Below, in pieces: positions 1 through 33,574 of a stretch of DNA of 33,574 nt. Positions within the stretch are counted from its first letter, which is position 1. The number at the start of each line of letters is the position of its first letter. This DNA is from a bacterium. Lineage in GTDB: Bacteria > JAHJDO01. The stretch lies in the NCBI GenBank assembly GCA_030652805.1, contig JAUSPT010000097.1, positions 1-33,574 of the forward strand, written 5' to 3'. The notes below the pieces were generated by a model. That model had not been told where the DNA came from and did not search any database. It saw nothing but the letters and a program-made list of their open reading frames with translations. A program made the translations under genes and the position numbers.

Positions 1-54
1 AGCTTGACCAAAAAGAAAAATTTACTACTACTAATTTAATATATCAAAAAAAAC

Positions 55-103
55 AAAAAGGGACATTTTGATTTTGTTAAAAAGGGGACATTTTTAATTT
101 GTC
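55..103. repeat. IS-end-like direct repeats (GGGACATTTT type)
   Basis: Two similar direct repeats lie in tandem: AAAAAGGGACATTTTGATTT at 55-74 (continuing to 78) and AAAAAGGGGACATTTTTAAT at 79-98 (continuing to 103). Such repeated GGGGACATTTTNATTTTG blocks are, from memory, typical of the termini of IS elements that encode an integrase-core (IS3/IS481-like) transposase. They sit directly upstream of a transposase 3' fragment, which fits an IS terminus whose interior has been deleted. The assignment rests on pattern memory, not on a database match. Confidence 0.5.
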
Positions 104-216
104 TTGACACGCCCTCATCAAGCGCTTGATTATTTAACACCCATGAGATATATTGAGAATCACAATGAGAATCTTAAACAAAAAGTGTTACCTATGTGCC
201 CAGCCAGCACAAGCTA

Positions 217-246
217 TTGTCAACTATATTTGTACTATGATACAAT
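217..246 (+). promoter_or_regulatory. Putative sigma70-type promoter for the carB operon
   Basis: TTGTCA (217-222) and TACAAT (241-246) are separated by 18 bp, a reasonable match to -35/-10 hexamers. It would give a leader of about 120 nt before carB. The hexamers lie inside the decayed transposase region, so the operon may have recruited IS-derived sequence as its promoter. No transcript evidence is available here. Confidence 0.4.
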
Positions 247-251
247 TCTGT

Positions 252-271
252 CCCATGAGATTCTCAATGGG
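252..271 (+). other. Inverted repeat in carB leader
   Basis: CCCATGAGA (252-260) can pair with TCTCAATGGG (262-271) with one bulged A. This gives a hairpin of up to 9 bp at or just after the predicted transcription start. It is not followed immediately by a T run (a T tract occurs about 12 nt later, near 283-289), so it is a weak attenuator candidate at best and may simply be IS debris. Confidence 0.3.
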
Positions 272-374
272 ATTTCCAATCGTTTTTTCAGTATGGTCTG
301 TCCAGCGATGTCTGTTCTCTAGTAATATCATGTTTATAATGCCTAACATATCAAAGCGTTAAGGAGGTTATTTT

Positions 375-3300
375 ATGCCGAAAAGGACTGATATTCATAA
401 GATTTTAATTATAGGTTCCGGCCCCATAATTATAGGGCAGGCATGTGAGTTTGACTATTCAGGCACTCAAGCGTGTAGAGCGCTTAAGGAGGAAGGGTAT
501 GAAGTAGTGCTTGTAAACTCTAACCCTGCTACTATTATGACAGATCCTGGCACGGCTGATAAAACATACATAGAGCCGCTTACTGTAGAAAGTCTTGAAG
601 AAATTATCAAGAAGGAGAAGCCGGATGCGCTTCTTCCTAACCTGGGAGGGCAGACAGGACTTAATCTTGCATCCAGTCTTTACAGCTCAGGAGTATTGGA
701 AAGATATGGAGTTGAACTCATTGGCGTTAAAGCAGACGCTATTGAGCGTGGAGAAGACAGAATTGCATTTAAGAAGACAATGAATAAATTAGGCATATCT
801 CTTCCCAAATCTGATCCGTGTTATTCTGTGGAGGAAGCTGAAAATATAGCAGAGAAGCTTGGATATCCTGTTGTATTGCGGCCTGCTTATACATTAGGCG
901 GAACAGGAGGAGGAATTGCCTACAATGTAGAAGAGCTAAAAACTATTGTAACGAGAGGTCTTGCAGCAAGTCTTGTACATCAGGTTCTGGTTGAAGAATC
1001 TGTTTTGGGATGGGAGGAATTAGAGCTTGAGGTTGTAAGGGACCAGAAAAATCAGAAGATTACAGTCTGTTTTATTGAAAATATTGATGCTATGGGCATA
1101 CATACAGGAGATAGCTTCTGCTCTGCGCCTATGCTCACAGTTCCACAAGCTTTACAGAAGCGTATGCAGGAGATTTCTTATAAGATTGTTGATGCTATTG
1201 GTGTTATAGGCGGCACAAATGTTCAGCTTGCGCATAATCCTAAGGATGACAGATTAGTAGTAATAGAGATTAATCCCAGAACATCGCGCTCATCTGCTCT
1301 TGCTTCAAAAGCTACTGGATTTCCAATAGCCCGTATCTCTACAAAGCTTGCTGTTGGTATTACAATGGACGAAATTCCATACTGGAAGAAAGGAACTCTT
1401 GAGAAATATGAACCAAGCGGAGAGTATGTAGTAATTAAATTTGCGCGCTGGGCTTTTGAAAAGTTTCCGGGAGCCAAGGATATACTTGGAACACAGATGA
1501 AGGCTGTAGGCGAAGTAATGAGCATAGGAAAGACATATAAAGAATCCTTTCAAAAAGCTATCCGTTCTCTTGAAATAAACAGATGCGGACTTGGCAGAGC
1601 TAAGAACTTTAAAACACTTTCTCTTGAAAGACTGAAAGAGAAATTAGCAAACCCCTCCAGCGAACGCATTTTCCTGATGTATGAGGCGCTGCGCAAGGGT
1701 ATGAGTGTAGAAGAACTTTACCAGATGACCTACATCGGACGCTGGTTTATTAAAGAGATGAAGGAACTTGTAGAATTTGAGGAAGAATTAATCAAAAACA
1801 CATGGAAAAATCTTCCTGAGGGGAAATTGGCTAAAGCAAAGGAGTGGGGATTTTCAGATAAATATCTGGCAGGCCTTTTTGAAGTAAAAGAAAAAGAGGT
1901 CAGACAAAAGAGAATCGCCATAGGCAAATGCGGATGTTTTGAGGCCGTCCCTGTAAGCGGAGTAAAGAATGCTGCTTACTATTATTCCACCTACAACGGG
2001 AAAGATTCGGTTCCTGTATCATCAAAAAAGAAAATAATGATTTTAGGCGGCGGGCCTAATAGAATCGGACAGGGTATTGAATTCGATTATACGTGTGTGC
2101 ACGCAGCTTTTGCTTTGCGAGATGAGGGGTATGAGTCAATTATGGTTAACTGCAATCCTGAAACCGTATCTACTGATTATGACACTTCAAACAAGCTTTA
2201 TTTTGAACCTTTAACAGTTGAAGATGTCCTCACAATTTATGAAAAGGAGAAACCGGAAGGTGTTATTGTTCAGTTTGGCGGACAGACCCCTCTGAATATT
2301 GCTCAGGAATTAAAAAATAATGGTGTAAAAATTCTTGGGACAACACCTGAAAGCATACATCTTGCAGAGGATAGAGAGCGTTTTAGAGAAAAAATGATTG
2401 CTCTTAATATCCCACAGCCGGAGAGCGGCATAGCGCGTTCATTAGACGAAGCTCTTATAACCGCTAAGAAGATAGGATATCCTCTTATGGTACGCCCATC
2501 TTATGTGTTGGGAGGGCGTGGAATGCAAATTATTTATGATGAAGCTATGCTGAGAGATTATGCCATTGAAGCCATTCAGGTTAGTCCGGAGCATCCAATG
2601 CTTATTGATAGATTTCTTGAGCAGGCTGTAGAGGCAGAAGTTGATGCTATTTCCGATGGAGAAAATACATTTGTAGCAGCTGTTATGGAACATATAGAAC
2701 TAGCAGGTGTTCATTCAGGAGATTCTGCATGCGCCATCCCATCAAGAACTATTAAAAAAGAGCACTTAAATACAATAGAGAAATATACATCAGCAATTGC
2801 AAAAGAATTAAATGTCGTAGGTTTAATGAATATTCAATATGCAATATGTGATAATAAGGTTTATATACTGGAGGCTAATCCAAGAGCTTCACGCACAGTT
2901 CCGGTAGTTTCTAAAGTAACAGGTATTGCAATAGCCCATATAGCAACTCAAATAATGCTGGGTAAGAAGATCAGGGATTTTCCTGAACTAAAACCCTGCA
3001 AGCTTCCTTATGTAGCCGTTAAAGAAGCGGTTTTCCCGTTTAACATGTTTCCGGAAGTGGATCCTTTACTGGGGCCAGAGATGAGAGCTACAGGAGAGGT
3101 TATGGGTATTGCTGATACATTCGGACTTGCTTTTTATAAGGCAGCAGAAGCAGCCGGTTCAAAGCTTCCACTTAAAGGTAATGTGCTTTTGACAATAGCT
3201 GATAAAGACAAACCTTTTTTGATTCCCATTGCACAGCGGATTAAGAAACTTGGTTTTAGTATTTACGCTACAAAAGGCACAGCTGGATTTCTAAAAAAGA

Positions 3301-3590
3301 ATGGCATACAGAATACAGAAATAAAAAAATTACATGAAGGAAGGCCAAATATAACTGACGCAGTCAAAAACAGAGAGATCAATCTTATTATCAATACACC
3401 TGTTGGGCGTAGCGGGAAACATGATGATAGTTACATTCGCAGGACCGCAATACAGCACAGGATTCCCTATATTACTTCGATAACAGCTGCAGAAGCCAGT
3501 GTTGAAGGGATTGAATCTGTGACTAAAACTAGAAGTTTACCAAAATCTCTTCAGGATTATCTAAAAGAACTTGTTAGAACTAGAGAATAA
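375..3590 (+). CDS. carB: Carbamoyl-phosphate synthase, large subunit
   Basis: This is the synthase subunit of carbamoyl-phosphate synthetase, which makes carbamoyl phosphate from bicarbonate, two ATP and ammonia (normally channelled from CarA) for pyrimidine and arginine synthesis. At 1071 aa it is full length for the family (E. coli about 1073). The two homologous halves are visible. The first opens with GSGPIIIGQACEFDYSG near residue 14, and the second with GGGPNRIGQGIEFDY near residue 553. Each carries a biotin-carboxylase-like ATP-grasp fold (NPRTSRSSALASKATG in half 1, NPRASRTVPVVSKVTG in half 2). The C-terminal MGS-like allosteric domain starts near residue 933. AAGGAGG lies 5-6 nt upstream of the ATG. 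carA is not in the window. The gene heads a plus-strand operon with purF, DUF1846, purL and hisF. Confidence 0.97.
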   Translation: MPKRTDIHKILIIGSGPIIIGQACEFDYSGTQACRALKEEGYEVVLVNSNPATIMTDPGTADKTYIEPLTVESLEEIIKKEKPDALLPNLGGQTGLNLASSLYSSGVLERYGVELIGVKADAIERGEDRIAFKKTMNKLGISLPKSDPCYSVEEAENIAEKLGYPVVLRPAYTLGGTGGGIAYNVEELKTIVTRGLAASLVHQVLVEESVLGWEELELEVVRDQKNQKITVCFIENIDAMGIHTGDSFCSAPMLTVPQALQKRMQEISYKIVDAIGVIGGTNVQLAHNPKDDRLVVIEINPRTSRSSALASKATGFPIARISTKLAVGITMDEIPYWKKGTLEKYEPSGEYVVIKFARWAFEKFPGAKDILGTQMKAVGEVMSIGKTYKESFQKAIRSLEINRCGLGRAKNFKTLSLERLKEKLANPSSERIFLMYEALRKGMSVEELYQMTYIGRWFIKEMKELVEFEEELIKNTWKNLPEGKLAKAKEWGFSDKYLAGLFEVKEKEVRQKRIAIGKCGCFEAVPVSGVKNAAYYYSTYNGKDSVPVSSKKKIMILGGGPNRIGQGIEFDYTCVHAAFALRDEGYESIMVNCNPETVSTDYDTSNKLYFEPLTVEDVLTIYEKEKPEGVIVQFGGQTPLNIAQELKNNGVKILGTTPESIHLAEDRERFREKMIALNIPQPESGIARSLDEALITAKKIGYPLMVRPSYVLGGRGMQIIYDEAMLRDYAIEAIQVSPEHPMLIDRFLEQAVEAEVDAISDGENTFVAAVMEHIELAGVHSGDSACAIPSRTIKKEHLNTIEKYTSAIAKELNVVGLMNIQYAICDNKVYILEANPRASRTVPVVSKVTGIAIAHIATQIMLGKKIRDFPELKPCKLPYVAVKEAVFPFNMFPEVDPLLGPEMRATGEVMGIADTFGLAFYKAAEAAGSKLPLKGNVLLTIADKDKPFLIPIAQRIKKLGFSIYATKGTAGFLKKNGIQNTEIKKLHEGRPNITDAVKNREINLIINTPVGRSGKHDDSYIRRTAIQHRIPYITSITAAEASVEGIESVTKTRSLPKSLQDYLKELVRTRE

Positions 3591-3614
3591 CAATAAATAA
3601 AAGGAGCATAGAAA

Positions 3615-5006
3615 ATGGACGGGATATTCGGAGTTGCCCTGAAGAAGGATTGTCAGGAGGTTTTATTTTATGGAACAGATTATCATTCTCATTTAGGAAC
3701 AGAATATGGGGGACTGGCAGTATTGGGAAAAAGATTGGTTAGAAAGATTCACACAATCAGCGGAGAACAGTTTAAGAGCAGATTCTATGAAGATTATAAG
3801 AAAATGAAAGGGAAGTCAGGTATTGGCGTTATATCTACAAGAGAGGAGCAGCCCATATATCTAAATTCAAAGTTTGGGCACTTATGTATTGTCAGTAACG
3901 GCTTAATCACCAATTCGGATAGTTTGACTAATGATTTGCGCAGGCAGGGAATCTCATTTAGTGAAACAGCTAAACAAGGAGTAAACAGTACAGAACTGGT
4001 TGCAAAATTAATAAATCAGGGCAAGAGCTTAGTTCATGGAATAGAAAATTACTTTAAAAAAATTAAGGGCTCTTGTTCTATCCTGATATTACATAAAGAC
4101 GGTATCTATATTGCAAGGGATAAACTGGGATATACTCCTTTGGTTATAGGTAAATCTCATGAAGGCTGGGCAGTAACTACAGAAACTTCTGCTTTTTTTA
4201 ACTTAGGATTTAGTATAGAAAGATATGTTAAGCCGGGTGAAATACTGCTTTTAAAGTCCACTGGGTTTAAGGTTCTCAAAGAAGAGGAGCCGCATCAAAA
4301 GACGGATGCATTTTTATGGATCTATACGGGTTTTCCCGCATCGAATTATGAGGGTATAAATACAGAAGAAGTAAGAGAGCGCTGTGGAAAATTTTTGGCA
4401 AAAAGAGACAATGTTGAAGCAGATTTAGTAGCAGGAGTTCCGGACTCAGGAACTACGCATGCTATTGGTTATGCAATAGAATCAAGGATACCTTTTAGGC
4501 GTCCTCTGGTTAAATATAATCCCGGCTATGGCAGAAGCTACATTCCGCCGTCTCAAAGCATAAGAGACCATATTGCTAAAATGAAGCTGATTCCAATTAA
4601 AGAGATAATTAAAGGGAACAGGATCATTTTATGTGAAGATTCAATTGTAAGGGGTACTCAGCTTAAAAACTATACTATCCAGAAGTTGTGGGAAAGCGGG
4701 GCAAAGGAAATTCATGTCAGGGCTGCGTGCCCGCCTTTATTGTTTCCTTCTAAATTCGATTATTCTACCAAGAAAAAAGAAGAACTGGTCGCCAGACGTA
4801 CAATAAGAGCCTTAGAAGGCAAGGATATAAAAGATATGAGTGAATACATTGATTCCAATTCAAAAAAACACAAAAAAATGGTAGATTATATTGCCAAAGA
4901 ATTAGACGTTACTACCTTAAAATACCAAACCATTGAAGACATGGTAAAAGCAATAGGATTGCCCGAAGAAAAACTTTGTCTTTATGTATGGACAGGGAAG
5001 GTCTAA
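3615..5006 (+). CDS. purF: Amidophosphoribosyltransferase-like protein lacking the catalytic Cys
   Basis: PurF catalyses the first committed step of purine synthesis, PRPP plus glutamine (or ammonia) to phosphoribosylamine. The 463-aa protein keeps the order of a class II (Ntn) glutaminase domain followed by a PRTase domain. The PRPP loop reads [12 protein letters not shown] near residue 338. However, the N-terminus is MDGIFGV in place of M-C-G-I-x-G-V, so the nucleophilic Cys is Asp. The usual GHTRYST, with the Arg that binds glutamine, reads GIGVIST. The pocket Asp of the SDxE motif is also gone (NSTELV). The SNG of the oxyanion region remains. Met is not normally removed before Asp, so no free N-terminal nucleophile is expected. 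From memory a Bacteroidota subfamily begins MGGFFG and is similarly Cys-less. An ammonia-dependent enzyme is the likeliest reading. Its stop overlaps the next start by one base. Confidence 0.85.
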
Positions 5007-6523
5007 TGAATAAAAAAATAGGTTTTGATAATGAGAAGTATCTAAAGGAGCAAACTAAGGCTATTCTTGAGAGAGTTGAGAGAGCTGATAATAAACTGTA
5101 CCTTGAGTTTGGCGGAAAGCTTGTCTTTGACTTTCATGCTTCAAGGGTTCTACCGGGCTTTGATCCTAATGTGAAGATACGGCTCTTGCAAAAGTTAAAG
5201 GATAAGGCAGACATATTGCTCTGTATATATGCCGGTGATATTGAAAGGAAGAAAGTAAGAGCAGACTTCGGAATTACATACGATGCTGCAGTACTCAAAT
5301 CAATTGATGATTTAAAGGATTGGGGTATTGATATACTGGCAGTTGTAATAACACGTTTTGAAGATCAGCCGGCAACTATAATATTTAAGAATAAATTAGA
5401 GCGCAGAAACATAAAGGTTTATACCCATACATTTACAAAAGGATATCCTACGGATGTGAATTTAATTGTAAGTGATAAAGGTTATGGAGCAAACGAGTAT
5501 ATTGAGACTAAAAAACCTCTTGTTGTAGTTACCGGGCCAGGCCCCGGCAGTGGGAAATTAGCTACATGTCTTTCTCAATTATATCATGATTATAAGAGAG
5601 GGATGAAAAATGGATATGCAAAATTTGAAACATTTCCTATATGGAATCTGCCGCTTAAACATCCGGTGAATGCGGCTTATGAAGCAGCAACAGCAGATTT
5701 AAGGGATTTTAATATGATAGATTCCTTTCATCTTGAAGCATACAACAAGGTAGCTGTGAACTATAACAGGGATGTAGAGGTATTTCCTGTGCTTAAGAGA
5801 ATATTGGAGAAGATAACCGGATCTGAGTCAATATATAAGTCACCTACTGATATGGGTGTAAACAGAGCTGGTTTTGGAATTATAGATGACGAAATAGTAA
5901 AACACGCTGCAGAGCAGGAAGTAGTAAGAAGATATTTTAGATGTGCCTGCGAATATGTAATGGGTCTTGTGGATAAGGAAACTGTGCAAAGGGTGGAGCT
6001 AATTATGGAGGATCTTAATCTTAAGCCGGAGGATAGGCTGGTGGTTATGCCAGCACGAAAGGCTATTGAAGATGCTCAACAAAGAGGAGAGGGTAATGAA
6101 GGAGTCTTTTGCGGTGCGGCAATAGAATTAAAAGACGGCTTAATCATTACAGGGAAAAACTCCTCTCTTATGCATGCAACATCAAGTCTTATTCTGAATG
6201 CTGTAAAAGAGCTGGCGGAAATTCCCGATAAGATACATCTTCTGTCTCCGAACATAATAGATTCCATAGGTAATCTTAAAAAGAATATTTTAAATACGAA
6301 AGCAGTGAGCCTGAATCTGGAAGAAACCTTAATTGCCCTTTCTATAAGCGCAACTACGAATCCAACCTCTCAGCTGGCTATGGAGAAGCTGGGGGAACTT
6401 AAGGGCTGTGAAATACATATGACACATATTCCAACTCCCGGTGATGAAGCAGGGTTAAGAAAATTGGGGGTTAATACTACCAGCGACCCCGATTTTTCCA
6501 CAAAGACACTTTTTGTTGAATAG
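5006..6523 (+). CDS. DUF1846 (UPF0371) family protein
   Basis: The 505-aa product matches my memory of DUF1846/UPF0371 from its opening [12 protein letters not shown] and the block [21 protein letters not shown]. The block [20 protein letters not shown] is a P-loop-like glycine-rich segment, and [12 protein letters not shown] lies further on. Structures of the family exist, but I know of no established function. The frame is open from 4976, but the ATG at 5006 is preferred. It overlaps the purF stop as TAATG, is preceded by GGAAGG, and gives the N-terminus typical of the family. The tight coupling to a glutaminase-dead PurF, within a carB/purL/hisF operon, points to a role in nucleotide or amide-nitrogen metabolism. 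That is an inference from context. No membrane segments or signal peptide are visible. Confidence 0.85.
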
Positions 6524-6573
6524 AGTAATTTTTTTAGAATAGGAATAAAAATTTAAAAAAAGGAGGGCGCATA

Positions 6574-8814
6574 ATGGAGAGTACAGTTAAAGTTGATGTG
6601 GAAGCAGCAAAAGGTTTAGGACTTACTGAGCAGGAGTTTGCCCAGATCAAAAAACTTTTGGGCAGAGAGCCAAATTTTACAGAATTAGGGGTTTTTTCAG
6701 CTATGTGGAGTGAACATTGCAGTTATAAGAATTCACGCAAGTTGTTCAAACTTTTTCCAACCAAAGGTAAACAGGTGTTAATTGGTGCAGGTGAGGAAAA
6801 TACAGGAATTGTTGATATAGGCGACGGATTGGGCGTTGCCTTCAAGATAGAATCACATAACCATCCTTCGGCAGTGGAACCATTCGAGGCTTCAGCTACA
6901 GGTATAGGCGGATGTTTGAGGGACATATTTACAGTAGGAGCAAGGCCTGTTGCAGTGTTAGGTGCATTGAGATTCGGAAGTTTAGATAATGAAAAAGTTA
7001 AATTCTTATTTAAAGAGGTAATCAGGGGACTGGCTCATTATGCTAACACTGCAGAGATTAATGCCGTTGGTGGTGACAGCTATTTTGACGAAAGTTATGA
7101 AGGGAATCCTTTGGTTAATGCTTTTGCCGTAGGTATTGTAAAACATAAAGATATTGCAAGAGGCGCTGCGTCTGGAATAGGAAATCCCATATATTACATA
7201 GGAGGAGACACAGGCAGAGACGGGGTAGGTGGAGCGAGTTTTGCGTCTCAGGAAATTACTGAGGAATCTGCTTCTGATACGAGCAGCGTTGCTATAGGTA
7301 ACGCAGAGCTCGGGAAACGCTTGAGAAAGGGGTGTCTGGAACTAATAGAAAAAGGCCTTATTGTTGGGATGCAGGATATGGGAGCTGCCGGGCTTACTTG
7401 CTCATCCTGCGAAACAGCCTCAAGAAGCGGGACTGGTATTGAGATAGACGTTGCCTTAGTTCCTCAAAGAGAAAAAGGAATGACTCCTTATGAAATCCTT
7501 TTGTCTGAATCTCAGGAAAGAATGCTTGCTATATTAAAAGACGGAAAGGAAAAAGAGGCATTAGATATATTGAAAAAATGGAACATCAACGCGGTAAAAA
7601 TCGGGAAGGTTACAGATGATAAAATGATGAGAGTTAAAGAAAACGGGATAGTGGTTTGCGAAATTCCGCCACAGGCTCTTACAGAAAGAGCGCCTTTGTA
7701 TGATAGAGATGCTAAAGAGCCTTCTTACTTAAAAGATGCTCAAAATCTGGATAGAAAATCCATAATCGAACCTGACGATTTCAATAAAGTGTTGTTGCAG
7801 CTGCTTGATTCTCCGACTATTGCCAGCAAAGAATCAGCATATAAAAACTTTACTGCTATAGACAAGGATGAAGTTATAGTAGGAGCAGGTTCAGACGCAG
7901 CTGTAGTTAAAATTAAGGGCACTAAAAAGGCTTTAGCAATAAGTGTGGATTGCAACGGGAGATATTGCTACCTGAATCCTTATAACGGTGCAATGATGGC
8001 GGTTGCAGAGGCAGCAAGAAACATAGTCTGTTCTGGTGGAAGACCTCTTGCTATTACTGACGGCTTAAATTTTGGCAGTCCGATGAAACCTGAAAATTAC
8101 TGGCAGTTTAAAAAATGCATAGAAGGACTTTCCTCCGCGTGCAGGGCTTTAGACACACCTGTTGTCAGTGGTAATGTAAGTTTCTACAACGAGAATCCTA
8201 AAGGAGCGATAGATCCGACCCCTATGGTAGGCATGGTAGGTTTGATAAACGATGTAAATAAACATGTTACCCAGGAATTCAAGAATGAAGGTGATATAAT
8301 AGTTCTTTTAGGTGAAAACAAGGCCGACCTTTCTGGGAGTGAATATTTGTATCTTATTCACAATCAGAAAAAAGGTAATCCTCAGATAGATATACAGACA
8401 GAGAAGTCTGTTCAGAAAGCATGTCTTGAGGCAATTGAATCAGGTATTATTAATTCTGCTCATGATTGTTCGGAAGGTGGCCTGTCCGTAACTTTGACTG
8501 AATCATGTATCTCAAATTTAAATAAAATGCTTGGTGCTGTAATAGAATTGGATGGCTTAAAAAACAATGATATAAGAATGGATGAAATTTTATTTGGAGA
8601 AGCGCCTTCCAGAATAGTGGTTTCTCTAAATAAGGATAAAATGGAGCTTCTTGAAAAAATAGCTCAGAAACATTCCATTGCATATACTATTCTCGGGGAA
8701 GTTAGTGGAGAAAATCTGGCAATCAAAGACAATCGAGAAAGTATAATAGATATTTCTGTTAAAAAACTAAGCAATACATGGAGGAACGCAATTCCTTCAA
8801 GATTAGAAAAATAG
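6574..8814 (+). CDS. purL: Phosphoribosylformylglycinamidine synthase subunit PurL
   Basis: This is the ATP-dependent synthase subunit that converts FGAR to FGAM in purine biosynthesis. The 746-aa length matches the small PurL of Gram-positives and archaea (about 740 aa), which works with separate PurQ (glutaminase) and PurS, and not the 1300-aa fused enzyme. Hallmarks are the N-terminal MWSEHCSYKNSR, IESHNHPSAVEPFEASATG near residue 93, GMQDMGAAGLTCSS, and the second-half AHDCSEGGLSVTL near residue 630. These correspond to two AIRS-like N and C domain pairs. AAAGGAGGG precedes the ATG by 6-7 nt. Neither purQ nor purS occurs in this window, so the usual ammonia supply partner is not co-encoded. 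Confidence 0.96.
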   Translation: MESTVKVDVEAAKGLGLTEQEFAQIKKLLGREPNFTELGVFSAMWSEHCSYKNSRKLFKLFPTKGKQVLIGAGEENTGIVDIGDGLGVAFKIESHNHPSAVEPFEASATGIGGCLRDIFTVGARPVAVLGALRFGSLDNEKVKFLFKEVIRGLAHYANTAEINAVGGDSYFDESYEGNPLVNAFAVGIVKHKDIARGAASGIGNPIYYIGGDTGRDGVGGASFASQEITEESASDTSSVAIGNAELGKRLRKGCLELIEKGLIVGMQDMGAAGLTCSSCETASRSGTGIEIDVALVPQREKGMTPYEILLSESQERMLAILKDGKEKEALDILKKWNINAVKIGKVTDDKMMRVKENGIVVCEIPPQALTERAPLYDRDAKEPSYLKDAQNLDRKSIIEPDDFNKVLLQLLDSPTIASKESAYKNFTAIDKDEVIVGAGSDAAVVKIKGTKKALAISVDCNGRYCYLNPYNGAMMAVAEAARNIVCSGGRPLAITDGLNFGSPMKPENYWQFKKCIEGLSSACRALDTPVVSGNVSFYNENPKGAIDPTPMVGMVGLINDVNKHVTQEFKNEGDIIVLLGENKADLSGSEYLYLIHNQKKGNPQIDIQTEKSVQKACLEAIESGIINSAHDCSEGGLSVTLTESCISNLNKMLGAVIELDGLKNNDIRMDEILFGEAPSRIVVSLNKDKMELLEKIAQKHSIAYTILGEVSGENLAIKDNRESIIDISVKKLSNTWRNAIPSRLEK

Positions 8815-8833
8815 AAAGAAAGGGGATATAACA

Positions 8834-9604
8834 ATGCAACAAGTAAAAGTAATTCCATGTCTGGATATAAAAGACGGACGAGTAGTTAAAGGCGTAAAGT
8901 TTGTTGAATTACAAGACGCACGTGATCCTGTAGAAGCAGCAATTGCTTATTGTAACGCAGGCGCAGATGAACTTGTTTTTTTAGATATAGCTGCCTCTGT
9001 TGAGACAAGAGCCACACGCCTGGATTGGGTAAAGAAGGTAAAAGAGGTAACCACTGTACCCTTTTGTGTTGGTGGAGGCATAAGGAATTTAGAGGATATG
9101 CAAACTCTTTTTGATCTCGGAGTAAACAAAGTATCTATTAATACATCTGCTGTTAAAAATCCCTCTTTAATCAAGGATGCTGCTGAAAAATTTGGCAAAG
9201 AAAGAATTGTTGTTGCTATTGACGGGAAGAAAAATCCACCTGAGGATAGCTGCCCGAGATTGGAGCTCCTAATTATGGGTGGAGGGGAGTCGACTGGTCT
9301 GGATGTGGTTGAATGGGCAAAAAAGGTGGACCAGTTAGGCGCGGGCGAAATTCTCCTGACCAGCAAGGATGCGGATGGTACAAGAGAAGGGTACGATATT
9401 GAGATGACCAAAGCAGTAGTAGAAGCAGTCTCAATTCCTGTTACTGCCTCAGGCGGTGCAGGAACATTAGAGCATCTTTATGAAGTCATAGTCCAAGCTA
9501 AGGCAGCCAATGTGTTATGTGCTTCAGTATTTCATTTTGGAGAAATCACAATCCCTGAGACAAAAAAATATCTGAAGGAAAGGGGTATAGCTGTCCGGAT
9601 GTAA
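8834..9604 (+). CDS. hisF: Imidazole glycerol phosphate synthase cyclase subunit HisF
   Basis: The 256-aa TIM barrel uses ammonia to turn PRFAR into imidazole glycerol phosphate plus AICAR, and so links histidine and purine synthesis. The catalytic Asp residues are present: CLDIKDGRVVKG near residue 9 (Asp11) and AIDGKK near residue 130. The phosphate-binding VGGGI, ASGGAG and ASVFHFGEI segments are also there. Comparing by memory with Thermotoga HisF, the ammonia-gate residues Glu46, Lys99 and Glu167 appear conserved, but the Arg5 equivalent is Lys. The loop after the second Asp is a few residues longer than usual. hisH and all other his genes are absent from the window. Its place as the last gene of a purine/carB operon suggests that its AICAR output may matter here. 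Confidence 0.94.
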   Translation: MQQVKVIPCLDIKDGRVVKGVKFVELQDARDPVEAAIAYCNAGADELVFLDIAASVETRATRLDWVKKVKEVTTVPFCVGGGIRNLEDMQTLFDLGVNKVSINTSAVKNPSLIKDAAEKFGKERIVVAIDGKKNPPEDSCPRLELLIMGGGESTGLDVVEWAKKVDQLGAGEILLTSKDADGTREGYDIEMTKAVVEAVSIPVTASGGAGTLEHLYEVIVQAKAANVLCASVFHFGEITIPETKKYLKERGIAVRM

Positions 9605-9683
9605 TGGATAAAAACAAATTTATTTAAAATTATACAAGCCATGCATATCTGACGAGGATATTACATATGCGGAACTTTTGTAT

Positions 9684-9710
9684 GGGCACAATATTTTGTG
9701 CCCTTTTTTC
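9684..9710 (+). terminator. Rho-independent terminator after hisF
   Basis: A perfect 8-bp stem GGGCACAA (9684-9691) / TTGTGCCC (9696-9703) encloses a 4-nt loop and is followed at once by TTTTTTC. This is a strong intrinsic terminator about 80 nt after the hisF stop. It closes the carB-hisF operon and means the ABC-F gene start must lie downstream of it. Confidence 0.88.
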
Positions 9711-9752
9711 TTTATGGTTTGGGGTGGATGGGGCATGGGGGAGGCAGGCAAG

Positions 9753-11633
9753 ATGTTACAGATAAAAGATCTTAGTAAAAATTTTGGAAATAGGCCGTTA
9801 TTCAGGGATTGCTCTCTGTTTGTGAAAAGTGGAGAGAGGATTGCTTTAGTTGGAGCAAATGGTTCGGGAAAGACGACCCTTTTCAGGATAATTATGAATA
9901 ACGAACCTTATGATACGGGAGAGATAATCTTGCCGAATAATGTAAGGGTGGGTTTTTTGCCGCAGGAGATAGATGCAGTAAAAGGCACCACTCTACTTAC
10001 TGAGGTTATGTGCTGTTGGCCGGAAATAGGGAAGCTGGAGAATAAGATAGAAAGATTAGCGTCTAAACTTGCGGAGACAAAAGGGCCGGCACAGGAGCAA
10101 ATTCTTCATGATTATGGAAAGGCACAGTCCAGTTTTGAAGCGCTGGGCGGATATAATCTTGAATATCAGGCTAAGAAGATATTATTCGGCCTGGGTTTTA
10201 AGGAAAGGGACCTTTCAAGGGCAACAGATGTGTTTAGCGGCGGCTGGCAGATGCGCATTGCTCTGGCTAAACTGCTTTTGAACCCGCCTGAGCTTATGAT
10301 GCTGGATGAACCGACTAACCATTTAGACCTGGAATCACTCCTCTGGCTGCAGAATTATCTGCTTGCTTATAAAGGCACATTGATATTTACGTCGCATGAC
10401 AGAGACTTCATCAATCAGGTAGTAACAAGGGTTATCGAGATAGATGCGGCTAACCTTGTAAAGTATAATGGAAACTACGACTACTATCTGAAAGAAAAAG
10501 ACAATCGCGAAGAAATATTACTTGCTGCCCGTAAGAACCAGGAACGAAAGGTTGAACAGACACAGAAGTTTATCAATAGATTCCGCGCTACTGCGAGCCG
10601 GGCAAGATTGGTACAAAGCAAGATAAAAGCGTTAGATAAAATGGAAAAGGTAACGGCGCCAAAGAAGACAAAGCATGTACGTTTTTGCTTCCCGCAACCT
10701 CTACGCAGCGGTCATGAGGTAATAACGATTAAGGATCTTTATAAAAGCTATGGTGATAATAAAGTCTATGAAGGTGTTGATCTCAGTATAGGTCGGGGTG
10801 ATAAAGTCGCCCTTGTTGGATCAAACGGCGCGGGAAAGTCCACGCTCTTAAAAATTTTAGCCGGAGTACTGGAGATTGATAAAGGCTCTCGAATAATTGG
10901 GCATAATGTAAATAACGGATATTATCCTCAGCACCGGCTGGATATATTGAACACGCATAATACATGTCTTGCAGAGATAGAAGACGTGTATTACAGTGGC
11001 CGCCAGACGGAGATAAGAAAATTATTGGGTAGCTTTCTATTCTCGGGCGATGATGTGTATAAAAAAGTATCCGTCTTAAGTGGCGGAGAGAAAAGCAGAT
11101 TGGTATTGGTTAAGATACTGGCCAATCCTCCAAACTTTTTACTCATGGACGAACCTATAAATCATCTTGATATTCCCTCACGGGATATTCTCATTGAGGC
11201 ACTGAGTGAGTTTACGGGCACGCTTTGTTTTATAAGCCATGACGTATATTTTATAAGGAAAGTAGCTAATAAAATCATTGAGATAAAGGATGGAAAACTG
11301 AAAATTTATCCCGGAGGCTATGATTATTATATTCACAAAAGAGAGGTGGATGAGAAGAACAGACGGCTTGAAGGGGAGTCCAAACTCGACGACAGAAGAA
11401 ATTCCGCAAAGTCAGACCGCAAAAGAAATATTTACATACAAAAAACCGAGCTGGACACACTCGGGGAAAAATTTGCGGATACAGAAAAAGAATTGGTTGA
11501 ATTATCTGTGCGGTCGGAAGAACTAAACAGGCTATTATCTGACCCCGCGATATACAAGAACAATGCTTTTATCTCTCTGGCCAAGGAACAGAAGTCACTT
11601 AAGGCAAAGATAGACGAACTTACAGTTAAGTAG
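9753..11633 (+). CDS. ABC-F family ATPase (Uup/YdiF-like)
   Basis: This 626-aa cytosolic protein has two ABC ATPase domains and no membrane segment, as in the ABC-F translation factors (EttA, Uup, YdiF, YfmR). Domain 1 has Walker A GANGSGKTT near residue 34, signature FSGGWQMRIALAK, Walker B with LDEPTNHLD, and switch SHDRDF. Domain 2 has GSNGAGKST, LSGGEKSRL, MDEPINHLD and SHDVYF. The last 80-100 residues are charged and coiled-coil-like, resembling the Uup/YdiF C-terminal domain. The frame is open from 9678, but that codon falls before the terminator. ATG 9753 has GGGGGAGG 8 nt upstream and gives the canonical MLQIKDLSKNFG start. In domain 2 the usual Thr of EPTNHLD is Ile. A role on the ribosome is likely from the family, but the specific target is unknown. 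Confidence 0.92.
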   Translation: MLQIKDLSKNFGNRPLFRDCSLFVKSGERIALVGANGSGKTTLFRIIMNNEPYDTGEIILPNNVRVGFLPQEIDAVKGTTLLTEVMCCWPEIGKLENKIERLASKLAETKGPAQEQILHDYGKAQSSFEALGGYNLEYQAKKILFGLGFKERDLSRATDVFSGGWQMRIALAKLLLNPPELMMLDEPTNHLDLESLLWLQNYLLAYKGTLIFTSHDRDFINQVVTRVIEIDAANLVKYNGNYDYYLKEKDNREEILLAARKNQERKVEQTQKFINRFRATASRARLVQSKIKALDKMEKVTAPKKTKHVRFCFPQPLRSGHEVITIKDLYKSYGDNKVYEGVDLSIGRGDKVALVGSNGAGKSTLLKILAGVLEIDKGSRIIGHNVNNGYYPQHRLDILNTHNTCLAEIEDVYYSGRQTEIRKLLGSFLFSGDDVYKKVSVLSGGEKSRLVLVKILANPPNFLLMDEPINHLDIPSRDILIEALSEFTGTLCFISHDVYFIRKVANKIIEIKDGKLKIYPGGYDYYIHKREVDEKNRRLEGESKLDDRRNSAKSDRKRNIYIQKTELDTLGEKFADTEKELVELSVRSEELNRLLSDPAIYKNNAFISLAKEQKSLKAKIDELTVK

Positions 11634-11650
11634 GAAAGCTATGCGAAAAA

Positions 11651-11674
11651 GCTGGCTAATTAGCTGGCTAATTA
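11651..11674. repeat. Two tandem copies of a 12-bp unit
   Basis: GCTGGCTAATTA is repeated exactly at 11651-11662 and 11663-11674, in the short gap between the convergent ABC-F and AEC genes. It contains the palindrome GCTAATTAGC. No T tract follows, so it is not a classical terminator. Confidence 0.6.
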
Positions 11675-11700
11675 TGAATAAAGCACATTCTATATAAATT

Positions 11701-12654
11701 TTATCCCAGGATAACTGTTAGAAAAGCAGGAATTGTAATTATAGAAAGCAGAGTTGTTGAATAAATAGCGGATGCTGTAAACTTTTCGTCTCCACCATAT
11801 TGCTTTATAACAACTGAGGCCGCAATTGCAACAGGCATAATAGCTATTACACTGGCAATTTTTTTACTTATAATCGGCATATTAAAAAAGCTAATCAGTA
11901 CAAGAATACACGTTGGTATTACTACTAATCTCAATACGTTAATAAATATTACATCTTTATCTTTGAATACCTTGAGATAATTAATATCTGCAAGTACAAA
12001 ACCAGCTATTAGCATTGCAATTGGAACCGTTATTTGCCCTAGCGCGCTCAATAGTCTTATTAGCACTACACCTAAATCCAGAACTAGTTTTGGACATTGC
12101 ACACGTAATCCGCTTAAGATCATTCCTAAAACTATTGCAATAAGCGGCATATTGATTATTTTTTTGAGAGAGAATATTCCAATCTTATGGGCAGTAACTA
12201 TATAGATTCCTAACGTCCATTGAATGAGAATCGTTCCAAGATTACATAGTGCTAGCAGGACTACTCCCTTTTCTCCAAATAAAATTAAAACAATTGGTAA
12301 AGGCAGGAGAGAGTAATTGTTTATCATACAAGCATATAAAAATGCGCTCTTTCTGGGCTTTGGTATTCTTCCAATTCTTGATCCAATAATTCCGATAACA
12401 TAGCCTATAATTACAATTAAAGCGCCAATGAGTATAAGAACCAGATTCTCTTTTATCAGATTCCAATTACATTCTTTCAGCATTGCAGAAAAGAGCAATG
12501 CTGGCCATGCAATATTCATTAAGATACTTGAAAGAGATTTTGAGCCTTCGTTAGAAATTATATTGAGCTTTTTTGCAAATACACCAATAAGTATGAGCAG
12601 AAACACATAGATTATCTCAGTCCAAACTGACCAGAAAGTTTGTAAATAATGCAT
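11701..12654 (-). CDS. AEC-family (auxin efflux carrier-type) permease
   Basis: The 317-aa integral membrane protein has about ten hydrophobic segments in two groups. It opens with an ALL-type half (IIYVFLLILIGVFAKKLNIIS), followed by WPALLFSAML, and its second half contains MLIAGFVLADI. These features and its length match bacterial members of the membrane transport protein/AEC family (BART superfamily), whose members move organic anions such as malate or malonate, or have unknown substrates. The start lies 7 nt after the stop of the PII-like gene, so it belongs to the EIIA/antiporter/PII-like unit. The substrate cannot be read from the sequence. Confidence 0.85.
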   Translation of the reverse strand: MHYLQTFWSVWTEIIYVFLLILIGVFAKKLNIISNEGSKSLSSILMNIAWPALLFSAMLKECNWNLIKENLVLILIGALIVIIGYVIGIIGSRIGRIPKPRKSAFLYACMINNYSLLPLPIVLILFGEKGVVLLALCNLGTILIQWTLGIYIVTAHKIGIFSLKKIINMPLIAIVLGMILSGLRVQCPKLVLDLGVVLIRLLSALGQITVPIAMLIAGFVLADINYLKVFKDKDVIFINVLRLVVIPTCILVLISFFNMPIISKKIASVIAIMPVAIAASVVIKQYGGDEKFTASAIYSTTLLSIITIPAFLTVILG

Positions 12655-12661
12655 GAATATT

Positions 12662-13015
12662 TTATGTGAGCTCTTCTTCGGATTTTACAATCTCATTAAC
12701 AGGCACAGTAAACATTATTCCTGTACCCGGTTCTGTAAAATCAATCTCTTCTTCTTTCAAAATTTTCTCTAATTTGGGGAGAAACTTATCTCCCTCAATC
12801 AAAGCAAATATTGTTTTTGACGGAGTTTTTTCTTCTCCCATAAGCTGCCTTAATCCAGCGAATATCGGCACTTCATACGCCAAAAACTGGCCCAACCCCA
12901 TGCTGTCTATAATTGTTGCTCCGCTAACTCCCAGTTCCACAAGAATGGACAGAACATTCTCCAGGTGCTTTTCCTTGTTTAAAACAATGAACAAAAGTTT
13001 CATCCCGTTCGACAT
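12662..13015 (-). CDS. PII-like small regulatory protein
   Basis: The 117-aa protein has the beta-alpha-beta repeat pattern of PII proteins. KLLFIVLNKEKHLENVLSIL forms the first strand and helix, and TIFALIEGDKFLPKLEKILKE the second. The C-terminal PGTGIMFTVPVNEIV corresponds to the GDGKIFVxPVE of canonical PII. The T-loop region is short and lacks the Tyr modified in GlnB, so it is not a classical nitrogen PII. It sits between a cation/proton antiporter and an AEC permease, as other PII-like proteins often sit beside the transporter they bind. It probably gates a neighbouring transporter in response to a small ligand (inference). GGAGGG precedes the chosen ATG by 6 nt. Confidence 0.72.
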   Translation of the reverse strand: MSNGMKLLFIVLNKEKHLENVLSILVELGVSGATIIDSMGLGQFLAYEVPIFAGLRQLMGEEKTPSKTIFALIEGDKFLPKLEKILKEEEIDFTEPGTGIMFTVPVNEIVKSEEELT

Positions 13016-13035
13016 ATCATTCCCTCCATAAAGCC

Positions 13036-14244
13036 TTAATAACGGCTTGTTTTTTTCTTGCCTATTTCTCCTGCTTTTGATATTGCAATTTTTGTTGTTA
13101 TCGGGCCTATTATTTCAAAGAAAATTGTGGTTGCAGCAATTGTATTTATAACAAGGACTGCTAAATGCGCTCCTGCTTCTCCTAAAGCTCCAAATTCCTT
13201 TGTAGCCAGAATAGCAAGCCCTATAGCAACGCCTGCTTGTGGAAGCAGTCCAAGTCCTAGATATTTTCGAATAACTGGGTTTGCCCCTGCCATTACAGCT
13301 CCCAAATGTGCTCCTCCTATCTTTCCAACAGATCTAGAAAGAATATAAATTAATCCTACCAGTCCCATAGCAGGAAGAAGCTTTATCTGAAGATGAGCAC
13401 CTGCTATGACAAAGAAGACTATAAATATAGATGTAGTAATAAAATTAATCGCCTCATAAGCTCTGCGGTTTGCAAACAGGAAAATGTTGGTGAATACTAC
13501 AGCCAAGCTCATATTTGCCAGAATAAGAGAAAGATGAAAGTAATTTGATAAACTGGTACATACCAGAATACCTCCCAGAGATATAGCTAAAATCTCCGGC
13601 TTTCTATGCAGTTTTCTTAAAAAATATCCAAGAATAATTCCAATTAATCCGCCCAAAAGAATTGAGCCTAATATTTCAATTACAGGCCCTTTTATAATCC
13701 CAATAAAGGATATCGAACTGCCAATTAAAAACATCTTTACAAAAGCAGCAACGAATACATAAATTACGACAGCTACCCCGTCATCCAAACCAACAATTGC
13801 ATATATTGTATTCGTCAGGTCTCCCTTTGATTTATATTCCTGTAGAACTGCGACTGTTCCAGCTGGAGCTGTAGCTGCTGCCAGAGCTCCAAATATCAGC
13901 GCAATATGGAACTGATGAGTTAAAAAATAAACGCCCAGTGTTACAAGTAGAACTGCACCAAATGACTCTCCCAAAAGAATTGTTAAAATTCCTTTGCCAA
14001 ATTTACGTATTACACTAATACGCATTTCGCTGCCAATTATAAAAGCAACAATTCCAAGAGCAAAATCACTAAAAATACTTATTCTATCTAATGCCTTCAA
14101 ACTAAAGATGTTAAAAACAGAATTCCCTAATAGAAGTCCTGCAAGAAGATATCCAACAACTGAAGGAAGCTTAACCAGCCTGGCAAGCCTCCCTCCAATA
14201 AAACCACAGATCAGGGCCAATCCTATAAAAAATAATATGTCCAT
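13036..14244 (-). CDS. Cation:proton antiporter (CPA1/CPA2, NhaA/Kef fold)
   Basis: The 402-aa membrane protein has about 12 hydrophobic segments. Conserved features include LPSVVGYLLAGLLLG near residue 27, ATAPAGTVAVLQE (the TM4 unwound region) and GLDDGVAVVIY. The last contains the adjacent Asp-Asp of the electrogenic ion-binding site. It lacks the C-terminal TrkA-N/TrkA-C (RCK) regulatory domains of Kef proteins. Instead, separate EIIA and PII-like genes flank it, which suggests regulation in trans. The start is 30 nt after the EIIA stop. The exchanged ion (Na+, K+ or other) is not determinable from the sequence. Confidence 0.88.
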   Translation of the reverse strand: MDILFFIGLALICGFIGGRLARLVKLPSVVGYLLAGLLLGNSVFNIFSLKALDRISIFSDFALGIVAFIIGSEMRISVIRKFGKGILTILLGESFGAVLLVTLGVYFLTHQFHIALIFGALAAATAPAGTVAVLQEYKSKGDLTNTIYAIVGLDDGVAVVIYVFVAAFVKMFLIGSSISFIGIIKGPVIEILGSILLGGLIGIILGYFLRKLHRKPEILAISLGGILVCTSLSNYFHLSLILANMSLAVVFTNIFLFANRRAYEAINFITTSIFIVFFVIAGAHLQIKLLPAMGLVGLIYILSRSVGKIGGAHLGAVMAGANPVIRKYLGLGLLPQAGVAIGLAILATKEFGALGEAGAHLAVLVINTIAATTIFFEIIGPITTKIAISKAGEIGKKKTSRY

Positions 14245-14274
14245 ACTAAATCAGGTTGCCTTCAGCAGCAATTA

Positions 14275-14730
14275 TTAATCTTCAATTTCTCTTATGGCAT
14301 TCAGTATCTCGCCTGCGTTTTGCGCTTCCAAAAGCTTCTGGCGAAAAGATTCTTTTTTTAACAGTCTGGTGAGATGCGCTAAAACCTGAAGATATTTATT
14401 GATATCTTTTTTTGGAGTACCCATTAAAAAAACCAGTTTTACGGGTTTAGCATCTATTCCATTAAAATCAACGCCTTGAGAGGATCTTCCAAACGCAATA
14501 ATAATATTATTCACAGCGTCTGTTCTGGCATGCGGGATAGCTATTTCATTGCCTATTCCTGTAGCGCCTAATTTCTCCCGCTCAAAAACATCCTTTAAAA
14601 ACATATCAAAATCAGTAACATCTTCAGAATCTTTTAATAACTCAGCTAGTTCTCTTATTACACCATCCTTTGTTGTATTTTCTAAAGCTAAACAAATCAT
14701 TTTTTCTGAGATATGGTCTGATATTCTCAT
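14275..14730 (-). CDS. PTS fructose/nitrogen-type EIIA domain protein
   Basis: A stand-alone 151-aa EIIA of the PtsN/fructose class. The phospho-acceptor His lies in AIPHARTDAVNN near residue 66, after GATGIGNEIAI, followed by FLMGTPKKDINKYLQVLAHLT. No EIIB/EIIC or sugar genes are nearby, so a regulatory role in the manner of EIIA-Ntr is likelier than sugar transport. EIIA-Ntr is known to bind K+ transport proteins in proteobacteria, and the next gene here is a cation/proton antiporter. AAGGAG lies 9 nt before the ATG. Confidence 0.88.
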   Translation of the reverse strand: MRISDHISEKMICLALENTTKDGVIRELAELLKDSEDVTDFDMFLKDVFEREKLGATGIGNEIAIPHARTDAVNNIIIAFGRSSQGVDFNGIDAKPVKLVFLMGTPKKDINKYLQVLAHLTRLLKKESFRQKLLEAQNAGEILNAIREIED

Positions 14731-14766
14731 GTTTAAAATCTCCTTCTTGATTTAAAAATTTCCCAT

Positions 14767-14794
14767 ATTCTACTGCAAACTGGTTTTTTGTAAA
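14767..14794 (-). promoter_or_regulatory. Putative promoter ahead of the EIIA-antiporter cassette
   Basis: On the minus strand TTTACA (14794-14789) and TAGAAT (14772-14767) are 16 bp apart, in the 70-bp gap after the M16 peptidase gene and about 36 nt before the EIIA start. No terminator is visible in the gap. The cassette may be read both from this site and by read-through from the tol genes. Confidence 0.4.
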
Positions 14795-14800
14795 GCATTT

Positions 14801-17317
14801 TTAGGGGCGGACAACAACCGTTGAAGAGGCGCTTTCCTTGAAATATTTTTGCGCAATTTCTTTTATGCTTTCTTTAGTTACAGCCTTTATCCTGCGTTCA
14901 TATTCGTAGAAATTTTTGTATCCCAAACCATACAGTTCGCTCATAGCTAGAGAGAAGCAAAGCGCTTTGTTTGACTGATGTGTAATTCTATGTTTACCCA
15001 TAAGATTATTCTTAGCGAGTTGCAACTCAGCATTGCTAACAAAAGCATGTCTAAGTAATTGAATTTCTTCAAACAGGGCTTGTTTAGCCTCTGTGATTTT
15101 TTGCGAAATTGTTCCAGCATAAAATACATACATCCCAGGGTCAAACCCCTCCCGGGAAAAAGATCCAACATAATATGCCAACCCTCTCTTTTCTCTTATA
15201 TTCATCATTAACCGCGACCCAAGGTCGGACAGAATTGCAGTTAACACATCAAATGTGTATCTGTGTGGATCATTAGCTGTAGTAGTCGGAAATCCTATCA
15301 TAACCAGAGCTTGCTCTCCCTGTTTTTTCTTCTCCTTCTTTCTCTGTTCCCGCTGCATTGGCTCAATTATATTTATCTCTGGGACAAAGTATCTTGCATT
15401 AAATCTATTAAAATACTTGGTGAAAGAATCAAAAATTTTATTGCATTCCATATCTCCTACAACAGTAATGCAGGTATTTTTGGGTATACACATAGTTTTA
15501 TAAAAATTTATGAGACTTAATTTATTTATGTTTAAGAGAGACCTTTCAGTGCCCAGGTTCTGAAACCTGTATGGATGCTTTTTATAGACGGTTTGGCGCA
15601 TTATATCCATGCCAAGATTAATTATCTCATCTCTTCTTGCTTTTATTTCAGCCAGAACAATAGATCTTTCCTTTTTTATCTGGTCTGGCAAAAATGTTGG
15701 ATTAATTATTACATCAGCGAAGATATCCAATCCATGTATAAAGTTTTTTTTCAATATATCCATTGAAAATCCGAAGCTGTTATCTCCAGAAAATCCACTA
15801 AAGTCTCCACCTGTTGTCTCAAACTCTTCTGCAATTTGAAATGCATCCCTATTTTTTGTTCCTTTTTGCATTACGCGCTGCATAAGATTGCATATACCAT
15901 TATTGCCGTTGTTTTCATATCTAATGCCGCCTTTAAATAACGCGCAAACAGAAATAATCGGCGTGGTGTGCTTTTCTATTGCTACAACAGCCATGCCATT
16001 TATTTTTTTAGTTTCTATATTCTGCCTTTTTGCAGACATTCTTGCTAGACTTATTGTTGCGGGCGTTTTTTGCTTTAATGTAATTATAGACATATTATTT
16101 TCTACAAGATAAATTTCAGCAACCCTTTGAATGTCTCCTAGAGTAATTTTATTTATTTCTTCCACATATTTCCGAGAGAAGTGCATATCGCCTGTTAAAA
16201 ACTCATTTACTATGACACTTCCTGCTATGCTATCTACTGTTTCCATATGACAATAATGGTCAAAAATAACCATTCTCTTTGCTTTAAAAAGATCTTTTTT
16301 GGAGAGTCCGTCTCCTTTAATAAGTTCTATTTGTTTTCTGGTTTCTTTAATTGTTCTTTCAATGCTTTCTTCCGCTAAAACATAAGTTATGCCAAAAACC
16401 CCTGTGTCTTTTGGAGTATGCGAAAAGCTTTCTACAGAAGAAACTAGTTGCTCTGTCTCAATAAGAGCCTTGTATAAAAACGAACTGCGTCCATGACCCA
16501 GTATTATTGAAAGCACATCAAGAGCGTAAGTGTCAGGATGAATAATCCCCGGAATATGAAAGCACATAAACATACGTGGTATATTTACATCCTTCTCTGT
16601 ATGTAAAATTCTTTTATTAAGTTGTTTTGGCTCTGCGGGAATAATTGTTGGATTTATAGATCTTCTTTTAAAATCCTTGAATGCTTCCTTTGCCATTTTC
16701 AGCGCACGCTCATGAGTAATATCCCCTGCAATAGCAAGTATCATGTTATTCGGCACATACATCCTTTTATAATATGCAGTCAGATCCTCTCTTGATAAGT
16801 TTTCAAACAGTTCTCTATGTCCTATTATTGGCTCTTTGTAGGGATGAGTATTATATATTGTTTCCCATGCCAGTTTCTGCAAAAGAGTTTCAGGTTCGTC
16901 TACACACATATTTATTTCTTTAAGAATAACCTGGTTTTCTTTTTTGCATTCTAAGGCATCGAATGAGGAGTGCATGATAGCATCTGCCTGAATTTCTAGC
17001 GCTTTATCAAGAAATTTAGAAGGCACAGTAACATGGTAAACCGTTCGGTCATAGGTTGTATAGGCATTAAGCATTCCTCCCAAATCCCTTATTTGACGAG
17101 AGATTTCTCCTACTTTTCTTTTCTTTGTGCCTTTGAACAGCATATGCTCAATATAATGAGATACACCAGATCCCATAAACTCTGATTCTGTAATACTGCC
17201 GGCTTTTACTAAGATATAGATAGACACTATTGGAGCACTGTCCTTTTTACATGTAATCACTGTCATTCCATTTTCCAGAACGTGTTTCTCTAAATCTAAC
17301 GCATGAGTATTCTTCAC
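14801..17317 (-). CDS. M16 (pitrilysin/insulinase) family zinc metallopeptidase, fused two-half form
   Basis: The 838-aa protein contains two M16 units, each with N- and C-type halves, like pitrilysin or fused MPP pairs. The first unit has the inverted zinc motif HYIEH (His54, Glu57, His58) in GVSHYIEHMLFKGTKKR, and the downstream Glu of ILKEINMCVDEPE. In the second unit the equivalent position reads CNLMQ, so it is catalytically dead. The late Arg/Tyr pair REKRGLAYYVGSF, conserved in the substrate-binding half, is present. I see no convincing signal peptide, so it may be cytosolic or exported by an unusual route. The start is GTG with GGAGG 7 nt upstream. It lies 19 nt after the D,D-carboxypeptidase gene, apparently at the end of the tol operon. 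The substrate is unknown. Confidence 0.9.
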   Translation of the reverse strand: MKNTHALDLEKHVLENGMTVITCKKDSAPIVSIYILVKAGSITESEFMGSGVSHYIEHMLFKGTKKRKVGEISRQIRDLGGMLNAYTTYDRTVYHVTVPSKFLDKALEIQADAIMHSSFDALECKKENQVILKEINMCVDEPETLLQKLAWETIYNTHPYKEPIIGHRELFENLSREDLTAYYKRMYVPNNMILAIAGDITHERALKMAKEAFKDFKRRSINPTIIPAEPKQLNKRILHTEKDVNIPRMFMCFHIPGIIHPDTYALDVLSIILGHGRSSFLYKALIETEQLVSSVESFSHTPKDTGVFGITYVLAEESIERTIKETRKQIELIKGDGLSKKDLFKAKRMVIFDHYCHMETVDSIAGSVIVNEFLTGDMHFSRKYVEEINKITLGDIQRVAEIYLVENNMSIITLKQKTPATISLARMSAKRQNIETKKINGMAVVAIEKHTTPIISVCALFKGGIRYENNGNNGICNLMQRVMQKGTKNRDAFQIAEEFETTGGDFSGFSGDNSFGFSMDILKKNFIHGLDIFADVIINPTFLPDQIKKERSIVLAEIKARRDEIINLGMDIMRQTVYKKHPYRFQNLGTERSLLNINKLSLINFYKTMCIPKNTCITVVGDMECNKIFDSFTKYFNRFNARYFVPEINIIEPMQREQRKKEKKKQGEQALVMIGFPTTTANDPHRYTFDVLTAILSDLGSRLMMNIREKRGLAYYVGSFSREGFDPGMYVFYAGTISQKITEAKQALFEEIQLLRHAFVSNAELQLAKNNLMGKHRITHQSNKALCFSLAMSELYGLGYKNFYEYERRIKAVTKESIKEIAQKYFKESASSTVVVRP

Positions 17318-17336
17318 ATCAATCCTCCATGTTGCA

Positions 17337-18476
17337 TTAAAAAATATACCTTCTTACCAACCATCTAAATCTGCTGATTTTATCGACATTCTCATCTGCA
17401 ATTATACTTGTTTCAGCTATTGTTTTTTTGTCAAGCTTCATCAGCATACATCCAATTCTCTGGCCTTTTTTAACAGGCGCTTGTATTCTATCAAACAAGA
17501 TCTTTTGTTTAACAATCTTCTTTTTGTCACTTTTTCTTATGACTAACGTTATATCTTTATTGCTAATACCATTAATGTATCTTCTGTCTCCCATTATGAC
17601 TGGAATATTTTCAAAAACAACATCTTCTTCTTTCATCAGATACAATTTTGTATAATTCTTAAACCCCATATCCATGATTTCTTTTGTTTTATCGAACCGT
17701 AGTTCCTTTGTAGGACTGCCCATAACTACAGAAATGAGCCTCATATCGCCTTTTTTTGCAGTAGCAGTGAAGCTCCAGCCTGCCCTTCGGTAATAACCTG
17801 TTTTCAACCCGTCAAGCTCAGGAAATGTTTTAAGAAGCTTGTTCGTATTGGTTAAAATAAACTTCCCATTTCTGAATGTGTCTGTTTTTGTATTAGTCCA
17901 TTCAAGTACTGTTGGATATTTAACAAGTTCTCTTGCCAGAATCGCCATGTCATAAGCAGAGGACATATCTCCGCTATGACCATTCTGGACTTTTGGAAGC
18001 CCGTTTGTAGTTTTGAATATAGTATCGTTCATTTTAAGTTCAGATGCTCTCTTATTCATTAACACAAGAAATTTCTTGGTGCTGCCGCTTATATGCTCAC
18101 TAACAGCAACAGCCACGTCACACGCAGATTTTATCATAATAGCTTTCATCATATCTCTTAACGTAAAAACTTCTCCCTCCTTCAGGTATACTTGTGAGCC
18201 TCCTATCATGCTCGCATGTCTTGATACTTTTATTTTCTCACTTAGACTAATCTCACCATGTTTGACCTTTTCCATAACAATGAGTGCAAGCATCATCTTA
18301 ACCATTGAAGCAGGAGGCAATCTTCTGTGTATATTCCTGGCAAAGAGTATCTTTCCTGTCTCAGCTTCCATAAGTATTGCTGATTTATATTTTCTTGGAG
18401 CAGAATGGGCTGGGTTTAAGCTGCAGAAGCTTATGACCAAGAATACTAAAACTGCAGATTTAAAGACTAAATTCAT
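17337..18476 (-). CDS. D-alanyl-D-alanine carboxypeptidase (PBP5/DacF type, S11)
   Basis: This periplasmic penicillin-binding protein trims the terminal D-Ala of peptidoglycan stem peptides. It has a cleavable signal peptide (hydrophobic stretch near 4-20, AHSA site). SxxK is PASMVKM (Ser57, Lys60), KTG is LDGLKTGYYRRAGWSF near 225, and a C-terminal PBP5-like beta domain follows. The second motif, SxN (usually SGN or SAN), reads SACDVAV, so Asn is replaced by Cys (codon TGT at about 18120). I chose the ATG at 18476 because it overlaps the tolB stop as ATGA. An in-frame ATG at 18485 would add three residues. Clustering with tol genes fits a role in wall remodelling at division, an inference. 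Confidence 0.9.
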   Translation of the reverse strand: MNLVFKSAVLVFLVISFCSLNPAHSAPRKYKSAILMEAETGKILFARNIHRRLPPASMVKMMLALIVMEKVKHGEISLSEKIKVSRHASMIGGSQVYLKEGEVFTLRDMMKAIMIKSACDVAVAVSEHISGSTKKFLVLMNKRASELKMNDTIFKTTNGLPKVQNGHSGDMSSAYDMAILARELVKYPTVLEWTNTKTDTFRNGKFILTNTNKLLKTFPELDGLKTGYYRRAGWSFTATAKKGDMRLISVVMGSPTKELRFDKTKEIMDMGFKNYTKLYLMKEEDVVFENIPVIMGDRRYINGISNKDITLVIRKSDKKKIVKQKILFDRIQAPVKKGQRIGCMLMKLDKKTIAETSIIADENVDKISRFRWLVRRYIF

Positions 18477-19726
18477 CTTGACCATGCAGGTTCCAAGGCA
18501 TTCTGTTCCGGAGAAGTTAACCCGTACTTCTCTCCCGTTATGACATCAATTACTTCCATGTATGATATAAAATTCTTTGTAACACTGTAAACAATATGTC
18601 TCCCATCGGGAGCCCAAGAAGGATTCTCATGATGTTGCGGTTCATATGTCAACTGATAAACTCCATAAGCATCCAAATTTGCTACATAGATTTGGAAATT
18701 CCCATTTTTCACTGATGTATAAGCAATTTTATTAGAGACAGGGGACCAACATGGGTCAGTGTTGTATGATCCTTCAAATGTGAGTCTGATAGTTTTATTA
18801 TCTGATAAATAAGTTATGTATATTTGAGGGGTTCCAGTACGATCCGAAACAAAGGCTATTTTTTGGTTATCTGGGGACCATGTCGGAGCTGATTCTACAG
18901 CTCTGGAAGTTGTCAGGCGCTTAAGAAGTAAATCAGGGAAAGAAACTTTATATAATTCCGGATTCCCATCCTTACTGAGTATTAAGGCTATATTTTTGCC
19001 GTCATTTGAGACAGCAGAGGCTGCATTAACGCCTGGATAACAAATTAAAGCTTCTTTCTTGTGATTCTTCAGATTGCAGGTAAATATTTCAGGAGACCTA
19101 TTTCTATATGAGGTGTACGCAATCTTAGTGCAATCAGGGAACCAGCAAGGTTCAATATTGTTATAATCTCCTGAGGTAATTTGCTCTCTGTTTTCTCCAT
19201 CATAATCTATTACATATATTTGTTTTATGCCCGCCTTATCAGAAGAAGTATAGGCAACCTTTGAAAATACAATGCTTTTTTCTCCTGTAACTTTTTTTAT
19301 GATATCACTGGTAATAGTTTTTATTAATAAGCCGGACTGAGAGATCAGCCCTTGATATTTTTTGGCAAATATCTCCTGATTTGCTGATGGAGAATATATC
19401 TTTGTTATAAGAACAAGTTTCCCCTTTTTTGTTTTATAGGAGCATTTAATTACTAATTCTGTGGCTTTTGAAACTAGTTTTTGTATGGAAAAATGCCCTG
19501 AGTACTTCAGATGTTTTGACAAATCAGCATAAATTGCTTTCTCTAATTTTATATCAGGCTCGGCTCCTTCAACAGCGAAAGCCTCAATAAAGAGATTCAC
19601 TTTTTTTGCAGATTCTTTAGATATGCTTAATTGAACTTCTGAGGAAAAGCATGGATTAGAATAAAAGATAGACAAGCACATGACAAAGACACAAAATTTT
19701 ATCAAATTGAATTTAATGTTTCTCAT
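18473..19726 (-). CDS. tolB: Tol-system periplasmic beta-propeller protein TolB
   Basis: A 417-aa exported protein with an N-terminal signal (hydrophobic 10-25, ending CFSS). A TolB N-terminal domain (residues about 30-150) is followed by a six-bladed propeller built of WD40-like PD40 repeats. Recurring blade motifs are DGENREQITSGDYNNIEPCWFPD, SPEIFTCNL, SAPTWSPDNQKIAFVSDRTG and HENPSWAPDGRHIVYSVT. In the Tol-Pal system TolB connects Pal in the outer membrane to TolA. The start overlaps the tolA stop by 4 nt. No pal gene follows: a D,D-carboxypeptidase and an M16 peptidase take the usual pal/cpoB place. Confidence 0.93.
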   Translation of the reverse strand: MRNIKFNLIKFCVFVMCLSIFYSNPCFSSEVQLSISKESAKKVNLFIEAFAVEGAEPDIKLEKAIYADLSKHLKYSGHFSIQKLVSKATELVIKCSYKTKKGKLVLITKIYSPSANQEIFAKKYQGLISQSGLLIKTITSDIIKKVTGEKSIVFSKVAYTSSDKAGIKQIYVIDYDGENREQITSGDYNNIEPCWFPDCTKIAYTSYRNRSPEIFTCNLKNHKKEALICYPGVNAASAVSNDGKNIALILSKDGNPELYKVSFPDLLLKRLTTSRAVESAPTWSPDNQKIAFVSDRTGTPQIYITYLSDNKTIRLTFEGSYNTDPCWSPVSNKIAYTSVKNGNFQIYVANLDAYGVYQLTYEPQHHENPSWAPDGRHIVYSVTKNFISYMEVIDVITGEKYGLTSPEQNALEPAWSR

Positions 19727-20367
19727 AGTGTTTTAAAAATAATGCTAATATTAAGATATTCCTCTTTCCATTCTGAAGGAAGAGCAGGTAGAGTTCCTAC
19801 TGACTTTATAGCATTTAGTGCTGAATTATCAAGTAATTTCATGCCAGAAGAATGCTTCACTTTTGCGTTGTCTATAGTACCGTTTTTATTAAGTGTAAAG
19901 CTAACTGTAACATATGTCCCCTCTTTTGGTATTATATATCCACTCGGCGGCATCCATGCATTTGATAACTTTGTCTTTATTACAGTTAAATACCATAGAT
20001 AAGGGAATCTACCGGCGCTGATATGCACATCTTCTTTGCTTATAGGCTGTAGGGATTTTGCTGTCTTATCTTTTTTAATGGGAATATGTTTTGCTGAATC
20101 AGATTTATCCATAGTTTTAAGTTTTGTAAGTATTTTTGTCCTTAGTTTGCGTGTGTCTGGTGTTTTTTTCGGCTTTTGAGTGGTTTTAGGGGGCGAAGAT
20201 CTCTTTAAAGTTTTAACTGGTTTTTCAACCTGTTTTATATCCGGAGTTAATTCAACGAATTGCGGAACTTCAAGCTTTGATGTCTTGTGTTTCACAATTG
20301 CAATAAGAACTATTAATAAAATGATACTTATGTGAACGCTTAGAGATATTAGAAAAGCCTTTTTCAT
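19723..20367 (-). CDS. tolA: TolA/TonB-like energy transducer
   Basis: A 214-aa inner-membrane-anchored protein with one transmembrane helix at about 5-25 (LISLSVHISIILLIVLIAIV). It continues with a Pro/Lys/Thr-rich periplasmic linker (about 30-105) and a TonB/TolA C-terminal domain (about 110-214). That domain contains YLWYLTVIKTKLSNAWMPP and DNSALNAIKSVGTLPALP. The C-terminal domain is TonB-like by the VSFTLNKNGTIDNAKV strand pattern, but the neighbours (TolQ, TolR, TolB) argue for the TolA role. It starts 2 nt after the tolR stop and overlaps tolB by 4 nt. Confidence 0.87.
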   Translation of the reverse strand: MKKAFLISLSVHISIILLIVLIAIVKHKTSKLEVPQFVELTPDIKQVEKPVKTLKRSSPPKTTQKPKKTPDTRKLRTKILTKLKTMDKSDSAKHIPIKKDKTAKSLQPISKEDVHISAGRFPYLWYLTVIKTKLSNAWMPPSGYIIPKEGTYVTVSFTLNKNGTIDNAKVKHSSGMKLLDNSALNAIKSVGTLPALPSEWKEEYLNISIIFKTL

Positions 20368-20369
20368 AT

Positions 20370-20783
20370 TTAGCGGCTTATATTACGAACTCTGGTTGGA
20401 AGACCAACTCTTGAGATGCCTGACTCTTTGACTATATCAAGAACTTTAATTACTTCACCATACTTAACGGATTTATCAGCTTTGATTATTACAGATGTAT
20501 TTTGAGTTGATTCTACAATTATTTTAAGCCGTTTTCTTAAGGATTCATAAGTTACCTTGGCATTATCCAGATACAGACTGCCATACCTTGATATACTGAT
20601 TGTAACAGCATCCTTTGAAACATTCATTCTTTCGGATGATGATTGTGGAAGTTGAACATTGATTCCATGAAGCATAATTGGAGTAATCAAAATAAAAACA
20701 ATTAAAAGAACCATTGTAACATCAACAAGACTTGTAATATTTATCTGGCTGATCGGAGTGTATGAATACAATCTGCTTTTCAT
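20370..20783 (-). CDS. tolR: ExbD/TolR biopolymer transport protein
   Basis: The 137-aa protein has one N-terminal transmembrane helix (about 17-38) preceded by INITSLVDVTMVLLIVF. The Asp of LVDVT is the conserved proton-conducting residue of ExbD/TolR. The periplasmic domain contains VIIKADKSVKYGEVIKVLDIVKE, the standard family block. With TolQ it forms the proton-driven motor that energises TolA. The start overlaps the tolQ stop by 4 nt (ATGA). Confidence 0.94.
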   Translation of the reverse strand: MKSRLYSYTPISQINITSLVDVTMVLLIVFILITPIMLHGINVQLPQSSSERMNVSKDAVTISISRYGSLYLDNAKVTYESLRKRLKIIVESTQNTSVIIKADKSVKYGEVIKVLDIVKESGISRVGLPTRVRNISR

Positions 20784-21454
20784 AGGTTCTGTGCCCTGAC
20801 TAATTTCCTTTCTGTAAGAGAAAGGAATTCCCCTGCAAAATTATCTGTTTCTATTGATAACACTCTTAACTGGTTTGAGAAGAAATTGTATGCAACCAGA
20901 GCCGGGATCGCTACTACCAGACCTGCTACAGTTGTTATCAGTGCCTCAGCAACTCCCGGAGCAACAGTTCCAATACTTGCAGTGCCTTGCAAACTGACCT
21001 GCAGGAAGACGTTAAGTATACCCCATACTGTGCCTAACAATCCTATAAAAGGACTGACTCCTGCAGTTGTTGCAAGAAATCCTAAAAATCTCTCCAGCTT
21101 GAAGAATGAATCACTAACTGAACTTAACAGTGTCTTCTCTATGTATTTTAAATCTGAGGCAGTAATATCTTTCCCAATAGAATTAACTTTCTCACACCCT
21201 TGTTTATAGACCTGGAATACAGGAGAAAACCTGTGCTCTTCGCCATCCTTAATTGAGAGATTAAACACATTTTCAGAAGAAGAGTTTCTGAATATTCTTA
21301 AGAATTGTTTAGACGCGCGCTCTGCTTTTCTAATTGCCCTAAACTTTATAATGATTATAGTCCAGGCTATTACAGAAATTGCAAACAGTAAAAGAACAAT
21401 TATTCTTCCAACCCACCCTGAATGCTGAAACGACAGAATCAAACTGCTATTCAT
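20780..21454 (-). CDS. tolQ: TolQ/ExbB/MotA-type proton channel protein
   Basis: The inner-membrane protein has three transmembrane helices, near residues 12-33, 120-142 and 160-185. The helix pair holds the family signature GLLGTVWGILNVF and VAPGVAEALITTVAGLVVAIPALVAYNFF, whose Thr residues line the proton path. The frame is open from a GTG at 21466 (228 aa). I prefer ATG 21454 (224 aa), which lies behind AGGAGG, but either start could be used. It heads the minus-strand tol operon, behind a promoter with a 9-bp inverted repeat. Confidence 0.93.
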   Translation of the reverse strand: MNSSLILSFQHSGWVGRIIVLLLFAISVIAWTIIIIKFRAIRKAERASKQFLRIFRNSSSENVFNLSIKDGEEHRFSPVFQVYKQGCEKVNSIGKDITASDLKYIEKTLLSSVSDSFFKLERFLGFLATTAGVSPFIGLLGTVWGILNVFLQVSLQGTASIGTVAPGVAEALITTVAGLVVAIPALVAYNFFSNQLRVLSIETDNFAGEFLSLTERKLVRAQNL

Positions 21455-21474
21455 AGCCCTCCTCACTCCTTCTA

Positions 21475-21515
21475 TATGACAATAAAAATATACTATAAAT
21501 TGTCATAACACACAA
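21475..21515 (-). promoter_or_regulatory. tolQ promoter with a perfect 9-bp inverted repeat around the -10
   Basis: On the minus strand TTGTGT (21515-21510), a 17-bp spacer and TATATT (21492-21487) make a plausible promoter. TATGACAAT (21475-21483) and ATTGTCATA (21499-21507) form a perfect inverted repeat whose arms lie on either side of the -10, one in the spacer and one near the start site. The geometry resembles an operator, with centre-to-centre distance of 24 bp. The binding protein is unknown. Confidence 0.5.
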
Positions 21516-21584
21516 GTAAGTAATTCTCTATTCTCCACATCTGGTCAAACTAAATTTTAATAAAAATTACTTCAGGACTAACTA

Positions 21585-21613
21585 TTGAACTGAATGAAGG
21601 TAGGATATATAAT
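21585..21613 (+). promoter_or_regulatory. Promoter for the enolase-superfamily gene
   Basis: TTGAAC (21585-21590) and a perfect TATAAT (21608-21613) are separated by 17 bp. Transcription would begin near 21620, after the upstream in-frame ATG at 21616, which supports the ATG at 21640 as the real start. Confidence 0.65.
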
Positions 21614-21639
21614 CATTGTCAATAAACGGGAGAGAAGAA

Positions 21640-22941
21640 ATGTCTAGAAAAGAAATCAAAATAGAAAAAACAAACTGTAATTTTGAGAGAGAAGCTTTTA
21701 TCAGACCTTTTGGATTTAAGGGTGGTTATATCACTGAAGCATGGCAATCCATTTCATCTCTAACCAGTTCATCAGGCAAAACCGGTCTGGGTATTGGAAC
21801 GCAGAGTGTGCTCTGGAGTGATGCATCTGTGTTTAGTTCTCATAGTGAAGCGGGTGGCAATGCCTTGATGTTTGCTATGACAGAATTTGCTTTAAGACGA
21901 GCCAAAGAACTTGCGTTTTCTAACCCTATTGAGCTATTGGAAGAACTGGTTCCTCAGGTACATGAGTATGGTAAAAAGATAACCAATAATCCTGATCTAA
22001 GACTGACCTTTGCATTAAACTCGCTGGTTGGAGTTGATAATGCCGCATGGATGTTGTTTGCAAAAGAAAATAATGTTACGAATTTTGATGATATGATACC
22101 GGAAGAATACAGAGTATGTCTGTCATACAGGCATAAAAAACTTGCCAGTATTCCATTAATGGCTTATGCAATTCCTTTGAAGGAAATTGTAGATGCTGTA
22201 AAAGACGGCTACTTCTTCCTAAAGGTAAAAATAGGTTCTGATCCTGATAAGGATGGAGACAGAGAAAAGATGCTTCAGTGGGATATGAAGCGGATTGAAG
22301 AGATACATAAAGCAGTTGGAGACACAAGGATTGAGCATACGAAGGATGGTAAGATTCCATATTACTTTGATGCAAATGGCCGTTATGACACAAAGGAAAG
22401 GTTACAGAGGCTTCTTGACCATACAAAGAAGATAGGAGCATTTGACCAGATTGCAATCGTTGAAGAACCTTTTCCTGAGGAATATGAAGTAGATGTTAGT
22501 GACCTTGGAGTAAAGATTGCAGCTGATGAAAGCGCTCATTCTGACAAGGACGTAAAAAAGCGTATCCAGATGGGCTATGGGGCAATTGCCCTTAAACCCA
22601 TTGCCAAGACCCTGAGCATGAGTTTGAAAATTCTTAAGGTTGCACATGAAGCAGAAGTTCCGTGCTTCTGTGCAGACTTGACAGTTACTCCTATTCTGGT
22701 GGACTGGAATAAAAATGTAGCAGCAAGGATTGGGCCTTTACCTGGTATGAGTATAGGAGTGCTTGAAACAAATGGACATCAGAATTACAAGCGCTGGGAA
22801 GAACTTATAAGGTTTCATCCGTGTTCCGGAGCTGAATGGATGAAAACAAAAGACGGCTTATTTAATTTGGATGATGATTTTTACAACCAGAGTGGGGGAA
22901 TTTTCCAAATATCAGAACACTATCAAAGTTTAGTAGTATAA
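21640..22941 (+). CDS. Enolase-superfamily enzyme (mandelate racemase/muconate lactonizing type)
   Basis: The 433-aa protein has the metal-binding and catalytic set of the enolase superfamily. It shows a KxK on barrel strand 2 (LKVKIG, Lys195/Lys197), then Asp244 in YYFDANGRY, Glu275 in IVEEPFPEE, and Asp296/Glu297 in AADESAH. An opposite Lys319 sits in ALKPIAKT. The Lys-Lys arrangement fits the MLE-like subgroup (racemases, epimerases, cycloisomerases, OSBS). At 433 aa it is longer than most members (350-400), with extra length before the barrel. Neighbours give no clue to the substrate, and there are no sugar or aromatic catabolic genes nearby. GGGAGAG lies 5 nt before the chosen ATG, and an ATG at 21616 in frame is rejected because it would fall at or before the predicted transcription start. 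Confidence 0.85.
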   Translation: MSRKEIKIEKTNCNFEREAFIRPFGFKGGYITEAWQSISSLTSSSGKTGLGIGTQSVLWSDASVFSSHSEAGGNALMFAMTEFALRRAKELAFSNPIELLEELVPQVHEYGKKITNNPDLRLTFALNSLVGVDNAAWMLFAKENNVTNFDDMIPEEYRVCLSYRHKKLASIPLMAYAIPLKEIVDAVKDGYFFLKVKIGSDPDKDGDREKMLQWDMKRIEEIHKAVGDTRIEHTKDGKIPYYFDANGRYDTKERLQRLLDHTKKIGAFDQIAIVEEPFPEEYEVDVSDLGVKIAADESAHSDKDVKKRIQMGYGAIALKPIAKTLSMSLKILKVAHEAEVPCFCADLTVTPILVDWNKNVAARIGPLPGMSIGVLETNGHQNYKRWEELIRFHPCSGAEWMKTKDGLFNLDDDFYNQSGGIFQISEHYQSLVV

Positions 22942-22945
22942 TAAG

Positions 22946-23290
22946 TCAGAAATTTATTTTCTGTGCAAAATCGCCAAGAAGAGGCATCTTCCAGGTTTCA
23001 CCAGCAAGCGCTTTTACAATACCAACTACTGCAAATATAATAACAACTATATTCAGGAGCCATCCAATTATTGGGATTAAGGAAAAAACAGTAGCTAATA
23101 TTGCCAGTACTAATCCTTGTCTTGCATGAAACAAGACAAACTCATTATCCTTCTTAACAAGAAGGACAATCAAGCTTATCAGCCAGAAATAACTGATAAC
23201 AGCTAGTGCCTTACCTTCTTCAATATCTTTTTTGTCTGTTTCTATTTCAGGCGTAACTGTTGCTTGCTCTACTTTTTTCTTTTCTGCCAT
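22946..23290 (-). CDS. DUF4870-type small membrane protein
   Basis: The 114-aa protein has a charged N-terminal tail (about 1-27) and three hydrophobic segments. ALAVISYFWLISLIVLLVKK, FHARQGLVLAILATVFSLIPI and IIGWLLNIVVIIFAVVGIVKAL are spaced as in DUF4870/Tic20-like proteins, with the typical FHARQ motif. The function is unknown. It ends 4 nt from the convergent enolase-superfamily gene. AGGAGAT precedes the ATG. Confidence 0.8.
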   Translation of the reverse strand: MAEKKKVEQATVTPEIETDKKDIEEGKALAVISYFWLISLIVLLVKKDNEFVLFHARQGLVLAILATVFSLIPIIGWLLNIVVIIFAVVGIVKALAGETWKMPLLGDFAQKINF

Positions 23291-23324
23291 TTTAGATCTC
23301 CTCTAATTTTCTCATATACATATA

Positions 23325-23375
23325 AGGATATTAAACTTTTGGCTAGTTGTCAATAGAAACTCCACAATTTATATT
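23325..23375. promoter_or_regulatory. Overlapping divergent promoters sharing a -35 element
   Basis: The plus strand reads TTGTCA (23347-23352), 17 bp, TATATT (23370-23375), facing the DUF6785-like gene. The minus strand reads TTGACA (23353-23348), 17 bp, TATCCT (23330-23325), facing the DUF4870 gene. The two -35 boxes occupy the same 7 bp (TTGTCAA), so polymerase could use only one direction at a time. Confidence 0.5.
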
Positions 23376-23429
23376 GCAAATGAGCAGGATTTATATTATG
23401 CTTAAAATTCGATAGGAGAAAATCTGATT

Positions 23430-25370
23430 TTGCCGATGGAAAATAGAGACAGAGAGATAGGTTTAAAAACTTTCATAATCGGCGCACTCCTGTGTTTTCT
23501 CGTCCCTGTAATGGCGCACTACTCCATAGATATTGTTCATGGCTCTTATCTGGCAATAGACTTCATGCCTGCAGGAGCCATATTCCTGTTTTTCATTCTT
23601 GTAGGCGGCATAGCGGTTATACTTAAATTGATAAGTAAGAGAATGGCCCTTAATTCCTCAGAGCTTCTGGTAATATACATTATGATGCTTGTAACCTCTT
23701 CAGTAGCAACAATGGGGCTTGGCGCACAGTTATTTCCGATGATCACAGCGCCATTTTACTTTGCAACCCCGACAAATAGATGGGCAGAGTTAATACAACC
23801 ACATATAAAAAGCTGGATGGTGCCGCAGGGCAAAGAGGTAATAAGGCAGTTCTATGAAGGCATGCCAAAGGGAGCGAGTATACCCTGGGCAGCATGGCTC
23901 AAGCCAATATGTTTCTGGATGATATTCCTTATGTCCCTATATATGGTAATGATAACAATAGTGGTGATATTAAGAAAACAATGGGTAGAGAAGGAGAGAT
24001 TGATATATCCGTTAGCGCAATTATCTATGGATATGGTGAAGGATGAAAACGGTTCCATAATAAGACCATTCTTCAAAAGCAGGATAATGTGGCTCGGATT
24101 TGCCATTCCATTCATAATCAGCTCAATAAATGGTTTTCATGACTATTTTCACTTCATACCTAAAATAAACCTCGTTAATAGTATCCCAATATTTCGTAAC
24201 ACTTTAAACATGTCCTTCAGAATAAGCTTTCCAATGATAGGATATGCGTACTTTATAAACATGCAGTTAGCGTTTAGTTTATGGTTTTTGTGCCTGTTAT
24301 CAATAGTGATAAAAGGAATCTGTAACATTACAGGTTTTGGGTTCAATGAAAATCTAGGCATTTATGGAATAGCAGGTTCTCCAATGCTATACCATCAGCA
24401 GACTGGAGGAATAATAGTATTAGTATTAACAGGCTTGTGGATGGCAAGAGAGCATCTTAAGAATGTATTTGGTAAAGCATTTGGGCGAAGAAAAGATGTG
24501 GACGACACAAATGAGATACTGTCCTATAAAGCATCAATATACTTGCTCTTAACAGGTTTAATTGTAATGGGAACATGGCTGTACTTTAGCGGTATGCCCC
24601 TGATAACAGTTCCTGTATTCATGTTTTTTGCGCTGGTATTGTTTTTAGGTTTAACAAGGATAGTGGCAGAGGGAGGGCTAGCATGTGCAGTAGCGCCGTC
24701 AATAGCGCCTTCTCTTGCAGTGTCAGGTTTAGGGACATCCATATTTGGAGCTGGCGGTATGGTAAGTCTTGCGTTCACATATGTATGGGGATCAGACCTG
24801 AGAACGTTTGTGATGGCAGCAACAGCACATAGCCTGAAGATAATAGAGGTAATAAAGACAAACAGAAGAAAGCTTTTCTGGTTCATATTAGCGGCTCTCG
24901 TAATAGGTCTTGGCGCTACATTCTGGATAGCGTTGAAGCTGGCATACACACATGGAGGAATAAACCTGAATTCATGGTTCTTTGTCAGTGGCCCCCAACA
25001 CCCATATAAATATGCAATAGACAAAATATTGCATCCAACAGGAGTGAACTGGACGGGCTGGCTGCATACAGCAATAGGCGGAGGATTTATGGCGTTTCTG
25101 ATGTTTATGAGATACAGGCTTCTGTGGTGGCCCATACATCCTGTTGCATATCCCATAAGCGCTGTGTGGATAATGGAAAACCTGTGGTTCAGCATATTCA
25201 TTGCGTGGATAATAAAGTCAGTGCTCACAAGATACGGAGGAAATAAGGTATTCAAGGCTTCAAGACCGTTCTTCCTGGGGCTGATCCTGGGACAGCTGGT
25301 TGCTGCAGGGCTCTGGTTTGTTCTTGACCTAATAGCAGGACATACTGGAAATCAAGTATTCTGGATATAG
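23430..25370 (+). CDS. Polytopic membrane protein, DUF6785/DUF6784-like
   Basis: The 646-aa protein has roughly 14-16 hydrophobic segments spread over its whole length. The pattern and blocks such as GGIAVILKLISKRMALNSSELLVIY, ARIxxEGG-like TRIVAEGGLACAVAPSIAPS and WGSDLRTFVMAATAHSLKI resemble, by memory, the DUF6785/DUF6784 family found in planctomycetes and candidate phyla. It is possibly transporter-like (oligopeptide-transporter fold), but with no known substrate. The conserved EGG and GSDLR motifs fall in loops or broken helices where a transporter might bind substrate. The start is uncertain: TTG 23430 has AGGAG 11 nt upstream, and ATG 23436 is two codons in. It has its own promoter and no operon partners. 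Confidence 0.72.
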   Translation: MPMENRDREIGLKTFIIGALLCFLVPVMAHYSIDIVHGSYLAIDFMPAGAIFLFFILVGGIAVILKLISKRMALNSSELLVIYIMMLVTSSVATMGLGAQLFPMITAPFYFATPTNRWAELIQPHIKSWMVPQGKEVIRQFYEGMPKGASIPWAAWLKPICFWMIFLMSLYMVMITIVVILRKQWVEKERLIYPLAQLSMDMVKDENGSIIRPFFKSRIMWLGFAIPFIISSINGFHDYFHFIPKINLVNSIPIFRNTLNMSFRISFPMIGYAYFINMQLAFSLWFLCLLSIVIKGICNITGFGFNENLGIYGIAGSPMLYHQQTGGIIVLVLTGLWMAREHLKNVFGKAFGRRKDVDDTNEILSYKASIYLLLTGLIVMGTWLYFSGMPLITVPVFMFFALVLFLGLTRIVAEGGLACAVAPSIAPSLAVSGLGTSIFGAGGMVSLAFTYVWGSDLRTFVMAATAHSLKIIEVIKTNRRKLFWFILAALVIGLGATFWIALKLAYTHGGINLNSWFFVSGPQHPYKYAIDKILHPTGVNWTGWLHTAIGGGFMAFLMFMRYRLLWWPIHPVAYPISAVWIMENLWFSIFIAWIIKSVLTRYGGNKVFKASRPFFLGLILGQLVAAGLWFVLDLIAGHTGNQVFWI

Positions 25371-25391
25371 CCCTGCCTTGCAAATCACTTA

Positions 25392-25488
<97 letters not shown>

Positions 25489-25503
25489 ATAAAAGACTGG
25501 TGT

Positions 25504-25532
25504 ATATTATCAAAGGTGATTACACAGGTCAA
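25504..25532 (-). promoter_or_regulatory. tRNA-Pro promoter
   Basis: On the minus strand TTGACC (25532-25527), a 17-bp spacer and TAATAT (25509-25504) give a good promoter about 26 bp before the tRNA 5' end. The -10 overlaps one arm of a 9-bp perfect inverted repeat, CTTTGATAA (25484-25492) / TTATCAAAG (25507-25515), which may affect leader processing or regulation. Confidence 0.6.
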
Positions 25533-25557
25533 TTAAAAATGACAAGCGAGGTTCTGA

Positions 25558-25586
25558 TTGTATTAACCTGCCTCTAATGCTAAAAT
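25558..25586 (+). promoter_or_regulatory. Putative promoter for the small exported protein
   Basis: TTGTAT (25558-25563) and TAAAAT (25581-25586) are 17 bp apart, about 30 nt ahead of the coding start. The -35 is weak, the -10 is fair. Confidence 0.35.
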
Positions 25587-25616
25587 TACTAAAAAAAGGA
25601 GGGTTTTAATAAAGAT

Positions 25617-26165
25617 ATGAAAAGGATTATACTAATATTTGTATTTTTTCTGTTTCTGCTTATTCAACATGTTTATGTCTCTGCTGAGGATAAGGGTCAG
25701 AATATATCTGCAGAAATAAAGGTAAATATAGATGGGGAGGAGAAGACTATTAAATTTACCAAAGAAGAAATAGAACAGCAAAAGATAGATTCTAATAAAG
25801 CACTTAAAGAAATAAAGGCTAAAGAATCACATTATTATTCCAGGTGGAAACGTTACCAGAAAAAAGATAAAAATGGTAAGGATATATGGATAAGATATGA
25901 AATCTATCAGGGGGAATATCCTTATTCTAGCTCTGATGATGCATATGGCAATAATATAACTATTCAGCAGCCTTATACATCATTTTCAGTTGGCGATAGA
26001 GTTAAATATGTTGGTCCTAAAAAAGGACTTGTAGGCGAAAAGGGTACTGTGATTAAAAATATGGATAAATATGGAACTTCAAATTACAGCAGAAAGATAC
26101 AGGTGAGATTTGACAACAGAGGAAAAAAGACATTAAGCCCTGTAGACTTAGAAAAGGTTGAATAA
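25617..26165 (+). CDS. Small exported protein with C-terminal SH3/KOW-like domain
   Basis: I do not recognise this 182-aa protein as a named family. It has a clear signal peptide (MKR, hydrophobic 4-20, likely cleavage after VSA). A Lys/Glu-rich middle (about 25-80) probably forms helix or coiled coil, and a Tyr-rich segment follows (YYSRWKRYQ, YPYSSSDDAYG). The C-terminal 60 residues read FSVGDRVKYVGPKKGLVGEKGTV ... IQVRFDNRGKKTLSPVDLEKVE, the pattern of a small five-stranded SH3/KOW-like barrel (VGDRVxY, KGTVI, VRFDxxG). It may bind wall or another protein in the periplasm. GGAGGG is 13 nt from the ATG, a rather long spacing. It is a single-gene unit convergent with the Gfo/Idh gene. Confidence 0.7.
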   Translation: MKRIILIFVFFLFLLIQHVYVSAEDKGQNISAEIKVNIDGEEKTIKFTKEEIEQQKIDSNKALKEIKAKESHYYSRWKRYQKKDKNGKDIWIRYEIYQGEYPYSSSDDAYGNNITIQQPYTSFSVGDRVKYVGPKKGLVGEKGTVIKNMDKYGTSNYSRKIQVRFDNRGKKTLSPVDLEKVE

Positions 26166-26174
26166 ATCTGTTTT

Positions 26175-27221
26175 TTAAATAGGGAAAGTTATTTCTCTCC
26201 TCTCTTTCTGAGACCTGTATATCCCAATTATTATCTCCACGGCTTTTCTTCCTTCTCCGCCATTTACCTTAGGCTGTCTGTCTGTTCTTATTGCTTCAAC
26301 CATATCAGCTATCTGGCGTATATGGCCTTCTGAACTCATTTGTTTTATCGGATCATTTGCTGAGCTTGACGTATTGTCCTTGCCTATATTTCTTATCTCT
26401 TTATCCCCTTCTTTTGGGGTTTCAAAATCCCACTTTTCGATTTTTTCTCCATTAATCACAACTGAACCTTTTTCTCCATGAATTGAGATCACAGGATCAT
26501 ATCCTGGATATATAGATGTCGTTCCAGTTATTATTCCTAGAGCCCCGTTTCTTAACTTAAGCGTTGCTACAGCTGTATCCTCGACTTCTATGTTACGCGC
26601 TAATGTCGCAGTATAAGCGTATATACTTGATACATCTCCAGCCAGATAATAGAGAGCATCTATTGTATGTATTGATTGATTCATTAACGCTCCACCGCCA
26701 TCAAGAGCCCATGTCCCCCTCCATTTTCCACTATTATAATACTCCTGACTTCTAAACTCCTTACATACTCCGCTTACAAAAACCAGTCTCCCAAATCTAC
26801 CCTGTTCAATAGCCTCCTTTGTCTTTACTATTGCTGGTTTAAACCTTGTTGGAAAGATTACACACAGCTTTAAATTGTTTTCCCTGCATGCATCTATTAT
26901 CCTGTCGCACTTTTCTAACGTTATATCCAAAGGTTTTTCCACTATAAGATGTTTTCCTTTTTCTGCGGCTTTAAGAGCAGATTCCATATGCATTCCACTT
27001 GGAGTGCATATGTTCACAATATCTATATCATCCCGTTCTAACATCTTCGCATAATCCATGTAAGCATCTGCATTATATTTATCTGCAAGCTGCTTTGCCT
27101 TTTCCTCAACTATGTCCGCTACTGCCACCAGTTTTGCGCCATCAATCTTGGATATTGCCTCTGCATGAAATGGACCTATATTGCCTGTTCCTATAATTGC
27201 AAATCTCAGCTCATCAGCCAT
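26175..27221 (-). CDS. Gfo/Idh/MocA-family NAD(P)-dependent oxidoreductase
   Basis: The 348-aa protein has an N-terminal Rossmann domain with the dinucleotide loop GTGNIGPFHAEAI near residue 10, ADIVEEKAKQ, and the family EKPLDIT motif with catalytic Lys near residue 95. A C-terminal alpha/beta domain contains GRLVFVSGVCKEFR, WALDGGGALMNQSIHTIDAL (catalytic His region) and GEKGSVVINGEKIE. Such enzymes oxidise or epimerise sugars, inositols or their derivatives, and the substrate cannot be assigned. The start ATG overlaps the upstream stop (TAATG), with AAGGAGG inside the preceding gene, so it is co-translated with the nrd genes, an unusual partnership. Confidence 0.9.
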   Translation of the reverse strand: MADELRFAIIGTGNIGPFHAEAISKIDGAKLVAVADIVEEKAKQLADKYNADAYMDYAKMLERDDIDIVNICTPSGMHMESALKAAEKGKHLIVEKPLDITLEKCDRIIDACRENNLKLCVIFPTRFKPAIVKTKEAIEQGRFGRLVFVSGVCKEFRSQEYYNSGKWRGTWALDGGGALMNQSIHTIDALYYLAGDVSSIYAYTATLARNIEVEDTAVATLKLRNGALGIITGTTSIYPGYDPVISIHGEKGSVVINGEKIEKWDFETPKEGDKEIRNIGKDNTSSSANDPIKQMSSEGHIRQIADMVEAIRTDRQPKVNGGEGRKAVEIIIGIYRSQKERREITFPI

Positions 27222-27511
27222 TATCTTATACCTCCTTTAACCAGCACTTCTACCTCTTTTGATGGAGGAACCTCCAGTTCCCATCTCTTTATTTCTTTAC
27301 CATCATTTTCCACCACTGTTGTTGGAATGCTATCTACATTATAGAATGCGCCTTCTGCTAAGCCCTCAACTGTGTCCATATCATAGAAAGACATCTTAAC
27401 CCGGTTAGACATATTCCATTTTGGTATAAAGAACTCCAGTTTATTTTTTGTAGTCTTGCACTTTGCGCAGTTGGGCTTACCAAATACCTTTATACTTGTA
27501 CTCTCCGCCAT
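27221..27511 (-). CDS. Glutaredoxin/NrdH-like thiol protein
   Basis: The 96-aa protein has a thioredoxin fold. The CxxC site is NCAKC (Cys15, Cys18) at the end of the first strand, the cis-Pro is in DSIPTTVVEND, and a final helix follows (KEVEVLVKGG). The start is 15 nt after the nrdD stop, with GGGAGA ahead. Class III reductases of the thioredoxin/glutaredoxin-dependent type have a small redoxin as reductant instead of formate, and this protein is placed to serve NrdD in that way (inference from context). Confidence 0.82.
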   Translation of the reverse strand: MAESTSIKVFGKPNCAKCKTTKNKLEFFIPKWNMSNRVKMSFYDMDTVEGLAEGAFYNVDSIPTTVVENDGKEIKRWELEVPPSKEVEVLVKGGIR

Positions 27512-27526
27512 AATACATGTCTCCCT

Positions 27527-29920
27527 TCAGGCTATTTTATATTGCCCTTTTTGCCTATCCCTTAATTCTCCAAGCTTTGATTTATTCCAGTTATTTACCC
27601 TGCTGAAATATCCAACGATTCTTGTTATACCATATACATCCTCGCTACCACAATTACCGCATGCATCAACCAGACCCCGAGTAGTCTTGCTACAACTGTT
27701 ACAGATTGTAAATTCAGGAGATATAGCTAGCTGTGCAGCTTTTGTATTATGAAAAGTCTTCTTAACAAGATTAAATATGCTTTCAGGAGAAGGCTTTGCC
27801 TCCCCAATAAATGCATGCAGGATAGCACCTGATTCTATCATTGTATGAAACTTTGCCTGCTTTTCTATTCTTTCCACCAAACCTATAGGAGCATCTGCGC
27901 GGAAATGAATAGAATTAGTATAATAGTATTCATCCTGAGCCATATTGCCTTTTACTATATCCTTGCTTTCAGGATATTCTCTCATATCCACCTTTGCAAG
28001 GCGTCTTGCTGCGCTCTCTGCTGGTGACTCTTCAAGCGCAACTCTTAATCCGTGTTTTTGCTCATATTTCTTAGTAGTCAGATTCATAAAGGAGATTATT
28101 TTGAGACCCAATTTATATATATCTTCACCTTCATGAAGTTCCTTTCCAGTTAAATACTGAACACATTCATTAAGACCTATAATGCCAATTATGTAAGTAG
28201 CCTCATCAAGATCAACATACTGTCTTCCATCCTTTGCCTTTTTACCAATCTGCCATAATGGCATGCTTTTATCTTTCATAAGAGATGCAATAAATTTTTT
28301 CTTTTGTATGTGAGCTATCATAGCTAAATCCATTGCATGTTCAATTTCCTTATAAATACCGTCTATATTTCCTTTACCAGCTCTGTAGGCTGCTTGCGGC
28401 AGATTTATGGTAACATTCTGAAATCCACAGAAGCGCATGCTTTCAGGATGTTTTATCATATAATCATCTTTTATCTGGGTTCTCAGACGACAGCAGGCAC
28501 TGAGTGTAACCTCATCCCTGTCAAACACAAAGTAGGGAGTCCCATTCTCGCTTGCTATTTTACACGCATATTTAACGAGCTCAAGTTGTTTTGGGTCATT
28601 GAATGTTTCCTCACTTATATGCAGATCCATTTTAGGAAATGCAAATACATTTCCATAGCGGTCCCCGGATCTCCATACATCCATCATTGCCTTACTAAAT
28701 TTCTGAGCCCATGGTTCATACTCTGCATAAGTCTTGCCTGTGTATTCTCCCTTTGGTCCTATGGCTTCAATATTTTTTAGATATCCAGGAATACCTGTAT
28801 GAATATTAAAGTCCAAAAATAATGTTTGTCCTCCGCGACTGAATGCATTTTGGCTGGCGCTAAAGATCAGATACTGCGCCTCCTGGCGCATTTCTTTCTC
28901 GCTCATTCCAACAACATATGGGGCATAGAAGATATTTATATACCCAACACCCAGAGCTCCTGCATAATAAGCCTGCATGGATGCTAAAAATGTATTTAAG
29001 TGTCCTGTCAGGGTTCTGGCGTGAGAAGCCGGAGCTGAGGAGGTGTCTAAATTTACTAATTCAAGTCCATACTTTTTTATGTATTCCAGAGAATGAGAGG
29101 AACAATATACTCTTGTAGGATATCCAAGATCGTGCAAATGAATTATTCCTTTAAGATGCGCTTCGGCAATGTCAGAACTAAATATCTTCCGTAAAGCATA
29201 TTGCTTTAAAGTACTCTCTGCAATTGTCAAGTTTATCGCTTCCGGATTGTTAACAGCAATATTGGAATTCTCGTTACTTTTAGAAAAGACAAGTTGCTCT
29301 ATGTCAAATATTGGCATTCCCAATACCTGCTGCTTTGAAAGTTTTTGTTTATATCCATTGATAAACAGCTCATTATCTACCAGCTCTCTTATAAGGGATG
29401 TAGAAATCTGTGTAAGACCAGATGTAAAGATGTTTTCTTCAACAGACGTGGCTATTTTGTCTGCTATTGACTGAGACACACCGGCCTCTTTTACAAGAGC
29501 CATTGATATTTTCGCTTTATTCCATGGAAGAATTTCGTCAGCAGTAATAGTTGACACAAAAAGAGATAGATCCGTAGTTGTTGCTTTTGCTTTCTTCTCC
29601 TTTCTAACCTGAAGCATTTCCCGCAAGCGGCTGCGCTCATTTCTATAGAGGATATACGCCTTAGATGTTTTAGCATGCCCTGTTTCAATAAGCACTTTCT
29701 CTACAATATCTTGAATTTCTTCTATTTCAGGGATCTTATCTCTGAAGTTTTGCTCAAGATATGAAGTTATAGCATTGGTTAATTCTTCAGCTACTGCTTT
29801 ATCCTGTCCGCCAACAGCTGTTGCAGCTTTAAAAATAGCCTGCATAATCTTGTTTTTATCAAATGAAACTATTCTGCCATCCCTTTTTCTAACTGAGGTA
29901 AGCGTACGTGTATTTGCCAT
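27527..29920 (-). CDS. nrdD: Anaerobic ribonucleoside-triphosphate reductase (class III)
   Basis: NrdD reduces NTPs to dNTPs using a glycyl radical, under anaerobic conditions. The protein has an N-terminal ATP-cone (about 5-95; VRKRDGRIVSFDKNKIMQAI) and a long catalytic barrel. A C-terminal zinc site has two Cys pairs (CNSC ... CGNC, residues about 740-760), and the glycyl-radical loop is RIVGYFSRVNNW with the Gly near residue 770. The segment SACCRLRTQI lies in the barrel where an active-site Cys is expected. The frame is open from ATG 29929, but ATG 29920 has AGGGG at proper spacing and follows the nrdR stop directly. The activase NrdG is not encoded in the window. The adjacent redoxin suggests a thiol-dependent rather than formate-dependent subtype. 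Confidence 0.95.
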   Translation of the reverse strand: MANTRTLTSVRKRDGRIVSFDKNKIMQAIFKAATAVGGQDKAVAEELTNAITSYLEQNFRDKIPEIEEIQDIVEKVLIETGHAKTSKAYILYRNERSRLREMLQVRKEKKAKATTTDLSLFVSTITADEILPWNKAKISMALVKEAGVSQSIADKIATSVEENIFTSGLTQISTSLIRELVDNELFINGYKQKLSKQQVLGMPIFDIEQLVFSKSNENSNIAVNNPEAINLTIAESTLKQYALRKIFSSDIAEAHLKGIIHLHDLGYPTRVYCSSHSLEYIKKYGLELVNLDTSSAPASHARTLTGHLNTFLASMQAYYAGALGVGYINIFYAPYVVGMSEKEMRQEAQYLIFSASQNAFSRGGQTLFLDFNIHTGIPGYLKNIEAIGPKGEYTGKTYAEYEPWAQKFSKAMMDVWRSGDRYGNVFAFPKMDLHISEETFNDPKQLELVKYACKIASENGTPYFVFDRDEVTLSACCRLRTQIKDDYMIKHPESMRFCGFQNVTINLPQAAYRAGKGNIDGIYKEIEHAMDLAMIAHIQKKKFIASLMKDKSMPLWQIGKKAKDGRQYVDLDEATYIIGIIGLNECVQYLTGKELHEGEDIYKLGLKIISFMNLTTKKYEQKHGLRVALEESPAESAARRLAKVDMREYPESKDIVKGNMAQDEYYYTNSIHFRADAPIGLVERIEKQAKFHTMIESGAILHAFIGEAKPSPESIFNLVKKTFHNTKAAQLAISPEFTICNSCSKTTRGLVDACGNCGSEDVYGITRIVGYFSRVNNWNKSKLGELRDRQKGQYKIA

Positions 29921-29922
29921 CT

Positions 29923-30384
29923 TTAACATCCCCTATTTTTGATTATAGTCTTTGCATGATCCAGGAAATCTCCTATATCCTCAAATTGACGATATACTGA
30001 AGCGAATCTTACATATGCAACTGCGTCCAAATCGTGCAGCTTTTTCATAACCAGTTCACCTATTTCCTCTGAGGCAACCTCCTTATTCATGCCATTCCAG
30101 AGTTTTCTCTCTATGTCATTTACTATCTGCTCCAAAATATCCATGCTTATAGGCCTTTTTTCACAGGCTGTTACAATGCCATTTAGAAGTTTCTCCCTGT
30201 CAAACTCCTCCCTGCGATTATCTTTTTTAACAACCATAATTGGAATCAACTCTATTTTTTCATAAGTAGTAAATCTCTTTGCGCATTTCAAGCACTCTCT
30301 TCTTCGTCTTATAACATTATTTTCTTTGCTTTCTCTGGAATCAATTACCTTGTCTTCCTGATGAGCGCAGAATGGACACTTCAT
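29923..30384 (-). CDS. nrdR: Transcriptional repressor NrdR
   Basis: The 153-aa protein has the N-terminal zinc ribbon (CPFC near residue 3, CLKC near residue 31, with DSRESKENNVIRRRRECLKC) and an ATP-cone domain (about 49-139) that senses ATP/dATP. NrdR represses ribonucleotide reductase genes when dATP is high. It is the first gene of the nrdR-nrdD unit, and two NrdR-box-like sites overlap its own promoter, so autoregulation together with nrdD is expected. Confidence 0.96.
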   Translation of the reverse strand: MKCPFCAHQEDKVIDSRESKENNVIRRRRECLKCAKRFTTYEKIELIPIMVVKKDNRREEFDREKLLNGIVTACEKRPISMDILEQIVNDIERKLWNGMNKEVASEEIGELVMKKLHDLDAVAYVRFASVYRQFEDIGDFLDHAKTIIKNRGC

Positions 30385-30392
30385 TTAAAAGA

Positions 30393-30444
30393 ATACCCTA
30401 TATTGTGCAAAAAAAAATATAACACCCAACATATAGGGTGTCAA
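30393..30444 (-). promoter_or_regulatory. nrdR promoter with two NrdR-box-like operators
   Basis: On the minus strand TTGACA (30444-30439), 17 bp, TATATT (30421-30416) form a near-consensus promoter. Box A ACACCCTATATGTTGG (30441-30426) fills the spacer and overlaps the -35. Box B GCACAATATAGGGTAT (30408-30393) starts at the expected transcription start. Both resemble the known 16-bp NrdR consensus (about ACACWATATATWGTGT) around its A/T core. They lie 33 bp apart, close to the roughly three helical turns usual for NrdR box pairs. The nrdR ATG follows 8 nt after box B. Confidence 0.7.
30411..30441 (-). terminator. Intrinsic terminator of the lptD-dCMP deaminase unit
   Basis: On the minus strand ACACCC (30441-30436), an 8-nt loop and GGGTGT (30427-30422) form a 6-bp GC-rich hairpin followed by TATATTTTTTTTT. 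It lies 16 nt after the deaminase stop. It shares its bases with the nrdR promoter and NrdR box A. Confidence 0.6.
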
Positions 30445-30456
30445 GGCAAAAAAATT

Positions 30457-30942
30457 TTACTCCTCGTACTCTAGCTCTTTGTCATTTAAGACATCAAGCT
30501 GAATACCAACTTGTTTGAACATTTTTCTGGTTAAACTGGCAGTATGATATTTTTTTTGACATACAACCCGTTTAATGCCAGCAGCGATTATTATGCGAGC
30601 GCATACTGAACATGGCTCCATTCTGACGTAGAGAGTAGATCCTTCTAAGGCTACACCTATTCTAGCTGCATGCACAATGGCATTTTGTTCTGCATGAATA
30701 GTGCGGACACAATGATCATGCAATTTCCCCGAATTATCTTCTTCTTCAGTTGATTTAATCATTAAATGCCCTTTTTCATCACAATGAGCCAGTCCTGGCG
30801 GAGAACCAACATAACCAGTAGAGAGAATATGATTATTTCTAACGATCACACAACCAGCCCGCCCGCGTCCACAAGTAGCTCGGGAAGCTATTGTGTCCAT
30901 TATCTTCATAAAATAACTATCCCAATTTTGTCTTTTACTCAT
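30457..30942 (-). CDS. dCMP deaminase (ComE-type cytidine deaminase fold)
   Basis: The 161-aa zinc enzyme has the cytidine/deoxycytidylate deaminase signature. HAEQNAI near residue 83 supplies the His ligand and catalytic Glu, and PCSVC near residue 110 supplies the two Cys ligands. The N-terminal part (SRATCGRGRAGCVIVRNNHILSTGYVGSP) is typical of the dCMP deaminase/ComEB group, which makes dUMP for thymidylate synthesis. Its location next to nrdR/nrdD fits dNTP metabolism, but it is on the lptD transcript side (12 nt after lptD) and separated from nrdR by a terminator. Confidence 0.92.
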   Translation of the reverse strand: MSKRQNWDSYFMKIMDTIASRATCGRGRAGCVIVRNNHILSTGYVGSPPGLAHCDEKGHLMIKSTEEEDNSGKLHDHCVRTIHAEQNAIVHAARIGVALEGSTLYVRMEPCSVCARIIIAAGIKRVVCQKKYHTASLTRKMFKQVGIQLDVLNDKELEYEE

Positions 30943-30954
30943 TAATTCTACTTC

Positions 30955-33360
30955 CTAAAATCTGACTGAGCTGGATACATCTTTTTCTCCTGACTCATAT
31001 TCTTCATATTTCTTTTCGGATGTTTCCTTTCTCCTCTCTGTGTACAGGCTTCTGAATCTGACCTTGCCGCCTCTGTATGCAGATAAGTTAAATGATATAA
31101 AGAAACCCGTTTCATCCGGATTATCGGACCTGTTTCTTGTACGCACAATAAATTCTACATCCCAGCAGCACATATTATGCCAGATTGAAAACTCCTGTTT
31201 TTCCCAGGCAGATCTCTCCACATCATACATATTATACGCTTTAACAGCCCATTTTTTGTTAATTTCCCATCTTGTAGAATTCTCCCATAAGTGTCTATCT
31301 GTGTCATTGTTATATCGTAATCCAAAGGATGTCTCAAATTTATCTACAGGACTAAAGATAATGTCTCCGCTTATTGAACTTAATTCATCCCTATACATGT
31401 CATAATTGCTCTCAGTACGTATACCAAGCTTATTCGTAGGGTTTATTTGTAGATCACTTGAAATGTCTGTAAAACGATGCGTAGTGTGTATGTTTTGATC
31501 ATACTTTGTTCCAACGTTCCAGTACAATATCTCTCTTTTACTATAACTTGTCGTTTTAATTAGTTTATTATCTTTATCCATTGTTATGTCTTCATGTTTT
31601 TTCTTAATTTGTATCCTGTTTATCAATGAAAGGTCAAAATAGTCCAGATCTGCCAGTCTGTCAAGTTCGTCAAAATAATAGAGATCACTCTGATCCATTT
31701 GAGGCGAAGGTCTATAATGGTAGCTTGCAATCGGCTCAACTACGTGTCTTATCTTATTTATTTCTCCGAGTTCATTTACCTCCATTGTCTTATATAACTT
31801 TGTACTTGCCTCAATATCGCCCCTATGGACTCCTCTAAGCACATTATCTTTGCCGTATTTATCCTCGCTGAACCATGTTTCTTCATATCCTACAGAAGGA
31901 TCTATTCTTAACCATCCAAAATACTTACGCGGCATAGAGAGTGTATTACCCACATCCACGCGCTGTCTCTGAAAATTATCAGATTCCTTTTCAAGATTTA
32001 CAGCACTGCCCTCCAGCTTATAGAAAAATGATGAATCCCCTATTCGCTGTTTACTCGTTCCAAAATCTATCTCCGGCAGACGGTCTATTACATCGTCATA
32101 AAAATCATGCATGCGCTTTCTTACAAGCAGGCCAACATAATAATCATTCCATGTCTGAAAAAGGGATAAATAAGTCTCTGGATTTCTTGTAAGTGACTCT
32201 TCTTCCCACCCTTTCAAGTATTCCTCATCAAAGAAATCCTCATTGTAGTCAGGATCACTGAGCTTTTCTATCTTAGTAGTACCGTAGAGCCCTCCTCCAA
32301 AATCTTGTTTGTGTCTATAATACAGTTTCCATCTATTCCATTTATCATCTTTCTCATCAGAAATGGCTACTCCATATTCATCCGTGTGATCATCTCCGAT
32401 TTCTTTATAGTAATCCTTGCTTTCATATATCTGATATCCATACAAATATCCTTTACCTCCATCGGTCCTATAGTCAATATCAAGTCCCTTTCCCATAGGA
32501 AATCGTGCTTCATCTATTCCTTCTTCCGGATATTCATGTTGTCTGCCCCATCCTCTTTGCTCAATATAATCTCCATATACCCGACCGAATAAGTTCTTGT
32601 TAACATACCAATTATAATAAGCAAGAGTCATCCATCCATCGCGGTTATTACTCCCAAGCCAGATAACCCACCCATAAGGAATATGTTTCAAAGGAAATGC
32701 ATATACAGGCGTATAAAAAACAGGAATCCCCTTGAAAGACAGAACAGCGTTGTATACCCAGATTCTATCATCAAGAATAATCTTCATTCGACTTGCTTTT
32801 ATTACATAATGAGGCGAAGTTTTAGGGCATGTTGTAAGAATTGCATTATGAACATCATATTCTTCCGCCGAAAGCCTCTCCATATTCTCCGCATCCCAAA
32901 ACCATGGCGGAGTGCGTCCTTTTATGCTTTCTACTGTTGCCTGTCCACTCAGAATATCATAGGTTATAATTTCTGCTTGTATCTTATTTTCATTTTCAAA
33001 AAAGGTTACATCCCCTTTGGCAATGATCTTCTTTTCTGTTAGATTTACTTTGCACCAGTCTCCTGTCATACGTATGGGCTTATATTTAACTTCAACATTG
33101 CCTTTGCCAATAATTACATTGCCCTGCTCTGAATATTCCAGTTGATCTGCATTTATATCAATGGCAGGCTTTGCTGGCTCTGCAACAGGTTGTGCTGCTT
33201 CCAGAGGTTTTGTTGTTTCTGGAGGGCTTGCTGTTTCCGTAGGTAATCCACCTGCTAAGGAAGAGACTGACAAGAAAAAAAGCAATAAAACGCAACAAAC
33301 TAGGCTGCCTCTGGCAGCAATTTTTAATTTTAAATTCTTAATTTTTAATTGAAGATTCAT
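30955..33360 (-). CDS. lptD: LPS-assembly outer-membrane protein LptD
   Basis: LptD is the outer-membrane barrel that inserts lipopolysaccharide in the outer leaflet. The 801-aa protein has a basic N-terminus and a hydrophobic signal segment (about 19-38). A Pro/Thr/Glu-rich linker (40-66) leads to an OstA/LptA-like beta-jellyroll (about 68-170: DINADQLEYSEQGNVIIGKGNVEV). A long C-terminal barrel region rich in alternating aromatic strands follows (GLDIDYRTDGGKGYLYGYQIYES, PSVGYEETWF), ending in the terminal aromatic ...SSSVRF. The first 15 codons come from a low-complexity AT tract, and no strong ribosome site is visible, so the exact start is less certain. The usual LptD cysteine pairs are not obvious. 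Confidence 0.9.
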   Translation of the reverse strand: MNLQLKIKNLKLKIAARGSLVCCVLLLFFLSVSSLAGGLPTETASPPETTKPLEAAQPVAEPAKPAIDINADQLEYSEQGNVIIGKGNVEVKYKPIRMTGDWCKVNLTEKKIIAKGDVTFFENENKIQAEIITYDILSGQATVESIKGRTPPWFWDAENMERLSAEEYDVHNAILTTCPKTSPHYVIKASRMKIILDDRIWVYNAVLSFKGIPVFYTPVYAFPLKHIPYGWVIWLGSNNRDGWMTLAYYNWYVNKNLFGRVYGDYIEQRGWGRQHEYPEEGIDEARFPMGKGLDIDYRTDGGKGYLYGYQIYESKDYYKEIGDDHTDEYGVAISDEKDDKWNRWKLYYRHKQDFGGGLYGTTKIEKLSDPDYNEDFFDEEYLKGWEEESLTRNPETYLSLFQTWNDYYVGLLVRKRMHDFYDDVIDRLPEIDFGTSKQRIGDSSFFYKLEGSAVNLEKESDNFQRQRVDVGNTLSMPRKYFGWLRIDPSVGYEETWFSEDKYGKDNVLRGVHRGDIEASTKLYKTMEVNELGEINKIRHVVEPIASYHYRPSPQMDQSDLYYFDELDRLADLDYFDLSLINRIQIKKKHEDITMDKDNKLIKTTSYSKREILYWNVGTKYDQNIHTTHRFTDISSDLQINPTNKLGIRTESNYDMYRDELSSISGDIIFSPVDKFETSFGLRYNNDTDRHLWENSTRWEINKKWAVKAYNMYDVERSAWEKQEFSIWHNMCCWDVEFIVRTRNRSDNPDETGFFISFNLSAYRGGKVRFRSLYTERRKETSEKKYEEYESGEKDVSSSVRF
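33322..33355. repeat. AT-rich TTTTTAATT-type repeat tract at the start of lptD
   Basis: The stretch is built of imperfect copies of TTTTTAATT / TTTAAATTCTTAA and encodes the odd LQLKIKNLKLKI at the N-terminus of LptD. I recall such KNLKLKI-encoding tracts as dispersed repeats in many draft genomes. It may have replaced the original signal-peptide n-region. Confidence 0.4.
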
Positions 33361-33446
33361 AATTTAATTGCTCATAAGCTACCAAAAACAGAAAGACTAT
33401 GTCAACAGAAATTCAAAATACTATATAAAGTTCCACTACTGTCCCA

Positions 33447-33574
33447 TTATAAGTCAAACAACAACAATTGGTTAGGAGATTCACCGTTTTGAGTTTCATC
33501 ATTAACATTTGTAAGTAGCTGTAAAACAGGAACTTTCTCAAATAAGGTTATACTTAAAATCTGTAGAATAGTGT
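33447..33574 (-). CDS. IS4-type DDE transposase, C-terminal end (runs off window)
   Basis: A minus-strand frame open from the window edge encodes 40 residues before a TAA at 33449-33447. They include LQILSITLFEKVPVLQLLT and end in SPNQLLFDL. This matches the C-terminal end of IS4-family transposases, whose last residues commonly read ...LSLTLFEKTPI.... Only the tail is in the window, so it is unclear whether the element is intact. It lies upstream of lptD in the same orientation. Confidence 0.75.
   Translation of the reverse strand, partial: TILQILSITLFEKVPVLQLLTNVNDETQNGESPNQLLLFDL

Follow-up and report, generated by a model that had tools for sequence, protein, structure and literature searches.

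A probable ammonia-utilising biosynthesis operon in a bacterial lineage without the matching glutaminases

Introduction

In the textbook account, an amidotransferase takes ammonia from glutamine and channels it through a tunnel, and amidotransferase activity driven by ammonia itself is usually regarded as a laboratory artefact. What, then, should be made of a bacterial operon that groups the ammonia-using halves of four such enzymes, drawn from three pathways, with no glutaminase beside them? This question was raised by an earlier note on a 33,574-nucleotide contig (JAUSPT010000097.1 of assembly GCA_030652805.1; "the window" below means this whole stretch), in which either an ammonia-centred regulon or a shared alternative ammonia donor was proposed. 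Judging from sequence comparisons, we consider it probable that the locus is an ammonia-utilising biosynthesis operon, whose glutaminase partners (those of carbamoyl-phosphate synthase, PRPP amidotransferase, FGAM synthase and imidazole-glycerol-phosphate synthase) were lost in the lineage and whose synthase halves would be fed by cytosolic NH3. CarB, PurF2, PurL and HisF would each accept free NH3, and free cytosolic ammonia would in this way supply pyrimidine/arginine, purine and histidine synthesis; we infer that in vivo NH3 may sustain all four enzymes at sufficient rates. No paper describing this combination of ammonia-type halves in one operon was found in the literature searched.

Results

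Profile matches place five genes where the earlier note had put them, all on the forward strand. The first, carB (375..3590), encodes a complete carbamoyl-phosphate synthase large subunit (NF003671, 1540 bits over 1-1057) with two ATP-grasp halves and an MGS domain (PF02786/PF02787/PF02142), and is followed by purF2 (3615..5006), the gene of a PurF homologue with a destroyed glutaminase site and an intact PRPP site, and by a DUF1846/UPF0371 gene (5006..6523; NF010184, 786 bits; PF08903 and PF20921). Next come a purL of the small type, encoding 746 amino acids and belonging to a PurQ-less clade (6574..8814; NF002290, 923 bits, cut-off 648), and a hisF of a HisH-less clade (8834..9604; TIGR00735, 327 bits, cut-off 295). 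The intergenic gaps are 24, -1, 50 and 19 bp in this order, the TAA stop of purF2 sharing one base with the ATG of the DUF1846 gene (TAATG), and the dN/dS values of the operon genes (0.03-0.16 overall, 0.05-0.06 for carB and 0.03-0.06 for purF2) indicate purifying selection.

The five genes are bracketed, on the same strand, by a sigma-70-type promoter located by consensus scan (217..246; TTGTCA-18-TACAAT with an extended -10) and an intrinsic terminator (9684..9703; GGGCACAATATTTTGTGCCC-T6, an 8-pair stem and then a T run). The terminator precedes an ABC-F gene that likely starts at ~9753. Between promoter and carB lies a leader of ~130 nt (247..374), with a CCCAT...ATGGG hairpin (~252-273) and the carB ribosome-binding site AAGGAGG at its end; this putative regulatory element has a mean column identity of 84% across four species. 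A known riboswitch was considered and set aside, as the Rfam search of the leader matched no family and the consensus fold is weak, with 4 compensatory pairs in 4 sequences. The promoter occurs also in two other genomes of the genus (G002 and G004), and the copy in G003 carries substitutions and has different coding flanks.

The genus is represented by draft genomes, 62-96% complete, among which the window's own (G000; 102 contigs, 95.6% complete) and G002 (96%) were searched for the missing partners, absence being judged by profile searches of the genome. Neither genome contains carA or hisH by genome-wide search with PF00117, whose only matches are TrpG, GuaA and a weak cobyric-acid-synthase-like protein; neither has a PF13507 match for purQ, and neither has a Cys-containing purF by genome-wide profile search. 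A tblastn search with the PurS of a sister species found no match within 134 kb of the window's genome. PF13507 matches and a HisH-like PF00117 match are present in G003 and G004. The possibility that ordinary copies sit elsewhere, for which the earlier note had asked that the genome be searched, is thus not borne out for carA, purQ, hisH or Cys-purF in these two 96%-complete genomes. The downstream genes are kept (purM-purN, hisI-hisA-hisB and pyrR-pyrB-pyrC-pyrK-pyrD), and so, in the window's genome, are the glutamine-dependent TrpG, GuaA, GlmS and AsnB, TrpG and GuaA with their catalytic Cys and His-Pro-Glu; the switch to ammonia would therefore be selective and not total. The picture of four synthases without a glutaminase has to be qualified by these retained glutamine-dependent enzymes.

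Gene order in relatives was also compared, and the operon is found again there, in whole or in part. The homologous locus of the sister species G003 reads purF-pyrG-gdh-carB-purF2 and DUF1846-purS-purQ-purL'-hisH-hisF', a glutamine set, and since this genome additionally carries an ammonia-type purL-hisF behind guaA, the two sets appear to be alternative isoenzymes. In G000 and G002 the purL-hisF pair occupies the exact site of purS-purQ-purL'-hisH-hisF' in G003, and an intact 104-kb contig of G002 has ruvB, not purF-pyrG, upstream of gdh-carB. One sister species of the window's bacterium originates from cold-seep sediment.

The window's PurL and HisF are full-length homologues of their counterparts in the glutamine-dependent PurLQS and HisFH systems, being 50% and 58% identical to the glutamine-type copies of the sister species, but they differ in having no PurQ or HisH in the genome and in falling into separate clades (support 100/99 for ammonia-type PurL and 100/100 for HisF). 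Across 16 related genomes the PurL clade matches the absence of PurQ exactly (4/4 vs 0/12; Fisher ~5.5e-4, or 2.2e-3 when the genus member is left out), which, with the full support of both clades, agrees with the earlier suspicion that the grouping is more than chance. The gate residue Arg5 is replaced by Lys in 6/6 ammonia-type HisF proteins; Asp98 is Asn in the genus, and was rejected as a marker because HisF from Omnitrophota and a Clostridia bin retains Asp, leaving Arg5 to Lys as the only change common to all. The purL-hisF pair recurs in that bin labelled Clostridia and in a complete single-contig Omnitrophota chromosome (CP070655.1; purL 78% and hisF 84% identical), which contains no PurQ and no HisH, and whose only class-I GATase is TrpG. 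This chromosome also carries purF2, adjoined by a GuaA without a glutaminase domain (L140, 321 aa), an ATP-pyrophosphatase subunit that makes another ammonia-type half, whereas in the window's species GuaA retains both domains. There is a precedent in Corynebacterium glutamicum, whose HisF can use ammonia to sustain histidine synthesis in vivo when HisH is lacking, as is proposed here (PMC3896937), although that organism retains a functional hisH and the window's genome has none.

PurF2, which scores 212 bits against TIGR01134 and so falls below the 350-bit family cut-off of the equivalog, has lost the key residues of its built-in glutaminase, as the earlier note had observed: Asp at position 2 replaces Cys1, the H-x-R-Y segment is deleted and Ser stands at the position of Asp127. 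These losses define a coherent family, with Cys1 in 0/80 members and H-x-R-Y deleted in 80/80, and all 80 keep an intact PRPP site (the R-G-T of DSIVRGT, in EDSIVRGT, and PDSG), within which RGTT has invariantly become RGTQ. The AlphaFold model (pLDDT 88) matches Bacillus subtilis PurF best among PDB structures (1gph, TM 0.82). The family is spread over many phyla, with carB, purM, purF and guaA as neighbours in several of them, and in G000 and G002 PurF2 is the sole PurF homologue. An E. coli PurF with a mutated Cys1 can still use ammonia (PMC3261824), and an archaeal PurF' resembles PurF2 in having no N-terminal cysteine, in lying near purine genes and in having been proposed as an ammonia-dependent PRPP aminotransferase (PMC3261824); the groups are compared here by description, and they differ in that PurF' accompanies a normal PurF.

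CarB is another matter. A separate ammonia-specific clade was rejected, as the closest relatives include CarB from genomes with CarA elsewhere, and because CarB beside PurF2 in other genomes usually coexists with a CarA encoded elsewhere, the protein does not appear specialised; its use of ammonia is marked only by the genome-wide absence of CarA. The E. coli enzyme forms carbamoyl phosphate from ammonia (PMC6245113), and carbamoyl-phosphate synthase I is an ammonia-using CPS (PMC6022934), as CarB is read here, but CPS I is a single chain that needs N-acetylglutamate, whereas the window's CarB is a large subunit of the ordinary bacterial kind, with no CarA.

The second proposal of the earlier note, a shared donor, fared less well. 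DUF1846 as the donor found no support: the protein binds hemin in Streptococcus pneumoniae (PMC9238395) and is essential in Clostridioides difficile (PMC12548448). Solved relatives exist (7f00, 3bh1), and the AlphaFold model is too poor to use (pLDDT 43). Glutamate dehydrogenase is the best candidate, an unproven one: in both G002 and G003 the gene immediately preceding carB is gdh, and a genome labelled Euryarchaeota (L149; GDH 62% identical) has gdh upstream of purF2. The glutamine synthetase match in G000 is a 730-aa protein that fits the models only in part, and its assignment to GlnN type III is based on size and not on a score above a cut-off. CTP synthase (PyrG) gave no PF06418 match in G000, G001, G002 and G004, four of the five genus genomes; the idea that a truncated PyrG forms a fifth member was rejected on this ground, and ammonia use does not explain the absence.

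Discussion

The ammonia-centred operon is well supported by this comparative evidence, because the glutaminases are absent from two genus genomes and relatives share the gene arrangement at least in part. An assembly artefact, with the glutaminase subunits in unassembled or unbinned contigs, is nevertheless suggested by the 102 contigs of the window's genome and by the contig's start only 374 bp before carB, in sequence that is unlike that of the sister species and replaces the gdh region; since the glutamine-type genes of G003 are clustered in few loci, few gaps would hide them all. We think this improbable, given that G002 lacks the same genes and is intact across ruvB-gdh-carB, that purL-hisF sits exactly at the glutamine-type site, and that the single-contig Omnitrophota chromosome pairs the same PurL-HisF type with no PurQ or HisH. 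A second rival, in which glutamine is still the donor and HisF, PurL or CarB is served in trans by one of the remaining GATases (TrpG, GuaA or another), draws on the intact catalytic residues of TrpG and GuaA and seems very improbable: HisF-HisH and PurL-PurQ docking is specific, PurF2 bears its own dead glutaminase domain, and the HisF gate and, in the genus, Asp98 are altered. Replacement of HisH by TrpG or PabA has likewise been judged unlikely (PMC3896937).

PurF2 itself might act in regulation, or bind PRPP as an enzyme of some other pathway, with purines coming from salvage or non-enzymatic phosphoribosylamine. Its presence alongside an ordinary PurF in most other genomes means that it may have another main role there, and the RGTQ loop points the same way; for the window's lineage we regard this as unlikely, with PurF2 the only PurF homologue, purM-purN and purL kept, the PRPP motif intact and, in several phyla, purine and pyrimidine genes as its neighbours. 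It is similarly doubtful that GDH is a dedicated donor, releasing NH3 from glutamate and handing it to the operon enzymes: its position in G002, G003 and L149 favours the idea, yet gdh does not adjoin carB in the window, the promoter immediately before carB is conserved independently of gdh, and GDH usually works in the direction of ammonia assimilation. To our knowledge, no channel leads from GDH to the operon enzymes. Our most speculative suggestion is that GDH encoded upstream of carB in the two sister species helps to set or buffer the NH3 supply.

If the ammonia-utilising operon is what it appears to be, it would show that free ammonia can serve physiologically as the nitrogen donor of purine, pyrimidine and histidine synthesis at once, in a lineage that has given up four glutaminases belonging to three pathways and collected the synthase halves that are left in one operon. 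We would tentatively entertain the wider possibility that some uncultured bacteria of more than one phylum have changed from glutamine to free ammonia for much of the nitrogen that goes into nucleotides and histidine, by means of a dedicated, partly mobile set (purL-hisF, purF2 and carB, with a GATase-less guaA in Omnitrophota), and that they make their CTP without PyrG, which would call for a CTP-forming enzyme not yet described or for an obligate supply of cytidine. PurF2 would likewise gain a meaning, as an amidophosphoribosyltransferase-like family of many phyla that is unable to use glutamine, and naturally glutaminase-free HisF and PurL enzymes would become available for study.

The operon and its enzymes

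The window is contig C97 in full, from the draft genome of its species (G000; 2.0 Mb, 102 contigs, 95.6% complete, 2.2% contamination). In it, carB, a purF homologue (purF2), DUF1846, purL and hisF lie on the same strand at 375-9604, with gaps of 24, -1, 50 and 19 bp, the purF2 stop overlapping the DUF1846 start, and a purine-rich ribosome-binding site ahead of each of the five starts. Because a promoter (TTGTCA-18-TACAAT, 217-246) precedes carB, a terminator with an 8-pair stem and six T (9684-9703) lies downstream of hisF, the gaps are short, the strand is shared, and about 160 bp upstream of carB are conserved across four congeneric species, including those in which the DNA further upstream is unrelated, this stretch is one transcription unit, just as the earlier note had delimited it. 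Purifying selection on all five genes is strong (dN/dS 0.03-0.16). The leader of about 130 nt ahead of carB (247-374), conserved in the four species, carries a CCCAT/ATGGG hairpin, matches no Rfam family and is possibly a regulatory element.

Around the operon, the contig start (1-200) differs from the sister species and resembles a mobile-element boundary, with repeats of GGGACATTTT such as occur at the ends of insertion sequences; an ABC-F ATPase gene (9753-11633, ORF 9678-11633) follows the operon in G000 and its relative G002 and is absent at the same place in G003. DUF1846 (5006-6523) carries a P-loop-like GPGPGSGK; in C. difficile, DUF1846 is essential (PMC12548448).

Against the PurF model TIGR01134 (cut-off 350), PurF2 reaches 212 bits, and alignment with B. 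subtilis PurF upholds the claim that its glutaminase has lost its key residues: Asp stands at the position of the catalytic Cys1, the His-x-Arg-Tyr segment has been lost through a deletion, and the glutamine-site Asp127 is Ser. EDSIVRGT, the PRPP loop, is intact, and so is the PDSG motif. At least 587 relatives came up in one collection scan; among 80 from many phyla, compared with nine ordinary PurF, none has the Cys, all 80 lack the HxRY segment and keep DSI-V/I-RGT, and all 80 carry an RGTT to RGTQ change found in none of the nine. By these sequence traits PurF2 is a coherent paralogue. Since its AlphaFold model (pLDDT 88) has B. subtilis PurF as its closest match over the full length (TM 0.82), the inactive glutaminase domain is predicted to remain folded. 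Ordinary PurF stands alongside PurF2 in the other genomes examined, whereas PurF2 is the sole PurF homologue in G000 and G002.

Glutaminases elsewhere in the genome

Ordinary carA, purQ, hisH and Cys-containing purF genes elsewhere in the genome would have counted against the earlier note's reading, and profile searches found none in G000 or G002. In G000, PF00117 returned only TrpG, GuaA and a weak cobyric-acid-synthase-like protein, PF13507 (PurQ) nothing, and TIGR01134 only PurF2, GlmS and an asparagine-synthase-like protein; positive controls matched in 14 of 14 reference genomes. G002, a further member of the genus closely related to G000 (96% complete; operon dS to G000 0.03-0.20) and searched with the same profiles, likewise yielded no CarA, PurQ, HisH or Cys-PurF match. 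The pathways themselves are kept in G000, with purM and purN on contig C7, hisI-hisA-hisB on C32, pyrR-pyrB-pyrC and pyrK-pyrD on C29, one HisA, and the window's HisF as the only copy. TrpG and GuaA, which remain, keep a catalytic Cys together with His-Pro-Glu, and MCG opens both GlmS and AsnB; glutamine is therefore still used, and a switch from glutamine to ammonia would be selective. CTP synthase (PF06418) was matched in G003 only, where pyrG adjoins the Cys-purF, and not in the drafts G000, G001, G002 and G004.

G000 also encodes a 730-aa GlnN-like glutamine synthetase adjoining a short NadE (240 aa, ammonia-dependent size; locus L271 1351-4265), and the type I GlnA of G003 was not found in it.

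Distribution within and beyond the genus

The sister species G003 (91% complete) holds both the glutamine-type and the ammonia-type sets. Its contig C135 reads purF (Cys)-pyrG-gdh-carB-purF2, and C151 the purF2 end-DUF1846-purS-purQ-purL'-hisH-hisF' (primes marking glutamine-type copies), beyond which the flanking genes are those of the window; a window-type purL-hisF pair lies directly behind guaA on C119, and C108 carries glnA, glutamate-synthase pieces and carA ahead of the first part of a second carB. Two in-frame stops interrupt this carA (locus L070 73-1167, minus strand) within the linker that precedes the glutaminase domain, a sign of either a young pseudogene or a sequencing error. 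G004 (90%) has purS-purQ and purL'-hisH-hisF' on C9, and searches found no window-type PurL, carA or Cys-purF there; G001 (62%) has carB, purF2, DUF1846 and a purL-hisF pair adjoining ruvB. The two types of copy are 50% (PurL) and 58% (HisF) identical. The simplest scenario starts from an ancestor that had both sets, which were then lost differentially, the window's lineage keeping the ammonia-type set alone.

Outside the genus, the neighbours of PurF2 at 80 loci with flanks include carB (10), purF (8), purM (5), guaA (5) and DUF1846 (4), and the order carB-DUF1846-purF2 occurs at three Omnitrophota loci (L137, L156, L157). CP070655.1, an Omnitrophota chromosome in a single contig (1.14 Mb), has adjacent purL and hisF genes, 78% and 84% identical to the window's, as well as hisB, hisA and hisI; its one PF00117 match is TrpG, with none of PyrG type, and PF13507 (PurQ) has no match. 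Its GuaA, directly upstream of purF2 (locus L140 8983-9948), is 321 aa long, without a glutaminase domain, and scores 303 bits against TIGR00884 (cut-off 339). A bin labelled Clostridia has guaA-purL-hisF (purL 83%, hisF 78% identical), and profile search found neither PurQ nor HisH in it. Across 16 genomes, the window's PurL type (58-93% identity) lacks PurQ in 4 of 4, one of them a genus member, and the other 12 all have PurQ. PurQ-less PurL all fall to one side of a branch with full support, the second copy of G003 among them, and HisF of this type form a clade (support 100/100) in which all six members change gate position 5 from Arg to Lys. CarB shows no specialisation in its sequence, its closest relatives including CarB of genomes that have a CarA elsewhere.

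Discussion

The operon that the earlier note described is real, and each of its enzymes belongs, or nearly belongs, to a known family; as far as could be searched, the joint loss of the glutaminases and the gathering of these genes are undescribed. Background knowledge and published work back every step on its own: E. coli PurF that lacks Cys1 can still use ammonia and ammonia dependence has been proposed for archaeal PurF' without Cys (PMC3261824), C. glutamicum is able to grow when hisH is missing and the HisF of this species rescues an E. coli hisH deletion (PMC3896937), and CarB produces carbamoyl phosphate with ammonia as substrate (PMC6245113). A glutamate dehydrogenase gene, a possible source of the ammonia, stands ahead of carB in G002 and G003, and not at the window's contig start; one isolate name in the genus, CSMAG_1431, comes from a cold-seep MAG catalogue (PMC10491686). 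An ammonia-fed operon is quite probably the best explanation of this comparative evidence: its enzymes would turn cytosolic ammonia into carbamoyl phosphate, phosphoribosylamine, FGAM and imidazole-glycerol phosphate, and direct uptake of ammonium from the sediment would suffice to supply them.
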